From Marinoscillum sp. 108 (GTDB lineage Bacteria > Bacteroidota > Bacteroidia > Cytophagales > Cyclobacteriaceae): a stretch of DNA of 64,000 bases. Every line of letters begins with the position of its first letter. The first letter of the stretch is position 1. The translations under genes and the position numbers were made by a program. Positions 1-64,000 of the stretch are shown in pieces. The notes below the pieces were generated by a model. The model was not told where the DNA came from. It was given only the letters and a program-made list of their open reading frames with translations, and made no database searches. The stretch spans positions 1,240,001 to 1,304,000 of the forward strand of contig NZ_LR734808.1 of NCBI RefSeq assembly GCF_902506655.1. The letters run 5' to 3'.

Positions 1-564
1 TGGCCCCTCAAGCGGCGCCCCGTAGGTAAAGACCAGGTACTTATTCTCGTTCAACACAAAACTCTCTTCGCTCATCACATAGTTGAGGGAGATGTTGGTG
101 GTCAAACGCACGTGGGCATCCAGTCCCAAAAACTGGATATGATTACTCCCCATCGTAGCTTGTGGGGTGATTTCACCATAATTCCCTTTAGGTGCACACT
201 TCACTACCAACCTAGGGTTACCTTCCAGGCGCTCTATCTTTCTCACCAGCATGAGTGGTCTATAGTAACGGTCATTCTGATAAAATCGAGGGGCAAAATC
301 AGTCACCCGGTACTTTCCGGTTTCCGAAACCACTTCTGTGCAAAGAATATTAGTGTTCTCTACATAATATTGTTTAGTCTTAAAATCAGGCTCAAGGGGC
401 TTCACAGAAAACTCACCACCCTTTTCCTTATCCAGCAGGCTACCAAAAATAAAACTGCTATCAAATCTCGGCCAGCACATCCAGGCTATGCTGGTGTCTG
501 TGTGAATGTGAGCGGTATATGCACAATTGCCAATTACACCATAATCATAAGTGTGTCTTTGCAT
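1..564 (-). CDS. Glycoside hydrolase family 15 protein (trehalase/glucoamylase-like), 5' part only
   Basis: The reading frame is open from an ATG at 564 down to the window edge, giving the first 188 residues of a longer protein. The N-terminus reads YDYGVIGNCAYTAHI followed by WMCWPRFDSSFIFGSLL. This is the signature start of the GH15 N-terminal beta-sandwich, as in trehalase-like and glucoamylase-like enzymes of the type that begin IEDYALIGDC...DGSIDWLCLPRFDS. The catalytic (alpha/alpha)6 barrel and its glutamates lie beyond the edge, so activity cannot be judged. There is no signal peptide, so a cytoplasmic enzyme acting on an alpha-glucoside is likely. Whether the substrate is trehalose or another alpha-glucan is not decidable from this part. 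A + strand frame over 112-630 is the shadow of this gene. Confidence 0.85.
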   Translation of the reverse strand, partial: MQRHTYDYGVIGNCAYTAHIHTDTSIAWMCWPRFDSSFIFGSLLDKEKGGEFSVKPLEPDFKTKQYYVENTNILCTEVVSETGKYRVTDFAPRFYQNDRYYRPLMLVRKIERLEGNPRLVVKCAPKGNYGEITPQATMGSNHIQFLGLDAHVRLTTNISLNYVMSEESFVLNENKYLVFTYGAPLEGP

Positions 565-1007
565 AGGATAATTTTTTTATTGAGAGTACGTGAGATTCAA
601 AGAATAATAGTAATTTTTATCAATTCATAAAATAAAAGGATAATACATTATAATAAAAATAATTTTCAATTAGTTTTCTTGAAATACCAATAATTTGACC
701 TCCCATAGAACATCCCCTCATTCATGCTTTTCTCCCCTTTGGCATCTACCTCCCCAAAACTGATAACATCGGGTGGTCATCTACCCCATACCAAGAAAAG
801 TGAAACATTTCCTCAGAAATATAACATTTCGTGGATTACTTAATAACCAAAATCCAAAAAGTTCGCAAGATTTACTCTGCTGAATCTTAATATTTCAGCA
901 AATTGGCCCGAATATCCAAACTATCTCTTCAAAGCTATCAATCGGCAAAGAATTGAACTATAAGAGAAACCTTTTATATATATTTGGTTCGTTTGTAACA
1001 TCATCAC
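565..1007. other. AT-rich divergent intergenic region
   Basis: This stretch separates the GH15 gene (leftward) from the ion channel gene (rightward). No coding frame with recognisable content is seen on either strand. It holds a 7-bp-arm inverted repeat (TGCTGAA at 878-884, TTCAGCA at 894-900) and the probable channel promoter (listed separately). No exact TAnnTTTG match for the leftward GH15 gene was found. Confidence 0.6.
953..986 (+). promoter_or_regulatory. Probable Bacteroidota-type promoter for the K+ channel gene
   Basis: A -33 TTG at 953-955 is followed after 23 bases by TATATTTG at 979-986, which fits the TAnnTTTG -7 consensus exactly. The start codon at 1008 lies 21 bases further on, so the leader would be very short. 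Confidence 0.5.
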
Positions 1008-2105
1008 ATGCTCAAAGACCTCATAAATAATAAGACGTTTAGCATAGCCATTAAAATTGTTGCCGGCTTTATTGTATATTTTCTACTATTGGCCGCTCTG
1101 GTATATGTGGAAAAAGACAGCAACCAGTCAGCAATAAGAGACATGCAGAATGCCGTTTGGTATTCCATCGTCACGCTTACTACTGTGGGCTACGGAGACC
1201 TGTTCCCCGCCACGGTATATGGGCGAGCTATCGGCTACATTTTCATCTTTTTGAGTTTGGGTATTTACGGATTATTAATTGGTCAATTCACTAACCTTAT
1301 GGCTACTATTCAGGAAAATAAAAAACTAGGCTACAATGGCACTACATTCGAGGGCCACGCGGTGATCATCGGATGGAATGAGTTCGGAAAAATGGTCCTC
1401 GAACAATTGATAGGGGTAGGCAAACAGGTAGCCATATTCACCAACAATCGGGAGGACATCGATCACATCAAAGATCTGTATGGAACCAAAAACATTTTTA
1501 CACTGTACGGTGATTTTGGCAGCCAGGAACTCCTCAAGAAAACCAACATTGAACAATCTTCTATTGTCTTTGTAAACCTGGACAATGACACAGAAAAGCT
1601 GGTATATATCCTGAACCTTAAGAAGATATTCCCAAACCTCGATTATGTAGTCACTCTCGATAACGGTGATCTCAAAAACACCTTTGTGAGTGCCGGAGTT
1701 ACCAACACCATCTCCAAACACGAAATCTCCTCTAAACTACTAGCCTCCTACATGTTCGAGCCGGACGTAGCCAGCTATAGTGAATCCATTATGTCATTTG
1801 CCAGAGGTGACGGTGATTATGATATCAAGCAGCTTCTTGTCATTCCTACCAACCCCTACGTAGGCAAAGCCTATCAGGAAGTGTTTTTCGACCTCAAAAA
1901 GCGCTTCAATGCTGTATTGATAGGCATTACCAAAAGGGATAAGTACGGCAACAAAAGACTGATCAAAAACCCGCTGGGTGAGCTTAAAATAGCTCCGGGT
2001 GACTATCTCATCATTATCATGAATGGCAAAGCCTTTAAGCTTTTGAGAAAAGTATTCGGAGTGGACGAAGGATATATCAGAGAGACATCTAAGAACAAGA
2101 AATGA
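1008..2105 (+). CDS. Two-TM potassium channel with RCK (TrkA-N/TrkA-C) domains
   Basis: Inner-membrane ion channel of 365 residues. TM1 is at about 13-34, a pore loop carries the K+ selectivity filter TVGYGD at 59-64, and TM2 is at about 73-95. A cytoplasmic NAD-binding-like RCK domain follows, starting HAVIIGWNEFG near residue 117, and a TrkA-C type regulatory domain occupies about 270-350. This is the MthK/KtrA-like layout, in which ligand binding to RCK gates K+ flux. The nucleotide loop is a GWNEFG variant rather than the classical GxGxxG, so the ligand is uncertain. The gene overlaps the next one by ATGA, implying translational coupling. A consensus promoter lies just upstream. Family assignment is firm; the physiological role (osmotic or membrane-potential control) is inferred. 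Confidence 0.93.
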   Translation: MLKDLINNKTFSIAIKIVAGFIVYFLLLAALVYVEKDSNQSAIRDMQNAVWYSIVTLTTVGYGDLFPATVYGRAIGYIFIFLSLGIYGLLIGQFTNLMATIQENKKLGYNGTTFEGHAVIIGWNEFGKMVLEQLIGVGKQVAIFTNNREDIDHIKDLYGTKNIFTLYGDFGSQELLKKTNIEQSSIVFVNLDNDTEKLVYILNLKKIFPNLDYVVTLDNGDLKNTFVSAGVTNTISKHEISSKLLASYMFEPDVASYSESIMSFARGDGDYDIKQLLVIPTNPYVGKAYQEVFFDLKKRFNAVLIGITKRDKYGNKRLIKNPLGELKIAPGDYLIIIMNGKAFKLLRKVFGVDEGYIRETSKNKK

Positions 2106-2551
2106 AAACCTACAGACGTTTAGCAATTACCATAGTCACAGTGCTTACGATTTATGGCTGTGAAAATCGTGACATCAACGAGGGTGAGGCATTCAGGCCC
2201 AGAGAAATTCACGAGGATATCGTCTTTAACTTTGATAAAATCACTGTGGATGGCATAGAATACCTCATCCTGGAGAAAGACAACAACAATCCGCACGAGG
2301 GTTTTGGTTTTATGGCTTTCAGAGCCAATAAGCTGATGGAAAAGCAAGACACCGTGATGGCCTATTTACGGACGATGAGAGATTTTCAGGTGCTTACCTA
2401 TGCTGCTATCAGCAAAAGACCAGTTGAGCAAGTGAACGAGGATTTCAACCGGTTATTTAACTACTACTTAAATGAGGAGGAAACAGAGTTATTACAATTA
2501 GAAGAAAGCAATCTTAGAAGTAGCAGAGCGACTACTCCGGGTAAGGAGTAG
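2102..2551 (+). CDS. Putative lipoprotein of unknown function
   Basis: 149 residues beginning with a short positively charged segment, a hydrophobic stretch and the lipobox IYGC at residues 17-20, so it is probably a lipid-anchored envelope protein. The mature part is mixed alpha/beta with an acidic helical C-terminus; no family is recognised. The start codon overlaps the stop of the channel gene (ATGA), so the two are almost certainly co-translated and may be functionally linked. It ends 19 bases before a convergent gene, with a hairpin across the stop codon. Confidence 0.75.
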   Translation: MKTYRRLAITIVTVLTIYGCENRDINEGEAFRPREIHEDIVFNFDKITVDGIEYLILEKDNNNPHEGFGFMAFRANKLMEKQDTVMAYLRTMRDFQVLTYAAISKRPVEQVNEDFNRLFNYYLNEEETELLQLEESNLRSSRATTPGKE

Positions 2552-2553
2552 TC
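2530..2553. terminator. Convergent stem-loop terminator
   Basis: Perfect 9-bp stem GACTACTCC (2530-2538) and GGAGTAGTC (2545-2553) with a GGGTAA loop. It overlaps the stop codon of the lipoprotein gene and lies between convergent transcription units, so it may serve both. No long T tract follows. Confidence 0.55.
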
Positions 2554-2570
2554 TTCTCATAACTCTTCAT

Positions 2571-3200
2571 TTAGTTTCCAAAATACTTCTTCAGTTCTTT
2601 TAGCGCCGTAGAAACTTCCGGGGTAAGTACTGGTGAGTCCACCATATCCTTGGCCACTTTCACAGCATCGATCAGTTCATCCTTATCTCTAAAAACCTCG
2701 CTCAGAATTTGGCAGTCGTAGATCAGGGACATTAAAATCACAAAAGATATGGTCGGTTTGGCGCTCTTGAATACAATGGTCTTCAGGCTGTTTCTGATAT
2801 CCTGTTCAAAGGAATAATTAGCATTATCCATTCTCTCTGAAAGTGGTATCCACATGAGTTTTGTAGCCTCTTTCTTTAGAATTCCTCTCTGCACCAATAG
2901 CTGATTAAGGTCTTCCTGTATATCTTTAAAATGATGCGATAGATCTTCCACAGCATCCAGAAAGTTCAAGCCGGTCTTGAGTTTTCTCAAAATACCGTCC
3001 AGAATACCGTTGCCGGTACCAGACTGCTCCACAGACGAAATCTTATTGTCTTTCAGTCCTACCTTCTTCAGAAGGTGAAGCTCAAGAATAGCAGCACTAA
3101 TCAGTCCTGGCACAATCGTCTTTTCAGCCGCAGCTAAAAGGCGTCCTTCTTCATCGTCAAGGGCAATCAAATACAAACCCTCAGCTATGCTAATCTTCAT
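2571..3200 (-). CDS. GPP34 (GOLPH3-like) family protein
   Basis: 209-residue soluble protein. The N-terminus ISIAEGLYLIALDDEEGRLL and the following hydrophobic-helix segment (GLISAAILELHLLKKVGL) match the start of the GPP34 family. That family includes eukaryotic Golgi phosphoprotein 3, which binds phosphatidylinositol 4-phosphate, and many bacterial homologues of unknown role. The remaining sequence is all-helical, as expected. It lies 20 bases downstream of the Na+/H+ antiporter gene on the same strand, so the two probably form an operon. That suggests a peripheral-membrane or stress role, but no bacterial function is established for the family. Confidence 0.8.
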   Translation of the reverse strand: MKISIAEGLYLIALDDEEGRLLAAAEKTIVPGLISAAILELHLLKKVGLKDNKISSVEQSGTGNGILDGILRKLKTGLNFLDAVEDLSHHFKDIQEDLNQLLVQRGILKKEATKLMWIPLSERMDNANYSFEQDIRNSLKTIVFKSAKPTISFVILMSLIYDCQILSEVFRDKDELIDAVKVAKDMVDSPVLTPEVSTALKELKKYFGN

Positions 3201-3220
3201 AAGTAATCGTTTTTATTATT

Positions 3221-4510
3221 TTAATCCTTCAATAAAAATCCCATTGTAAGGCCTTGAACCAGAATGGAGAAAACCACACAACAATACGTGGTGAACAGAA
3301 TGGTCTCTTTAATAACTGGCTCCATCCAGGTGAATTCAGCGAGAGAAAGTGCCAAGGCTACTGATATCCCTCCTCTTAAACCTCCCCAGGTAAGAATAAT
3401 AATCGTTTTCGGTTCAAAAGTACGGAAAATAGACATGGCTTTTATCGGGAGAGATACTCCAATAAACCTTGCAGTAAGCACAATCAGGATGCCAGCACCT
3501 CCTACAAGGAAACTCGTAGGTGAGAAGGTATTTGCAATCACAATCATCTCCAGGCCTACCAGGATAAACAAAATAGCATTAAGCGCTTCATCCAGCAAGT
3601 GCCAAAACTTAAACACATACTCTCCGGTGGCGTTGGCCAACTTTTCGTCTCTCCCTTCATTGCCTATAAACAGTCCCATCACCACCATGGCTAGTGGTCC
3701 AGAAACGTGGATTAGCTCAGCAAGTCTTCCTCCAACCATTACAAGGGTAAGGGTAACAAGCACTTCCAGCTCCACATGGTCATTGTCAATAAAGTTTAGA
3801 AGCCTAAAGCCCAAGAAACCAAATATAGCGCCCATCAAGACACCACCTACAACCTCCTGACCAAATAAGATGGCCACTGAGGACGCGGTGATTTCACCTG
3901 CGCCATGAGCTCCATGAGCAGCCTCAGCTCCGCCATAAGTGGACTGTGCTATACCTAGTATGGTTAAGAAAATAACCACTCCTACCCCATCGTTAAAAAG
4001 TGATTCCCCTGCAATCTTAATTTCCAAATTCTTGGACATTCCAAATTTCTTAATCAGGGCCAGTACCGCAATTGGGTCTGTAGGAGAAATCAATGCTCCG
4101 AATAAGAGACAAAAGATATAATCAATCTCCACACCCAGTACAGGGAAAATGTAGTAAACCAGCGTACCTACGATGAAAGTAGAAAGGAGAGTGCCAACTG
4201 TAGCAAGCACCAAAACGGCCACCCTCTCTTCCAGAAGTTTCTTCAAATCCACCGACAAGGCTCCGGCAAAAAGCAGGAAGTTCAGCATGACACCAAGCAG
4301 AACTTCTTTGAAATCGAACTCTGTGATGATATGTTCCGCACCCCTTGTAACGGATGGAAATATATAACCAGCCAGTAGAATTGCCACGGACATCATGAGG
4401 GCAATAGCCATCAGTCCTATGGTGCTGGGAAGTTTGAGAACCGTGATGTTAATTAAGGTAAATACAGCGGCTAGAAATATTAATAACGTGATTAGGTCGA
4501 GTATACTCAT
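3221..4510 (-). CDS. CPA1-family Na+/H+ antiporter (NhaP/NHE type)
   Basis: 429-residue inner-membrane protein with about 12 hydrophobic segments. Family hallmarks are GALISPTDPIAVLALIKKFG near residue 140, which holds the conserved TDP of the ion-binding region, and GESLFNDGVGVVIF near 170, which holds the ND pair. The C-terminal TWGGLRGGISVALALSL is the RGG segment of CPA1 exchangers. There is no long cytoplasmic tail. It would exchange Na+ (or K+/Li+) for H+ in pH and sodium homeostasis. It is the first gene of a two-gene unit with the GPP34 protein. CAAAAATA at 4567-4574 reads TATTTTTG on this strand and could be a -7 element, but no -33 TTG is seen at a suitable distance. Confidence 0.93.
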   Translation of the reverse strand: MSILDLITLLIFLAAVFTLINITVLKLPSTIGLMAIALMMSVAILLAGYIFPSVTRGAEHIITEFDFKEVLLGVMLNFLLFAGALSVDLKKLLEERVAVLVLATVGTLLSTFIVGTLVYYIFPVLGVEIDYIFCLLFGALISPTDPIAVLALIKKFGMSKNLEIKIAGESLFNDGVGVVIFLTILGIAQSTYGGAEAAHGAHGAGEITASSVAILFGQEVVGGVLMGAIFGFLGFRLLNFIDNDHVELEVLVTLTLVMVGGRLAELIHVSGPLAMVVMGLFIGNEGRDEKLANATGEYVFKFWHLLDEALNAILFILVGLEMIVIANTFSPTSFLVGGAGILIVLTARFIGVSLPIKAMSIFRTFEPKTIIILTWGGLRGGISVALALSLAEFTWMEPVIKETILFTTYCCVVFSILVQGLTMGFLLKD

Positions 4511-4666
4511 TTGGTGAATTGTAATGGCTTAGAAATTAGTCCATATTGGCAATGCCAAAATAAAAACAAAAATATTACAAAAAAAATAATGGTTAACTTT
4601 TATTCCTTCCTAAAATAGCCTAAAATCCAGCATAATTCTAAATAAAAGCGGATTTTTATTAACAAC

Positions 4667-5962
4667 ATGAGAAATCAACCATTCTGGCATATTGCAATAT
4701 TTTGTGTTTTAGCAATTATGCTCTTCGGCTGTAACTCCCTGCGAAAACTGGCCACGTCCAGAGATATTGATGCATATCTGAAACACTCGGAAATTTTCAG
4801 AAACGAATTCTCGGGATTTGTACTTTATGATCCGCTATCAGGGAAGTATCTGAAAACAAAAAATGCAGATCTGCACTTTACTCCTGCTTCCAACACAAAA
4901 ATCCTAACCACTTACGCATGCCTTACCTCCCTTCCCGATTCCATTCCTTCATTTCTGGTTCAGCAAATGGCTGATACTATCCGGCTGGAGCCAATGGGAG
5001 ACCCTACCTTTCTACACACAGACTTTCCCAATCAGCCGGTAATTAACCGACTCAAAAACAAGCCAATAGAGATTCATTTGCCCGATAACAAACTCACACC
5101 ATTTGGGCCTGGGTGGGCTTGGGATGATTATCAATACAGCTACCAAACGGAGCGATCCTGGATGCCTATTTATGGTAATGAAGTGAGAATTTTTAACAGG
5201 GACACACTGAGTGTGGTGCCCGCTTTTTTCGAAGACTACATCAGCCTATTTGTAGGAGAAAAACCCGGGAGTCTTGTTTATAGGGAACGAAAATTCAACC
5301 TTTTCAATATCTGGATGGAGTACGACACCTCCTCATTTGAAAGAAAAATTCCATTTGACTACAGCGATGAGCTCCTGGCAAGGCTCCTGTCAGATACTAC
5401 CAATGCGCCGGTATCCTTCAGCAAAGCTCCTCTTAGCAACTACACCACCCTGTACAATGAGGCACTGGTCCCTGCACTTACTCTCATGATGCAGCGCAGT
5501 GATAATTTTCTGGCCGAGCAACTCCTCATCACAGCGGCCAGATATAGCGGGTATAACAATCCGGACGCCTTCAGAAATCACCTCCTTTCAAAATGGCACC
5601 TTTCTTCTCCTATCCAGTGGGTGGATGGATCGGGGCTTTCTAGATATAATCTATTTACCCCCAGAGCCCTTGTGGAAATACTTGCTCTGATCTATGGTCA
5701 GCTATCGTGGAATGAAATCACAATGATTTTCCCCACAGGTGGTGTCTCCGGCACTCTGAAAAACTGGTATCCTGGAAATCCTCCTTACGTTTTTGCTAAA
5801 ACAGGAACACTTAGTAACAATCATTGTCTAAGCGGTTACATCAAGACCAACTCGGGCAGGATCCTCATCTTTTCCTTCATGAATAATAACTACCTCTCCC
5901 CTGTCAGCGATGTGAAAAGAGAAATGCAGCGGGTGCTTGAAGCGGTAAGGGATGCTTACTGA
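4667..5962 (+). CDS. dacB: D-alanyl-D-alanine carboxypeptidase/endopeptidase, PBP4 (S13) family
   Basis: 431-residue exported serine peptidase of peptidoglycan remodelling. It begins with a lipoprotein signal (LFGC, Cys22), so it is probably anchored in the envelope. The three penicillin-binding motifs are visible: SNTK (Ser75-Lys78), SDN within QRSDNFLAEQLL (SxN), and KTG within FAKTGTLSNN. It would cleave the terminal D-Ala or D-Ala-mDAP cross-links. Compared with E. coli DacB the insertion between SxxK and SxN is diverged, as is common in Bacteroidota. The 3' end overlaps the convergent TolC-family gene by 7 bases. Confidence 0.9.
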   Translation: MRNQPFWHIAIFCVLAIMLFGCNSLRKLATSRDIDAYLKHSEIFRNEFSGFVLYDPLSGKYLKTKNADLHFTPASNTKILTTYACLTSLPDSIPSFLVQQMADTIRLEPMGDPTFLHTDFPNQPVINRLKNKPIEIHLPDNKLTPFGPGWAWDDYQYSYQTERSWMPIYGNEVRIFNRDTLSVVPAFFEDYISLFVGEKPGSLVYRERKFNLFNIWMEYDTSSFERKIPFDYSDELLARLLSDTTNAPVSFSKAPLSNYTTLYNEALVPALTLMMQRSDNFLAEQLLITAARYSGYNNPDAFRNHLLSKWHLSSPIQWVDGSGLSRYNLFTPRALVEILALIYGQLSWNEITMIFPTGGVSGTLKNWYPGNPPYVFAKTGTLSNNHCLSGYIKTNSGRILIFSFMNNNYLSPVSDVKREMQRVLEAVRDAY

Positions 5963-7347
5963 TCGCTCACCGAGCCATTCTCAGAAATCAGCCCTCCGGT
6001 AAGGCGCATCAGCTCCACCTTAGAATCGATCAAATTGTACAGGGCCTGTAGCTTCTGGTTAGTGGCCGCCAGGTGGTTATTCTGAACCACCCGATAATCA
6101 AATGAGTTGATGGTGCCTCCTTTGAACTTTTCTTGCGAGATGCTCAAATTAGTGGCTGCAGATCGCTCATTTAGCGCATTGATACCATATAGTTGTTTTC
6201 TGATCTGATACCGCTCATACGCTTCACTCAGGCTTCGCTTCAGACTGGTCTCTAGCTGATCTATCCTGAGATTTCCAATATCCTCCTGCACGATGCTATT
6301 GCGAATGGCACGGTTGACTTTGCCACCATTGAATAGATTGAAACTCAAAGTGAAATTGGCAAAATAGGTACCTGATTTGGAAACCAATGGCTCTGGAGGG
6401 TTTTCATAATCGGGATTGGGCCCTATGTACGTCGCACTGGTAAGGTCAGACACACTTCTGTTCCAATTGTATCCACCATTGAGTCTTACCGTGGGGAAGA
6501 GATCTGCCCTGCTTTGTCTCACCTGTGTTTCCAAAATAGACTGGGAAATATAGATTTTCTTTAGATCCACATTTTCTGAAAGCATCACCGCTTCCAGGTC
6601 CTCATATTGATAGTCATACTCCTCCAGTTTGAGATCATCAGTCAGAGTGTAATCCTTATTAATGTCATCACTCACCAGTAGCACATTCAGTGCTCTGATG
6701 GCATTATGATACGTCAGCATCTGGTTGATGTAATTGGCAGAGTCCGTGAGGTAGTTGTTCTCCTCAAGCAGTAGATCCGTGGTAACAGCACTCCCCATTT
6801 CATACTTGGTATTAGTATAATCATACCTGTCCTTACTGAGTGCCAGTTGCTTTTCAAAAGCATCCAGGCGTTCCTTCTCAAGAGCGGCCATGTAATAGGC
6901 AAGTATGATGGCCTGCAGGGTATTCGATACTACTACATCGGCATTTTGCATGGACTCGGCTTGCAGCTGATCCAGTCTGCGCTTACTGATAATAGCCTTA
7001 TTGCCCTGAAAAATCAACCAACTCACCTGCAAAGAAGGAGTAAGCGCATAAGCCCGCTGGTCGTTCAGCTCAAATCCGGGAAATAATTGTCCCCCAAAAA
7101 ATTGATTGTCCGACTGCTGATTTCTAATACTATTCTGACTTTGAAGATCGAGGGAAATGGAAGGTAAAATCCCAGCCTCACCCCAGGAATTATTATTGGT
7201 GGCCACATCCACGTTTCTCTTTTCAATGCGGATGTCGTAGTTCTTATCCAACCCAATGGCAATGGCATCACTAAGCGAAAGTGGCTCTTGTGCCCGCGCC
7301 AACCAACCACCGGCTATAAAAAGAATGAGTAAAGTATAATACTTCAT
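5956..7347 (-). CDS. TolC-family outer membrane efflux protein
   Basis: 463 residues with a cleavable signal peptide (hydrophobic core 3-17, probable cleavage after ARA). Two long internally similar helical halves are typical of outer membrane factors: a first outer-membrane-protein repeat at about 25-220 and a second at about 250-450, with strand segments such as the one around NGGYNWNRS. It is the last gene of a three-gene operon behind an MFP and an RND pump (36-base gap), so it should form the exit duct of that tripartite exporter. Substrate is unknown. Confidence 0.92.
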   Translation of the reverse strand: MKYYTLLILFIAGGWLARAQEPLSLSDAIAIGLDKNYDIRIEKRNVDVATNNNSWGEAGILPSISLDLQSQNSIRNQQSDNQFFGGQLFPGFELNDQRAYALTPSLQVSWLIFQGNKAIISKRRLDQLQAESMQNADVVVSNTLQAIILAYYMAALEKERLDAFEKQLALSKDRYDYTNTKYEMGSAVTTDLLLEENNYLTDSANYINQMLTYHNAIRALNVLLVSDDINKDYTLTDDLKLEEYDYQYEDLEAVMLSENVDLKKIYISQSILETQVRQSRADLFPTVRLNGGYNWNRSVSDLTSATYIGPNPDYENPPEPLVSKSGTYFANFTLSFNLFNGGKVNRAIRNSIVQEDIGNLRIDQLETSLKRSLSEAYERYQIRKQLYGINALNERSAATNLSISQEKFKGGTINSFDYRVVQNNHLAATNQKLQALYNLIDSKVELMRLTGGLISENGSVSDQ

Positions 7348-7383
7348 TTACTTCAAAATTGTCTTGTTAAAAAAAGTAATGAT

Positions 7384-10300
7384 TTAAGCTGATTCCTTGT
7401 ATTCCTCCAGGCGCTTCTCATCCAACAGCACACGCTCTACATCTTCTCTGGAAGGTTTCTCACCAGTCCACAACCATCGCAGAGCCCTCCTGAAATCGTT
7501 GAATATCAGAATCAGAACCGGGAAGAACAAAAGAATGATGAAAGTACCTATCAGCACCCCATATGCCACAGATATGGCCATTGGGATCAGAAACTGAGCC
7601 TGGAAGCTGGTTTCTTTGATCAATGGGTACAATCCAAGCACTGTGGTCAGAGATGTCAGCATGATCGCTCTGAATCTGGCGATTCCGGCTTCATATGCTG
7701 CCTGATACACCGTTAGCCCGTCGTCTTTCACCAACGAATTGAACTTGGACAAGAACACAACGGCATCATTAATAATTACCCCGGAGAGTGCCACCATACC
7801 CCATACACTCAGTAGGGAAACGGGCAACTCACGACCGCTGACCCATGACTCTACACCATGCCCGAACATGGCACCAAACCAACCCAGGGGTATCATGATT
7901 ACAACGAGCAAGGCTTGATAAAAGGACCTGAAGGTGATCATCAAAATAAAGAAAATCAACAAAAACGCCCCTCCAAAAAACAAGCCTATCTCTGCACCAG
8001 CACGGGCACTTTCCTTAGATTGCCCTCCGTAATCAATAGACACTGAAGGGAATTTCGCTTTAAGCTGAGGCACAATCGTGTCCTCAATTCTTTTGATGAT
8101 GGGTGGCACTTCTGCAAAAGGATCTTGCAAATCAGCCTCTACCGTCACCGCCCTGGATGAATTGAAGTGTTTGATCCCGGACACCCCACGCTCAATGCGA
8201 TAATCAGCCACCTGAGTCAGTGGGAACTCCTGCCCTGAAGCAGTTTTAATTTTAAGATCTTCCAGCTGGCTAATACTTTCACGGCCACTATTCGGATAAC
8301 GCACCCACACGCGGAGTTCGTCATTGCCTTTCATGAAGCGCTGCACTTCCTCACCAAAGAAACCCTGACGCATTTGACGTGTGATGTCATCGTGCGTCAA
8401 GCCCAGAAAATAGGCCTCAGGACGCAAATCAAATAACATCTCCCTTCTCCCTACAGGCACATTATCCTGAATCTCCTTCAGGTCAGAGATATTCTCTAAT
8501 TCTGCTTTCAAAAAGTCCTTCGCTTCCTTGAGCTCTGTATAATTTTTACCCAGCAGCATAATAGAAACAGGCTTGCCCCATCGGTTGCCACCACCTATGC
8601 TAAACTTTTCAGCTTCGGGTACAGGCCCAATTTCCTTCCTGATTTTATTGATCAGATCAAACTGATTGATCCCATACTCATCCAACTCTTCATACATCAC
8701 ATTCACATTACCCGCATGTGACCCGCTCTCACCATCACCAGAAAAGCCCACATTGGTGAAAGTATAAGTGATAATTTCCTTCTCTGTTTCAAACTCCTTC
8801 TTTAGGTCATCATTCACCTTCCAAATGGCATCATTAAACCTCGTCAGGTAAGACTCCACCTTCTGTTCACGCTCTCCGGGCTTGAAGGAGATGTTCACAT
8901 TGAAGCTATTGAATGGGATCTGAGGGAAAAAGGTTGCTTTGATCTGCCCCCCTGCAAGAAGCCCGCTCACTACTATCAGAAAACCAAGCAGCACCGCCAT
9001 GGATACCATTCTGTACTTCATCGAGTAGCTCAGCATCCTGCCATACACTTTATATCGCATGAAGTCAATGCCATTGTTCAGTACTTTTCTGATCTTATAG
9101 CTTCGGGTGTCTTCTTTCTTCACACTCAGCACCTTCTTGCTGGCAAGGTGAGCCGGCAGGATAAAAAATGCCTCCAGCAGTGAGAAACTCAAACTAAAGA
9201 TCACCACATAAGCCATATCCTTCAGAAATTCGAATCCTCCTGTGAGGAACAACAAGGGAAGGAATGCTACAATGGTGGTAACCACCGACGTGAATACCGC
9301 TGGGAGTACTTCCAGAGTGCCCCTTACAGCTGCTTGTATGGGATTTTTCGACTTCTCAAAGTGTGCATAGATATTTTCAGCGATCACAATACCATCATCC
9401 ACCAAAATACCAATCACCAGAATCATTCCGAACAGCGAAATCATATTCACTGTGAGTCCCACAAATGTCCCCAAAATGAACATCCCCAGGAAAGATGAGG
9501 GGATACCCCATGCCACCCAAAATGACAGTCTGATGCTCAAAAACAATCCAAGCGAAAGCAAAACCAACAGAAGCCCTACCAAACCATTAGAAGTCAACAA
9601 ATCCAGACGCTGTGTCAGCATGTTATTGAAATCCCAGGTGGTAGTCAGCTGTACAGCGTCATTTTTGGCATTAAAATCCTTCACATAGGCATCTACTGCC
9701 TCAGAGATTTCTGTCAGGTCCTCAGCTTCCAGTTTTCTTACCTCCAAAAAAACAGCCTGCTTACCGTTAAGCAAAGCCTTGCTAGGCTCATCTGCAAACT
9801 GTTCTTTGATCGTTGCTATGTCTCTTAGAAGCAGCTTGCTTCCATCAGTATTACTTCGCACCACAATCTCTGATATCTGATCAGCCTCTGTTTCCTTGGC
9901 CTTGGATCGGATAAGAATCTCTTCATTGGCAGATTTAATAGATCCTGCAGAAATATCCCTGTTGTTCAATCTGACCGCACTGGCTACCTGATCAAAAGTG
10001 AGGTTATACCTCCTCAGGGTCTCTTCGCTTACCTCTATCGATATCTCCAGAGGTGGAAAGCCCGAAACATTGATCTGGCTGATTACTCCTGTAGCCAAAA
10101 GATCATCCTCTATCCCCTCAGCATATTCTTTGAGTGTTTTAAGACTTACATCTCCCGTCAGACCCAGCCACTGCGCGGTGGAGCGCTGACGCTGTTTGTA
10201 AACGATGGGTTTTTCAGCTCCTACCGGAAATGAAGAAATACCATCTACTGCATTTTTAACCTCCGTATATACCTCGTCTATGTCGTAGTTGTCAAAAGTA

Positions 10301-10593
10301 AGGATGGAGATGCTTGCGCTATTTTCTGAAGAGGTAGAAGTGATCTCATCGATCCCAGCTGTTGATTTGAGTGCCTCTTCTATTTTGGTGGTCACCCCTT
10401 CTTCCATCTCCTCTGGAGAGGCTCCCGGATAAGTCACAGCGATATTGATTACCCTGTCCTTGGCCGTGGGAAAAAAGGATTTCTTCGTATTCAGAAAACT
10501 CACCACACCACCAAACAGGGTCAGTGCAATCAGAATATTGGCTAGAATGGGATACTTAACAAAATAGGCTACTAGACCTTTTATAGTACTCAT
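7384..10593 (-). CDS. RND efflux permease (AcrB/HAE1 type)
   Basis: 1069-residue inner-membrane proton-driven exporter with the usual duplicated layout: TM1, a large periplasmic porter domain, TM2-6, then a second copy. TM4 keeps the paired acidic proton-relay residues (GILVDDGIVIAEN) and the second half has ALSGVIINDAVVFLSKFN. The length is close to the family norm of about 1030-1070. It lies between its adaptor (11 bases upstream) and the TolC-type duct (36 bases downstream). No local regulator gene is present, unlike the second RND system at 33954-40572. Substrate class (drug, lipid or metal) cannot be read from the sequence, although the DD pair argues against the CusA metal type. Confidence 0.93.
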   Translation of the reverse strand: MSTIKGLVAYFVKYPILANILIALTLFGGVVSFLNTKKSFFPTAKDRVINIAVTYPGASPEEMEEGVTTKIEEALKSTAGIDEITSTSSENSASISILTFDNYDIDEVYTEVKNAVDGISSFPVGAEKPIVYKQRQRSTAQWLGLTGDVSLKTLKEYAEGIEDDLLATGVISQINVSGFPPLEISIEVSEETLRRYNLTFDQVASAVRLNNRDISAGSIKSANEEILIRSKAKETEADQISEIVVRSNTDGSKLLLRDIATIKEQFADEPSKALLNGKQAVFLEVRKLEAEDLTEISEAVDAYVKDFNAKNDAVQLTTTWDFNNMLTQRLDLLTSNGLVGLLLVLLSLGLFLSIRLSFWVAWGIPSSFLGMFILGTFVGLTVNMISLFGMILVIGILVDDGIVIAENIYAHFEKSKNPIQAAVRGTLEVLPAVFTSVVTTIVAFLPLLFLTGGFEFLKDMAYVVIFSLSFSLLEAFFILPAHLASKKVLSVKKEDTRSYKIRKVLNNGIDFMRYKVYGRMLSYSMKYRMVSMAVLLGFLIVVSGLLAGGQIKATFFPQIPFNSFNVNISFKPGEREQKVESYLTRFNDAIWKVNDDLKKEFETEKEIITYTFTNVGFSGDGESGSHAGNVNVMYEELDEYGINQFDLINKIRKEIGPVPEAEKFSIGGGNRWGKPVSIMLLGKNYTELKEAKDFLKAELENISDLKEIQDNVPVGRREMLFDLRPEAYFLGLTHDDITRQMRQGFFGEEVQRFMKGNDELRVWVRYPNSGRESISQLEDLKIKTASGQEFPLTQVADYRIERGVSGIKHFNSSRAVTVEADLQDPFAEVPPIIKRIEDTIVPQLKAKFPSVSIDYGGQSKESARAGAEIGLFFGGAFLLIFFILMITFRSFYQALLVVIMIPLGWFGAMFGHGVESWVSGRELPVSLLSVWGMVALSGVIINDAVVFLSKFNSLVKDDGLTVYQAAYEAGIARFRAIMLTSLTTVLGLYPLIKETSFQAQFLIPMAISVAYGVLIGTFIILLFFPVLILIFNDFRRALRWLWTGEKPSREDVERVLLDEKRLEEYKESA

Positions 10594-10604
10594 AGTCTGA
10601 ATTT

Positions 10605-11801
10605 TTAGTTAGATCCAAGGTTTCCACCTACTGGAGGGTTAGTAGAATCTGGAGCTCCGGTTTCACGATCTATGTCTTTCTGCTCAAGCTTAAACACGAT
10701 CATATTATTGTGGGCACTCACGAGTGGCTCTACCACCAGGTCCTCACCTACCTCGAGCCCGCTGATGATTACATTTTCATCCATGGTACGATGCACAAAA
10801 ACCTGCTTGACCTTCAGCAGCGTGTCTTCCACCACAAAAACCTCATTGGAGTTGTAAAGTGCACTTCTGGGAATAATCATCCCGTTTTCCACCTTCCTTG
10901 CAGGAATGGCGGACTGTATAAACTGACCATCATAAATCTTCTGCTTTCCTGGCTCTATAGAAATAAAGACATCTACCGATTGGGTATTTTGATTTACAAA
11001 ATCACTCATTCGTATCACCTCTCCCGCCCAGCTCTGCTGGGTTTCTTCCGAATAAATTTCAACCGGAGTGCCCAGCTGCACCCATGGAATGTCCTTGGTC
11101 TCTACAGAGACCTTCAACTCATGCGAGCCTGTCTTGATGATGGTCCCAATCTTGGTGCCAGGGTTAATGAACGCACCTGATTCCATATTCACTTCGGAGA
11201 TACTCCCATCGAAAGGCGCGTAATAACGATACTTCTTCAATCGCTCTTCTGCACTTTTGATGGTATAAAAAGTGGAATAGATCCCTTTGGTAGCCATGAA
11301 GGTTTTCTCCTTTTCAGATTTCGCCTCTGGCAACTCAGGTAAGTCCTTGTTAATATCTATAGAAGCGAAATAGGCCTCCCAGGCTTCAAAATTGCCAGAG
11401 TGGTCTATCTTCATATCGGGCAGTATGGCCGCAATGTCCCTGAGAAAATTGCTCTTTTGAGACTTCAGCGTGAGCGTAGCTTCTTTATCGTCTATGTAGA
11501 AGAGCAAAGTGCCCTTTCGGAAATTCTGTCCTTCCTTGAGTCTCACCTGACCTTCAAACATCCGTCCAGAAACTTCTGACAACAAGTCCAGAGACTGAGC
11601 CGTTTGTACCCTTCCAAAGGCCATTACATGCGTTTGGATGTCCTCATAAGAAACAGGAACTGTCTTGACATACTTCTTTACTACGGGTGGTTTTTTCATC
11701 TCCGGGGCTTCCTTTTGTCCGGCAAAGAAAAAGCTCATGCCGAAAGCCAATACCAAGACCCCCAATGTGATCCCAAGGATCATCCATTGTCTTTTTTTCA
11801 T
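10605..11801 (-). CDS. Membrane fusion protein (HlyD/AcrA type) of the RND system
   Basis: 398 residues: an N-terminal signal anchor (about 7-28, WMILGITLGVLVLAFG), a lipoyl/barrel-sandwich half around VSGRMFEGQVRLKEGQ, a helical hairpin of modest length, the second half-lipoyl with YAPFDGSISEVNMESGAFI, then beta-barrel and membrane-proximal domains. It would bridge the RND pump and the TolC duct in the periplasm. It is the first gene of the operon, and its start faces the msrB gene across 146 bases of intergenic DNA that should hold divergent promoters. The C-terminal Asn/Gly/Pro-rich tail after about residue 378 is probably disordered. Confidence 0.92.
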   Translation of the reverse strand: MKKRQWMILGITLGVLVLAFGMSFFFAGQKEAPEMKKPPVVKKYVKTVPVSYEDIQTHVMAFGRVQTAQSLDLLSEVSGRMFEGQVRLKEGQNFRKGTLLFYIDDKEATLTLKSQKSNFLRDIAAILPDMKIDHSGNFEAWEAYFASIDINKDLPELPEAKSEKEKTFMATKGIYSTFYTIKSAEERLKKYRYYAPFDGSISEVNMESGAFINPGTKIGTIIKTGSHELKVSVETKDIPWVQLGTPVEIYSEETQQSWAGEVIRMSDFVNQNTQSVDVFISIEPGKQKIYDGQFIQSAIPARKVENGMIIPRSALYNSNEVFVVEDTLLKVKQVFVHRTMDENVIISGLEVGEDLVVEPLVSAHNNMIVFKLEQKDIDRETGAPDSTNPPVGGNLGSN

Positions 11802-11947
11802 GTTAGTTTTAATAGATTGTGATAAGTCAAATGTGTTAAAAGGATTTCTTCATCTTTTGTTGCAAAAAAATAGGGTTACTTGATGAACGGAAGAAAAAAC
11901 ACTTTGAACTGTTATTGAGTATAATAAGAGGCAAAACTAATCGAATT

Positions 11948-12352
11948 ATGAGCAAACCAGAGAAAATAGATTTAACCGATGCTGACTGGAGTGAGAAGCT
12001 CACCCCTGAGCAATATCACGTACTCAGAGAGAAGGGTACAGAACGGGCATTTACAGGGCAGTTACTCAATAACAAAGCCGATGGCATATATGAATGCGCC
12101 GCCTGCGGCAATCCATTATTCAAATCAGACACCAAGTTCGATTCCGGATCGGGCTGGCCAAGTTTTTTCGAACCCTACTCCAAAGACTCTGTAGTACTCA
12201 AAATGGACAAATCCTTTGGAATGGTGCGCACTGAAGTGGAATGTGCCCGATGCGGTGGACATCTGGGGCATGTCTTTCATGATGGCCCACAGCCCACAGG
12301 AGAGCGCTACTGTATGAATAGCATCTCCCTCAACTTCAAAGCGGAGGAATAA
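11948..12352 (+). CDS. msrB: Peptide methionine (R)-S-oxide reductase MsrB, cytoplasmic
   Basis: 134-residue single-domain MsrB that reduces methionine-R-sulfoxide in proteins. Structural zinc is held by two CxxC pairs (Cys50/Cys53 in CAAC, Cys99/Cys102 in CARC). The catalytic Cys122 sits in RYCMNS, and GWPSF and GGHLGHVF are the family core. The first ATG at 11948 is chosen; an in-frame TTG at 11915 would add 11 residues without homology. No signal peptide is present. A second, exported MsrB lies at 16609, so the two probably protect different compartments. Confidence 0.95.
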
Positions 12353-12476
12353 TGGCTTATCTACATCGTAAGAAGGGCTTGCCCCCTTCTTGCGGCAGAG
12401 AATAAAAATCACCCCACTCAAGTTCCAGAATAAATCAAAATCGACATATTTGCCTGTTCAAACTGTATGAAAAGGC

Positions 12477-13694
12477 ATGTATAATGTAGTCGTAATTGGG
12501 GGAGGCATCGTTGGCCTGGCATCTGCCCTCAAAATCAAAGAAAGCAATCCCAAACTGCGTGTAGCCGTAGTGGAAAAAGAAAAAGGGCTGGCTACCCACC
12601 AAACGGGACATAATAGTGGTGTGATCCACTCAGGACTATATTATAAGCCTGGCAGTCTGAAGGCCAAAAACTGTGTGGATGGTTATCACAAACTCATCAA
12701 GTTTTGCGACGAAGAAGAAATCCCCTACGAGCTCTGTGGCAAGATAGTAGTGGCCACCAACGAAGAGCAAATCACCACGCTCAACATGCTCTATGAGCGA
12801 GGCATCCAAAACGGCCTCACCGGGATGAAAAAACTCAATAAAGAGGAATTAAACGATTACGAACCTCATGTGAATGGCATAGAGGGTATTCATGTTCCTC
12901 AGACTGGAATCATAGACTACAAAGCCGTAGCAGCGAAGTATGCAGAAAAAATCCGGCATTTTGGTGGCGACATCTTTCCCGACAATAAAGTACTGGACAT
13001 ACAGGAAAACAAAGGCTTCATTCAGGTGATCACCCAGCATCAAACCCTGACAGCCCGACTGGTCATCAACTGCTCTGGCCTGTTTTCGGACAAAGTAGCT
13101 AAGCTAACAGGCGTACCTGTGAACTATCGGATCATTCCATTCCGGGGTGAGTACTTCAAACTTAAAAAGGAAAAAGAACACCTGGTGAAAAACCTCATCT
13201 ACCCTGTACCGGACCCCAACTTCCCTTTTCTTGGGGTCCACTTTACCCGAATGATCGGTGGCGGCATTGAGGCTGGTCCAAATGCAGTGCTGGCCTACAG
13301 AAGAGAAGGTTACACCAAATCTGACATCAACCTGGGTGAATTGGCTGGCACACTGGGGTGGAAAGGATTCAGAAAAGTAGCCGGGAAGTACTGGAAAACC
13401 GGATTGGGTGAATTTTACAGGTCCTATTCCAAGTCAGCATTCACCAAAGCCCTCCAGGAACTACTACCAGAAATACAAAAAAATGACCTGGAACCGGGTG
13501 GGTCTGGTGTGAGGGCACAAGCCTGTGACCGTGAAGGTGGCCTGATCGATGATTTTTTGATCTTGGAAAGCGATAAAGTGATCAATGTAGGCAATGCACC
13601 CTCTCCGGCAGCCACCTCGTCGCTGGCCATCGGCGAACATGTAGCAGGGCTGGCCTTGAAACGATTTGAGAAAGTGACAGTAGAGAAGAGCTAA
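12477..13694 (+). CDS. lhgO: L-2-hydroxyglutarate dehydrogenase/oxidase (LhgO family)
   Basis: 405-residue FAD-dependent oxidoreductase of the DAO superfamily that converts L-2-hydroxyglutarate to 2-oxoglutarate. The dinucleotide-binding loop VVVIGGGIVGLASALKI is at residues 4-20. HQTGHNSGVIHSGLYY near 41-56 is the strongly conserved LhgO segment, and the C-terminal GSGVRAQACDREGGLIDDF is also typical. It is a single-gene unit ended by a 19-bp perfect hairpin. The usual role is metabolite repair of a side product of malate or lactate dehydrogenase; electrons probably go to the quinone pool. Confidence 0.93.
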   Translation: MYNVVVIGGGIVGLASALKIKESNPKLRVAVVEKEKGLATHQTGHNSGVIHSGLYYKPGSLKAKNCVDGYHKLIKFCDEEEIPYELCGKIVVATNEEQITTLNMLYERGIQNGLTGMKKLNKEELNDYEPHVNGIEGIHVPQTGIIDYKAVAAKYAEKIRHFGGDIFPDNKVLDIQENKGFIQVITQHQTLTARLVINCSGLFSDKVAKLTGVPVNYRIIPFRGEYFKLKKEKEHLVKNLIYPVPDPNFPFLGVHFTRMIGGGIEAGPNAVLAYRREGYTKSDINLGELAGTLGWKGFRKVAGKYWKTGLGEFYRSYSKSAFTKALQELLPEIQKNDLEPGGSGVRAQACDREGGLIDDFLILESDKVINVGNAPSPAATSSLAIGEHVAGLALKRFEKVTVEKS

Positions 13695-13734
13695 AAGGAA
13701 AGGCCCTCCATTAACAATGGAGGGCCTTTCCTTT
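13694..13734. terminator. Strong bidirectional terminator
   Basis: Perfect 19-bp stem: left arm 13694-13712 beginning AAAGGAAAGG, AAC loop, right arm 13716-13734. A-rich and T-rich stem ends allow use from both strands. It lies between convergent lhgO and the M16 gene. Confidence 0.85.
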
Positions 13735-13760
13735 CTTAGCAACACTTATGAAGCCTCTTT

Positions 13761-15143
13761 TCAGAAATTGTCCAAAGCGTTTTGATAGTCTTCTATCTGC
13801 TTTTCAATCACCTTTTTATCTCCTACCACCACGATGGTCATTTTCTCATAATCCAGATACTTACGAGTCATCTCAGTCACCTGCTCGGGTGTGACGGCAT
13901 AAACATTCTTTACATATTCGGTGAGGTATGAGTCATCCAGGCCGTATAAGTCTAGAAACGACAGCTGACCGATAATTCCACCAGGAGATGAGTTTTGCAA
14001 AACAAATATCCCTGCTCTATAATTCTTAATACCGTCCAATTCTTCAACTCCCGGGACCTCACTCCTCAGCTTATTGATCTCATACGAAATCTCCTTGAGA
14101 GAAGGCCCTGTAACATCAGTGGTCACATCTGCCATTTCATACCAGGTGGCAGCTCCATACCTGGTATCTACTGTACTTCTGGGTGAGTACGTATAGCCTT
14201 TGTCTTCCCTAATGTTCGAGGTGATCCTGGAGGCAAAAGAACCTCCCAACAAATAATTGGTCACAGAAAGTGGAATGAAATCCGGATGCGAAGGATCTAC
14301 CACAGGCAGCCCCATGATGATAGTAGACTGGGGAGCATCTGCCCTATCCAGAATTTCCACACCGGGCTTAGCCACAGCCTCAGGCACATCAAAGCTCACA
14401 GCAGGGCCTGTGACCCACTGCGAGAAGGCTTTGGTTATTGCCTCCTTCATCTCAGCCTCATTGAAAACGCCAGCCACATACACCACCGTACGCTGAGCTC
14501 CAAAATTGTCGCTGTAAAATTTGCGTACATCATCAATGGTGTAGCTATCCAGTATTTCCTCTGTAGGGTAGATATCTCCATAAGGATGATTTCCATATAT
14601 AATCTTATTGAACTTCTCCGTAGCCTGAGGCTGCGGCCTGGACATCTGAACACTCAGGTCTCTTTTCCTGTCATTGATCAATCTGCTGAGTTCTCCTCCT
14701 GGAAAAGCCGGCTGCTGCAACACATCGGCGATCAGGCCTACAAGGTCAGCACCAAATTCGGAAAGCACCTCGCCTGACGCTGTGGTCTGGTTGGGGCCTA
14801 CTCCTATATTGATCTGACCACCCATATTAGCGGCAGCCAGTGATACCTCCTGAGCTGTGCGGGTGGTGGTGCCCTCCTGCATCAGGTCAGCGGTAATATC
14901 TGCCAACCATATCTGACCTTCCCCTTCATGAATATTGCCGGTTTTCACTACAGCACTGACAGTCACCTTCGGAAGGTTTCCGTAAGGTATCATCACCACA
15001 GTCAAACCATTATCCAGTTTGAAAGTGGTTTTCTCAGGTAGGGTAAAATCCTTTGGAGTTCCTCCGGCGGGTGGTGTTTGTTTTTGAGCAAACACTGCCA
15101 GGCAAATAACGATGTTGAATAAATATAATGTAATGCGCTTCAT
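13761..15143 (-). CDS. M16-family peptidase-like protein, non-catalytic partner
   Basis: 460 residues with a signal peptide (hydrophobic core about 5-18, MKRITLYLFNIVICLAVFAQ) and the two M16 half-domains. The position of the zinc motif HxxEH is occupied by a segment reading WLADITADLM after NIHEGEGQ, so the metal ligands are missing. This matches the non-catalytic subunit of heterodimeric M16 proteases, which contributes a conserved R/Y substrate loop. It starts 7 bases downstream of the catalytic M16 gene, so the two should be co-translated and assemble as a periplasmic heterodimer. Natural substrates are unknown. Confidence 0.9.
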   Translation of the reverse strand: MKRITLYLFNIVICLAVFAQKQTPPAGGTPKDFTLPEKTTFKLDNGLTVVMIPYGNLPKVTVSAVVKTGNIHEGEGQIWLADITADLMQEGTTTRTAQEVSLAAANMGGQINIGVGPNQTTASGEVLSEFGADLVGLIADVLQQPAFPGGELSRLINDRKRDLSVQMSRPQPQATEKFNKIIYGNHPYGDIYPTEEILDSYTIDDVRKFYSDNFGAQRTVVYVAGVFNEAEMKEAITKAFSQWVTGPAVSFDVPEAVAKPGVEILDRADAPQSTIIMGLPVVDPSHPDFIPLSVTNYLLGGSFASRITSNIREDKGYTYSPRSTVDTRYGAATWYEMADVTTDVTGPSLKEISYEINKLRSEVPGVEELDGIKNYRAGIFVLQNSSPGGIIGQLSFLDLYGLDDSYLTEYVKNVYAVTPEQVTEMTRKYLDYEKMTIVVVGDKKVIEKQIEDYQNALDNF

Positions 15144-15150
15144 GACCTTA

Positions 15151-16530
15151 TCAATTTTCTTCAGTAGTAGGTTCCAAAATCAAAATCGTTCGATTTTCAG
15201 GCACGAGGTATTCCTCTGCCGTGCGTTTCAATAGGTCAGGAGTGATTTTCCTGAACTCGCCTTCCAGAAGGTTGATTCTTCCCGGGTCATCATCGAAAAG
15301 GGCAAAAGAAGCCAAAAGGTCAGCGCGTCCAAATCCGAAAAAACCTCCCAAATTGGAGTAAAGATCCGACCTCATTTTGATCAATGCCCGATCCAAATCT
15401 GCCTGAGTCACTTCCTTGGAGGTGAACTCATCAATCGCCTGATTTAACACTGCAGTAATGCTATCGGAGGGTACTTCCGCATCATGAATGAGTGACCCCA
15501 TCCACAACATCGGACCATTATAGTTAAACATGTTTCCGAGTAAGTTGATCCCTCCATCCACAGATCCTGTATATCCTTTTTCCTTTACAAAGCGCTGATT
15601 TAGCAACGCATCGTCTCCCTGCAGCAAGAGTTGATCAATTAATCCCATGGCATAATACTCTGGTGTATTGCGCTCTGGCATGTGATAGGCAAAGGCCAAT
15701 GCAGGGCGAGTGGCCAGCTTATCTGGTTTGCTAAACACCTTTTCGGCTGTTTGCTTAGGCTCTGAAATATCCGCTACCGGAGGCAACTCAGCTGAAGGCA
15801 AGTCACCAAAATACTCCTGAATCCATTGTCTGGTCTCGTCCTTCTCAAAATCCCCTACTACCACCAGTACTGCGTTATTAGGAGCATAGAAGGTATCAAA
15901 AAAGCTTTTCACATCTTCAAGAGTGGCTGCATCCAGATCTTCCAGGTCTCCATAAAAGTTGTGTGCATTATACCAGTTTTCATTGGCGTACTGTGGCATA
16001 TCCAACCAGGGAAATCCTCCATAGGGTTGGTTCAGTACATTAACTTTTACCTCATTCTTCACTACTCCCTGTTGGTTGATCAGGTTATCCTCAGTGATGG
16101 CCAAACCGCTCATTCTGTCTGCCTCTGCCCACAAGGCAGTCTGTAGTTTGTGCGCCGGCAAAATCTCAAAATAATTGGTGAAATCGAATCTGGTAGATCC
16201 ATTGAGGACTCCCCCATTTTGTTGTACCAGTTTCACAAACTCCATTTTGCCTAAGTTCTCTGATCCCTGAAACATCATGTGTTCAAAAAGATGAGCAAAA
16301 CCTGTTCGATCCTGGGGTTCGATCCTGAACCCAATGTTATAATACACCGCCACAACCACAGTCGGAGCAGTTTTATCCTGAGAAAAAACCACTTTCAACC
16401 CGTTGTTGAGCTTATAATAATCTACTGGCACTTGGTATGAATAGTCCTGAGGGGATTCTGCCTTTTGGGGATTGCACCCAAACATCAGAGACACCAGCAC
16501 CACACCTGTCCATTTGCATATTTTGTTCAT
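15151..16530 (-). CDS. M16-family zinc metallopeptidase, catalytic subunit
   Basis: 459-residue lipoprotein (lipobox MFGC, Cys19) with the inverted zinc motif HLFEH at His80-Glu83-His84 and the downstream glutamate in VVKNEVKVN, i.e. the HxxEH...E set of pitrilysin-family peptidases. Two M16 halves span about 35-245 and 250-450. It is transcribed ahead of the non-catalytic partner gene (7-base gap). It is probably envelope-anchored and degrades peptides outside the cytoplasm. It is divergent from the exported msrB gene, with which it shares a 78-base intergenic region. Confidence 0.93.
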   Translation of the reverse strand: MNKICKWTGVVLVSLMFGCNPQKAESPQDYSYQVPVDYYKLNNGLKVVFSQDKTAPTVVVAVYYNIGFRIEPQDRTGFAHLFEHMMFQGSENLGKMEFVKLVQQNGGVLNGSTRFDFTNYFEILPAHKLQTALWAEADRMSGLAITEDNLINQQGVVKNEVKVNVLNQPYGGFPWLDMPQYANENWYNAHNFYGDLEDLDAATLEDVKSFFDTFYAPNNAVLVVVGDFEKDETRQWIQEYFGDLPSAELPPVADISEPKQTAEKVFSKPDKLATRPALAFAYHMPERNTPEYYAMGLIDQLLLQGDDALLNQRFVKEKGYTGSVDGGINLLGNMFNYNGPMLWMGSLIHDAEVPSDSITAVLNQAIDEFTSKEVTQADLDRALIKMRSDLYSNLGGFFGFGRADLLASFALFDDDPGRINLLEGEFRKITPDLLKRTAEEYLVPENRTILILEPTTEEN

Positions 16531-16564
16531 ATTGAAAAAATTTAAACTTTTAGTAGCGTGTTTC

Positions 16565-16580
16565 TTGTTAAAGGTAACAA
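16565..16580. promoter_or_regulatory. Inverted repeat in a divergent promoter region (possible operator)
   Basis: TTGTTA (16565-16570) and TAACAA (16575-16580) form perfect 6-bp arms around AAGG. It sits between the M16 operon and the exported msrB. It is short, so chance is a real alternative. Confidence 0.25.
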
Positions 16581-16608
16581 ATCACAAATCTCACTTGTCA
16601 GACTTTTT

Positions 16609-17118
16609 ATGAACGGATTAAAATTATTAAGTACGGTAATTATCCTTGGAATCCTCAGCCAGGCATGCGCCCAGGAAAAAACAGCTAATGAGAGCGGCCA
16701 GGAGAAAACTACAGAAAGTGATATCATCCCAATTAAACTAGCAAATTCGGAATGGAAGCAAAGACTTTCACCGGAAGCCTATTATGTAATGAGAGAGCAA
16801 GGCACAGAGCGTGCTTTTACAGGAGCCTATTGGGATCATAAAAAAGAAGGAACTTATGTGTGTAAAGCCTGTGACCTACCTCTATTCAGCTCTGAGACCA
16901 AATTCAAATCCGGTACAGGGTGGCCGAGTTTCTATGAGCCTCTGGCAAAGTCAAATGTAGGGGAAGAAAAAGACTCTTCATACGGGATGGCTCGCACCGA
17001 AGTGCATTGTGCCAGATGTGGTGGTCACCTAGGACATATTTTCCCTGATGGCCCCAAACCCACAGGTTTGAGGTACTGCATCAACTCTGTATCTCTGAAT
17101 TTTAAACCGAAGGACTGA
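16609..17118 (+). CDS. msrB: Exported/lipoprotein peptide methionine (R)-S-oxide reductase MsrB
   Basis: 169 residues: an N-terminal signal with LSQAC ending at Cys20 (a relaxed lipobox), a charged linker of about 20 residues, then a full MsrB domain. CKAC and CARC zinc pairs and the catalytic cysteine in RYCINS are all present. ATG at 16609 is preferred to an in-frame GTG at 16558, because only the former places the hydrophobic core at the N-terminus. It probably repairs oxidised methionines in envelope proteins. The 3' end overlaps the convergent hydrolase gene by 17 bases. It is a paralogue of the cytosolic MsrB at 11948. Confidence 0.92.
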
Positions 17119-18079
17119 TTCCGAGCTGCTCGTGGATGAACGCCTCTGCCCGCTTCTCCATATAACTGTAGGCATTTCCCGGCAAGGTAAATCCAACGTG
17201 TCCTCCCTTTTTGGGTGTTTCCAGGTAAACAAATTCGCTTTGATGAGCAATGTCATAAGGCGAACAGGCAGGCCCCAACATCGGATCGTTTTGAGCATTC
17301 ACTATCAACACTGGTACGCTTATGCCTGGTAAGTATTGATCGCACGTAGCAGATGCAAAAAAATCGTCCTTACTCTGAAAGCCATGAAGGGGAGCCGTGT
17401 ATCTATCATGAAAAGTATCAAAATCTTTCAGTGAATCTAGCCCCTCTGAAGAAACCACCCCTGGGTGCGCCTCAGCCTTGATCCTGATTTTCTCCACCAG
17501 CTTCTTCAAAAAACGCTGCTCATAGAGTCTATTCTCCTTTTTCAGAAGTTGGATCGCACTGTCCCGTAGGTCACAGGGTACGGAGAAGAAAACACCACCC
17601 TTGATCTCGGAAGCTCGTGACTGCTCACCGAGGTATTTCAGGCTCATGCTTCCCCCCATGGAATATCCCACCAGCGCCACCGATTCGTAACCTTCCTCCA
17701 GCACCCGATCAATGACCACTGACAGGTCTTCTGTGTCGCCATGATGATAAAATCGAGGCAAACGATTCATCTCTCCGCTACAGCTCCGGCAGTTCCATGC
17801 CATAACGTCCCATCCCCGATCTCTGAAAAATTTGGCAGTGCGCTTGACATAGTACCTTTCCGATCCACCTTCAAGTCCGTGAGTAATCACAATACACCTG
17901 TCTTTGTTGTTTTTGATCCAGTCTAAATCCAAAAAATCTCCATCTCCAAGCTCAAGCCGTTCGCGCTCATAGAGGTCGTTGGGCTCCTTAAAGAACATGG
18001 AGGGCACAATGGTCTCAAGGTGAGCATTGAAAAGGTAAAATGGCGGATTCTTGTATTCCGATTTCTTAATAACAGGCAT
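17102..18079 (-). CDS. YheT-family alpha/beta hydrolase
   Basis: 325-residue cytoplasmic hydrolase. [15 protein letters not shown] is the oxyanion-hole segment and the unusual [20 protein letters not shown] stretch is diagnostic of the YheT/ABHD1-3 group. The nucleophile elbow is [15 protein letters not shown], with a late Asp in NAQNDPML and His in KGGHVGF completing the triad. It is known as an esterase-like family with poorly defined substrates. It lies 26 bases downstream of the SprB/cytochrome lipoprotein gene and may share its transcript. Confidence 0.9.
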
Positions 18080-18105
18080 TCACATTATTTATCGGAGTTC
18101 TGGCA

Positions 18106-18900
18106 CTAGTTATCCAGGGCACCATCTTCTACCCAGCACGCAATCAGGTCTATTTGCTGCTGAGTGAGATCTGGTCTTCCGGCTGGCGGCATCTGTCCGG
18201 CATTGGTTCTGACCTTGATACGAGCTGCCTGCCCGATAACCGAAGCCTTACTCGTGAGCTGTGGCGACTGCACATCTCCATGACACCCTTGCACAGCACA
18301 GTTGGCACTGATGATAGGCATAATATCAGCATCAAGACTGACACCAGTGTCGATAGTGGCAGAAACAGAAGCTACGCATCCGCTTTCATCCTTAACAGAA
18401 AAAGTGTAATCCCCGGCTGCAAGTCCATCAAACTCTGAAGACGATTGAAAAGTACTGCCATCCTTGCTATAAGTGTAATCCCCATTACCGGATGAGGCTC
18501 CCAGAGAAACCGAGCCGTTGGCTGAGCCACAACCAGCTGAAGACTGGCTTGCAACAGCAAGCGTCACCCCACCACTCTCAGAAGCAATATTCGTACTAAC
18601 AGTCGCGGTACAGCCATTCTGATCCATCGCAGTAACGGTATAATTGCCAGCAGACAAGGCATCAAAGGTGCCCTCTTGCTGAAAGTCCGTACCATTTATA
18701 CTAAAGGTCACAGCGCCCTCGCCACCAGTAGAACTAGCTACCAGACCTCCCTTGTCTGAGCATGTGGTAGGCTCCACGGAGACAATGCTCACCACGAGAT
18801 CCGACCCTGAACAATCTTTCTTTAAATCGCTCTCCTTTTCGGACGAGCATGACACAACAATCAATAGGAGGATAAAGGAAATGGAATGAGATCTTTTCAT
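18106..18900 (-). CDS. Lipoprotein with SprB-type repeats and a C-terminal cytochrome c-like domain
   Basis: 264 residues from the ATG at 18900 (an earlier TTG at 18942 lacks support). The lipobox VVSC ends at Cys18. Two SprB-like beta-sandwich repeats follow (about 35-115 and 115-190), each with the pattern GLxAGxYT(F/V)xxxDxxGCxA. The C-terminus carries CAVQGCH near residue 200 and a distal GQMPPAG near 235, the Cys-x4-Cys-His heme site and Met ligand seen in small Bacteroidota/Planctomycete-type cytochrome domains. It could be a surface-exposed or outer-membrane heme protein. The redox partner is unknown. The x4 spacing (rather than CxxCH) leaves heme attachment to be proven. Confidence 0.75.
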   Translation of the reverse strand: MKRSHSISFILLLIVVSCSSEKESDLKKDCSGSDLVVSIVSVEPTTCSDKGGLVASSTGGEGAVTFSINGTDFQQEGTFDALSAGNYTVTAMDQNGCTATVSTNIASESGGVTLAVASQSSAGCGSANGSVSLGASSGNGDYTYSKDGSTFQSSSEFDGLAAGDYTFSVKDESGCVASVSATIDTGVSLDADIMPIISANCAVQGCHGDVQSPQLTSKASVIGQAARIKVRTNAGQMPPAGRPDLTQQQIDLIACWVEDGALDN

Positions 18901-18980
18901 CTGACTGACAGGTAGGTGAACAACTAAACAGTAATTAAACAATATGAATGTACAAAAACCTGAAGATAGATACGGAAATT

Positions 18981-19451
18981 TTAACTTACATCTTCCAAAT
19001 GATCCTCCAATACTTCCCAGGTATGATCCGAAAGGAGCCTAACAGAAGCTTCATGCTTCTCAAAAGGCAGCTTACGTCCCCACTCAGCAGGCGCTATCAT
19101 GGAAAGAAATTCGCTTCCGTCTTTTCTCCTGTACAGGTGGTAAACCTGATGTATAACCGGAGTGAAATTCAGAGTAGACTGATAAATTCGTTCGGAGACC
19201 TTTACTCGCATTTTGAGTTCATGGGCCTGCTCCATAAGCACCCGCATCTGGTCCATGACCTGCCTAAACTGCCGGTCTGTTTGATCATGCATGGCTGCCA
19301 GGGCCTGGCCTTTTATTTTTCCTTTGTCCTCAGGCTTGATAAGTGCACTGCCCACTGTGTGAGCAAATGCGATTAACCCTGGAAAATCAGTGATTTTTTC
19401 ACGCTCCTTCTCCAGATCTATTTTGGAGACGTCAATTTTGTTTGCTTGCAT
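18981..19451 (-). CDS. DUF2452 family protein
   Basis: 156-residue soluble protein. The conserved core GSALIKPEDKGKIKGQALAA, then MHDQTDRQF, a heptad-rich helix and the C-terminal HQVYHLYRRKDGSEFLSM with IAPAEWGR place it in DUF2452, a Bacteroidota-enriched family of unknown function. It follows 3 bases after the small membrane-protein gene on the same strand, so the two are probably co-transcribed. Confidence 0.8.
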   Translation of the reverse strand: MQANKIDVSKIDLEKEREKITDFPGLIAFAHTVGSALIKPEDKGKIKGQALAAMHDQTDRQFRQVMDQMRVLMEQAHELKMRVKVSERIYQSTLNFTPVIHQVYHLYRRKDGSEFLSMIAPAEWGRKLPFEKHEASVRLLSDHTWEVLEDHLEDVS

Positions 19452-19454
19452 CTT

Positions 19455-19598
19455 TTATTCCGCTATACGCTCGGGTAAGCTCTTTTTTGCTCCCGGCCAG
19501 GTGGTTCTTCTGCTCATATCATAGCCGATAGCCATCATGATCATGAGAAATATAAGTGCCACAATAAAAAAAACCTTCTTAGATCTTTTCATATCCAT
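19455..19598 (-). CDS. Small single-TM membrane protein
   Basis: 47 residues from ATG at 19598 (or 45 from ATG at 19592): a KRSKK start, one transmembrane helix (FFIVALIFLMIMMAIGY) and a short polar tail ending LPERIAE. The longer open frame upstream starts with GTG and runs into the divergent promoter, so it was not used. Positive-inside topology puts the N-terminus in the cytoplasm. No family is recognised. The gene is packed between DUF2452 (3 bases) and the divergent DUF3127 gene (41 bases). Confidence 0.6.
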   Translation of the reverse strand: MDMKRSKKVFFIVALIFLMIMMAIGYDMSRRTTWPGAKKSLPERIAE

Positions 19599-19639
19599 CA
19601 AGTGAACTGCAAATTTGAGGAATAGTTTTAAGATAAGAT

Positions 19640-20005
19640 ATGACGATAGACGGTAAATTAATCGAGAAATCACCTACCCAGGATGTAACGGACTCTTTCA
19701 AGAAAAGAGAATTTGTAGTGGAGTATGCGGAAAATCCGCAATACCCGGAGTTTTTAAAATTTGAACTCATCCAGACCAACTGTCAGCAATTAGACGGTTT
19801 TGAAGTAGGAGATGAAATGACCATTTCATTCAACCTGAAGGGAAGAAAGTGGAATGACCCAAAAGGAGGTACCAAATACTTCAACAGCCTCCAGGCATGG
19901 AGACTCGATAAAAAATCAGGCTCAGGAGATACGCCTCCTCCGCCACAAACCGATGAAGGGTGGATGAAGGAAGACTTCTCTTCTGATGAAGACCTACCCT
20001 TTTAA
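19640..20005 (+). CDS. DUF3127 family OB-fold-like protein
   Basis: 121 residues. Core segments REFVVEYAENPQYPEF, IQTNCQQLDGFEVGDE and FNLKGRKWNDPKGGTKYF match DUF3127, a small beta-rich family of Bacteroidota with OB-fold character that is often found near or resembling single-stranded-DNA-binding proteins. The acidic tail (EDFSSDEDLPF) resembles the partner-docking tip of SSB proteins. That is suggestive only. The 3' end overlaps the convergent small gene by 12 bases. Confidence 0.82.
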   Translation: MTIDGKLIEKSPTQDVTDSFKKREFVVEYAENPQYPEFLKFELIQTNCQQLDGFEVGDEMTISFNLKGRKWNDPKGGTKYFNSLQAWRLDKKSGSGDTPPPPQTDEGWMKEDFSSDEDLPF

Positions 20006-20263
20006 ATTGCGCTTTTTCCTGAACGTTATGGGAATATAGTCGTCGGTAGGCAATCCAAGGTGTGCAAGGTCCCAGTCACGGTCATAACTGTTGACAAGTT
20101 GGCGAATACACTCCACCCGATCTTCTGTGGGAAAAGGACATTGATCCCAATAGAAAATCTCAACGCGATAGTTATATTGCTTTTTGATACCATTTACCCG
20201 TACCTCAACCTCTATGTCCTGTTCTTCGTTAAGTTGAGGAATGTCGATGCCTATGATTCCCAT
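19994..20263 (-). CDS. Conserved hypothetical small protein
   Basis: 89 residues, soluble, acidic N-terminal half and basic end (RKKRNLKG). VEVRVNGIKKQYNYRVEIF suggests a short beta-sheet, followed by a helix around DRVECIRQLVNSYD. No family recognised. ATG start at 20263. The coding reality is supported by its good codon structure and by the neat convergent overlap with the DUF3127 gene. Confidence 0.65.
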   Translation of the reverse strand: MGIIGIDIPQLNEEQDIEVEVRVNGIKKQYNYRVEIFYWDQCPFPTEDRVECIRQLVNSYDRDWDLAHLGLPTDDYIPITFRKKRNLKG

Positions 20264-20376
20264 GAGTGTTTCTGTTTGTTTCTATTGGAATAACAAAAAA
20301 TATACCCAATTGCTTAACGTACTTATTATCAATCATTTAAACCAACAACCTATTGAGCAAGTGCCCGTTTAAGAAC

Positions 20377-20907
20377 ATGAAAATGTCCAAAATCAGATCA
20401 CAAATAGGATTAGCCGTACTTGCTTTCAGCCTGGGCTTACTTACCACCTCCTGTAACAGTAAAGCAGAACACAGACCCTCCCCTCCCGCCAGCGACTCTG
20501 TGCAGGTAAATGGAGTTTCGATCAATGTAGAATATAGCAGTCCGGGGGTGAAGAAACGAAAAATCTGGGGAGAGCTGGTTCCATATAATGAAATCTGGCG
20601 CACAGGAGCCAATAAGGCAACCTTTCTAAACACCTCTGGGGATATCCTGATTAATGGAGAGACGCTACCCAAAGGCACATATGCCATTTTCACAATCCCA
20701 ACAGATAGTACCTGGACCATCATATTTAATGAAGAATGGGATCAATGGGGCTCCTACAACTACAATCAAAACAAGGATATTTTCAGACTGATTGTTACTC
20801 CAAGTAAATCGGATTTCGACGAACGAATGAAGTTTACCCTAACGAAAAATGCACTCACCTTTGATTGGGAAGAGCTATCCTACGAATTAACAATTGATAC
20901 GCCGTAG
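20377..20907 (+). CDS. DUF2911 family lipoprotein
   Basis: 176 residues from ATG at 20377 (20383 also possible). A signal peptide ends near LLTTSC, so it is a probable envelope lipoprotein. The domain contains VNGVSINVEYSSPGVKKR, IWRTGANKATFL and GTYAIFTIPTDSTWTIIFN, the conserved blocks of DUF2911, a Bacteroidota family of unknown function. It is a stand-alone gene. An in-frame TTG at 20353 was rejected as start. Confidence 0.85.
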   Translation: MKMSKIRSQIGLAVLAFSLGLLTTSCNSKAEHRPSPPASDSVQVNGVSINVEYSSPGVKKRKIWGELVPYNEIWRTGANKATFLNTSGDILINGETLPKGTYAIFTIPTDSTWTIIFNEEWDQWGSYNYNQNKDIFRLIVTPSKSDFDERMKFTLTKNALTFDWEELSYELTIDTP

Positions 20908-20918
20908 CGTCCTGCTCT

Positions 20919-21371
20919 TTATTTTAACTCACGAATGGCATCCATGGTCACTCTGATCATCAGATCTCCCAGCGCCTGAATGGTCTCATCGCATTCGTTA
21001 ATCATGAAACGTCTCTTCATAAACTTGGGATCCATAAATCCCAAATAGACATCTCCAAACTCCTCCCATACGATTATTTCAAGGGGCAGGTCAAGCGCAG
21101 CAGTCTGCTGACAGTTGATTAAAGTGGTAGTTAGAGTGGGATCTTCAAACAGGATACTTCTGGTCGGTGGTAGTTTCAAACCTCTTTCTTTGGCAATGCC
21201 ATCGTGAGACACTACTTCAAAAAAGATCAATTCTTCCTTAGAATCAATAATCTCCAAAATCTTAGCAACCGTTTCGTCAACACTTTTCTCGGTTCTGAAA
21301 ACCGATAAATTTTGACTGTAAGAAAGCTGAAAGCCAAAGATCAAAAACGCACAACAAATGAACTTTAACAT
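20919..21371 (-). CDS. DUF302 domain protein, exported
   Basis: 150 residues from ATG at 21371 with a classical signal peptide (FICCAFLIFGFQLSYSQ). The mature part holds the DUF302 pattern: SVDETVAKILEIIDSKEELIFFEVVSHDGIA, then RSILFEDPTLTTTLINCQQTAALDLPLEIIVWE. DUF302 proteins are small alpha/beta proteins of unknown role that are often periplasmic. A second in-frame ATG at 21401 would add ten residues before the signal and is less likely. Confidence 0.82.
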   Translation of the reverse strand: MLKFICCAFLIFGFQLSYSQNLSVFRTEKSVDETVAKILEIIDSKEELIFFEVVSHDGIAKERGLKLPPTRSILFEDPTLTTTLINCQQTAALDLPLEIIVWEEFGDVYLGFMDPKFMKRRFMINECDETIQALGDLMIRVTMDAIRELK

Positions 21372-21574
21372 GTAAAAGGTGCCCAAAAGAGCATTAACCA
21401 TTTGCTAAAAAAGGAAATCTTAGGGTCTGGGAAAAGTAATTGGCCAAATAATTGTCAAAATGTGACTTTTTTTATCGGGTTTGAAAATCTTTGAATGATT
21501 TAATAAAAAGATTCATTCCAGTGGATTTTTTTAAAGTACATTTATTTTTGCTAAAATGGATCAAAGCAATTTCT

Positions 21575-23506
21575 ATGAACATATATGCCAAGCTCACCCT
21601 TCTCTGTGTCTCTCTAGTCTTTTTCACCTCTTCGGTGCTTTACTTCTTTGTAAACCGGGAACTGGAGCGCACTTTTTCTGAGGAGCTTTTATCCAATGTC
21701 ACCAAACAATCCGAGCAAACCATTTCCAACATAGAGCGGTTCGTCTACTCCAGACTGAATGAACTGAAAATAGCTGCGACCGACCCTTACTTCAGACAAG
21801 ACAACATCTCACAAGCTGACCTCACCCGCAAGTTGCAGGAACTGGAAAGCCTCAATGACCTGTACGCTAGCTTTTCCTTTTTCAACAATGACCGCTTGAG
21901 AATCGCGGATAGTAAGTCACTTTCTGTGGGAAAAACACACTCATTGAGCACTTACTGGACCAAGATATCACCTACTATAGATGCGGTGGTGGATGTAGAC
22001 AGATCAGAATCCACAGAGCTGAATGTAATGAATTTCGCCACTGTGGTGAAGGATCCTGAAACTAGAGAGCCAAAGGGTGTGCTGGTTGGGAGTATTCTGG
22101 TTGACGAGCTCTATAAGTTTATGGGTGACATCTCTCTTGGTGAAAACGAAAGACAGCTGAGTGTAACCCTCCTGGATGAGGGTGGCATCATTCTATACAC
22201 ACAAGACGAGAGCAAGACTGTCCTACAGGACAAATTTGCCGATTTTGACCTGATCCAAAAGGTAAAAAATGCCTCTGCCCGTGTGGAGCGAATCGAGACA
22301 GAAGATCAGTTTCTGTTTGTGGCAAAAGAGCAAGGCTATCTAAACAATGTCGGTAACGACTGGACGCTCGTGGTGAGCATAGGGAAAGAAGAGGCCTTGC
22401 TACCACTTGCCGAAATTCAGAAAAAACTATTGTGGGTGATCTTACTGGCCCTGGGTGCTTCGATCATACTCGCACTGATCGTAGCTAATATTTTCGTGAG
22501 GCCCATCGTAAAACTGAGTAAAATCGCCGAGGATCTGGGTAAGGGGAATCTCTCTGCCGAAATCAAAATCACCTCCAATGATGAGGTAGGCAAGCTCGCT
22601 TCACAACTCTCAAACGCTTCACAGGTGCTGATCAGGCGTCTGGATGAGCAAAAGAAACTAAATGATAAGCTGGAACACCAGAAAAATGAGATGGTCGCTC
22701 AGAAACAATTGCTGGAGCAAGCCAACAGGCAGGTGTCAGACAGTATCATCTATGCCCAAAGAATTCAGCGATCTATTCTACCAGAGATCACTGTCCTCTC
22801 CAAATTAGTGAAGGATGCCTTTGTTTTTTACGAACCAAAAGATGTAGTAAGTGGAGACTTTTACTGGTTTGAGCGGGTCAGACAAGGTAGAAATGAATAC
22901 CTCATCATCGCCTGTGCCGACTGTACTGGCCATGGTGTACCGGGAGCCATCATGTCTATCATGGGGAGTAACCAGCTGACCAACATCGTGTATTATCAAA
23001 ATTACATTGATCCAAATAAGATCCTGGCCCGATTGGACAAGGTTATCAAATTTGAACTGAAGCGTGATGAAAACCAGAACCAGGATGGCCTGGAAATAGG
23101 CATCTGCATCATCAATCTGGACGATCTGAAAATGGAATTTGCCGGAGCGGGGATACCACTTTATCTCATCAAGAAAGGAACCAATGAGCTCATTACATAC
23201 AAGAGCCCTAAGTTTATGATTGGTGGCATAGAGGGTGACGAAAAAGAGGTGGCAGGAAAGCTGAATAAAGAAGAAGTACAGCTGGAAGAAGGTGATAAAA
23301 TTTACCTTTCATCAGATGGCTTTCAAGATCAGTTCGGCGGAGAGCATGATAAGAAGTTCCTAAGTAAAAACTTCAAAAAGCTCATTGAAGACATCTCTGA
23401 AAAACCTATGAGTGATCAAATCAAGGACCTGGAAAATGCCTTTAGATCATGGAAAAAAAATACACCTCAAACAGACGATGTAGTGGTCATCGGTGTTGAG
23501 GTGTAG
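21575..23506 (+). CDS. SiaA-like membrane sensor PP2C phosphatase (Cache-HAMP-SpoIIE)
   Basis: 643 residues from ATG at 21575; an in-frame TTG at 21491 would add an unlikely 28-residue leader. TM1 is at about 6-27, an extracytoplasmic Cache-like sensor at 28-280, TM2 at about 283-305, HAMP at about 305-358, a short coiled coil, and a SpoIIE/PP2C serine phosphatase at about 400-643. All metal-binding motifs are intact: SGDFYW near 426, ADCTGHGVPGA near 447, SSDGF near 578 and TDDVVVIG near 633. This is the architecture of Pseudomonas SiaA, which dephosphorylates SiaC. SiaB- and SiaC-type genes lie 4 kb away at 27398-28375, so the phosphorylated SiaC-like protein is the expected substrate. Confidence 0.9.
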   Translation: MNIYAKLTLLCVSLVFFTSSVLYFFVNRELERTFSEELLSNVTKQSEQTISNIERFVYSRLNELKIAATDPYFRQDNISQADLTRKLQELESLNDLYASFSFFNNDRLRIADSKSLSVGKTHSLSTYWTKISPTIDAVVDVDRSESTELNVMNFATVVKDPETREPKGVLVGSILVDELYKFMGDISLGENERQLSVTLLDEGGIILYTQDESKTVLQDKFADFDLIQKVKNASARVERIETEDQFLFVAKEQGYLNNVGNDWTLVVSIGKEEALLPLAEIQKKLLWVILLALGASIILALIVANIFVRPIVKLSKIAEDLGKGNLSAEIKITSNDEVGKLASQLSNASQVLIRRLDEQKKLNDKLEHQKNEMVAQKQLLEQANRQVSDSIIYAQRIQRSILPEITVLSKLVKDAFVFYEPKDVVSGDFYWFERVRQGRNEYLIIACADCTGHGVPGAIMSIMGSNQLTNIVYYQNYIDPNKILARLDKVIKFELKRDENQNQDGLEIGICIINLDDLKMEFAGAGIPLYLIKKGTNELITYKSPKFMIGGIEGDEKEVAGKLNKEEVQLEEGDKIYLSSDGFQDQFGGEHDKKFLSKNFKKLIEDISEKPMSDQIKDLENAFRSWKKNTPQTDDVVVIGVEV

Positions 23507-23529
23507 TGTAAGTTTAAATCCTATTTCTT

Positions 23530-23778
23530 TCAATACCTGATCAGCAGACTTTCATCTACTGACATCTCATAGAGTGTTTCCAGTGCAGTACTCAGGCTTG
23601 TCAGGAGCTCGGCATCCAGATCCACATCAGGGTCCAAATCCTCCATTTGTTTCAGGTTGTACCCCTTCGCTCGGATCTCATCCACACACTTTAAACATAT
23701 TCGGGTCCAGGACTGAGGACTTATGTTTTCAGTACACCAATTTTTAAAATTGCTTGCCTTTACTTTCATACCGTCCAT
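23530..23778 (-). CDS. Small Cys-containing protein in the HK-RR operon
   Basis: 82 residues, soluble, mostly helical and acidic (DLDPDVDLDAEL). Three cysteines, in WCTEN and ICLKCVDE; the latter is a CxxC that could bind metal or a disulfide partner. It begins 3 bases after the stop of the receiver/PP2C-like gene, so it is probably translationally coupled to it and may modulate that protein. No family recognised. Confidence 0.65.
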   Translation of the reverse strand: MDGMKVKASNFKNWCTENISPQSWTRICLKCVDEIRAKGYNLKQMEDLDPDVDLDAELLTSLSTALETLYEMSVDESLLIRY

Positions 23779-23780
23779 CT

Positions 23781-25025
23781 TTAAAGCTTAAATCCCATAA
23801 TCGAAACATCATCTGTCAGGCCACCCTCTCCTATCCAGTCGTCTATAGTCTGATTCAGGAATTTATACTGCTCACTGAGTGTCTTCTTTTGGATGGATTT
23901 GATCATCTCTTCAAATTTCTCCTGAGAAAATTTCACACCGTCCTGATTTTCCTGATTGAAGTACCCATTGGAGAACATATAGTAGGTAGCATCCTCCTGA
24001 ATCTCAATCTTATCAGCCATCAGGTCATCCACATTCTCCTCAGATTCACCTTCCAACACCACCATTTCCTTTCCATTGAAAATAATCATGTCCTGATTGA
24101 TTCCGCTAAACTGAAGGGTCTTTGCGTTGTTATCAAACAGTGCTACGGAAACCTTAAGGTCGCATTCCAGTTCTTTAGAGCCCGCGGCATCCAGTTCCTG
24201 AGTCAATTCCTTAATAATATCTCCTGAGTGAAAAATCTTCCTGTCCTGGATCAAATCGTTGAGAATAGAATCCGCGATGAGGGTCTTCAGTGATCCCACG
24301 ATTCCTTTCCCATCAAACTCAATAAGGGCTATTACGGTGTAATCTTCTGATCTGAAATTCAAACTTGTCGTCCAGATAAACTCCTCACTAAAGAGGTACT
24401 TGGTACGATACATTACAAAATGCTCAGAAAATATGCGGCTAAGGTAGCGTTCATTTGGAAGCATCGACTGCTGAAGTAGTCCTGCATATCGGATGCTATC
24501 TATCAGCCGCTTGTTGATGCTGTTCAGCTCTTCTGTTCTTTCCTTCACTCTGCGCTCCAACTCCACGTTGGACACCTCTAGCTCCTTGATATGCTCTTCG
24601 CTATCCACAGACTGCTGGTAGGTCTCCATGGCCCTGTCCAGCAGGCCCTTCATTTCATCAAAATTCCAGGGCTTGGTGATGTACTTATATATACCACATC
24701 TGTTGATACCATCTTTGATGGCCTCAATATCTGTAAACCCGGTAAGAATGATCTTGATCACATCAGGATGGTCGGGAAGTATCTTCTCGAGGAACTCCGT
24801 CCCGGTCATCTCAGGCATACGCTGGTCAGTGACCACCACCTGGATTTCATTCTCACTTAGTATATCAATCGCCTCAAAAGGGTTTGTAGTGGTAAACACC
24901 TTGAAAAACTTCCTGAAATTTGACTTAAATACCCTCAGGTTAGTCGCTTCATCGTCTACATAAAGCAGGGAGTATTTTTTCTCACTTCTGGTTGTTATAT
25001 CTGGTGAATCTTGCAGTTCTTCCAT
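23781..25025 (-). CDS. Response regulator with C-terminal degenerate PP2C (SpoIIE-like) domain
   Basis: 414 residues. A receiver at about 18-135 has the acidic pair Asp24/Asp25, phosphoacceptor Asp67 in VVTDQRMP, the ILTGFTD threonine and the YITKPW lysine, all intact. A coiled linker at about 140-180 leads to a SpoIIE-fold domain at about 195-414. Compared with the SiaA-like protein next door, SGDF is SEEF (near 212), ADCTGHG is IEFDGKG (near 234) and SSDG is FSNG (near 350); only TDDV near 402 is kept. Three metal-coordinating aspartates are therefore replaced, so the domain is probably catalytically weak or inactive and acts as a phosphorylation-controlled binding module. It lies 38 bases downstream of its histidine kinase. 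Confidence 0.88.
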   Translation of the reverse strand: MEELQDSPDITTRSEKKYSLLYVDDEATNLRVFKSNFRKFFKVFTTTNPFEAIDILSENEIQVVVTDQRMPEMTGTEFLEKILPDHPDVIKIILTGFTDIEAIKDGINRCGIYKYITKPWNFDEMKGLLDRAMETYQQSVDSEEHIKELEVSNVELERRVKERTEELNSINKRLIDSIRYAGLLQQSMLPNERYLSRIFSEHFVMYRTKYLFSEEFIWTTSLNFRSEDYTVIALIEFDGKGIVGSLKTLIADSILNDLIQDRKIFHSGDIIKELTQELDAAGSKELECDLKVSVALFDNNAKTLQFSGINQDMIIFNGKEMVVLEGESEENVDDLMADKIEIQEDATYYMFSNGYFNQENQDGVKFSQEKFEEMIKSIQKKTLSEQYKFLNQTIDDWIGEGGLTDDVSIMGFKL

Positions 25026-25063
25026 TTCCTAGGGTAGGTAATTAGGTTGATTGTAATTAAAGA

Positions 25064-26965
25064 TTATTTGCTCTCTGCCACTTTCGTGCTCTGATCTTTT
25101 GTCACTTTCTGGATCTTCTTAGGCAAGGTGATCACAAACTCAGTGCCCTTACCTTCTTCACTGGTAAGCTCAATCTTACCGTTGTGCTTTTCGATGATCC
25201 CGTAGGTAATGGACATTCCCAGCCCTGTTCCTACACCCACTGCTTTGGTGGTAAAGAAAGGTTCCCAAATTCTGTTCTTAATCTTTTCAGGAATACCCAC
25301 ACCATTATCCTTAATTCTCACCACAACTTCATTATCCAACTCCTCGGTGTAAATGGTGATCTCTCCGTCTTTGCGCTCCTTCGGTATGGCCTGAATACCA
25401 TTGTTCAGGATATTCATAAATACCTGATTAAGCTGACCAGGATAACATTCTATATCCTTCATCTTCTCATCATAGTACTTAGATACCTTAATGGTATTCT
25501 TGGTTTTATTTCTAAGCAGCGTAAGCGTGGCATCAATGTTCTCATTCACATTGGCTGTTTTAGACTCCTCTTCATCGAGTCTGGAGAATACCCTCAGACC
25601 TTTTACGATTTCTATGGTTCGGGTTACCCCGTAATTTACGTCTTTGATCAGCTCGTCCAACTCTTCGAGGATCTCTTCGTACTCATGCTCTTCTTTGAGT
25701 TCCTTCACGTTCTCAATGACTTCCTCCAGATCCGCACCTTCATCCAGCCTTGAGTATTCTTCGGCAATCTCCCGCATAGATTCGATCGACATCTTGATAG
25801 ATACCATACCACTGGAGATAAAGTTGATAGGGTTGTTGATCTCGTGAGCAATACCCGCTGTAAGCTGCCCCAAAGATGCCATTTTCTCAGAGTGAACAAG
25901 CTGCGACTGTGCATCCTTTAGAGACTGAATAGCCATATTCAGCTCCTCCTTGGACTTCTGTTCCTTTTTCAGAGTCTCCTTAAGTTTCTTCTCCGCAAGG
26001 AAGAGTTTCTCGTTATCCTGCAGTTGCTTATCAGCCAACTCCCTAATTTCTACTTCAGAATCCTGTAATCTCTTATAGGCCTGATTCAATTCATCCTGGG
26101 CTTTGATCAACTTCTCATTGATCCTGATCTGCTCCTCAGATGACTTCAGCAACTTGCTCTCAGACTCTTTTAGTTTCTGGTTATTCAGCTCTATTTCCTT
26201 TCTTGATTCATAGAGTTTCTTGTTAATCAGTTTCTGCTTCTTAAAGTTGATTTTAAGCTCTTCTTCTGATTTTTTCACCTTCACGTAGGCCTTGTTGGCA
26301 GACAGGTAATTATCACCAGCCAACTTCACCAAAGGTCTAAATACAAACAGCCCCTGAAGGAGAAGTATACCAAGGAAAGCAGCGAATACGATTTTCTCCA
26401 CCAGACTGAAACCCGTCTTGTAGGACTGAGCCTCCTGAACAAAATAGTCCGCAATTTTATCCGTTGCTATCTGATATTTTCTAACTGTATTAATAAGAGT
26501 CTCTATGGAACTCCTAAGGGCCAGGTAGTTGATATCCTTCTCGTCCGTGGTATAGACAATGTCCATAAGGTTGCTGGCATTGATATCCATCTGTTCATAG
26601 AAGAACTTCAAGTCCTCCTGAAGCGCCAGATAATCGGAAGACGTAGAAGGAACAGCAAATCCCAGCTCAGGATCTCCGGAGACAAGTGCCTTATGTCCCT
26701 TGCGCCACTCAGGAAGTATTCTTCCTAATTCACTTTGGAAAATAGAGAAGTTTCGTTCAGTACTGGAGTAACCCATACCTACAGCAGTTTTTACGATCTG
26801 CTGTCCCATAGCCGATTGCTTGGAAGCAACCCGTACTATTGTAGGATCCTCATTAAAGTTAGTGATAACATCCTTTTGCACCACAAATATGTAATACGCC
26901 ACAGTACCTGCAACTACCAGGGCTGTAATGGCGTATAGCACAGCATATAGGTCCTTCTTTAGCAT
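25064..26965 (-). CDS. Membrane sensor histidine kinase with long coiled-coil linker
   Basis: 633 residues: TM1 at about 8-28, a helical extracytoplasmic region of about 160 residues (four-helix-bundle like), TM2 at about 193-212, then a very long charged coiled coil at about 225-345. HisKA has the H box EKMASLGQLTAGIAHEINNP (phosphorylated His near 375). HATPase has an N box (MNILNNGIQA), a G1 box (DNGVGIP), an F box (WEPFFTTK) and a G2 box (GTGLGMSITYGI). It is the first gene of an operon with the receiver/PP2C-like protein, its likely phosphotransfer partner. A consensus promoter lies about 100 bases upstream. Confidence 0.92.
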   Translation of the reverse strand: MLKKDLYAVLYAITALVVAGTVAYYIFVVQKDVITNFNEDPTIVRVASKQSAMGQQIVKTAVGMGYSSTERNFSIFQSELGRILPEWRKGHKALVSGDPELGFAVPSTSSDYLALQEDLKFFYEQMDINASNLMDIVYTTDEKDINYLALRSSIETLINTVRKYQIATDKIADYFVQEAQSYKTGFSLVEKIVFAAFLGILLLQGLFVFRPLVKLAGDNYLSANKAYVKVKKSEEELKINFKKQKLINKKLYESRKEIELNNQKLKESESKLLKSSEEQIRINEKLIKAQDELNQAYKRLQDSEVEIRELADKQLQDNEKLFLAEKKLKETLKKEQKSKEELNMAIQSLKDAQSQLVHSEKMASLGQLTAGIAHEINNPINFISSGMVSIKMSIESMREIAEEYSRLDEGADLEEVIENVKELKEEHEYEEILEELDELIKDVNYGVTRTIEIVKGLRVFSRLDEEESKTANVNENIDATLTLLRNKTKNTIKVSKYYDEKMKDIECYPGQLNQVFMNILNNGIQAIPKERKDGEITIYTEELDNEVVVRIKDNGVGIPEKIKNRIWEPFFTTKAVGVGTGLGMSITYGIIEKHNGKIELTSEEGKGTEFVITLPKKIQKVTKDQSTKVAESK

Positions 26966-27064
26966 AATGTATTATCGGTTGGTTGATTTTCAGATTAGTT
27001 TCGCTTACGTCTAAATTTAGTTAAACTTTTAGAATTGTAAATAACAAAATCAAGGTTCACATCC

Positions 27065-27098
27065 CAAAGCTATCTAATTAGAGATTGCGAATAACCAA
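27065..27098 (-). promoter_or_regulatory. Probable promoter of the histidine kinase operon
   Basis: Read on the minus strand: TTG (27098-27096), a 23-base spacer, then TAGCTTTG (27072-27065), an exact TAnnTTTG -7 element. The kinase start at 26965 would have a leader of roughly 90 bases. Confidence 0.5.
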
Positions 27099-27338
27099 TC
27101 CATTCCATTAGAAGTATCACTAAATGAGTCATCTCTACTGGATCATTTGTGATATTTCTACATGCATTTTATCCATAAATTATCATCTACGCAATCTTAA
27201 AATATCTATTTCACTCTTACTTGGTATAAAAATCGACTCAATCAGCATTATATTGCAGTCAATAAGAAATACCCCTCCTTGGCAATTAGCAGCACTTTGG
27301 GGAAATACCTTTTATAAATATTTTAAGTAATTAAACAT

Positions 27339-27378
27339 TTGGTTTAATCCGCAAATAGTAATTACTTTTCAAAAGTAA
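27339..27378 (+). promoter_or_regulatory. Possible siaB promoter with overlapping palindromic operator
   Basis: TTG at 27339-27341, a 21-base gap, then TACTTTTC at 27363-27370 (7 of 8 to TAnnTTTG). The -7 region is embedded in a perfect palindrome TTACTTTT-C-AAAAGTAA (27362-27378). The siaB ATG is 20 bases downstream. The geometry suits a repressor that covers the -7 element. Confidence 0.4.
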
Positions 27379-27397
27379 AATAATCACAATATCAAGT

Positions 27398-27958
27398 ATG
27401 GATTATCTTAGAAGTTATAAGAATATATATGATCAAAATATAATTTTGATGTACAAAGGGGAATTGACCTTTGACTTAGTAACTTCGATGATTGCGACAC
27501 TTGAAGAAAGACTAGAAGAACTTGAGGAGAATCGGAAAGTGAAAAAGAAATTTTACAACGTGGCTACTGAGTGCATTCAAAATCTGTATTATCACCTCGA
27601 TGAGGTCAATGCGGATGAGATCAGAATAAGTAGCTATGACTCCAGATCTGCCCTGATTCTGATAGCCGCGCGAAAGAGGTTTTACAGTTTACAGACAGGT
27701 AACTATATCCCTACTGAAAGGACAGCAGAGATACAGCAAAGACTGGATGATATTAACGCTGTGGAACCGGAGGAGTTGAGAACTCTCTACAAGAAGGCGT
27801 TAAATGAGCAGGAGTTTTCCGACAAAGGAACAGGAGGACTCGGGTTCATTGATATCGCCAGAAAAACAGGAGGACAAAAATTAAGATATAAATTTCAACC
27901 AGTTACTGACAATGTATCTTATTTTACATTGCAGGTAAGATTGCCTAGAGATGTATAG
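27398..27958 (+). CDS. siaB: SiaB-family protein kinase
   Basis: 186 residues. It matches the SiaB (DUF6272) family, a GHKL-fold kinase that phosphorylates SiaC. An N-box-like helix NVATECIQNLYYH carries the E-x3-N arrangement, and the segment DKGTGGLGFIDIARKTG is the glycine-rich nucleotide lid. No transmembrane segment, so it is cytosolic. In Pseudomonas aeruginosa, SiaB opposes the phosphatase SiaA. Here a SiaA-like phosphatase is at 21575 and the siaC homologue starts 33 bases downstream. The symbol is used at family level; function in this organism is inferred. Confidence 0.85.
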   Translation: MDYLRSYKNIYDQNIILMYKGELTFDLVTSMIATLEERLEELEENRKVKKKFYNVATECIQNLYYHLDEVNADEIRISSYDSRSALILIAARKRFYSLQTGNYIPTERTAEIQQRLDDINAVEPEELRTLYKKALNEQEFSDKGTGGLGFIDIARKTGGQKLRYKFQPVTDNVSYFTLQVRLPRDV

Positions 27959-27991
27959 GCAGAACAAGCAGATAAAGCTCTGAATAACCTT

Positions 27992-28375
27992 ATGGAAAAG
28001 ATTTTTATTGAGCCAACACGGGTTACTCCATTAGTGAATTTCGATCCCGATGAAGGATTACTTGAGATCAAAGGACGATCAAGCCCGGAGAATTCTATAC
28101 TTTTCTATCAAAAGATCATTGATAACCTGGATGAGTATATCCAAAGTGATTTGACTGATTTTAAAGCAAATTTTTCTTTTGAATACTTTAATACTAGCTC
28201 ATCCAAGTGTTTGTTTGATGTATTTAAGCGATTGAGCCGAATAGAAGAATCCGGCAAAGGCTTAACAATTAACTGGTACTATGAAGAAGATGACGAGGAC
28301 ATGATGGAAGCAGGAGAAGATTATGCAGACCTATTAGATCTTGAATTCAATTTTCTGGAAATCGAAGAATTCTAA
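27992..28375 (+). CDS. siaC: SiaC-family regulatory phosphoprotein (DUF1987)
   Basis: 127 residues, acidic. The N-terminus IEPTRVTPLVNFDPDEGLLE and the later FEYFNTSSSKCLFDVFKRL are the DUF1987/SiaC hallmarks. Thr68 lies in FNTSSSK and matches, in both number and context, the threonine that SiaB phosphorylates in the Pseudomonas protein. There the unphosphorylated form binds and activates the diguanylate cyclase SiaD. No GGDEF gene is present in this window, so the output partner here is unknown; the neighbouring membrane coiled-coil protein is a candidate. Second gene of the siaB operon. Confidence 0.87.
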   Translation: MEKIFIEPTRVTPLVNFDPDEGLLEIKGRSSPENSILFYQKIIDNLDEYIQSDLTDFKANFSFEYFNTSSSKCLFDVFKRLSRIEESGKGLTINWYYEEDDEDMMEAGEDYADLLDLEFNFLEIEEF

Positions 28376-28387
28376 GGATCTAGTCTT

Positions 28388-28897
28388 ATGGAAGGACCCA
28401 AAGAGCTTTATCATGAAGAAATAAAGAAACTCAAAGATTTCAGGGTAAGGCTGGATACTCATGCCATTTATAAAAAAGACCTTGAGGACTTCTCTGATGA
28501 TTATGAAGACCTGGTGGCTCAAGCCAAAGTAATCACCCGGGTATCCGACAGACTCCAGAAAAAACTCGATAATGCCAACATCCAGATCCGTGAGCAAAAT
28601 GACGAGATCAAGGATAAGAATCTGGAGCTGGAAAAAACAATTAAAGACCTGGCTGAAGCGAAAGTAGGTAGAAAAGCCTCTACCATCATGTTTACTTTGG
28701 CTATCATCCTCTTCCTTTCAGAAGAATTTTTCTTAGAAGACATTATTGAATCGAATGTGTCCATCCCCTACGTGGACCTCATGGCCAAGGGCCTTATCGC
28801 CATTATTCTTAAGTTTTTCGAATCTGGCCTCGAGTCTTTCTTCCTCAACCAGGAGAAAAGAAAAATTATCAAGCAGGAAAAATCTTCCAACAGCTAA
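28388..28897 (+). CDS. Membrane-anchored coiled-coil protein of the siaBC operon
   Basis: 169 residues. The first ~90 are a charged coiled coil (AKVITRVSDRLQKKLDNA... with many K/E/D repeats). Two hydrophobic segments follow, at about 97-114 (ASTIMFTLAIILFLSEEF) and about 128-150 (MAKGLIAIILKFFES), and then a short basic tail. It starts 12 bases after siaC. No known family. The position suggests a membrane docking or effector partner for SiaC, replacing the diguanylate cyclase of the Pseudomonas system. That is inference from context only. Confidence 0.7.
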   Translation: MEGPKELYHEEIKKLKDFRVRLDTHAIYKKDLEDFSDDYEDLVAQAKVITRVSDRLQKKLDNANIQIREQNDEIKDKNLELEKTIKDLAEAKVGRKASTIMFTLAIILFLSEEFFLEDIIESNVSIPYVDLMAKGLIAIILKFFESGLESFFLNQEKRKIIKQEKSSNS

Positions 28898-28980
28898 GTG
28901 TCTGGCGCAAGCTCTCTATAAGGTTTATGCTTTTTTTAAATAAGGTGCTTAAGCATGCTTCTGAACACTTCAATATTGCA

Positions 28981-28988
28981 TATGTTTG
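28981..28988 (+). promoter_or_regulatory. Possible -7 element before the symporter gene
   Basis: TATGTTTG fits TAnnTTTG and lies 46 bases before the ATG at 29035. No TTG occurs at the right distance upstream (CTG is nearest), so this is a weak call. Confidence 0.25.
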
Positions 28989-29034
28989 GAAAACTCTTTA
29001 ACATGCGTAGTTTTATTTCAAATCATTCAATTTT

Positions 29035-30648
29035 ATGGAATTTTCTTTTGTAGATATTATAGTTTTCATAAGCTACTGTCTCCTCATTGTGGGCATAGGT
29101 CTTTGGGTATCCCGCGACAAAAAAGGCCATGAAAAAAATGCCGAGGATTACTTTTTGGCAAGCAAATCACTCCCCTGGTGGGCTATCGGAGCCTCGCTCA
29201 TTGCAGCTAACATCTCCGCCGAACAATTCATCGGTATGTCCGGCTCTGGTTTTGCCAGTGGGTTAGCCATTGCCTCGTATGAGTGGATGGCAGCTATCAC
29301 CCTGATCATAGTAGGAAAGTACTTTTTACCCATTTTTATAGAAAAAGGACTGTACACCATTCCGGAGTTTGTAGAAAAGAGATACAGCACCCAGCTGAAA
29401 ACAATTCTTGCAGTCTTCTGGATTGCTCTTTATGTATTTGTCAACCTGAGCTCAGTACTCTACCTCGGTGCGCTGGCACTCGAAACCATCATGGGTGTGC
29501 CTATGATGTACGGTGTAATGGGGCTGGCATTGTTTGCCGCTGCCTATTCATTGTACGGCGGACTGTCTGCTGTGGCTTGGACCGACGTGGTGCAGGTGGT
29601 CTTTTTGGTACTGGGTGGTTTGCTTACTACCTATCTGGCACTGGATACCCTTTCGAATGGAGCAGGCATGATGGCTGGATTCAAGCAGGTATGGGAAGCC
29701 GTACCTGAGAGATTTCACATGATTTTGGATGAGTCCAATCCTGAATTTTCCAATCTGCCCGGCATTTGGGTATTGGTAGGTGGTATGTGGGTTGCTAACC
29801 TTTATTATTGGGGATTCAACCAGTACATCATTCAGCGTACACTGGCAGCCAAATCACTGAAGGAAGCGCAGAAAGGTATCGTAATGGCAGCCTTTTTGAA
29901 ATTACTCATCCCATTCATCGTGGTAGTGCCTGGTATTGCTGCGTACGTAATGGTAAATGACCCGGAGATCATGGCTCGCCTGGGTGAACTAGGGCAGGTC
30001 AATATCCCGGGCCCGGGAGAATCTGACAAGGCATACCCATGGTTACTTCAACTACTCCCTGTTGGGTTGAAAGGTGTTGCATTCGCAGCTTTGGCTGCAG
30101 CCATCGTTTCGTCATTGGCTTCTATGCTCAATTCTACATCCACCATATTCACGATGGATATCTACAAGCAGTATATTAAGAAGGATGCCACTGATCGCCA
30201 GACGGTTAGAATGGGTAGAATTTCTGCTTCTGTAGCGCTGGTTATAGCCTGTATCATGGCACCACTTCTTGGAGGTATCGACCAGGCCTTCCAGTTCATT
30301 CAGGAGTATACAGGTATCGTGAGTCCTGGTATTCTTGCGGTGTTCCTACTGGGACTTTTCTGGAAAAAGACAACCAATGCAGCTGCCATTTGGGGTGCTA
30401 TCCTTTCTGTGCCTATTGCCATGCTTTTCAAACTCCTACCGGGCATACCGTTTATGAACCAGATGGGACTTACTTGTCTCCTTACTATGCTGGTGATCAT
30501 CATAGTGAGCTATCTGGGAGGTAAAGGAAAAGACAATGAGAAAGGCATTGAGCTGACTAAAGATCTCTTCAAAACGACTCCTGCATTCAATATTGGTGCT
30601 TTTGCCATCAGTTTGATTCTAGTGGTACTTTATGCACTTTTCTGGTAA
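29035..30648 (+). CDS. Sodium:solute symporter (SSS family, SglT-like)
   Basis: 537-residue inner-membrane transporter with about 14 transmembrane helices in the LeuT-like fold. The family signature region ISAEQFIGMSGSGFASGLAI is near residues 62-81, followed by YTIPEFVEKRYS. It resembles the SGLT sugar-transporter branch (NLYYWGFNQYIIQRTLAAKS is the SGLT-like segment), so Na+-driven uptake of a sugar or related solute is likely. Exact substrate cannot be stated. The DUF4442 gene follows after 3 bases and is probably co-transcribed. Confidence 0.9.
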   Translation: MEFSFVDIIVFISYCLLIVGIGLWVSRDKKGHEKNAEDYFLASKSLPWWAIGASLIAANISAEQFIGMSGSGFASGLAIASYEWMAAITLIIVGKYFLPIFIEKGLYTIPEFVEKRYSTQLKTILAVFWIALYVFVNLSSVLYLGALALETIMGVPMMYGVMGLALFAAAYSLYGGLSAVAWTDVVQVVFLVLGGLLTTYLALDTLSNGAGMMAGFKQVWEAVPERFHMILDESNPEFSNLPGIWVLVGGMWVANLYYWGFNQYIIQRTLAAKSLKEAQKGIVMAAFLKLLIPFIVVVPGIAAYVMVNDPEIMARLGELGQVNIPGPGESDKAYPWLLQLLPVGLKGVAFAALAAAIVSSLASMLNSTSTIFTMDIYKQYIKKDATDRQTVRMGRISASVALVIACIMAPLLGGIDQAFQFIQEYTGIVSPGILAVFLLGLFWKKTTNAAAIWGAILSVPIAMLFKLLPGIPFMNQMGLTCLLTMLVIIIVSYLGGKGKDNEKGIELTKDLFKTTPAFNIGAFAISLILVVLYALFW

Positions 30649-30651
30649 CAG

Positions 30652-31146
30652 ATGATTCAACTCACTAAAAAGCAGGAAAAGCTCCAACGACAAGTCACTA
30701 GCAAGTGGCAGTTTGGGCTTTTCCTGCTCACTAAGCTTCCTATGGGGCTGATAGCAGGCATGAGGCTTCGCGAATTAGACACCACCCGCTGTGTGACTTC
30801 TGTACCCTTCAAGTACCTTACTAAAAATCCCTTCAAGAGCACTTATTTCGCGGTGCAAAGCATGGCTGCAGAGCTTTCTACGGCTTCACCATGTCTCCTG
30901 GCAGTGGCAGGTCACAAACCATCGATCGCGTTTATCATTGTGGACTTGAAAGCACGTTTTATGAAAAAAGCCGTGGACAGGGTCTATTTCACTTGTGATG
31001 ATTGTCAAAAGGCTTTTGATGCTGTAGAACAAGCGATTGCAACTGGTGAGGCTCAAAGTGCCACATTCAAAACCGTTGGGAAGATGGCCGATGGCACTGT
31101 GGTTTCAGAGTTTGAGTTTACCTGGTCTTTTAAGCAACGTTCATAA
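30652..31146 (+). CDS. DUF4442 hotdog-fold protein (thioesterase-like)
   Basis: 164 residues. The sequence around LFLLTKLPMGLIAGMRLREL, CVTSVPFKYLTKNPFKSTYF and AVQSMAAELSTASPC matches DUF4442, a hotdog-fold family related to PaaI-type acyl-CoA thioesterases. Substrate is unknown. It begins 3 bases after the symporter and its 3' end overlaps the convergent YihY gene by 6 bases. Confidence 0.83.
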   Translation: MIQLTKKQEKLQRQVTSKWQFGLFLLTKLPMGLIAGMRLRELDTTRCVTSVPFKYLTKNPFKSTYFAVQSMAAELSTASPCLLAVAGHKPSIAFIIVDLKARFMKKAVDRVYFTCDDCQKAFDAVEQAIATGEAQSATFKTVGKMADGTVVSEFEFTWSFKQRS

Positions 31147-32469
31147 ATCAACCACTTTCTTGTTGGATTGTGCCTCTTTGATGGCTTTATCTACCTCAGA
31201 AAGTAAAATTTCTATGTTTTCAAAGCCTTCATTGTCAGACGCCTGAGGCAGGTTATCCATCCCCAATTTTTCCAAACGATCATAGACCATAAACACATCT
31301 ATTTTGTGGATATCCATACCGGGCTGAAACTGCTCAACTTCAGGATCTGCGACCTTCACGATCAACCGGGCCGTTTCCAGATCATCCAATATCTCACGAA
31401 TAAATCGCCTGGGGATATTCAGGCTGCTGCATAAGTGCTCAAAGGAAACAGGCTCATCGTTGCTTTGAAAATCCTTCACTATCCTCCGCAATACGAGAAG
31501 CGTCATCTTCCTTTTGGATTTCAAATTCATCTTCAGCTCTTCATTGTCGTACGCCCAGCCTCCTACATTTTGTACCGCAAAGGCAAACTCTGCACCGAAC
31601 AATAAAATCATCCAGCTCAACTGAAGCCAGATAAGAAAAAGTGGAAGCGCTGCAAAACTCCCGTAGATCACACTATATCGAGAAAGGTAAACCTGCCCTT
31701 CTATCCAGGCAAACTGAGTGATCTGATAGGCTGTCCCTGCCAAAACCCCGGCAATCAAAGCTGGTTTGATCTTCACGGAGGTATTTGGAAAAACCATGTA
31801 GAGGAGAAAGAGTAGAAACCAAATGAGCGTGTAGGGTATCAGCTTGATGAAAAACAGAATAATCGGTCTGAAAAGCCCCAAAATGCCCATACTATCTGTC
31901 AGACTCTCGATACTCGTGGTAATAAAAACCGTCGCTGAGCTGGCCATAATCAGAATCAGTGGCCCCAACAAAATCACCGACATATAGTCAGTAAGCTTCC
32001 GCTTGAGGGTTCGCCCCTTCCGGGTATTCCAAATATCATTGAAGGCCACCTCTATGTTGTTGAGCAATCTGGCCACGGCGTAGATCAAAAAGACCGCACT
32101 TATACCCGATATAATCCCTCCACTTGAGGTGGATAGCATTTTATTGGCAAACTTCAGGGTGTAATCCAGAACTTCCTGCTGACCGCTAAAATATTTGATC
32201 AATTCATTCTTCAGATAATCCTCCAGCCCAAAGATGGTGGCAATACCAAAAGCCATGGCCACCACGGGCACTACAGACAATACAGAAAAATAGGTCAGCG
32301 CCGAGGCCTTTTCCCCACACTTATCTTTATCAAACTCAGACAGTGTAATGACCCAAATTCTAATCTGGCGATAGAGAAACCTGCGTCTTTTGGGAAGTGT
32401 GTCCAGTTTTATCTTCCAAAGATCCTCATGCAGGAAATTTTTGATGCTATTGACGTGCCGGGCAACCAT
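31141..32469 (-). CDS. YihY/BrkB family membrane protein
   Basis: 442 residues with about six transmembrane helices in the first 310. KCGEKASALTYFSVLSVVPV near 51-70 and the later GSFAALPLFLIWLQLSWMILLFGAEFA are the conserved YihY/BrkB (formerly RNase BN) blocks. Members were once thought to be nucleases; they are now regarded as envelope or transport proteins of uncertain role. A C-terminal cytoplasmic domain of about 120 residues (winged-helix-like, EHLCSSLNIPRRFIREIL) is an addition common in Bacteroidota homologues. Confidence 0.9.
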   Translation of the reverse strand: MVARHVNSIKNFLHEDLWKIKLDTLPKRRRFLYRQIRIWVITLSEFDKDKCGEKASALTYFSVLSVVPVVAMAFGIATIFGLEDYLKNELIKYFSGQQEVLDYTLKFANKMLSTSSGGIISGISAVFLIYAVARLLNNIEVAFNDIWNTRKGRTLKRKLTDYMSVILLGPLILIMASSATVFITTSIESLTDSMGILGLFRPIILFFIKLIPYTLIWFLLFLLYMVFPNTSVKIKPALIAGVLAGTAYQITQFAWIEGQVYLSRYSVIYGSFAALPLFLIWLQLSWMILLFGAEFAFAVQNVGGWAYDNEELKMNLKSKRKMTLLVLRRIVKDFQSNDEPVSFEHLCSSLNIPRRFIREILDDLETARLIVKVADPEVEQFQPGMDIHKIDVFMVYDRLEKLGMDNLPQASDNEGFENIEILLSEVDKAIKEAQSNKKVVDL

Positions 32470-32521
32470 ATTATTTATCGGAAATACGAGCCAAGATAAT
32501 TAATAAGGGCGCAATAAATGA

Positions 32522-32547
32522 GAAAAAGAGGCATAAGCCTCTTTTTC
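32522..32547 (-). terminator. Rho-independent terminator downstream of the metallophosphoesterase gene
   Basis: Perfect 11-bp stem GAAAAAGAGGC (32522-32532) / GCCTCTTTTTC (32537-32547) with an ATAA loop. On the minus strand it lies about 130 bases beyond the phosphoesterase stop and just ahead of the YihY gene. Confidence 0.6.
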
Positions 32548-32676
32548 AAAGTAATTGCAATATGCAATATTCACCATAACAACCTCATGAGGTTTGTTCT
32601 AAAAAAATTGATTCACCTAAAATCAACTAATGAGGAATTTTAACCGGATATATAACCACTAAAGTTAGGCATACCC

Positions 32677-33918
32677 CTATCCATGCTTCAATTCGAGTAC
32701 TGTGATCTCAGGCAAGATCCCTACACGACCCGGATAACCCAAAAATCCGAACCCCCTATTGACGTATAAGTATTGGTTTCCACTCTTATATAAATCCGCC
32801 CATTGCTTATAAATATACTGGGATGGGCTCCAGCGAAAATCGCCTATTTCAATCCCAAACTGCATACCATGCGTATGCCCTGCCAGCATCAGGTCGATAT
32901 CCGGGTACTCCGGTCTTACCTGTGCATCCCAGTGGCTGGGGTCATGAGAAAGTAAAATCTTGAAAGGGGCCTCCTCTGTGCCCGCATAGGTTTTGGCCAG
33001 GTCTCCATATTTTGAAAAACGCCCTGCACCCCAGTTTTCCAATCCCAAAATAGCTATTTGATCTGATCCTTCCTTGATCAACCTATTTTCATTGAGCAGG
33101 ATATCCCAGCCCATATATCGGTGCATCTCCTGCAGCTGGTGAACATCTGCTTGTTTCGCCTGTGGGCTAGCCCAGCTCCTATAATCCCCATAGTCATGAT
33201 TGCCCATGGTGGAATAAACCCCCATAGGAGCATCAATTTTCCTGAAAATATCCAGATAGGGCTTGGCCTCTTCACTCTGATTGTTGACTAAATCCCCAGT
33301 GAAAAAGACAATATCACCTTTCTGTTGATTAATCAGATCCACTCCACCCGCTACAGCTGTCTTATTGAAAAAGCTGCCGGTGTGTATATCTGAAACCTGA
33401 ACAATTCTGAGACCATCAAATGCTTTAGGTACATTGGATGAAACAATTTCTCTCCTTCTGATTCTATAGTCGTGAGCCCCGGAAACAATACCGAAACTGA
33501 AGACAGCAATCGGAACCGTACCCGCAATAATGGCCGACTTTGAAATAAACTCGGAACGCGAGAGGTCCTTTGGAGCCTCTGCCCTTGAGGGCATCATATT
33601 CATCACAAAAGTGACCAGTCTCCTGAAATCATCAGTCAATAAAAAGATAGCTGAAATCAACTTGCCTATAAGGGTGATGAAAAATGCCGTGGTGATAAAA
33701 AGCCTCAGGTTTTGAAACTGCTTCGGATCCAATTGCTCATAAAACATAATACCAGCAAACAGCACAGCCGATATACCAAAATATGCTACTGAAATCAGCC
33801 TTCTGGTGACCACTTCATAATCTGAGATTACCAGACGAATGGCTTGATAAATATATAGATCGAAAGCCATGTAGAGTACGGCCGCTATCCCAAAGAAATA
33901 AATTCTACTCATAAGCAA
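32677..33918 (-). CDS. Membrane-anchored metallophosphoesterase
   Basis: 413 residues. The first ~150 residues hold about four hydrophobic helices; a calcineurin-like phosphoesterase domain follows at about 160-413. The dinuclear metal motifs are in order: VQVSDIHTG, FFTGDLVNN, TMGNHDYG, LLSHDPSHWD and LAGHTHGMQ. This is the YkuE/YaeI-like arrangement in which the domain faces the periplasm; the related UDP-diacylglucosamine or phospholipid-type hydrolases are possible activities, but the substrate is not known. It follows the RND efflux operon, separated by a hairpin, so it probably has its own promoter. Confidence 0.9.
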   Translation of the reverse strand: MLMSRIYFFGIAAVLYMAFDLYIYQAIRLVISDYEVVTRRLISVAYFGISAVLFAGIMFYEQLDPKQFQNLRLFITTAFFITLIGKLISAIFLLTDDFRRLVTFVMNMMPSRAEAPKDLSRSEFISKSAIIAGTVPIAVFSFGIVSGAHDYRIRRREIVSSNVPKAFDGLRIVQVSDIHTGSFFNKTAVAGGVDLINQQKGDIVFFTGDLVNNQSEEAKPYLDIFRKIDAPMGVYSTMGNHDYGDYRSWASPQAKQADVHQLQEMHRYMGWDILLNENRLIKEGSDQIAILGLENWGAGRFSKYGDLAKTYAGTEEAPFKILLSHDPSHWDAQVRPEYPDIDLMLAGHTHGMQFGIEIGDFRWSPSQYIYKQWADLYKSGNQYLYVNRGFGFLGYPGRVGILPEITVLELKHG

Positions 33919-33920
33919 AA

Positions 33921-33944
33921 TGCCCCGATCAAATGATCGGGGCA
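33921..33944 (-). terminator. Terminator of the TetR-controlled efflux operon
   Basis: Inverted repeat TGCCCCGATCA (33921-33931) / TGATCGGGGCA (33934-33944). On the minus strand it follows the RND stop codon by about 10 bases and is followed by TTTTGC, then the phosphoesterase start. Confidence 0.75.
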
Positions 33945-33953
33945 GGTTTTATG

Positions 33954-36900
33954 TTAACTAATCCCCAAATACCGGTTGACCCGTGCAAAGAAGAGGTACA
34001 TCACAGGCACAATGACCAGCGTAAGGAATGTAGCAAATGACAATCCGAAAATAATCGTCCAAGACATAGGTCCCCAAAAAGCCACATTGTCTCCGCCAAG
34101 GTAGAAATCCGCATCGTAGGAGTTAAGGAATTTGATGAAATCCACATTGAATCCTACTGCCAGCGGAACAAGCCCCAAAACCGTGGTGATGGCTGTGAGC
34201 AATACCGGTCGCAACCTGGTTTTTCCGGCCACAGCTATGGCTTCCACAATTTCATTAAAAGGTAACTTATCTACCCCTAGTTCCTGCCGCTTGCGCTCAC
34301 GACTCAGCTCGATAAAGTCTATCAGTACGATGGCATTATTCACCACTATTCCTGCCAGTGAAATAATCCCCACCATAGACATGATCACCACAAAGTTCAT
34401 TTGGAAAACTACAAGCCCAAGAAAAACTCCAATGGTACTCAAGACTACCGACATCATGATAATGAAAGGAGTGGTCACTTTATTGAACTGTGCCACGATG
34501 ATCAGGAAGATGAGGCAAACCGCAATACCAAGGGCCTTTGATAGGAATGCCATCTCCTTGGCTTGTTTTTCCTGCTCACCACTGAACTTAAACTCATACC
34601 CGGCAGGCATCTGGAAATTGCTGAGCAACTCCTGAATCTCCCCATTGATCTCAGTGGCATTGTAGCCGGTGATCACATTGGAACTGATGGTAATGACCCT
34701 ATCCATATCTTTCCTTTTGATAGAGCCGTAAGTAGAGCTGAGCTCTGAAGTGGCCACCGATGATATAGGCACGCTTACCATTTTACCAGATGTCTGATCT
34801 CTGAAGACAACACTCTTGTTCATCAGTGCATCCACGTCATATCGATACTTTTCCATGAGTCTTAGCTGCACCTCATAGTCATCTTCCCCTTCCTTGTATT
34901 TGGAAACTTCCTTACCAAACAGTGCCGTTCGCACTTCCATGGCTATGGAGTTGGTAGACAGCCCAAACCTTCGGGCTTTTTCCCTGTCAATGTTTACCAC
35001 CAGTTCAGGTTTACCTGTCTCCAGATCGGTTTTCAGCTTCTCAATACCCTGGATACCCGACTCATTAATGGTCTTCTTCATTCTCTCGGTCACTTCTATG
35101 AGTGTTGCAAAGTCCTCACCGGATACCTCTATACTAATCGGTTTACCCGCTGGCGGGCCATCCGCATTCTGATCCACTGTCACAGCCACACCAGGGTAGC
35201 CGCCAATAGCTTCCCTGATCTCAGCCAGTATCACTTTGGTATCTATGTCATTTCGATATTTGAACTCTTTGAAATTGACGGTAATCCTTGCCTTATTAGG
35301 GGTATCCTGCTGTCCAAATGCTGAAGGATCATTGGGATCTGATGTTCCCTGGCCCACATTGGCAATGATGGACTCCACGATGCTTTCATACGGCTTCACC
35401 ACGTCAAAAACAATGTGTTCAATCTTCTGGGTAAACTCATTGGTATGTTCAATATCGGTACCTACCGGGTACTCAATGAAGACGTTGATGTACTTGGGGT
35501 CTGTTTTAGGAAAGTACTCCACATCAGGTGGAAATACGTTCATCAGTCCAAAAGATCCAAAAAACATCAAAACTGTGCCCCAAAAGAATAAGGCAGGTTT
35601 CCAACCTGAAAGTGCAAAATCCAATGTGGACTTATACAGTCCCTCTAACCAGGGTAAGAAAGTTCGTTGAAACCTTCTGGACGATGGCACCAGTACATAT
35701 ACATTCAAGATGGTAATTAACCCGGCTATAATCAGCAAGTTGCCCAACACTGTGGCCTTAGCGAGTAACAACAATGCTCCAAGCACAATGGCTACGGCTA
35801 CAAAAATCATGATGCGCTTCCTATTGGTCTCGCCAGTTTCCAGCTTCATAAAAGCCGCAATAAGCACCGGATTGATGACCAAGGCCACAAACAATGAAGA
35901 ACCCAACGTAACCATCAACGTGATCGGGAGAAACTTCATAAACTCTCCCATGATCCCGGGCCAAAAAGCCAACGGAAGGAATGCCGCCAAAGTGGTGGCT
36001 GTAGAGGCAATAATCGGCCATGCCACTTCTCCCACCCCCTGCTTGGTGGCTTCAAAGGAAGACAACCCTTCCTCCCTGAGTCGATAGACATTTTCCACTA
36101 CCACGATACCATTATCCACGAGCATACCCAGTGCCATGATCAAGGAGAACAGCACCATCATGTTGATGGTAATGCCAAACATGCCAAGAATCATAAAAGC
36201 CATGAACATAGAAAGTGGTATGGCGATCCCCACGAAAAGAGCATTTCGGGAACCGAGGAAGAACAATAGTACCAGTACCACAAGAATCACCCCGGAAATA
36301 ATGTTGTTCTCGAGGCTATCCACAAGCTCTCTGGTCTGCTCAGACTGATCGTTAGTTTTGGTCACTATGAGGTCTTTTGGAAACACCTCTTGCTTGGCTT
36401 TTTCCAGGATCACATTAATCTTGTCAGTGGCAATCAGCAGGTTTTCCCCGCTCCTTTTTACCACATCCACCATCACCACCGGGTTACCTCGCAACCTCGC
36501 ATAATCCTGAGTTTCCTTATAGTCAAAATCTACCTCACCGATATCTCGGAGGTAAACGATATTGCCCTTCTCACTCTTCACCACCACATCCAGCACTTCT
36601 TCCGGGTAAGAAAACTCACCCACCACACGGATAGACCTGCGGATATCTCCTTCCTTCACACTACCACCAGAAAGGGTAATGTTTTCACTCCTGATGGCGT
36701 TTTCAATGTCTGAAAAGTTAACCTCGCGGGCTTCCATCTGATAAGGATCCACATTCACCTTCAGCTCCTTCTCATTGATGCCCCGTATTTCCACTTTAGA
36801 AATCTCAGAAATCTTCTCGATCTCCTCCTCGAGGTACTCAGCGTATTCATTGAGTTCCTCCATACTGTAGTTTCCAGACAGGTTAATATTCAGAATGGGA

Positions 36901-37346
36901 AACTCCGAGAAGTTCATTTCAAACACATTCGGATCGGTTTGGAGCTCAGGAAGATCTGGCTTGGCCCTATCCACTGCGTCCTTCACTTTGATCAATGCAT
37001 CTTCTATATCAGTGTCTGAGGTAAACTCCACAATAATGGTGGAGTAATCCTGTACCGAGGTAGACTTGATATTGTCCACTTCGGCAATTGCATTTACTTC
37101 TTTCTCAATAGGCCTGGTCACCAGGTTTTCCATATCCACAGGAGAGTTACCCGGGTGCGGAGTGCCTATGTACACGATCGGTTGCTTCACTTCCGGAAAG
37201 CTCTCTTTCGGTAAGGTGACATAGGTCATCAGACCTATGATGACCACAAGCATCGTCAATACATAGACTGTGGTCCTATTATTTAGCGAAAGCGTCGTTA
37301 AACCAAACTGCTTTTCGGTATTCTTGTTAGTAGATTCGTCAGCCAT
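33954..37346 (-). CDS. RND efflux permease of the TetR-linked system
   Basis: 1130-residue inner-membrane exporter, longer than the usual ~1040. Porter domains and the two TM bundles are complete, with an extra hydrophobic stretch of about 50 residues (IMIFVAVAIVLGALLLL onwards) between TM6 and TM7. TM4 reads LVDNGIVVVENV, so only one of the two AcrB aspartates is kept, which is normal in this Bacteroidota subgroup. The second half has SLAGIVVNNAIVLIDF. Last gene of the TetR-TolC-MFP-RND operon (35 bases after the MFP). Substrate unknown. Confidence 0.92.
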   Translation of the reverse strand: MADESTNKNTEKQFGLTTLSLNNRTTVYVLTMLVVIIGLMTYVTLPKESFPEVKQPIVYIGTPHPGNSPVDMENLVTRPIEKEVNAIAEVDNIKSTSVQDYSTIIVEFTSDTDIEDALIKVKDAVDRAKPDLPELQTDPNVFEMNFSEFPILNINLSGNYSMEELNEYAEYLEEEIEKISEISKVEIRGINEKELKVNVDPYQMEAREVNFSDIENAIRSENITLSGGSVKEGDIRRSIRVVGEFSYPEEVLDVVVKSEKGNIVYLRDIGEVDFDYKETQDYARLRGNPVVMVDVVKRSGENLLIATDKINVILEKAKQEVFPKDLIVTKTNDQSEQTRELVDSLENNIISGVILVVLVLLFFLGSRNALFVGIAIPLSMFMAFMILGMFGITINMMVLFSLIMALGMLVDNGIVVVENVYRLREEGLSSFEATKQGVGEVAWPIIASTATTLAAFLPLAFWPGIMGEFMKFLPITLMVTLGSSLFVALVINPVLIAAFMKLETGETNRKRIMIFVAVAIVLGALLLLAKATVLGNLLIIAGLITILNVYVLVPSSRRFQRTFLPWLEGLYKSTLDFALSGWKPALFFWGTVLMFFGSFGLMNVFPPDVEYFPKTDPKYINVFIEYPVGTDIEHTNEFTQKIEHIVFDVVKPYESIVESIIANVGQGTSDPNDPSAFGQQDTPNKARITVNFKEFKYRNDIDTKVILAEIREAIGGYPGVAVTVDQNADGPPAGKPISIEVSGEDFATLIEVTERMKKTINESGIQGIEKLKTDLETGKPELVVNIDREKARRFGLSTNSIAMEVRTALFGKEVSKYKEGEDDYEVQLRLMEKYRYDVDALMNKSVVFRDQTSGKMVSVPISSVATSELSSTYGSIKRKDMDRVITISSNVITGYNATEINGEIQELLSNFQMPAGYEFKFSGEQEKQAKEMAFLSKALGIAVCLIFLIIVAQFNKVTTPFIIMMSVVLSTIGVFLGLVVFQMNFVVIMSMVGIISLAGIVVNNAIVLIDFIELSRERKRQELGVDKLPFNEIVEAIAVAGKTRLRPVLLTAITTVLGLVPLAVGFNVDFIKFLNSYDADFYLGGDNVAFWGPMSWTIIFGLSFATFLTLVIVPVMYLFFARVNRYLGIS

Positions 37347-37381
37347 TTATTTGCTTTCTAAAGAGTTATACCACTTATTGA

Positions 37382-38524
37382 TTAGTTTTTGATCGTAACG
37401 GCCGCACCAGGCGCCAGTTCTCTATACCCCTCATAAGCGATCAGCTGACCGGCAGACAACCCCTCTACGATCTCTGTCTCGAGGTTGTACGAAACACCGG
37501 GCTTCACATACACCTTGCTTGCCACCAGCTTGCCTTCCTTATCTACCAACTCGTATACATAGCTCCCTTTGCTGTCGCGCTGCACAAGCTTGGTGGGTAC
37601 CACAAGGGCTTTATCAGTCTTGTAGTCGATCATGTGAAGAACCACCACCTGATTCGGTTTGATTGGGAAGTCGACCGCTGGCAATCCTACTTCTACCTCG
37701 AATGTTCTGTTTTCACTTTTAATTACCTGGCCCACAGAGGCAATTTTGGAAATCACTTCCTTGTCCAAAGAGGGGAAATACACTTTCACCTGCTGACCAA
37801 CTTGAAATTTGCCCAGGAATGACTCTGACACATCCGCAGAAATGTAGGTGTCATTTTGATTCACAATTCTTACCAGCGGCATACCAGGTGAGGTCATCTC
37901 ACCTTCCCTCACCGGAATATTGTCAATTATCCCGTTGAAAGGAGCCACTACATTGGATTGACTCAGTTGAGAATTGAGGGTTTTTAACTTGCTTTCCAGG
38001 GCTTCCTTATTGTTCTTCGCTTGCAGGTACTGCACCTCCGTACCGATATTTTGCTCCCACAGTTTAGCCTGTCGCTCGTAAATAGTAGCCGCCAGCTCTA
38101 GTTGTGTTTTCACTTCCGAAATGCTGTTTCTTAAAATATCCGCATCCAGTTGGACCAAGAGCTGACCTTTGGCCACTTTTTGTCCTTCAGTGACTTTAAT
38201 GGACTCTATTCTACCCATAGTTTCGGCAGAGAGCATCACATTTTTTCTGGAAGCCACTGTGCCCCGTACTTCTACCCAATGTTCAAAACTATCTGGAGTC
38301 ATCTTCAATGTGGTGATCAGTACTTTATTCCCTTCTTTTTTCTCCAGCTGACCGGACTGGATCAGCTCGGCCTCAAGATCAGAAATTTTGGTTTCCAGTT
38401 CTTTTTGTTGAGCTTTCAATTCATTTAGCTCCGTCACTTTATCCTTGGCCGCTTCTGTGCCACCGCACGCATAAACCAGCGCCGAAATAATTACTATGTA
38501 GGTGATTTGATTGATCTTTCTCAT
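37382..38524 (-). CDS. Membrane fusion lipoprotein (HlyD/AcrA type) of the TetR-linked system
   Basis: 380 residues with a lipoprotein signal (LVYACGG). A short predicted coiled coil at about 28-65 precedes the first half-lipoyl (SAETMGRIESIKVTEGQ). A helical hairpin follows, then the second half-lipoyl (VVAPFNGIIDNIPVREG), beta-barrel and membrane-proximal domains. It would link the RND pump at 33954 with the TolC protein at 38534. It lies 9 bases after the TolC gene, so translation is probably coupled. Confidence 0.92.
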   Translation of the reverse strand: MRKINQITYIVIISALVYACGGTEAAKDKVTELNELKAQQKELETKISDLEAELIQSGQLEKKEGNKVLITTLKMTPDSFEHWVEVRGTVASRKNVMLSAETMGRIESIKVTEGQKVAKGQLLVQLDADILRNSISEVKTQLELAATIYERQAKLWEQNIGTEVQYLQAKNNKEALESKLKTLNSQLSQSNVVAPFNGIIDNIPVREGEMTSPGMPLVRIVNQNDTYISADVSESFLGKFQVGQQVKVYFPSLDKEVISKIASVGQVIKSENRTFEVEVGLPAVDFPIKPNQVVVLHMIDYKTDKALVVPTKLVQRDSKGSYVYELVDKEGKLVASKVYVKPGVSYNLETEIVEGLSAGQLIAYEGYRELAPGAAVTIKN

Positions 38525-38533
38525 GATCTATTG

Positions 38534-39955
38534 TTAGTTATAAAGTATTCCTAATGCTTTTTTCAATTCTAATTGCGCAATGATTGCGTCGTACAACGCG
38601 CTGAAGTAATTCGTTTGGGCCTCCTTCAGCGAGGTATCAGCCTCGATTACCTCCAGGTTGGATCCCACGCCCTCCTGGTATTTGATTTGGGAAATATTGA
38701 AGATATACTCTGCGAGCTCCGCATTCTCCTTTTGCACTTCCAGTCTGCTCAGAGCATTGTCCAGGTTGTCCTGAGCCCTCTTAATATCCAGCTCGATAGA
38801 CCGTTCCAATACCTCAAAACCATTTTCGATCTTGGACAGACTCAATTTTTCCTGCTGAATCTGATAGTTTCTCTGCAAACCGGTGAACATATTCCACTTG
38901 AGGCTCAGACCAAGTGTAGAATATCCATACCACTTATCGGGTCCCACTCCATTTTGATCTTCAAAATCAGTATTCGTGGCAAAGAGCCCACCGAAATTTG
39001 GCGACTGTGTAGAATATCCCAAATTGGCAAAAGCCGAAATCATAGGGATCGCTTCGGCATACTTATTCTTAATGTTCAACTTCTGAAGCTCATAATTGGC
39101 CTGCAACACCTGATAGTCCGGGCGGTTAGAGTAGTCCCAGTTCTCAGCTTCAGGTAGCTCTACCTTTTGCATAGCCTCATCCTCTAAAGATCCGCCGATG
39201 GTCAGCTCCTCATCAAAAGGAAAGTTCATCTGAAACTTGAGTAGCCTCATGGAGAGGTCATTGAGGTTTTCAATGTTTTCTCTGTTCACTTTCAGATTAT
39301 TCAAAGTCACCTTCAGCCGATCAGCATCGATCTTCTCTGCAAAACCATTTTCATACATGGCCAGGGTGTTGCGGTAGAGGGTATCAAGCCTGTTTAAGTT
39401 GGCATTTACCAAAGAGAGCTGTTCGCGGGCGATCAGCAGGTTGTAATAAGCCTTTGATACACTCATCACAATGTCCTCACTGGTCTGATTGGAGTTTTTT
39501 ACGGACAATTCCTTGTAAGCCTTCGAAGCCTGGAGGCCCACAAAATACGATCCATTAAAAATCATTTGATTGATACTCAGATTGGCATCCCCCGCTCCTT
39601 TGAGCTGGAAAATATTGCGGAGTGCAACGACATCTCCATCTGATAAACCCATCTGACTAGCCTGCTCATCGGTGATGAAAAAGGAGCCACCTCCAGCGGT
39701 ATATTGAGTGAAGAATCTTGGCTGAGTAGGGCTCTGCTGTACAGACACTGAACCCGACACCTGGGGCAGGCCAATACCAACAGTCTCCTTCACACGAGCA
39801 GTAGCAATCTGCTCATCTAACAGTGCGTTCTTGGCATCCACGCTGTTTTTCAGTGCGTACTCCACGCAATCGTCCAAAGTAAACGAGCCGGAGGTCTCCT
39901 GAGCCACCAGCCATGTACTGAGCATTAAAAAAAGTAAGGTTAGTTTTCCTTTCAT
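38534..39955 (-). CDS. TolC-family outer membrane efflux protein of the TetR-linked system
   Basis: 473 residues with a signal peptide (LTLLFLMLSTWLVAQ). The helical repeats and C-terminal SNLEVIEADTSLKEAQTNYF are typical of outer membrane factors. The start codon overlaps the stop of the tetR gene by ATGA, so expression of the duct is tied directly to that of its regulator. It is distinct from the TolC paralogue at 5956. Confidence 0.92.
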   Translation of the reverse strand: MKGKLTLLFLMLSTWLVAQETSGSFTLDDCVEYALKNSVDAKNALLDEQIATARVKETVGIGLPQVSGSVSVQQSPTQPRFFTQYTAGGGSFFITDEQASQMGLSDGDVVALRNIFQLKGAGDANLSINQMIFNGSYFVGLQASKAYKELSVKNSNQTSEDIVMSVSKAYYNLLIAREQLSLVNANLNRLDTLYRNTLAMYENGFAEKIDADRLKVTLNNLKVNRENIENLNDLSMRLLKFQMNFPFDEELTIGGSLEDEAMQKVELPEAENWDYSNRPDYQVLQANYELQKLNIKNKYAEAIPMISAFANLGYSTQSPNFGGLFATNTDFEDQNGVGPDKWYGYSTLGLSLKWNMFTGLQRNYQIQQEKLSLSKIENGFEVLERSIELDIKRAQDNLDNALSRLEVQKENAELAEYIFNISQIKYQEGVGSNLEVIEADTSLKEAQTNYFSALYDAIIAQLELKKALGILYN

Positions 39956-40572
39956 TTTGAGTGATTATTAACTTCCTGAGATTGATATTCCTGATATAAT
40001 TGTTTGCCTTTTTCTGACAGAAGCCCATGCACGAAATGATCAAACACCTGCATCTGCACTTCTATGAAATCAAATTCTGAACGCGGGAAAACCTGATCGC
40101 TAAAAACCATCTGGACGATTTCCATCCTAAGTATGGCCAGCACCCGCGCATTCAGTTCCAGCCGGTAGTACCCCTCCTGCTTGCCACGCTCTATGTTATC
40201 GATGATTTGCCCCACCAGATACTCGGATTTGAACTCCTGAAAAATTGCCCATGCCTCGGCATGATACTTATGAAGGTCATAAAGCAAGGATGGGTTTACC
40301 CTGAAAGCATGCTCGCGCATGCATTTGGCTAGCTTAAATATCTCATCCACTGCATTGACGGCCGATTCAATGACCCTTCCAAACTCCGCCATCTCACCAT
40401 CCATATGAAACCTGACAACCTCCGTAACTAACTCATCTTTGTTGCTAAAATGCAAATACAGGGTCTTTTTAGACATGGCCAACTCTCTGGCTACATCGTC
40501 CATCGATACCGACCTGACTCCATATTGCATAAACAGTGAATGTGCTCCTTCTAAAATTCTTTCCTTCGCCAC
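39952..40572 (-). CDS. TetR/AcrR-family transcriptional repressor of the efflux operon
   Basis: 206 residues if it starts at GTG 40572. The N-terminal helix-turn-helix covers about residues 3-50 (ILEGAHSLFMQYGVRSVSM, DDVARELAMSKKTLYLHF), followed by an all-helical ligand domain. The open frame continues upstream to a TTG at 40650. That extension would run through a perfect palindrome and contains no ATG, so the GTG is preferred. It is first in the TetR-TolC-MFP-RND operon and should repress the operon, and itself, by binding the 28-bp palindrome at 40606-40633 until an exported compound is sensed. Confidence 0.88.
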   Translation of the reverse strand: MAKERILEGAHSLFMQYGVRSVSMDDVARELAMSKKTLYLHFSNKDELVTEVVRFHMDGEMAEFGRVIESAVNAVDEIFKLAKCMREHAFRVNPSLLYDLHKYHAEAWAIFQEFKSEYLVGQIIDNIERGKQEGYYRLELNARVLAILRMEIVQMVFSDQVFPRSEFDFIEVQMQVFDHFVHGLLSEKGKQLYQEYQSQEVNNHSK

Positions 40573-40605
40573 AGAGATTTGGATGTTTTCCGCAAATTTA
40601 AATAT

Positions 40606-40633
40606 GGAAACTTTAATTATACTTAAAGTTTCC
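40606..40633. promoter_or_regulatory. Probable TetR operator
   Basis: Perfect 11-bp inverted repeat GGAAACTTTAA (40606-40616) and TTAAAGTTTCC (40623-40633) around TTATAC. It lies 33 bases upstream of the proposed tetR GTG and 84 bases before the divergent hydrolase gene. The size and symmetry are typical of TetR-family sites. TAAATTTG on the minus strand (ending near 40594) fits the -7 consensus, which would place the operator across the promoter. Confidence 0.7.
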
Positions 40634-40716
40634 TCAGTTTCTACGGGCAACGATCAGGAAGGTTCAATGAAATTGATTTTTTTTTAAAAATATTTCTGTT
40701 TCTTGCGGCAGACCTG

Positions 40717-41514
40717 ATGAAAACAACCAAATCCAATCTCTTTTATCGCAAATCTGGCAAAGGGCCCCATCCCCTAATCCTTCTTCATGGATTTGGACAA
40801 GAGCATTCAGCGTTTGATACCTGGCTGAAAGCATTGGAAAACAATCACACGGTGTACGCCTTTGATCACTACTATCATGGACAGAGCACTCGGGAAGATT
40901 CCCCGCTTACCATCGCACAATGGAAACAGCAGTTTGAGGATTTTCTCCTCAGGGAGGACATCACGAAATTCTCAATCGTTGGTTTCAGTCTTGGAGGAAG
41001 ATTTGCCCTGGTCACCACAAACCTCTTTCCGGAAAGAATCAGGCACCTTATACTGATCGCACCGGATGGTATCTTTCGAAGCATTTGGTTTCGCCTGGCC
41101 ACAAGTAGCCTGGGCAATCCGCTCTTTAAGTACCTGATGCTTCATCCAGATCACTTCAATACGCTACTAGATACATTCAAGACATTGAGAATCACCTCAT
41201 CATCTATGGTTCGGTTTGCTCAAAAAGAGCTCCAAGGCAAAGACAATCGCAAACGTGTCTATCGTACCTGGACTTACTTCAAGCCTATCCAAGTGCCTAT
41301 ATCAATGGTAGCCCGGGTCATCAACCAACATGGCATTCAGACGCACCTGATTCTTGGTACGCTTGACAGCATCATCCCTCTGGGCAAAATCCTCTCAAAA
41401 ACCACCAAAATCCGTACATTAGAAACACACAAACTCCCTTATAAACACCATCACATGATCGAGGCTTCAAAAACCTTGGTTCCTTCTTTGCTTTCAGGGG
41501 AATTCTTTGATTAA
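40717..41514 (+). CDS. Alpha/beta hydrolase
   Basis: 265-residue cytoplasmic hydrolase. The oxyanion segment LHGFGQEHSAFD is near 24-35, the nucleophile elbow is GFSLGGRF, a late acid lies near LGTLDSIIP, and a His-rich end (YKHHHMIE) supplies the base. No signal peptide. Substrate unknown. It is divergent from the tetR operon, and the palindrome between them could also influence this gene. It ends 41 bases before the purL start. Confidence 0.87.
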   Translation: MKTTKSNLFYRKSGKGPHPLILLHGFGQEHSAFDTWLKALENNHTVYAFDHYYHGQSTREDSPLTIAQWKQQFEDFLLREDITKFSIVGFSLGGRFALVTTNLFPERIRHLILIAPDGIFRSIWFRLATSSLGNPLFKYLMLHPDHFNTLLDTFKTLRITSSSMVRFAQKELQGKDNRKRVYRTWTYFKPIQVPISMVARVINQHGIQTHLILGTLDSIIPLGKILSKTTKIRTLETHKLPYKHHHMIEASKTLVPSLLSGEFFD

Positions 41515-41554
41515 TTCTTCTATTTTTGCGGTGACAAATACAAGGTCCTCTCGC

Positions 41555-44500
41555 ATGATTTACATCTTTCAAAAATCCACGGAACTCATTTACGTGGTAG
41601 GCAGCAAAGTCGAAATCACCCCTGATACAGAAAAAAAACTGGAATGGCTCTTATCCGGCGCCAAACTCCTCCCCGATCAAAGCATTCAGGGTTCATTTGT
41701 GGGACCACGAAAAGAGATGATCACTCCCTGGAGCACCAATGCGGTGGAAATTACCCAAAATGCGGGTATTCAGGGCCTTGAGCGCATAGAAGTATTCAGA
41801 GCAGACAAGGGGCAACTCTTTGACCCCATGCTCCAGCAGAAATACAAGCTGATAGATCAGGAAATTTTCACACTGAAAATCACTCCGGCGCCCATTCAGC
41901 ACATAGAAGATCTGGAAGCTTACAACAAAAGCGAAGGACTTGCCCTGAGTCAGGAAGAAATTGATTTTCTCAAAGAAGTTTCTGAGGAAATCGGCAGAAA
42001 CCTGACAGATTCGGAAGTATTTGGTTTCTCACAAGTCAACTCAGAGCACTGCCGTCACAAGATTTTCAATGGCACCTTCATCATCGATGGTGATGAGCAG
42101 CCCATGACACTTTTTCAGTGGATCAAAAAAACCTCCAAGGATCACCCGGGACAGATCGTATCCGCCTACAAGGACAACGTGGCTTTTGTGAAAGGGCCCG
42201 TAGTAGAGCAATTTGCTCCCCGAACGCAGGATAAGCCGGACTTTTTTGAAGTCAAAGACTTTGACTCCATCATTTCCCTAAAAGCCGAAACACACAATTT
42301 CCCCACCACAGTAGAGCCCTTCAACGGCGCAGCCACAGGCTCTGGTGGTGAAATCAGGGACCGTATGGCTGGTGGCATTGGTAGCTTTCCACTGGCCGGA
42401 TCTGCCGTATACATGACCTCATATTCCAGACTGGAAGAGGGAAGAAAATGGGAAGAAAAGGTCAATCCAAGGAAATGGCTTTACCAATCCCCAAAAGATA
42501 TTTTGATCAAGGCCTCCAACGGGGCCAGTGATTATGGTAATAAGTTCGGTCAGCCACTCATCTGCGGGAGTGTACTCACTTTTGAGCATGAAGAAAACAA
42601 CGAAACCATCGCATTCGACAAGGTCATCATGCTGGCTGGAGGTATTGGATTCGCTAAGCTCAAAGATGGCATCAAGAAGAAAGTAGAGAAAGATCAGACC
42701 GTGGTAATCCTCGGTGGAGACAACTACCGAATCGGGATGGGCGGAAGTGCGGTATCTTCTGTAGATACCGGGGCCTTTGATACATCACTGGAACTCAACG
42801 CTGTGCAGCGTTCGAATCCGGAAATGCAAAAAAGAGTAGCCAATGCTGTCCGGGCTATGGCCGAGCTGGATGACAATCCTATTATCTCCATCCACGATCA
42901 CGGTGCCGGTGGTCACCTCAACTGTTTATCCGAGCTGGTGGAAGATACCGGTGGGGATTTTAAACTCGAAAACTTCCCCATGGGTGACCCTACCCTTTCG
43001 GAAAAAGAACTGATCGGCAATGAATCCCAGGAACGAATGGGCTTGGTCATTGACCCTGATAAAGCAGAATACCTACGCAATGTATCCCTGCGCGAAAGGG
43101 TGCCATACTACGAAGTAGGAACTACTTCCGATAAAATGGAATTAAAATTCAGTCGTACCGGAGCCACTCAGGCCCCTTTCGATCTGAAAATGAGTCACCT
43201 GTTTGGAGCATCTCCCAAGACCATCCTTACAGATAAGACCCAGGCAAAATCCTTTCCTGAAAAGGACTATGATGCTTCCAAGATTGAGGATTATATAGAA
43301 AAGGTATTGCAACTGGAAGCAGTGGCCTGCAAAGACTGGCTTACGAATAAAGTAGACCGCTCAGTGACTGGAAAAGTAGCCGTACAGCAAACAGTGGGTG
43401 CCGTGCAGGTACCCCTCAACAATGTGGCGGTCATGGCACTGGATTACCTCAGCAACAAAGGCATTGCTACCTCTATTGGGCACGCTCCAGTACCCGCACT
43501 GATCAATGCGGGTTCCGGATCACGGTTGTCAATCACAGAATCGCTTACCAACCTCGTGTGGGCTCCACTGACGCTGGGACTACCAGGAGTCTCTCTGAGT
43601 GCCAACTGGATGTGGCCTGCCAAAAACGATGGTGAAAATGCACGACTCTACCAGGCAGTAAAGGAAATGAGTGAATTTGCTACGGCACTTGGGGTAAACA
43701 TCCCTACGGGTAAGGATTCCCTCTCCATGGCACAGAAGTATCCTGATGGAAAAAAGGTACTGGCTCCCGGCACCGTAATTGTGAGTTCGGTGGCTGAGGT
43801 AAGTAACCTCAGAAAGGTTGTAACTCCCAATCTCAAAGATGTTTCGGACAGCTCGCTGATCTATGTCCGTTTCAGCAACAAACCCATGGCCATTGGTGGT
43901 AGCAGCTTTGCACAAGCCAATGCCTTCATTGGAAATGAAGCACCCGATACGGACCCTGATACCGTAGTGAAAGCATTCAATGGCATTCAGGAGCTGATAC
44001 AACAAAACCTCATTCTCGCCGGGCATGATGTCTCTGCCGGAGGACTGATCACAACCCTTCTGGAGATGAACTTCCCGAACACCTCGGGGGGTATGGCCAT
44101 CAATCTGGACGAGCTCACTGAAACTGACATTACCAAGCTGCTTTTCTCAGAAAACCCTGCGGTAGTCATTCAAACACAAAGACCGGATAATGTCCTGAAC
44201 CTCCTGAAACTGCACGGGGTGGAGGCTACTGTCATCGGTATCACCACCAATAAGCGAACAATCAGTCTCAGGAAAGACGACTGGAATCTGGACTTGTCCA
44301 TTGACCACCTCAGAGACATCTGGTTTAAAACCTCTCACCTCCTGGATCGTGAGCAGTCCGAACCTGGTCATGCAGACCTTAGGTTCAACAATTTCAAAGA
44401 GCAACCACTTGCTTACGAGTTTCCGGAAAACTACACAGGCACTTTTGCTAAATACGGCATAGATCCCAAGCGACGAACATCCACCGGGGTTAAAGCAGCC

Positions 44501-45235
44501 ATCATCAGAGAAAAGGGAGTAAACGGAGACCGTGAAATGGCCTATGCGCTTTACCTCGCAGGTTTTGATGTGAAGGATGTACATATGACTGACCTCATCA
44601 GTGGGCGTGAAGACCTCAGTGAGGTGAACATGATTGTTTTTGTGGGTGGGTTCTCCAATTCTGATGTCCTAGGCTCTGCCAAAGGATGGGCGGGATCATT
44701 CCTTTTTAATGAAAAAGCCAAAGCAGCTCTGGATGCATTCTATGCACGCGAAGACACCCTTTCTCTTGGAGTTTGCAATGGTTGTCAGCTTATGATGGAG
44801 CTGGGCCTCATTTACCCGGAGCTGGGTGAGCAGCATCCGAGAATGCATCACAACAGTTCTGGTAAATTTGAATCCGCATTCATCAATGTGGACGTACTGG
44901 ATAACAGCACCGTGATGTTTGGGTCCCTGAGCAACAGTAAGCTGGGCATCTGGCTCGCACACGGCGAAGGAAGGTTTATGCTGCCTGGTCAACCGGAAGA
45001 TTACAACATCCCGGTGAAGTATTCTTATGAGTCGTTCCCTGGCAATCCTAATGGAAGTGATTTTGCTACCGCGGCGGTGGCCTCAAATGACGGCAGACAT
45101 GTCGCCATCATGCCCCACCTGGAGCGATCCATTTTCCCCTGGAATTGGGCTCACAATGAAGAAATCAAAGACAATGAGGTGTCTATTTGGATAGAACCGT
45201 TTGTAAATGCACGGGACTGGATAAAAAACCTTTAA
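41555..45235 (+). CDS. purL: Phosphoribosylformylglycinamidine synthase (single-chain PurL)
   Basis: 1226 residues from ATG at 41555 (an in-frame TTG at 41507 is rejected). Fourth step of de novo purine synthesis: FGAR + Gln + ATP to FGAM. It has the large fused form: an N-terminal PurS-like region, a linker, two AIRS-type synthase halves (QVNSEHCRHKIFNG, GAATGSGGEIRDR, then the second half with PTGKDSLSMAQK), and a C-terminal glutaminase domain with the nucleophile in GVCNGCQLMMELG and the His/Glu in the HGEGRF region. Length and order match the proteobacterial/Bacteroidota type. TATTTTTG at 41521-41528 could be a -7 element but has no well-spaced -33. Confidence 0.97.
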   Translation: MIYIFQKSTELIYVVGSKVEITPDTEKKLEWLLSGAKLLPDQSIQGSFVGPRKEMITPWSTNAVEITQNAGIQGLERIEVFRADKGQLFDPMLQQKYKLIDQEIFTLKITPAPIQHIEDLEAYNKSEGLALSQEEIDFLKEVSEEIGRNLTDSEVFGFSQVNSEHCRHKIFNGTFIIDGDEQPMTLFQWIKKTSKDHPGQIVSAYKDNVAFVKGPVVEQFAPRTQDKPDFFEVKDFDSIISLKAETHNFPTTVEPFNGAATGSGGEIRDRMAGGIGSFPLAGSAVYMTSYSRLEEGRKWEEKVNPRKWLYQSPKDILIKASNGASDYGNKFGQPLICGSVLTFEHEENNETIAFDKVIMLAGGIGFAKLKDGIKKKVEKDQTVVILGGDNYRIGMGGSAVSSVDTGAFDTSLELNAVQRSNPEMQKRVANAVRAMAELDDNPIISIHDHGAGGHLNCLSELVEDTGGDFKLENFPMGDPTLSEKELIGNESQERMGLVIDPDKAEYLRNVSLRERVPYYEVGTTSDKMELKFSRTGATQAPFDLKMSHLFGASPKTILTDKTQAKSFPEKDYDASKIEDYIEKVLQLEAVACKDWLTNKVDRSVTGKVAVQQTVGAVQVPLNNVAVMALDYLSNKGIATSIGHAPVPALINAGSGSRLSITESLTNLVWAPLTLGLPGVSLSANWMWPAKNDGENARLYQAVKEMSEFATALGVNIPTGKDSLSMAQKYPDGKKVLAPGTVIVSSVAEVSNLRKVVTPNLKDVSDSSLIYVRFSNKPMAIGGSSFAQANAFIGNEAPDTDPDTVVKAFNGIQELIQQNLILAGHDVSAGGLITTLLEMNFPNTSGGMAINLDELTETDITKLLFSENPAVVIQTQRPDNVLNLLKLHGVEATVIGITTNKRTISLRKDDWNLDLSIDHLRDIWFKTSHLLDREQSEPGHADLRFNNFKEQPLAYEFPENYTGTFAKYGIDPKRRTSTGVKAAIIREKGVNGDREMAYALYLAGFDVKDVHMTDLISGREDLSEVNMIVFVGGFSNSDVLGSAKGWAGSFLFNEKAKAALDAFYAREDTLSLGVCNGCQLMMELGLIYPELGEQHPRMHHNSSGKFESAFINVDVLDNSTVMFGSLSNSKLGIWLAHGEGRFMLPGQPEDYNIPVKYSYESFPGNPNGSDFATAAVASNDGRHVAIMPHLERSIFPWNWAHNEEIKDNEVSIWIEPFVNARDWIKNL

Positions 45236-45253
45236 TAATTGCATGGTGGCCTT

Positions 45254-45282
45254 TTGATTTTTAAAAAAGACTACTACTTTTG
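45254..45282 (+). promoter_or_regulatory. Consensus Bacteroidota promoter for tRNA-Gln
   Basis: TTG at 45254-45256, an 18-base spacer, TACTTTTG at 45275-45282 (exact TAnnTTTG). The tRNA begins 11 bases after the -7 element. Confidence 0.8.
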
Positions 45283-45292
45283 CAATCCGTTT

Positions 45293-45365
45293 TGGCCTAT
45301 GGTGTAACTGGCAACACGTCTGATTTTGGTTCAGAAGAGTCTAGGTTCGAGCCCTAGTAGGCCAA
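45293..45365 (+). tRNA. tRNA-Gln (anticodon TTG)
   Basis: The cloverleaf folds cleanly. Acceptor TGGCCTA (45293-45299) pairs with TAGGCCA (45358-45364), discriminator A45365. D stem GTGT/ACAC; anticodon stem TCTGA/TCAGA with the 7-base loop TTTTGGT, anticodon TTG at 45326-45328. T stem CTAGG/CCTAG around TTCGAGC. It reads CAA (and CAG by wobble). CCA is not encoded. It has its own promoter and a terminator hairpin. Confidence 0.95.
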
Positions 45366-45368
45366 CAG

Positions 45369-45397
45369 ATCCCGGTCCAACTTATATGGATCGGGAT
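45369..45397 (+). terminator. Terminator after tRNA-Gln
   Basis: ATCCCGGTCC (45369-45378) pairs with GGATCGGGAT (45388-45397) with a single G-T wobble. It is followed by a T/A-rich stretch and then the prs gene. Confidence 0.7.
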
Positions 45398-45417
45398 TAT
45401 TTATTTAAACGACTGTC

Positions 45418-46347
45418 ATGTCCTCAGTAAAAATTTTTGCAGGAAAAGGTACTACAGAACTAGCGAGCAGCATTGCCGAGCAGTATGGAAAACCTTTGGG
45501 TAACTCTACTTCGCAAAAATTCAGTGATGGCGAGCTGAACTTCAGCTTCAACGAATCCATCAGAGGAAGTGACCTGTTCCTGATCCAATCTACCACTCCC
45601 CCTTCTGACAACATCATTGAGCTTTTGCTCATGATAGATGCTGCCAGACGTGCCAGTGCCAAATATGTAACTGTAGTTGTTCCTTATTTCGGATATGCAC
45701 GACAGGACAGAAAGGATCGTCCACGTGTATCCATTGCAGCCAAAATGATGGCCAACCTACTGACAGCAGCAGGTGCCAACAGGCTGATGACCATGGATCT
45801 TCACGCCGGACAAATTCAGGGATTTTTTGACATTCCGGTGGATCACCTTGACGGATCTGCGATTTTCATTCCTTATATCAAAAGCCTGAATCTGGATAAC
45901 CTGATTTTTGCTTCTCCTGATGTGGGCGGAACTGCCAGATCCAGAACGTTTGCCAAGTATTTTGAGGCCGACATGGTGGTATGTGATAAGCACAGAAAGC
46001 GTGCCAACGAAATCGCCTCTATGCAGGTGATTGGTGATGTAGAAGGCAAGGATGTGGTTTTGGTAGACGACCTGGCCGATACAGCAGGCACCATTTGCAA
46101 GGCTGCAAACTTACTGAAAGAGAAAGGTGCCACCACCGTGAGAGCGGTATGTACGCATCCAATCCTATCCGGAAAGGCTTATGAGAACATCGAGTCTTCT
46201 GAGCTGGAAGAACTGATTACCACAGACACCATTCCGCTCAAGCAGAAAAGTGACAAAATAAAAGTGTTGACTGTAGCTGACCTATTTGCGAAAGCCATCA
46301 AAAAGGTTCACGACAATGAGTCAATAAGTGCATTATTCATTAAGTAA
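45418..46347 (+). CDS. prs: Ribose-phosphate pyrophosphokinase (PRPP synthetase)
   Basis: 309 residues, the usual length. It makes PRPP from ribose 5-phosphate and ATP for purine, pyrimidine, His and Trp synthesis. Key segments: YFGYARQDRKDRPR (ATP site), MTMDLHAGQIQGFF, a catalytic region around CDKHR, and the PRPP loop VLVDDLADTAGTI. It lies between tRNA-Gln and the L25 gene, with purL upstream, giving a compact nucleotide/translation cluster. Confidence 0.96.
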   Translation: MSSVKIFAGKGTTELASSIAEQYGKPLGNSTSQKFSDGELNFSFNESIRGSDLFLIQSTTPPSDNIIELLLMIDAARRASAKYVTVVVPYFGYARQDRKDRPRVSIAAKMMANLLTAAGANRLMTMDLHAGQIQGFFDIPVDHLDGSAIFIPYIKSLNLDNLIFASPDVGGTARSRTFAKYFEADMVVCDKHRKRANEIASMQVIGDVEGKDVVLVDDLADTAGTICKAANLLKEKGATTVRAVCTHPILSGKAYENIESSELEELITTDTIPLKQKSDKIKVLTVADLFAKAIKKVHDNESISALFIK

Positions 46348-46374
46348 CAAACAAACAATTTAAATACATATTTT

Positions 46375-47007
46375 ATGAAAAGCGTTGAGATTATAGGGTA
46401 TAAAAGAGCAAATCTTGGCAAGACCGAAGCTAAAAGATTAAGAGCTGAAGGAATGGTCCCTGGTGTACTTTACGGTGGTGAAGAGCAGATCCATTTTTAC
46501 GCTCCGATGATTTTATTCAGAGAGCTTGTCTATACCGACGAAGCACATTTTATCAACTTGAATGTGGAAGGTCAGATTTTTGAAGCCATTCTTCAAGACA
46601 TCCAGTTCCACCCAGTAAGTGAAATGATTGTGCATGTGGACTTCCTGCAGTTGTTCAGAGGTACGAAAATCAAAATGAACATCCCTGTACACCCAGTTGG
46701 AACACCTCCTGGTATCCAGCAAGGTGGTAAGTTGATCAAGAAATTGAGATTCTTAACTGTAAAAGCACTGCCTAAGGACATGCCGGAGCACATCAACATC
46801 GATGTGTCCAAATTGGGTCTTGGTAAGTCTGTAAAAGTTGGTGATGTTCCTACTGAAAACTTCGAAGTATTGAACAATCCGCTTGTGACCATCATGGGTA
46901 TTGAAATCCCTAGAGCACTTAGAGGAAAGTCTCTTGAAGGTGAAGAAGAAGGTGAAGAAGGAGCAGAAGGTAGCGAAGAAGCTGCTGAAGCACCTGCTGA
47001 AGGATAA
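46375..47007 (+). CDS. rplY: 50S ribosomal protein L25/Ctc
   Basis: 210 residues. The N-terminal L25 5S-rRNA-binding domain is at about 1-90 (IGYKRANLGKTEAKRLRAEG, VPGVLYGG), and the C-terminal Ctc/TL5 domain at about 95-185 (FRGTKIKMNIPVHPVG). A Glu/Ala/Gly-rich acidic tail of about 25 residues ends the protein. It is the long two-domain form. It starts 27 bases after prs and ends in front of a strong terminator, so prs-rplY is probably one transcript. Confidence 0.95.
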   Translation: MKSVEIIGYKRANLGKTEAKRLRAEGMVPGVLYGGEEQIHFYAPMILFRELVYTDEAHFINLNVEGQIFEAILQDIQFHPVSEMIVHVDFLQLFRGTKIKMNIPVHPVGTPPGIQQGGKLIKKLRFLTVKALPKDMPEHINIDVSKLGLGKSVKVGDVPTENFEVLNNPLVTIMGIEIPRALRGKSLEGEEEGEEGAEGSEEAAEAPAEG

Positions 47008-47031
47008 TCCGAATTTTCATTGTAATAAACG

Positions 47032-47070
47032 AATCCTACCCCGAGCAATCAGGGTAGGATTTTTTATTTT
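47032..47070 (+). terminator. Rho-independent terminator after rplY
   Basis: AATCCTACCC (47032-47041) pairs perfectly with GGGTAGGATT (47052-47061) and is followed by TTTTATTTT. It is 10 bases ahead of the pth start, so pth may be expressed partly by read-through. Confidence 0.85.
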
Positions 47071-47079
47071 AGCACACTT

Positions 47080-47637
47080 ATGAAATACTTAATTGCCGGG
47101 CTGGGAAATATAGGCGCTGAATATGAGCTGACGCGTCATAACATCGGTTTTTTAATCCTGGACAGACTCGCCGATCGTGAAGGTCTGAAATTTGAACATG
47201 ACAGACATTCCTTCATCACCGAGCTTAAATACAAAGGCCGTAGCATCCACCTGATGAAGCCAACCACTTACATGAACCTGAGTGGGAAAGCGGTGAACTA
47301 CTGGCTCACCCAACTCAAAATTCCCAAGGAGAATCTAATGGTGATCACGGATGACATTGCCCTCCCCTATGGGAAATTAAGACTTAAAGCCAAGGGGTCT
47401 GCCGGAGGTCATAACGGGCTCAAAAACATAGAGCAGATGATCGGCGGACAGGATTATCCCCGACTGAGATTTGGTGTAGGCGACGGATTCGGCAAAGGCC
47501 AGCAAGTTGATTACGTCCTCAGCCCTTTCAATAAGCAGGAAATGGACGAAATTGTCCTCAATATGGATTTGGCCATCGATGCCCTACTCTCCTTTTGTAC
47601 CATAGGACTGGAACGAACCATGAATCAATTTAACTAA
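47080..47637 (+). CDS. pth: Peptidyl-tRNA hydrolase
   Basis: 185 residues, typical Pth. It frees tRNA from stalled peptidyl-tRNA. GLGNIGAEYELTRHNIGF carries the catalytic His, KPTTYMNLSG the conserved Asn, and VITDDIALPYGKLRLKAKGS with AGGHNGLKNIE the Asp and tRNA-contact loops. It sits directly after rplY, the widespread L25-pth arrangement. The next gene starts 5 bases downstream. Confidence 0.96.
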   Translation: MKYLIAGLGNIGAEYELTRHNIGFLILDRLADREGLKFEHDRHSFITELKYKGRSIHLMKPTTYMNLSGKAVNYWLTQLKIPKENLMVITDDIALPYGKLRLKAKGSAGGHNGLKNIEQMIGGQDYPRLRFGVGDGFGKGQQVDYVLSPFNKQEMDEIVLNMDLAIDALLSFCTIGLERTMNQFN

Positions 47638-47642
47638 ACACA

Positions 47643-47936
47643 ATGACTGATCACCTAACCTCTATAGGCATTCAAATCATACCAAAAAGCAAGGCGCTGC
47701 ACACTTATGACCTGGTAGATGAAGCCATAGCTGTAATTCAGGCGAGTGGCCTCAAGCATCAGATCACACCCTTCGAAACGGTAATGGAGGGGAAATACGA
47801 GGAAATAATGAAAGTATGCGACCAGGCTCAGAAAGCAGTACTGGCTGCCGGGGCAGAGGAATGCCTGGTATACTTCCGCATCCACTACAGAAAAGATGCT
47901 GATGTAACGTTTGAAGAAAAAAGGCTCGATCGATGA
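47643..47936 (+). CDS. Thiamine-binding protein (MTH1187/YqgV family)
   Basis: 97 residues. GIQIIPKSKALHTYDLVDEA, ASGLKHQITPFETVMEGKYE and CLVYFRIHYRKDADVTFEEK match the DUF77/MTH1187 family, ferredoxin-like proteins that bind thiamine or its derivatives. Cytosolic. It starts 5 bases after pth and is probably co-transcribed with it; the link to thiamine metabolism is by family only. Confidence 0.9.
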   Translation: MTDHLTSIGIQIIPKSKALHTYDLVDEAIAVIQASGLKHQITPFETVMEGKYEEIMKVCDQAQKAVLAAGAEECLVYFRIHYRKDADVTFEEKRLDR

Positions 47937-47955
47937 ACTGTAACAGCACGCTCCA

Positions 47956-49173
47956 TTGAGCCATTCCCATAAGAAAAAAGTCATTATCGTTGGAGGGGGA
48001 GCTGCTGGCTTTTTCACTGCCATCAACATTGCCGAAAAACACCCACACTATGAAGTGTTGGTTCTCGAAAAAACCAACAAACTCCTGAGCAAAGTTAAAG
48101 TATCGGGAGGGGGTCGGTGCAACGTGACCAACGCCCGGCAACAACCCTCCGAACTCACACCTTTTTACCCACGTGGGGGCAAAAAACTGTACACCGTCTT
48201 TAAGGAGTTTTCTACCGCCGACATGGTCAGGTGGCTTGGTGATCGGGGCGTAAAAACCCATACTGAAGCTGACCTGAGAATGTTTCCCACTTCCAATTCA
48301 TCGCAAACGATCATAGACTGCTTCACAGGTGAAGCTGCCCGATTGGGCGTGAAGGTTATTCAAAACTGTGGGGTAAAGCACATAGAAGCGACCGAGCATC
48401 AATGGAGCCTTGTCACCTCTCAGGGACCAATGATTGCTGATAAGTTAATCATAGCAACCGGCAGTGCTCCTTCTGTCTGGGGATTTTTGAGCCAACTGGG
48501 GTTGGACCTGGTACCCCCCGTACCTTCGCTTTTTACCTTCAACATTAAAGATCTACGCATTTCCGGACTGATGGGCACTTCCTTTTCCGAAGTAAACATT
48601 CGGATCACGGGCACTAAGCTGGAAGAAGCTGGCCCTATGCTCATCACACACTGGGGACTGAGCGGACCTGCTGTGCTGAAACTCTCAGCATGGGGTGCCC
48701 GTGAACTGGCTGAGAAGAATTATCACTTCCATATTCTTGTTAACTACCTGGGCAAAGAATCCAACGCCGAAGTGGGACAGTGGTTCGATCAACAAAAACA
48801 AGATCATCCCAAGCGAAAGGTGCTCAACTACCCTCCCGGCGAGCTGACCAGACGATTCTGGGAACAACTCTGTAAGTACTGCGAAATCGCTGAGGAAGAT
48901 AACTTTGGAGAAATCACCAAGAAGCAGGTCAATAAACTCACGGAAGAACTTACCCAAGGTCTCTATGAGGTCAAAGGAAAAAGCACTTTCAAGGAAGAGT
49001 TTGTCACCAGTGGCGGGGTGGCATTATCAGAGGTAGACCTCAAAACCTTCGAAGCTCGAAACTTTCCAAACCTCTACCTTGCTGGTGAAGTATTGGACAT
49101 AGATGCCCTCACAGGCGGCTTCAATTTCCAGGCCTGCTGGAGTGCCGGGTGGGTAATCTCTGAGCATATATAG
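47956..49173 (+). CDS. HI0933/BaiN-type NAD(P)/FAD-dependent oxidoreductase
   Basis: 405 residues. The FAD loop KKVIIVGGGAAGFFTAINI is near the start, followed by KVKVSGGGRCNVTN. The C-terminal FVTSGGVALSEVDLKTFEAR and LTGGFNFQACWSAGW are diagnostic of the HI0933/YhiN flavoproteins. Function is poorly defined (BaiN in gut clostridia acts on bile acid intermediates; that role is not implied here). Start: an in-frame TAA at 47941 and the FAD motif leave only TTG at 47956 as a plausible start, which is unusual in this window. Confidence 0.9.
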   Translation: MSHSHKKKVIIVGGGAAGFFTAINIAEKHPHYEVLVLEKTNKLLSKVKVSGGGRCNVTNARQQPSELTPFYPRGGKKLYTVFKEFSTADMVRWLGDRGVKTHTEADLRMFPTSNSSQTIIDCFTGEAARLGVKVIQNCGVKHIEATEHQWSLVTSQGPMIADKLIIATGSAPSVWGFLSQLGLDLVPPVPSLFTFNIKDLRISGLMGTSFSEVNIRITGTKLEEAGPMLITHWGLSGPAVLKLSAWGARELAEKNYHFHILVNYLGKESNAEVGQWFDQQKQDHPKRKVLNYPPGELTRRFWEQLCKYCEIAEEDNFGEITKKQVNKLTEELTQGLYEVKGKSTFKEEFVTSGGVALSEVDLKTFEARNFPNLYLAGEVLDIDALTGGFNFQACWSAGWVISEHI

Positions 49174-49243
49174 CTTCCAAGACTATCTTTTGAAAAACTA
49201 CCAACCAACCGAAGGCACACACCCCCGATTGGTTGTGAATCAA

Positions 49244-50785
49244 TTATTTTACCTCCAGCACCACTACTGAAAATGGTGGCAGACTGACCGTAAGGATTCC
49301 GTTCTTCACTTTAAAGTCCTTGAAGTCCTTTGGGGTAATTTTATCCGGGTTATCAAAAGTATTGTGGTCCTGCAGTGAAGCTGAGGACAGAATTGACCCT
49401 CTGACAGTCTTCACTTCATCCCCATGAATTTTCACCTCGGTGCTGTGGGCCTTTTTAGCATCAATATTCACGAGTGAAATATGCATAACCCCCTGATCAT
49501 CCCTGGAAGCTGACACAGACAAGGCGGGAAGCTTCTTCCCGTCCAATTCGTAATCCGGGGTATCTATACTCAAGGGCAGTAATGTGGCATCCTGATGCAC
49601 ATTGTAAAGTTTCATCACATGGTAAGTAGGTGTCAGAATCATCTTCTCTTCATCCGTGAGGATTACTGCCTGTAGCACGTTCACCGCCTGAGCAATGTTG
49701 GCCATTTTCACCCGCTCCGCATGATTGTTAAAAATATTAAGCACAGCTCCTGCGATCATGGCATCCCGCATGGTATTTTGCTGGTAAAGCACTCCTTTCG
49801 CCGTATCACCATCATACCAGCCTCCCCACTCATCCACAAAAAGAGCTACTTTCCTTTCAGGATCATACTTATCCATAATCGTTGAATGGCGAGTCACAAA
49901 CTCCTCCATTTTCAGTGATTCTTCCATGGTTTTGAAGTACTGAGCCTCTGAAAAAGCCACATCAGACCCTTTATCACTCCAGTCCAATACAGAGTAATGG
50001 TGAAGCGCCACAGCTTCCATCAACTGATGAGGCACGTTCTTCATCAGGGTTTCTGTCCAGTGGTAATCATTACCAGAGGCACCTGAGGCTATTCGCTCTA
50101 TCTTGGTGGATCCAGACCAACCTGGCATAAAGGTGGCGTATTGCCGGTAGATATTGGCATAATACTCTGCGGTCATATTGCCCCCACAACCCCAGGTCTC
50201 GTTGCCCACGCCCCAATATTTAACCGCCCAGGGTTTCTCCCGTCCGTTGGCCCTACGCCAATCCGCCATCGGACTCACTCCGTCATGGTTGGTATACTGT
50301 ACCCAATCGATCACCTCCTGCACCGTGCCGCTACCTACATTGGCTGATAAATAAGGCTCGGCACCAAGCACCTCACACAAATTCAAAAAGTTATGGGTAC
50401 CAAAACTATTGTCTTCTGTTGCACCGCCCCACCACCTGTTCACGATGGTAGGCCGCTCGCTCTGTGGTCCTACCCCATCCTTCCAGTGGTAGGTATCGGC
50501 AAAGCAACCACCTGGCCAGCGCAGGTTAGGTACTTTCAAATCCTTAAGCGCCTGGATGATATCATTTCTCACACCATCTGTATGAGGAATCGCCTGATTG
50601 TCGGCCCCTACGTAAAATCCCCCGTATATACATCTGCCGAGGTGCTCTGCAAAATGTCCGTAAATATGTCTGCTGATCTGATGCTCACCCTGATCGGCAT
50701 TGATGATGACAGACGCGTTCTGAGCCATCACCAGATGTGATAAACCTAGCGCCAGAAGTAGTGTGGCAATTCTCTGCATTTTCAT
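49244..50785 (-). CDS. Alpha-L-arabinofuranosidase, GH51
   Basis: 513-residue exported enzyme (signal peptide, cleavage near VMAQ). It removes arabinofuranosyl side chains from hemicellulose or pectin. GHFAEHLGRCIYGGFYVG and PNLRWPGGCFADTYHWKDG are GH51 core blocks. The acid/base Glu is in GVGNETWGCGGNM and the nucleophile Glu in LFVDEWGGWYDG. A C-terminal beta-domain completes the fold. Stand-alone gene with no SusC/SusD pair nearby in this window. An inverted repeat lies 12 bases upstream of the start. Confidence 0.95.
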   Translation of the reverse strand: MKMQRIATLLLALGLSHLVMAQNASVIINADQGEHQISRHIYGHFAEHLGRCIYGGFYVGADNQAIPHTDGVRNDIIQALKDLKVPNLRWPGGCFADTYHWKDGVGPQSERPTIVNRWWGGATEDNSFGTHNFLNLCEVLGAEPYLSANVGSGTVQEVIDWVQYTNHDGVSPMADWRRANGREKPWAVKYWGVGNETWGCGGNMTAEYYANIYRQYATFMPGWSGSTKIERIASGASGNDYHWTETLMKNVPHQLMEAVALHHYSVLDWSDKGSDVAFSEAQYFKTMEESLKMEEFVTRHSTIMDKYDPERKVALFVDEWGGWYDGDTAKGVLYQQNTMRDAMIAGAVLNIFNNHAERVKMANIAQAVNVLQAVILTDEEKMILTPTYHVMKLYNVHQDATLLPLSIDTPDYELDGKKLPALSVSASRDDQGVMHISLVNIDAKKAHSTEVKIHGDEVKTVRGSILSSASLQDHNTFDNPDKITPKDFKDFKVKNGILTVSLPPFSVVVLEVK

Positions 50786-50796
50786 AAAAGTATATT

Positions 50797-50815
50797 AAGT
50801 GTTGATTATACACTT
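50797..50815. promoter_or_regulatory. Inverted repeat upstream of the GH51 gene
   Basis: AAGTGT (50797-50802) and ACACTT (50810-50815) form 6-bp arms 12 bases upstream of the arabinofuranosidase start. It may be an operator or leader hairpin. Short, so low confidence. Confidence 0.25.
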
Positions 50816-50920
50816 TAAAGTTAATCAAAATTATCTCCCTTCCAATTTCGCTTTTCTTCAAACCATTTAAAATATAATGATCTCTTATCCGTCTATAAGC
50901 CCAGGTCAAAACCAACTAAC

Positions 50921-51424
50921 ATGAAAGTAGCCATCATCATTACCGATACTCAGGTTGTCAGATTCTCCCATTTGGTCGCTTTGGAGCTGGATGAACGCCT
51001 TGCGGGGCTGGGCCTGAACACATCCATTCTGGATTTAGCTGATCCTTCTTATGAGCTCAACGAACTGGCCAGCTATGACTATTATCTTTTGGTTGGAAAC
51101 CACGCTGGCCCTCTCTATAATCACGAAACCCACAGGCTGCTCACCAACCACCGGGCGCTCTGGAGAAACAAGAAAATGGCTACCGTAATGGTCACCAGTG
51201 AACGAATTTTGGCCGAATCAGCCGATGAGCAGCTTCGAACTGTACTCAAAAGTCTTAGTGCCAATTTGCTTCCTGAGGGCCTTATGGTGATGGAGCCGGA
51301 AAAGAAATTTGATGAGTCATTCAATTTGATTGATAGCGTCCTAAATTTAGCCATGTATCGGTTTCTTTTTCTTCTCGTCTACGGCACAGAAGCTAAAAAT
51401 GGTGATAACCGAATGAGTGCCTGA
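50921..51424 (+). CDS. Flavodoxin-fold protein (NADPH-dependent FMN reductase-like)
   Basis: 167 residues. The start MKVAIIITDTQVVRFSHLVA and the later YDYYLLVGNHAGPLYN fit the flavodoxin-like alpha/beta fold of FMN reductases, but the FMN phosphate loop is degenerate, so flavin binding is not certain. The sigma factor gene follows within 5 bases, so the two are probably co-expressed. Exact role unknown. Confidence 0.65.
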   Translation: MKVAIIITDTQVVRFSHLVALELDERLAGLGLNTSILDLADPSYELNELASYDYYLLVGNHAGPLYNHETHRLLTNHRALWRNKKMATVMVTSERILAESADEQLRTVLKSLSANLLPEGLMVMEPEKKFDESFNLIDSVLNLAMYRFLFLLVYGTEAKNGDNRMSA

Positions 51425-51428
51425 TACG

Positions 51429-52007
51429 ATGAAGCCCGCCGCCATTTCCATGAGTCAAAAAAATGAACATATCGAAAGAACGGTAAACACTTACCGTGGA
51501 AAGCTCCTGAATTTCATCAGGAAGTTTGTCTCTGGAAGTGATGATGCAGAGGACGTGCTGCAGGATGTGTTCTACCAGTTGGTGGTGGGGTATGACCGCA
51601 TAGAATCACTCGATCAGATCTCTGGATGGCTTTTTAGGGTGGCACGAAACAAGGCCACAGACAATCACCGAAAAATGAGGCCTATGGCCTTTTCTCAAAT
51701 GAATCTCGCACAAGATAGTGATGAAACCCCATTGATGCTCGAGGATATATTACCCGATACCAGCAATCTGCCTGACCGGGAACTATTGGGAGAAATGATC
51801 TGGGCCAAAATAGAAGAGTTACTGGCACAAATGCCCCGGAAGCAGCGAGAAGTGTTTGTGTGGCATGAATTTGAACAAAAAAGCTTTAAAGAAATGGCGG
51901 AAGAAACCGGAGAGACCATCAATACTATGATCTCCAGAAAACGGTACGCCATTCTCGCCCTCAGGGAAGGCCTGGCGGATTTATATAATGATTTGATAAA
52001 CGACTAA
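51429..52007 (+). CDS. ECF (extracytoplasmic function) RNA polymerase sigma factor
   Basis: 192 residues from ATG at 51429 (a second ATG at 51450 is equally possible; GTG at 51417 less so). Region 2 is seen as YRGKLLNFIRKFVSGSDDAE and DVLQDVFYQLV, with the -10-binding ISGWLFRVARNKATDNHRK. Region 4 has PRKQREVFVWHEFEQKSFKE and the recognition helix MAEETGETINTMISRKRYA. No classical anti-sigma with a zinc motif is adjacent; instead a His-rich membrane protein overlaps its stop by one base (TAATG) and is the best candidate regulator. Confidence 0.9.
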   Translation: MKPAAISMSQKNEHIERTVNTYRGKLLNFIRKFVSGSDDAEDVLQDVFYQLVVGYDRIESLDQISGWLFRVARNKATDNHRKMRPMAFSQMNLAQDSDETPLMLEDILPDTSNLPDRELLGEMIWAKIEELLAQMPRKQREVFVWHEFEQKSFKEMAEETGETINTMISRKRYAILALREGLADLYNDLIND

Positions 52008-52363
52008 TGGATATGAGACGATTTTGGTTTTTAAAAATAGCAGGAATGATTCTGGTGTTTTTCACGGCGGCAAGCGCCCTGGTAATGGTGCTCTGGAACT
52101 GGCTAATGCCGGCAATCTTTGGGTTGGTAGCCATCACTTTCTGGCAGGCAGCAGGCATACTACTGCTCTCCAAAATAATATTTGGGTTCGGTAAAGGAGG
52201 TAAACACGGACATCAGCATGGTACGCCATGGAAGCATTGGCAGCACAAATGGCACAACATGCCCGAAGATCAGCGCGAAAAATGGAAACAAAAGTTTGCA
52301 GATAAGTGGTGCACCGGAAGACATGAAACAGAAACACCCAAATTTAAGAAAGAGGCCGAATAG
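52007..52363 (+). CDS. Small His-rich membrane protein coupled to the ECF sigma factor
   Basis: 118 residues. Two transmembrane helices (about 10-30 and 34-56) are followed by a cytoplasmic-looking tail rich in His, Trp and Lys (GKHGHQHGTPWKHWQHKWHN) and a single Cys. The start overlaps the sigma factor stop by one base. Such downstream membrane proteins are common beside Bacteroidota ECF sigmas and are presumed modulators. The His cluster could bind a divalent metal. No named family recognised. Confidence 0.7.
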   Translation: MDMRRFWFLKIAGMILVFFTAASALVMVLWNWLMPAIFGLVAITFWQAAGILLLSKIIFGFGKGGKHGHQHGTPWKHWQHKWHNMPEDQREKWKQKFADKWCTGRHETETPKFKKEAE

Positions 52364-52373
52364 GCCTTTTTTT
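52353..52373 (+). terminator. Terminator overlapping the stop of the His-rich protein gene
   Basis: AGGCC (52353-52357) pairs with GGCCT (52363-52367) around GAATA, followed by a run of T. A flanking AAAG and the T run extend the stem with one mismatch. Confidence 0.6.
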
Positions 52374-52479
52374 GTACCACTACAGCATACCACCCAGTCC
52401 TCCATATCTCCACTCACAAAAAGGTAAGCTTGCCCGGTCAAAACTTTCACTAATTTAGGAGTCATAAACAAATCCGAAT

Positions 52480-55400
52480 ATGACCAGAATCCTAATTCCC
52501 CTCCTCATTTTCTCATTTTTCATTTGCCAGGCACAGGACGACTGGGATGTCACCAGTCCCGTGGCACCCTTCCAGGAAACAACCATCACCGTGGAAGAAG
52601 GCACATGGATGAACCTGGATGTGAGCCCGGACGGAAAAACCATCGTGTTCGACCTCCTGGGAGATATCTACTCCATGCCCATCTCCGGTGGCAATGCCAC
52701 CCCGCTTCGGACAGGCCATGCCTATGAGGTACAACCCAGGTACAGCCCTGATGGTAAGAAAATCTCCTTCACCAGTGATGCTGGCGGGGGCGACAACATC
52801 TGGGTGATGGATGCAGACGGCCAGAACGCCACGCAAATCACCAGGGAAGATTTCAGGCTCCTCAATAATGCCGTATGGACACCCGACGGGCAATACCTGA
52901 TCGCCAGGAAACACTTCACCTCACAGCGATCTTTGGGAGCGGGAGAAATGTGGCTGTATCACATCACCGGTGGGTCGGGTATTCAGCTCACTACCCGCAA
53001 AAACGATCAACAGGATGCAGGCGAACCATGGGTATCCGGTAATTACCTCTACTATAGTGAAGATGTCTATCCTGGCGGGTATTTTCAATACAACAAAGAC
53101 CCCAACAGTCAAATCTATGTGATCAAGCGATATGACCGGACTACCGGCAAAACAGAAACAGTGATTGGCGGACCAGGTGGAGCTGTACGCCCACAGATCT
53201 CTCCTGATGGCTCCAAACTGGCCTTTGTGCGCAGGGTGCGCACGAAGTCCGTCCTGTACATTCATGATCTGGCCACAGGCATTCAAAAGCCCGTGTACGA
53301 TGAGCTGACTAAGGATCAGCAGGAAGCCTGGGCCATTTTCGGGGTGTACCCCAACTTTAACTGGCTGCCGGACAACCGAACCATTGTTCTTTATGCAAAA
53401 GGGAAAATCAGAAAGGTGAACACACTGACAGGTGAATCCACGATCATCCCATTTAAAGCTTCCGCCACACATCGCATTACCGATGCGCCTATTTTCAAGC
53501 AAAACCCGGCACCTGAGTCATTCCGCTCCCACGTGATCCGAAATGCCACCACTTCTCCTGATGGCAAACTTCTGGCTTTCAATGCCGCCGGACACCTCTA
53601 TACCATGAAACTCCCGAATGGAAAGCCTAAACGCTTGACCACAAGTACAGATTTTGAGTATGAGCCTGCTTTTTCTCCGGACTCCAAGAGCATTGTGTAC
53701 GTCAGTTGGGCGGATGAGCGCAAAGGTGCCATCCATAAAATACCTGCGACCGGAGGTACCCCTACCCGCCTGACATCAGAAAAAGGCATCTATCGTACCC
53801 CTTCATTTTCCAAGGATGGAAAAACCCTGGTATTTCGAAAAGATGAAGGCGATGGTACACTTGGGCATGCCTATACCGTAAAACCTGGCATCTACACCAT
53901 GCCAGTGGCGGGTGGCACGCCTACATTTATCTGCGAAGATGGTGAAAACCCCGTTTTCAATCCTAAAGGAGACCGTGTGTATCTGCAAACCGGAGGTTAT
54001 CTCTTTGGGAGCCTGGATAAGTCTTACAAGAGTGTGAACCTCAAAGGAGAAGATGAAAAAATTCATTTTCATTCCAAGTATGCCAACCAATACACCATCA
54101 GTCCTGATGGAAAATGGCTGGCCTTTGGGGAACTCTATGATGTATTTGTGATGCCCTTTTCAGACCATGGTCAAACTTTTGAGTTGACAGGTAGCACCAA
54201 GGCCTTACCCGTAACAAAGGTGGCCGAGGACGCAGGAATCAACCTGCAATGGTCAGCAGATGGTAAGTCCCTACAGTGGACACTTGGGAATAAATACCAT
54301 GCTGTAAACGTCAAAGATTGCTTCACATTTCTGGAAGGCTCCCCTGATAGTATTGGGGACATTCCCAAAACCACAGTCGAGATAGAACTCACACTCAAAA
54401 CCGATGTCCCAACAGGTAGCATTGCACTCTCCGGAGGTAAAGTGATCACTATGAATGGTGAAGAAATCCTCGAGAATGGAGTCGTGCTGGTACAGGGCAA
54501 CAGGATTGTGGCAGTGGGCACTCAAGGAGAATTGGAAATCCCCGCAGACGCCAAAATCATAGATGTTTCTGGTAAGGTGATTATGCCTGGTCTCATAGAC
54601 ACACACGCTCATCTGCGAGCATTCAGGTACGGAATCAGCCCACAAAAGGAATGGTCCTATTATGCCAATCTCGCTTTTGGGATCACCGCCACGCATGACC
54701 CCTCTTCCAACTCCGAGACCTCCATGTCTCAGTCCGAGATGGTTCGGGCCGGATTAATGGTTGGCCCAAGGATCTTCTCCACGGGCACCATTCTTTATGG
54801 AGCTGATGGTGACTTCAAGGCCGTGATCAATAAATATGAAGACGCTCAAAGTGCTATTGCACGAACCAAAGCCTACGGTACTTTCAGTGTGAAGAGCTAT
54901 AATCAGCCCCGCAGAGAGCAGCGCCAAATGATCATCAAAGCCGCACATGAAAATGAGATCATGGTTTACCCCGAGGGTGGTTCTACCTTCTTTCATAATA
55001 TGACCATGATCCTGGATGGCCACACCAGTGTAGAGCACAATATTCCAGTTGCTCCGCTTTATCAGGACGTTATTGAGCTTTGGTCGGCAAGTAAAACCAG
55101 CAACACTCCGACGCTCATAGTGAACTACGGCGGCCTGAACGGGGAGTATTACTGGTATCAGAAGACCAATGTGTGGGAGAATGAGAAACTGATGAAATAT
55201 ACTCCAAGAGCGATCATAGACAGCAGATCCAGACACAGGACCATGGCACCGGATGAGGAGTATGAAAATGGCCACATACTGGTCTCACAATCCTGCAAAG
55301 CACTGGTGGATGCCGGAGTGAAAGTATGTGTAGGTGGACATGGTCAGCTGCAGGGACTTGGTGTACACTGGGAGATGTGGAACCTGGCTCAGGGTGGCAT

Positions 55401-55728
55401 GACTAACTACGAAGTACTCAGGGCCGCTACCCTGCATGGGGCGGAATACATTGGAATGGGTGAAGACTTAGGATCCATTGAAGTGGGGAAACTTGCGGAT
55501 ATCATCATATTGGATGAAGATCCGCTTGCCGACATTCGCAACTCAGAATCGGTCAGACACACCATGATCAATGGCAGACTGTATGACACCAATACCATGA
55601 ACGAGATAGGCCATCAACCAAATAAAAGAAGCCAATTCTACTGGGAAATGGACAGCTACAACGACAACTTCCCCTGGCATGAGGAAAGTCATAGCTTCCA
55701 GGGCTTGCACTGCAGCTGCCAGCACTAG
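52480..55728 (+). CDS. TolB-propeller/amidohydrolase fusion protein, exported
   Basis: 1082 residues with a signal peptide (ILIPLLIFSFFICQAQ). Residues about 40-620 are a chain of WD40-like PD40/TolB beta-propeller repeats with SPDGKTIVF-type motifs. About 650-1060 is a metal-dependent amidohydrolase: GKVIMPGLIDTHAHLRAF holds the HxH, a metal-bridging residue lies downstream, and an HTSVEHN block and the final DLGSIEVGKLADIIILDEDP are typical. This two-part architecture is common in Bacteroidota and is thought to act on peptides or cyclic amides in the periplasm. Substrate unknown. Confidence 0.92.
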   Translation: MTRILIPLLIFSFFICQAQDDWDVTSPVAPFQETTITVEEGTWMNLDVSPDGKTIVFDLLGDIYSMPISGGNATPLRTGHAYEVQPRYSPDGKKISFTSDAGGGDNIWVMDADGQNATQITREDFRLLNNAVWTPDGQYLIARKHFTSQRSLGAGEMWLYHITGGSGIQLTTRKNDQQDAGEPWVSGNYLYYSEDVYPGGYFQYNKDPNSQIYVIKRYDRTTGKTETVIGGPGGAVRPQISPDGSKLAFVRRVRTKSVLYIHDLATGIQKPVYDELTKDQQEAWAIFGVYPNFNWLPDNRTIVLYAKGKIRKVNTLTGESTIIPFKASATHRITDAPIFKQNPAPESFRSHVIRNATTSPDGKLLAFNAAGHLYTMKLPNGKPKRLTTSTDFEYEPAFSPDSKSIVYVSWADERKGAIHKIPATGGTPTRLTSEKGIYRTPSFSKDGKTLVFRKDEGDGTLGHAYTVKPGIYTMPVAGGTPTFICEDGENPVFNPKGDRVYLQTGGYLFGSLDKSYKSVNLKGEDEKIHFHSKYANQYTISPDGKWLAFGELYDVFVMPFSDHGQTFELTGSTKALPVTKVAEDAGINLQWSADGKSLQWTLGNKYHAVNVKDCFTFLEGSPDSIGDIPKTTVEIELTLKTDVPTGSIALSGGKVITMNGEEILENGVVLVQGNRIVAVGTQGELEIPADAKIIDVSGKVIMPGLIDTHAHLRAFRYGISPQKEWSYYANLAFGITATHDPSSNSETSMSQSEMVRAGLMVGPRIFSTGTILYGADGDFKAVINKYEDAQSAIARTKAYGTFSVKSYNQPRREQRQMIIKAAHENEIMVYPEGGSTFFHNMTMILDGHTSVEHNIPVAPLYQDVIELWSASKTSNTPTLIVNYGGLNGEYYWYQKTNVWENEKLMKYTPRAIIDSRSRHRTMAPDEEYENGHILVSQSCKALVDAGVKVCVGGHGQLQGLGVHWEMWNLAQGGMTNYEVLRAATLHGAEYIGMGEDLGSIEVGKLADIIILDEDPLADIRNSESVRHTMINGRLYDTNTMNEIGHQPNKRSQFYWEMDSYNDNFPWHEESHSFQGLHCSCQH

Positions 55729-55774
55729 ACATGTAGTAACCGAAGCTAGTCGCCAGAGATAGTTCAACTCAGAG

Positions 55775-55807
55775 CAGGCCCTTTCAAAATACTTTTGAAA
55801 GGGCCTG
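55775..55807 (+). terminator. Strong terminator after the amidohydrolase gene
   Basis: Perfect 15-bp stem CAGGCCCTTTCAAAA (55775-55789) / TTTTGAAAGGGCCTG (55793-55807), TAC loop, then TTGTTTTATT. Confidence 0.85.
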
Positions 55808-56100
55808 TTGTTTTATTGCCTACTACCTGTGATTTGAACCTCCTTTATGTCCCGGTTCCCCCATCAGGCGAACCATTTCAAATAATTTCCTTAGGACTGT
55901 AATAATTAGAGAATAACGTCCTGATTTCACAAATCGGATATATTTTTGCAGTTCCGACCAATATTTACACATCCAACAACTCGACGAAACTGTTATGCCC
56001 TTCAACGGGTTTATAGTGCCTTGTATCTGAAATACAAGGTGACGAAAGGAATTAATTGCTAGTATTAATGCATTGACCTCCTTATGTGGATGAATACTGA
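55808..56100 (+). promoter_or_regulatory. Leader region of the four-gene phosphorelay operon
   Basis: No gene is seen here. TATTTTTG at 55941-55948 fits the -7 consensus, although only CTG (55921-55923) stands at the -33 position. A transcript from there would have a leader of about 145 bases holding a hairpin CCTTGTAT/ATACAAGG (56019-56039) close to the start codon. This might be a control element; no known riboswitch is recognised. Confidence 0.35.
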
Positions 56101-59100
56101 ATGAAAGATAGCACAAACCATATCACACTCGATATCCTCAATAACCTTCCCGGGTTAGTTGTGCGCTATCAGCTCCACTCAGATCATACTGATGAAATTG
56201 TATTCGCCAATGAGGCGGCATCCCTCCTATTTGGCTCAAAATCGGGACTGGTAGATGCCACTACCTTTTGGGAAAAGGTTCATCCGGAGGATTCGGAACC
56301 CATGCACCAATCTTTTTTTTGTTCCGCTGAAAAACTCACTCAATGGGAGTTCGAATGGCGGGTAAAGACCAACACTGGCTCAATTATTTGGTTATGGGGT
56401 ACTGGCAACCCATCAAGGCAAAAAGATGGAAGTACGGTTTGGGACTGCATGATCTCTGATATTACGTCAAGAAAGGTTCTTTCGGAAACCAGTAAGCCCT
56501 TGGCGGCGGATCATGCCCTGCGTGAAGACTCGGAGCGCCTATTATCGTTATTGAACAATAACACCGAAGAAAGCTTTGTGCTGCTCAACAAGGACCTGCG
56601 CGTAATAAACTACAATGAGCAATTCTTAAAAAAATTTGGTGCCTACCTGGGGAAAGTCATCAGAAAAGGCGACTTGATTCTCGATCATGTAACATCAGAG
56701 CAAAGAAAACCTCTGGAAGAATTGTACTCAAGAGTACTTCAAGGCCAGGAGGAATCCAAAGAATTCTCCATTTCCGTTGATCAAGAGTTATTACATTTCC
56801 AAATCAAGTATAAACCTGTCTCTGATGAAAATGGGAGGATTACGGGCGTGTTTGTCACAACCGCAGACATTACCGATCGAAAGCGCGCTGAAGAACAATT
56901 AGCCCTGAACAACAGCCTCTTCCGATCTCTTGTGGAAAATGGCGCTGATGCTGTGATCATCATAGGCCCTGATGGCATACCTACCTACGCCTCGCCTTCT
57001 ATCACCAAAGTACTGGGATATACGGAAGCCGAAGCATTATCCCTGAATCTGTTTGAAATGGTTCATCCCGATGACGTGGGAGGAGTGGCGGAAAAAATGG
57101 CTGAAGTAATGGCCAACCCAGGGGTGACCATACCAGGTCATACCTCCCGCACCCGACATAAGGACGGATCCTGGCGCTGGATGGAAGCGACCATTACCAA
57201 TATGTTGCATGATCCGATCATTAATGGGATTGTAGACAACTTCAGGGATGTCACCGAACAAAAGGAACTTCAGGATTTGCTCAAAAACGCCAGTGAACTA
57301 GCCAAAATTGGAAGCTGGGAGGTTGATTTGGTTAAAAACTCTGTGTACTGGTCTGATATTACCAAGAAAATCAGGGAAGTGGAGCCCGATTTCGAGCCGG
57401 ATCTTGATACCGGGATCAGCTATTTCAAGGAAGGCGATAGAGAGATCATAGCAAGCCGTGTAAAAGAGTGCATCGAAAATGGGACTCCGTGGGACGAAGA
57501 ATTACAGATCACCACATTCAAAGGAAATTCCAAATGGGTCAGAACCATAGGGAGAGCAGAGTTTTCTCAGGGAAAATGTATCAGAATATATGGCAGTTTT
57601 CAGGACATCCATGATACGAAGATTGCCCAACTAGACCTACTGAAGTTTAAGCAGGTAATCGAAAATTCACGAGATGGGATTGCTCTAGCCAACCCACAGG
57701 GGAAGAGTATTTATTTAAACCCCGCTATGGAGGAAACTTTGGGCTATACAATTGAAAGCCTGCAAAAAGCCAAAGGTTCTGTTGCGGTCTATTCCGACCC
57801 CCAAAAACTCGAAGAGGTTTTTTCCACACTACTCTCGGGAGGGTATTGGAAAGGAGATGTTGAACTCCTCAATAAACACAAGGAGCCCGTCAGTTTTTAC
57901 TTAAGCGGCGGGCCTATATTTGATCACACCGGTCAGCTCATAGCCATTTATGGCATCCATACTGATATCACCGATCGGATTAGAGCTGAGCAAAACCTCA
58001 AAAAGGCGTTTGATGAAAAAAACCAGATCCTCGAGAGTATCGGTGATGCTTTTTTCACCACGGACAGAAATTTCACTGTGACCTACTGGAACGGCATAGC
58101 AGAAGCCCTCTCACAAACCCCACGTGAAAAAATTGTGGGAAAGAATCTCTGGGAAGTCTTTCCCGAGGGCTTGTCCATGCAATCTTTTGAAAAATACCAT
58201 TACGCCCTGAGTGAAATGGTCACTGTGAATTTTGAAGATTACTATGAATCCTTGGGTAAATGGATTGAGGCCAGTGCCTACCCCTCTGAGCAGGGACTTA
58301 CTGTTTATTTCAAAGACGTAACGGAAAGAAACAAAGCACGGGAAGCCATCCATCAATCGAATGACCGCTTCAAAAAAGTGTCTGAAGCCACTAATGATGC
58401 CATTTGGGATTGGGACGTGATCAATGACACGCTTTTCTGGGGGGAGGGTTTCAAAACACTTTTCGGTCACGAAATGAGAGAAAATCAGTCCAGCACGTTT
58501 CTCTGGAGCAAGTACATTCACCCCGACGACCTGGATGATGTACTGGCCAGCCTCTTCGATGTGTTGGAAAACAACACCACCAAAAAATGGGAAAAAGAAT
58601 ATCGATACCTGCGATCAGACGGAAGCTATGCTTTTGTAGTAGACAGAGGCATAGTGATAAGAGATGGTGAAGGAAAAGCCATCAGGATGGTGGGTGCAAT
58701 GAGCGACATCACGCATCGTAAGGAATACGAGCAGTCCCTCAAAATTCTCAACGAAAACCTGGAAAAGCAGGCCAAAGATCTGGCCACTTCCAATGCGGAG
58801 CTGGAGCAATTTGCCTATGTGGCCTCACATGACCTACAGGAACCCTTACGAATGGTCACCAGCTTCCTGACCAGGCTAGAAAGCAAGTATGCTACTGCAT
58901 TGGATGAAAAAGCCCATCAGTATATTCATTTCGCCGTGGATGGCGCCAAAAGAATGCGCCAGATTATTTTGGACTTGCTCCAGTTTTCCAGGGTGGGGCG
59001 CCACGAAGACGATCTGGAACTGATTGAAGTACAAGAAATTGTCGCAGAAGTGGTCACGCTGCAAAAGAAGATTATCGAAGAGAAGCAAGCCAATATTTCC

Positions 59101-59460
59101 ATAGGCGATCTCCCAACACTACGTACTTTTCGATCTCCACTTCTTCAGATATTTCACAACCTGATCAGCAATGCACTCAAGTACACCCAGGAAGGACGGC
59201 CCGCTTTTATTAGTATCACCTGCTACTCCACCAAGGCCTATTGGCAGTTTTCAGTTGAAGACAATGGCATTGGTATAGAGCCGGAATATTATGACAAAAT
59301 ATTTATTATTTTTCAGCGGCTCCATCAAAAGGAAGAGTATGGAGGCACAGGTATTGGTCTGGCAGTAGTCAAAAAACTCATCGATAATATGGGTGGAAAA
59401 ATATGGGTTGAATCTATCCCCGGAGAAGGAAGTAGTTTTCATTTTAACCTGCCTAAATGA
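56101..59460 (+). CDS. Seven-PAS-domain soluble histidine kinase
   Basis: 1119 residues with no transmembrane segment. About seven PAS domains are arranged in tandem (roughly 10-125, 145-260, 265-390, 395-510, 515-635, 640-755, 760-885), several ending in DIT(D/H)RK-type exits. HisKA follows, with the phytochrome-type box EQFAYVASHDLQEPLRMVTS (His910), then HATPase with VEDNGIGIEPEYYD and YGGTGIGLAVVKK. Cofactors or ligands of the PAS domains are not identifiable. First gene of a four-gene run; the next gene begins 2 bases after its stop. Confidence 0.92.
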   Translation: MKDSTNHITLDILNNLPGLVVRYQLHSDHTDEIVFANEAASLLFGSKSGLVDATTFWEKVHPEDSEPMHQSFFCSAEKLTQWEFEWRVKTNTGSIIWLWGTGNPSRQKDGSTVWDCMISDITSRKVLSETSKPLAADHALREDSERLLSLLNNNTEESFVLLNKDLRVINYNEQFLKKFGAYLGKVIRKGDLILDHVTSEQRKPLEELYSRVLQGQEESKEFSISVDQELLHFQIKYKPVSDENGRITGVFVTTADITDRKRAEEQLALNNSLFRSLVENGADAVIIIGPDGIPTYASPSITKVLGYTEAEALSLNLFEMVHPDDVGGVAEKMAEVMANPGVTIPGHTSRTRHKDGSWRWMEATITNMLHDPIINGIVDNFRDVTEQKELQDLLKNASELAKIGSWEVDLVKNSVYWSDITKKIREVEPDFEPDLDTGISYFKEGDREIIASRVKECIENGTPWDEELQITTFKGNSKWVRTIGRAEFSQGKCIRIYGSFQDIHDTKIAQLDLLKFKQVIENSRDGIALANPQGKSIYLNPAMEETLGYTIESLQKAKGSVAVYSDPQKLEEVFSTLLSGGYWKGDVELLNKHKEPVSFYLSGGPIFDHTGQLIAIYGIHTDITDRIRAEQNLKKAFDEKNQILESIGDAFFTTDRNFTVTYWNGIAEALSQTPREKIVGKNLWEVFPEGLSMQSFEKYHYALSEMVTVNFEDYYESLGKWIEASAYPSEQGLTVYFKDVTERNKAREAIHQSNDRFKKVSEATNDAIWDWDVINDTLFWGEGFKTLFGHEMRENQSSTFLWSKYIHPDDLDDVLASLFDVLENNTTKKWEKEYRYLRSDGSYAFVVDRGIVIRDGEGKAIRMVGAMSDITHRKEYEQSLKILNENLEKQAKDLATSNAELEQFAYVASHDLQEPLRMVTSFLTRLESKYATALDEKAHQYIHFAVDGAKRMRQIILDLLQFSRVGRHEDDLELIEVQEIVAEVVTLQKKIIEEKQANISIGDLPTLRTFRSPLLQIFHNLISNALKYTQEGRPAFISITCYSTKAYWQFSVEDNGIGIEPEYYDKIFIIFQRLHQKEEYGGTGIGLAVVKKLIDNMGGKIWVESIPGEGSSFHFNLPK

Positions 59461-59461
59461 T

Positions 59462-61090
59462 ATGTTGAGCTATGAGAAAATCCTCGGTCGGCTAGTCACA
59501 GTTCCCAAACAAATGGGGTGGGCATTCTTTATTCTACTTCTTTGCCTTACTCAGATTATAGCTTTCAGGATCTATAACATGGAGAAAGCTGCCGAACTAC
59601 ACATTACAGAGCGAGAAGCTATTTTTCTCAAGGGCCAGCTCGAAGGATCACTCAACCACAGTATCACCGCTACCAAGGTATTGGCCTATCTGGTGGAAAA
59701 AGATCTGCTGAGCGATAATTTTGATTCGATTTGTAAAAATCTGCTCAGTCAAAACCCCTTCATTGATGCCCTACAGCTGGTGAAAGGGGACACCATCATC
59801 AATACCTATCCCCTGGCTGGCAATGAAGCCACTATCGGCTATAATGTTGGCAACAATTCTGCCCATAGGGAAGAGGTCGAACAGGCAAAGCTGAGGGGTG
59901 AATTATATTTTGAAGGACCCATCAATCTCATCCAGGGAGGTAAGGGAATCGTAGGCAGGGTACCTATCTCCAGAGACGGAGTGTTCTGGGGGTTTTCTGC
60001 CGTGATTATCCGACATGAGACACTCATAAGAGCCCTCAATATAGACCCCACAGGAATGAATGATCAATTCGTCTATCAACTGATAAAAATCAATACAGAT
60101 GGTAAGGAATCCAATCCATATTTTCAGCATGATCAAACCATTGATAGTGGTATCTACAGTGAAGTAACAGTCCCCATTGGAAACTGGATCATATTGGTGA
60201 AAATGAAACAGCCGCAATACTGGGTAAATGCTGTGACTTTTTCCTTGTTGGGGATACTCCTTTCTGCTCTACTGGGGGTATTCAGTTGGTTTTTGGCCGT
60301 TCAGCCCATGCGACTAAGAGCACTTGTGGCCATGAAAACCAAAGATCTCAAAACCGCCAACAGAACTCTCCAGAAAAAAGCCAAGGAGCTGGAATTCTCC
60401 AACAGCGAGCTAGAGCAGTTTGCATATGTAGCGTCACATGACCTGCAGGAGCCCTTGCGAATGATTACTGGTTTTCTCAATCAACTTGAGAAAAAGTACC
60501 TTAATCAGCTGGATGAAAAGGCCCTGAAATACATTCACTTCGCCAAAGATGGAGCCATACGCATGAAACATATCATTCTGGATCTGCTGGAATTCTCTCG
60601 TGTGGGAATACTTGAGGACGCGCTTGAGCAGGTAGATACCCGCCAAATGGTCAATGAGGTGTGCATGCTGGAAAAACGAAATATTGAAGGCAAGAATGCC
60701 AAAATAAACATCCATAATTTACCTGTCATTGAATTCTATCAGGTTCCCTTTTTACGAATCCTCAGGAATCTTGTAGGAAATGCGCTTAGATACAACAAGC
60801 CCGACACATCCCCGATCATCACCATCTCCTCTACCACTCATGATGATTACTGGGAGTTTTCGGTTTCTGATAACGGTTTAGGTATTTCAGAAGAACACTT
60901 TGATAAAATATTTGTACTTTTCCACCAGGTAGACCCGGGTCATGGGGGTTCGGGTATGGGATTAGCCATTACCAAAAAATTAGTTGAAAACCTGGGTGGT
61001 GAAATTTGGGTAGAAGCGGAATTGGGTGTAGGCAGCACCTTTTATTTCACCATTCCGAAGATGAGAACTCCAACCAATAAAAACCTATGA
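59462..61090 (+). CDS. Membrane histidine kinase with CHASE-like sensor
   Basis: 542 residues from ATG at 59462, directly after the stop of the previous gene. TM1 is at about 18-38. An extracytoplasmic CHASE-like domain spans about 40-250 (IDALQLVKGDTIINTYPLAG). TM2 is at about 258-280, followed by a coiled coil and HisKA with EQFAYVASHDLQEPLRMITG (His326). HATPase has SDNGLGISEEHFD and GSGMGLAITKK. The kinase core is closely related to that of the upstream gene, so both probably feed the same response regulator. Stop overlaps the next start by ATGA. Confidence 0.92.
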   Translation: MLSYEKILGRLVTVPKQMGWAFFILLLCLTQIIAFRIYNMEKAAELHITEREAIFLKGQLEGSLNHSITATKVLAYLVEKDLLSDNFDSICKNLLSQNPFIDALQLVKGDTIINTYPLAGNEATIGYNVGNNSAHREEVEQAKLRGELYFEGPINLIQGGKGIVGRVPISRDGVFWGFSAVIIRHETLIRALNIDPTGMNDQFVYQLIKINTDGKESNPYFQHDQTIDSGIYSEVTVPIGNWIILVKMKQPQYWVNAVTFSLLGILLSALLGVFSWFLAVQPMRLRALVAMKTKDLKTANRTLQKKAKELEFSNSELEQFAYVASHDLQEPLRMITGFLNQLEKKYLNQLDEKALKYIHFAKDGAIRMKHIILDLLEFSRVGILEDALEQVDTRQMVNEVCMLEKRNIEGKNAKINIHNLPVIEFYQVPFLRILRNLVGNALRYNKPDTSPIITISSTTHDDYWEFSVSDNGLGISEEHFDKIFVLFHQVDPGHGGSGMGLAITKKLVENLGGEIWVEAELGVGSTFYFTIPKMRTPTNKNL

Positions 61091-61524
61091 GGAAACCAGT
61101 GCACATATTGTTAGTAGAAGACAACGAAGGGGATATATTACTAACCACTGAGGCACTGGAAGAAAGCGAAATTGCAAATAAAATAAGTGTAGTACGAAAC
61201 GGAAAGGAGGCGCTCGACTGGGTATTTAAGCGCCATCAACACGAAAATTCAGAAGCACCAGACCTTATTCTTTTGGATGTCAATCTTCCGCTGAAAAACG
61301 GTCATGAGGTACTCCAAGCCATTAAAAGTGATGATAATGTCAAACATATTCCTGTGATCATGCTGACCACATCATCGTCTGAAAAAGACGTACACTTGTC
61401 CTATCAATATGCGGCCAACTGCTACATCACCAAACCAGTAGAAGTAAGCGACTTCCTCAACGCTATTTCCACCCTTTGTCGCTTTTGGATCAAGGTTGTT
61501 ACACTCCCAAAAAGTAAGATCTAA
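61087..61524 (+). CDS. Single-domain response regulator (Rcp1-like)
   Basis: 145 residues, receiver only. Acidic pair Glu11/Asp12, phosphoacceptor Asp64 in LILLDVNLPLKNG, the MLTTSSSEKD threonine and the YITKPVEV lysine are all present. It matches the Rcp1/CheY-like receivers that partner phytochrome-type kinases. It overlaps the kinase upstream (ATGA) and the next gene by one base (TAATG), so all are translationally linked. With no output domain, it probably acts as a phosphate shuttle or by protein-protein contact. Confidence 0.93.
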   Translation: MRKPVHILLVEDNEGDILLTTEALEESEIANKISVVRNGKEALDWVFKRHQHENSEAPDLILLDVNLPLKNGHEVLQAIKSDDNVKHIPVIMLTTSSSEKDVHLSYQYAANCYITKPVEVSDFLNAISTLCRFWIKVVTLPKSKI

Positions 61525-62933
61525 TGGCTAAGGATAAGAAGAAACTCATAGTTCTTGTGGTAGAGGATAATGACGGTGACTACTTTTTAGTAGAGGATTT
61601 CCTGCAGGACATGATTCTCGCTCCTGAGATTCATAGGGCGGTCAACTTCAAAGAAGCCAAATCATTTTTGTCTGAAGATCATCACGAGGTTCACGCCATT
61701 CTCCTCGACCTTTCGCTACCTGATAAGACAGGAGAACAGCTCTTACGGGAGATACTTGTTATCTCAAAAGGAATTCCGCTCATCATTCTTACCGGGTTCT
61801 CAGGTGAAGGTTTTGCCATCAAATCACTTGCTCTCGGTGCATCTGACTACCTACTCAAAGATGATCTCAACGCTACCATTCTCTACAAAAGCATTGTCTA
61901 TTCCATTGAACGGGCTAAAAACCAGATCTCTTTAAAAGAGTCTGAGCTTCGATATGCGGAGTTGTTTCATCTAAGCCCTCAGCCCATGTGGGTCTATGAC
62001 ATTCACACACTTAAATTCATCCAGGTAAACAAGGCCGCCTGTGATCACTATGGATACACCACTGATGAGTTCCTTGCCATGACCATCAAGGACATCCGAC
62101 CTCCTGAAGAAGTTCCTATGTTGGAGAGAACTGTACTCAGACGAGATGTACTCCTTCCCTACAAAGGGGTATTCAGGCATACCAAGAAAAACGGTGAAGT
62201 CATAACAGTGGAAATAAAAAGTGACATCCTGACGCACAATGGAAATAACGTACGCCTGGTACTGGTCAATGATATTTCTGATAAAAAGAAAGCTCAGGAG
62301 GAACTGCTCACCATCGCTCATCAGGTGGAAGATCGGGAGCGTACCCGCATTTCCATAGATCTGCACGACGGGCTCCAGCAAACCCTGGTCACTTCCTACA
62401 TGCATTTTGAGTCCATAAAAACTGCCCTTGATCAACTTGACACGGAGGCTTCAGAAAGGTTCGTCAAAGGTATGGAAGTGCTCAATGAGGGGATAGAGCA
62501 AGTGAGAACTATTGCTCACGAGTTGATGCCCGCCAAGATAGAAAAAGAAGGCTATGTAGCAGCCATTACTCAGCTGCTGGACCAGATTGAGGGCTCCATC
62601 CAGTTCAAATTTGTGCAGAATCTGGGCGGAAAGCGGCTACCGTCTAATATCTCCCTGATCTTGTTTAGAATCAGTCAGGAAGCCATCAACAACATCATCA
62701 AGCACTCCAGGGCCACCATGGCCACCATGGCGTTGGAACTAGAAGGAAGCATTGTCAGACTTTCTGTGGTAGACAATGGCGTGGGATTCAGCATCGATAA
62801 CCTGGCAAAAGACCATTCCATCTTTGGACTGAAGGCTATCGGGTCACGTATTCACTCACTGGGTGGGCTATTTGAACTGGACTCCGAAATTGGACGGGGA
62901 ACCAGTCTGACTATCGAAATCCCTATTTACTAG
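61524..62933 (+). CDS. REC-PAS-HisKA_3 hybrid histidine kinase
   Basis: 469 residues. The N-terminal receiver has Asp62 in AILLDLSLPDKTG, but the KP motif is KD (YLLKDDLN). A PAS domain is at about 145-260 (SPQPMWVYDIHTLKFIQVN). HisKA_3 dimerisation/phosphotransfer has DRERTRISIDLHDGLQQTLV (His near 281), and HATPase has DNGVGFSIDN with a G2-like FGLKAIGSRIHSLGG. This is the NarL/DegS kinase type, which normally serves a NarL-type DNA-binding regulator; none lies downstream in the window. As the last gene it could receive phosphate on its REC domain from the earlier kinases. Confidence 0.9.
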   Translation: MAKDKKKLIVLVVEDNDGDYFLVEDFLQDMILAPEIHRAVNFKEAKSFLSEDHHEVHAILLDLSLPDKTGEQLLREILVISKGIPLIILTGFSGEGFAIKSLALGASDYLLKDDLNATILYKSIVYSIERAKNQISLKESELRYAELFHLSPQPMWVYDIHTLKFIQVNKAACDHYGYTTDEFLAMTIKDIRPPEEVPMLERTVLRRDVLLPYKGVFRHTKKNGEVITVEIKSDILTHNGNNVRLVLVNDISDKKKAQEELLTIAHQVEDRERTRISIDLHDGLQQTLVTSYMHFESIKTALDQLDTEASERFVKGMEVLNEGIEQVRTIAHELMPAKIEKEGYVAAITQLLDQIEGSIQFKFVQNLGGKRLPSNISLILFRISQEAINNIIKHSRATMATMALELEGSIVRLSVVDNGVGFSIDNLAKDHSIFGLKAIGSRIHSLGGLFELDSEIGRGTSLTIEIPIY

Positions 62934-62938
62934 CTCCA

Positions 62939-62970
62939 CCCTCGATTTCAGTATAGATTAGGATCGAGGG
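62939..62970 (+). terminator. Stem-loop after the phosphorelay operon
   Basis: CCCTCGAT (62939-62946) and ATCGAGGG (62963-62970) form 8-bp arms around a 16-base loop, just after the kinase stop. No T tract follows, so termination efficiency is doubtful. Confidence 0.4.
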
Positions 62971-62991
62971 AATCCCTAACTTGCACAGACT

Positions 62992-63204
62992 ATGGAAACG
63001 TTCAAACTTCAAGAGGGTGAAGAGTATATTGAGCTCAATAACCTAATGAAAATCCTCAACTGGGTAGCCTCAGGTGGTGAAGCCAAAAGTCAAATAGATG
63101 AAGGCCTGGTCACTGTCAATGGTGAGGTAGAAACCAGAAGAAGAAAAAAGCTCAGATCAGGTGACAAAGTAGAGTATGGAAGCGAGGCAGCAATAATCGC
63201 CTAA
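62992..63204 (+). CDS. S4-domain RNA-binding protein (YaaA/YbcJ-like)
   Basis: 70 residues forming one S4 domain: [20 protein letters not shown], then [20 protein letters not shown] and the basic [12 protein letters not shown]. Small stand-alone S4 proteins of this type bind structured RNA, such as rRNA. The 3' end overlaps the convergent chemoreceptor-like gene by 4 bases. Confidence 0.88.
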
Positions 63205-64000
63205 TCTCCCGACTCCTCCATTGGCTCCTGCTGGCTCAGGTGAAACCTCTTTACCTTACTCTTAAGCACCTCCACGATCTCAGACACTTCCTGTGTGCGC
63301 TGAGTATACTCAGACATGCCCGCTGAAAGCTGGGATGAGGAGCTCGCTACCTCCTCAGTGCCTGCAGCCGTCTCCTCTGCGATCACTACCACACTTTCCA
63401 TCAGGCCTACTACCTTTTTGAGGTGATCGCTCTGTTGACTGGTAGCTTTCACTATTTCCTCTGACATAGAGAGCGTCTGCGCGTATGAAGTAGCCAACTC
63501 ATCAAATGAGGCAGACGCATCTCTGGAAGCTTCCTCGCCCCCTTTGATACTGGCGCTCATTTCCCCAATCAGCTTGGCCGTACCACCGATGGCACCTTGT
63601 ATTTCTACCACCATCACTTCTATCTCTTTGGCAGACTTGCCTGAGTCTTCTGCCAGTTTTCTTATTTCCTCAGCCACCACAGCAAACCCCTTACCGGCAT
63701 CTCCGGCTTTTGCAGCCTCAATGGCCGCATTCAGTGCGAGCAGGTTGGTCTGATGTGCCACATCTTTGATGATGTTCAGAACCCTAGAGATTTCTCCCGA
63801 CCTGTTAGATAAGATATTGATTGACTCATTGGTGTCTTTGGAGGTGGCAATGATGTCCTTCATACTATGATCCACTTTCTCAATGAGCTTCTTTCCCGTG
63901 TCACTCTTCTCCACTCCCCTCAAGGCACCCTGATTAATGGTGTCTGCCTGCTGACTTACATTATTTGAAAACGCTAAAATTCCCTCAATGAGCTTGGAAG
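63201..64000 (-). CDS. Methyl-accepting chemotaxis protein-like, 3' part
   Basis: The frame stays open to the right edge; about 265 C-terminal residues are visible. The conserved signalling hairpin is clear: [20 protein letters not shown], then [20 protein letters not shown], followed by long heptad helices with Ala/Gln/Ser patterns and the [20 protein letters not shown] segment. Sensor and TM parts lie outside the window. The end (QEPMEESGD) has no NWETF-type pentapeptide for CheR/CheB binding. Whether it serves taxis or another Che-like pathway cannot be told here. Confidence 0.9.

What the first reader, a model, noticed from the sequence alone, without database searches (positions are those of the whole stretch)
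21575..28897. SiaABC-type partner-switch module joined to a two-component pair, without a diguanylate cyclase
A SiaA-like Cache-HAMP-PP2C phosphatase, a SiaB kinase and a SiaC phosphoprotein (Thr68 in FNTSSSK) lie within 7 kb. Between them is a histidine kinase and a receiver fused to a degenerate PP2C domain, plus two uncharacterised proteins. In Pseudomonas the output is the cyclase SiaD; no GGDEF gene is in the window. This suggests a different output and a link between His-Asp and Ser/Thr phosphorylation. The families are established knowledge; the wiring is inference.
Basis: partly seen in the sequence, partly recalled or inferred. Interest (0 to 1): 0.75.

Follow-up and report, generated by a model that had tools for sequence, protein, structure and literature searches.

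The report
SiaC switch with swapped membrane output
A bacterial protein on-off switch known for controlling a messenger-making enzyme here appears to control a small membrane protein that carries the same docking helix, and related bacteria seem to plug other enzymes onto that helix.

Summary
SiaA, SiaB, SiaC and the two-component pair are real. The genome has no GGDEF domain, and only 2 of 59 related genomes (own included) have even a partial one, so a distant SiaD is unlikely. The likeliest output is the next gene, 28388-28897. Its long helix carries ITRVSDRLQ, matching SiaD's SiaC-binding stalk motif VARISDRYQ, including the Ser and Gln reported to contact SiaC Thr68. Profile searches in both directions link the two families. 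Where SiaD has GGDEF, this protein has an unnamed two-segment membrane hairpin. Elsewhere in the phylum the same docking helix sits on histidine kinases, class III cyclases, GGDEF, PP2C, or alone; 19 of 29 such genes lie beside SiaC. Docking helix and SiaC occur in 18 and 22 of 395 genomes, 17 shared. The hairpin also ends receiver, TPR and propeller-sensor proteins. The histidine kinase and receiver-PP2C pair is a genus-level addition; its PP2C domain has lost three acidic active-site residues in 6 of 6 species and probably binds rather than dephosphorylates. All of this is sequence inference; nothing was tested at the bench.

The parts
21575..23506 (+). SiaA-like sensor phosphatase (dCache, HAMP, SpoIIE/PP2C), catalytic motifs SGD, ADCTGHG, SDG and TDD present
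   Evidence: Pfam dCache_1, HAMP, SpoIIE above cut-off; NCBIfam SiaA 210.4 bits against an equivalog cut-off of 700; motifs
23781..25025 (-). Receiver (Asp67) fused to a degenerate PP2C domain: SGD to SEE, ADCTGHG to IEFDGKG, SDG to SNG; final DD kept
   Evidence: Pfam Response_reg and SpoIIE; same substitutions in 6 of 6 genus orthologues; positions; model resembles RssB and the SiaA PP2C domain
25064..26965 (-). Membrane histidine kinase (His374 in HEINNP), 38 bp upstream of the receiver gene in the same run
   Evidence: HATPase_c above cut-off, HisKA below cut-off; His position
27398..27958 (+). SiaB-family protein kinase (DUF6272)
   Evidence: PF19788 111.2 bits, cut-off 26.6; NF038262 129.3 bits, cut-off 85
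27992..28375 (+). SiaC phosphoprotein; Thr68 codon at 28193-28195
   Evidence: PF09345 136.8 bits, cut-off 24.5; ungapped alignment to P. aeruginosa SiaC 6kko; Thr68
28388..28897 (+). Proposed SiaC target: SiaC-docking helix plus membrane hairpin, 169 aa; no Pfam or NCBIfam family at the cut-offs
   Evidence: AlphaFold2 helices 9-23, 29-123, 127-168, mean pLDDT 79.8
28403..28612 (+). SiaC-docking module (residues 6-75); core motif ITRVSDRLQ, residues 49-57, at 28532-28558
   Evidence: alignment A3; ungapped equivalence to SiaD V78-Q86
28622..28873 (+). Membrane hairpin module (residues 79-162), two hydrophobic segments
   Evidence: alignment A4; hydropathy; search of 291 genomes of the order

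Best explanation
This is a SiaABC partner switch whose output has been exchanged. Inferred working: SiaB phosphorylates SiaC on Thr68 and the membrane phosphatase SiaA removes the phosphate when its periplasmic Cache domain senses a signal. Unphosphorylated SiaC binds the helical docking module of the 28388-28897 protein, much as it binds the SiaD stalk in Pseudomonas, with Thr68 meeting Ser53 and Gln57. Instead of pairing GGDEF domains, binding re-arranges or dimerises a two-segment membrane hairpin, a membrane output module that other proteins of the order drive with receivers, TPR domains or propeller sensors. The divergent histidine kinase and receiver/pseudo-PP2C pair is a genus-specific second input; the pseudo-PP2C probably binds SiaC or SiaC-phosphate without cutting it, as an RssB-like adaptor. 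Shown by sequence: gene content, the motif, the two-way profile match, linkage, and loss of PP2C residues. Inferred: binding, direction of control, and the hairpin's effect. What the hairpin acts on is not known.
For: No GGDEF in this genome; partial GGDEF in 2 of 59 relatives, against SiaC in 45 of 59. A SiaD-stalk profile (43 proteobacterial stalks) ranks docking-hairpin proteins as its top 12 of 1036 ORFs from Bacteroidota loci. The docking-hairpin profile ranks SiaD first: the 60 hits printed, of 2161 proteobacterial ORFs, all carry GG[DE]EF. With the wider docking profile the first 80 hits do, the best other ORF is E 5.7 and the best reversed decoy 0.18. In the PDB that profile's best of 177,635 sequences is SiaD 7e6g at E 9.8e-5. 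Of the SiaD contacts in PMC8457831, R80, S82, D83, R84 and Q86 are identical and V78, I81 conservative. In 59 relatives, 22 docking-hairpin proteins in 20 genomes: 20 of 22 adjacent or fused to SiaC, 1 next to SiaB only, 1 unlinked. One genome fuses SiaC to docking and hairpin in one ORF (L093). In 395 phylum genomes docking 18, SiaC 22, both 17; the docking module is fused to GGDEF, class III cyclase, histidine kinase or PP2C.
Against: No binding or phosphorylation data. On the SiaC side only Y65, N67, T68 and S69 of 14 reported contacts are identical, E110 is Asp, nine differ; in the docking helix K77, Y85, M88, R90 and D91 are not kept. The SiaD-stalk profile run on 59 whole genomes did not recover the window protein. 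The first docking profile found SiaD in the PDB only at E 0.75, rank 4; hhalign gives 48%. The 80 SiaD hits are close relatives, not 80 independent tests. 10 of 29 docking proteins in the phylum sample have no SiaC within about 1.5 kb, and one genome with a docking protein has no SiaC match (G335). Five SiaC genomes of 22 showed no docking match.
Confidence: 0.78

Rival explanations
1. SiaC here acts on something else (for example the histidine kinase, the receiver or a sigma-factor regulator), and the next gene merely shares a coiled-coil look with the SiaD stalk.
For: Coiled coils give spurious matches; whole-genome search with the SiaD-stalk profile missed the window protein; most outer SiaC contacts differ. 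Another SiaC-linked partner exists: 9 of 9 loci with a ~1150-aa SiaA, SiaB and SiaC carry a conserved ~1000-aa ABC-transporter-like gene after SiaC, without a docking hit.
Against: The match holds against 177,635 PDB sequences rich in coiled coils, reversed decoys and other ORFs of the same loci, with the contact residues in register; the docking module is fused to known signalling outputs and lies beside SiaC.
Confidence: 0.12
2. The receiver-PP2C is still an active phosphatase and, with the histidine kinase, sets SiaC phosphorylation directly.
For: Intact receiver-PP2C proteins exist, one next to a histidine kinase and a SiaC (L217, G003); the final DD of the window protein is kept and its modelled fold resembles the SiaA PP2C domain.
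Against: Three acidic active-site positions are replaced (Asp to Glu twice, Asp to Asn) in 6 of 6 orthologues, while SiaA in the locus and three other receiver-PP2C proteins keep them. That these residues hold the metal ions is recalled PP2C knowledge.
Confidence: 0.1
3. The kinase/receiver pair is an unrelated neighbour that happens to sit between siaA and siaB.
For: Opposite strand; not seen beside the docking gene in the fetched loci of other genera.
Against: Order kept in 6 of 6 genus genomes; the receiver protein's PP2C part matches the SiaA model (E 2.9e-33) and the SiaA PP2C structure 6k4e (TM 0.82 by target length); a second kinase/receiver-PP2C pair beside a SiaC in G003 (L217).
Confidence: 0.3

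Closest known systems
SiaABCD of Pseudomonas aeruginosa (PMC8457831, PMC7647112)
   Same: Cache-HAMP-PP2C phosphatase, DUF6272 kinase, DUF1987/SiaC with Thr68, and a target with the SiaC-binding helix coded right after siaC
   Different: No GGDEF; target ends in a membrane hairpin; one docking motif instead of two; siaA separated; added histidine kinase and receiver/pseudo-PP2C
HptB-HsbR-HsbA-HsbD (PMC6482189, passages only)
   Same: Receiver and PP2C in one protein tie His-Asp phosphorelay to a partner switch
   Different: HsbR also has a kinase domain; here the PP2C is degenerate and the kinase is a separate protein (SiaB)
RssB (receiver plus PP2C-like adaptor; PDB 3eq2, 8t85)
   Same: Receiver followed by a PP2C-fold domain; best structural matches of the modelled protein. 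That E. coli RssB is a non-catalytic sigma-S adaptor is recalled
   Different: PP2C part is closer to SiaA; linked to SiaB/SiaC; no sign of a sigma factor target was looked for

Membership tests
SiaABCD system | SiaC phosphoprotein with Thr68 in N-T-S | tested here: met
   PF09345 136.8 bits; Thr68. NCBIfam equivalog SiaC not reached: 79.6 of 150 bits
SiaABCD system | SiaB kinase | tested here: met
   NF038262 subfamily 129.3 bits, cut-off 85; equivalog SiaB 53.3 of 225, not reached
SiaABCD system | SiaA sensor phosphatase with intact PP2C motifs | tested here: met
   domains, motifs; equivalog SiaA 210.4 of 700, not reached
SiaABCD system | SiaD diguanylate cyclase (GGDEF) | tested here: not met
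   0 GGDEF matches in the genome
SiaABCD system | Target carries the SiaC-binding helix motif | tested here: met
SiaABCD system | SiaB phosphorylates and SiaA dephosphorylates SiaC; phosphorylation blocks binding | not testable with these tools
   needs biochemistry
SiaD | Two SiaC-binding motifs on the stalk | tested here: inconclusive
   One motif visible in the window protein; the second SiaD motif also scored weakly against the docking profile
HsbR | Receiver, active PP2C and kinase domain in one protein | tested here: not met
   No kinase domain; PP2C degenerate
RssB-like adaptor | Receiver plus degenerate PP2C fold | tested here: met
RssB-like adaptor | Binds a partner without catalysis | not testable with these tools
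   needs biochemistry

The most novel reading that the evidence does not exclude
SiaC is a general phospho-switched adaptor. A roughly 70-residue docking helix, unnamed in Pfam and NCBIfam as far as tested, lets one SiaABC circuit be wired to interchangeable outputs: GGDEF, class III nucleotide cyclase, histidine kinase, PP2C, a stand-alone helix, or a new two-segment membrane hairpin. The hairpin is itself a shared membrane output used by receivers, TPR proteins and propeller sensors in place of a histidine kinase or cyclase.
Probability: 0.68. Interest if true: 0.78.

Novelty: new variant of a known kind. Interest (0 to 1): 0.7.

Why it matters
PMC8457831 suggested that DUF1987 proteins modulate adjacent proteins (passages) but showed it for one cyclase. 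A recognisable docking helix turns that into a prediction for each SiaC locus: which protein SiaC binds and through which residues. It would explain why bacteria without c-di-GMP enzymes keep and multiply SiaC (8 copies here), and it points to an unnamed membrane output domain shared by several signalling classes.

Tried and rejected
Rejected: a distant SiaD in the same genome (0 GGDEF; the search scored 4 candidates). Rejected: the histidine kinase itself as SiaC target, because the motif pattern used was not found in it; that is a pattern test only.

Led nowhere or against: a phmmer of the 28388-28897 protein against the PDB found nothing meaningful; Foldseek of its model gave no match at E 0.001 or better; the SiaD-stalk profile over 59 whole genomes gave 14 listed matches in 12 genomes at E up to 1, none of them the window protein, though one (L189) later proved to be a docking helix on a histidine-kinase-like protein; promoter and terminator scans gave only chance numbers (8 found, 8.0 expected; 1 found, 1.1 expected). 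The large E-value gap (21 docking hits among 5117 ORFs, next at 0.28) is partly by construction, since 16 of the 21 were in the profile or are the same gene. One search's count of 71 contained fragments and is replaced by 65 distinct cores, a set that includes loci fetched through SiaC. Whole-genome searches score a capped number of candidates per genome (for example 14 of 26), so misses are possible.

Literature: searches of the held library for DUF1987 (one paper), DUF1987 with Bacteroidetes (none), SiaC with partner switch or Bacteroidetes, and SiaC/SiaB family, DUF6272, SiaC-binding (one paper) listed no report of exchangeable SiaC outputs. The key 2020 SiaABCD structural paper cited there was not read; subscription journals are mostly missing.
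Full report
What is there. In window order: a SiaA-like Cache-HAMP-PP2C phosphatase (21575-23506, +), a receiver-PP2C protein (23781-25025, -), a histidine kinase (25064-26965, -), a SiaB-family kinase (27398-27958, +), SiaC (27992-28375, +) and an uncharacterised 169-residue protein (28388-28897, +). siaB, siaC and the last gene are 33 and 12 bp apart on one strand. SiaC aligns without gaps to P. aeruginosa SiaC, keeping Thr68.

No cyclase. The whole genome has no GGDEF match, while the control search found GGDEF in 8 of 14 named genomes. Among 59 related genomes (own included) 45 have SiaC, 44 a DUF6272 match, 43 of them over the cut-off, and 2 a GGDEF match, each covering only 81 or 64 of 161 model positions; only one of those two, G020, also has SiaC. 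Own genome: 8 SiaC, 2 SiaB.

The output gene. PMC8457831 (passages) reports that SiaC binds two motifs on the SiaD stalk, Thr68 meeting Ser82 and Gln86. The window protein has the same spacing from a Tyr (Y68 in SiaD, Y39 here) through V-x-R-I-S-D-R-Y-Q, here I-T-R-V-S-D-R-L-Q. To test this beyond the eye I fetched 80 proteobacterial SiaC loci; 79 had a GGDEF ORF by the filter, and 43 non-redundant stalks made profile A2. A2 against 1036 ORFs of 41 Bacteroidota loci put docking-hairpin proteins in its first 12 places (E 0.00093 to 0.15; a 13th, L061, was out of register at 0.56). Profile A1, 21 docking-hairpin proteins, against 2161 ORFs of the proteobacterial loci put GGDEF proteins in the 60 places printed. 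In the PDB A1 placed SiaD fourth at E 0.75; hhalign of A1 and A2 gave probability 48%, P 0.00019. After intermediates were found (below), docking profile A3 put SiaD first in the PDB at 9.8e-5 and ranked 80 GG[DE]EF ORFs first of 82 hits, with reversed decoys no better than 0.18. A whole-genome search with A2 did not find the window protein.

Linkage. A search with the window protein matched 24 of 59 genomes. 22 proteins in 20 of these have docking helix and hairpin: 20 lie within 168 bp of SiaC or are fused to it, one is next to SiaB only (L223) and one is unlinked (L226). The 14 genomes without SiaC gave no docking-hairpin protein. Fusions: SiaC-docking-hairpin (L093), SiaB-SiaC (L070), PP2C-DUF6272 (L237).

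Exchangeable outputs. A1 over 198 phylum genomes found proteins matching only its first 90 positions, joined to other domains: Pfam shows GGDEF (L241, L243), class III cyclase (L239, L244), HisKA-HATPase (L240) and SpoIIE (L242). A3 over 395 phylum genomes found 29 proteins in 18 genomes. By reading with Pfam on part of them (16 proteins): 11 histidine kinases, 7 cyclases, 4 GGDEF (one, L252, interrupted), 2 PP2C, 2 hairpins (window included), 3 stand-alone helices of 77-85 residues; 19 of 29 have SiaC next door, 10 have none within about 1.5 kb. SiaC occurs in 22 of the same 395; 17 genomes have both. Six of the 18 docking genomes supplied sequences to A3; of the other 12, 11 have SiaC. The profile was not built through SiaC, but candidate caps mean both counts are lower bounds. 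Over the loci scanned, many of them fetched through SiaC, 65 distinct docking cores were counted, 47 with SiaC within 300 bp.

The hairpin. AlphaFold2 gives helices 9-23, 29-123 and 127-168 (mean pLDDT 79.8, pTM 0.38); two hydrophobic stretches lie near residues 97-120 and 122-153. Profile A4 (22 sequences, invariant L, A, E) matched 51 of 291 genomes of the order. In 30 loci, 27 hairpins follow a docking helix and 23 of those have SiaC in the locus. Others follow a receiver (L097, L099, L103, L312, L313), TPR repeats (L238, L297, L299) or a Reg_prop/Y_Y_Y propeller sensor (L304, L306, L309, L310; weaker hairpin matches). That it is a membrane output is inferred from this position; its target is unknown.

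The two-component pair. Receiver-PP2C orthologues of 83-87% identity occur in the 5 other genus genomes; kinase, receiver protein and SiaB are together in 6 of 6, and SiaC plus docking gene follow in 5; in the sixth (G005) the contig ends about 260 bp after siaB. Three acidic PP2C positions are lost in 6 of 6, but kept in SiaA and in three other receiver-PP2C proteins, one of them beside a kinase and a SiaC (L217). Receiver Asp67 and kinase His374 are kept. The model (pLDDT 80.4) best matches RssB and the SiaA PP2C structure 6k4e. I read it as a phosphorylation-gated pseudo-phosphatase that binds; that is inference.

Judgement. The families are known; the docking module with exchangeable outputs and the membrane hairpin are, within the searches made, not described. 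Best classed as a new variant of the SiaABC partner switch.

Noticed in passing
L038:7688-11295 (own genome C1:1845735-1849252): Four SiaC-like paralogues without the N-T-S Thr motif, interleaved with similar ~150-residue proteins with a signal-peptide-like start.
   Followed up: partly
L039:8274-10474 (own genome C1:2660351-2662455): Three further SiaC paralogues in tandem keeping N-T-[GS]-T, with no SiaB seen beside them.
   Followed up: partly
L053, L072, L073, L076, L077, L232-L235: 9 of 9 loci with a ~1150-residue SiaA, SiaB and SiaC carry a conserved ~1000-residue ABC-transporter-like protein after SiaC (family read by eye, no Pfam run). Possibly another SiaC output; no docking hit.
   Followed up: partly
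L260:1474-1728, L261:1495-1725, L262:1465-1719: Stand-alone docking helices of 77-85 residues directly after SiaC; could be adaptors or competitors.
   Followed up: no
L304, L306, L309, L310: Reg_prop/Y_Y_Y sensor proteins that end in the membrane hairpin where a histidine kinase would be expected.
   Followed up: partly
L217:7062-11036 (G003): Second genus locus with SiaC, histidine kinase and a receiver-PP2C whose catalytic motifs are intact.
   Followed up: partly
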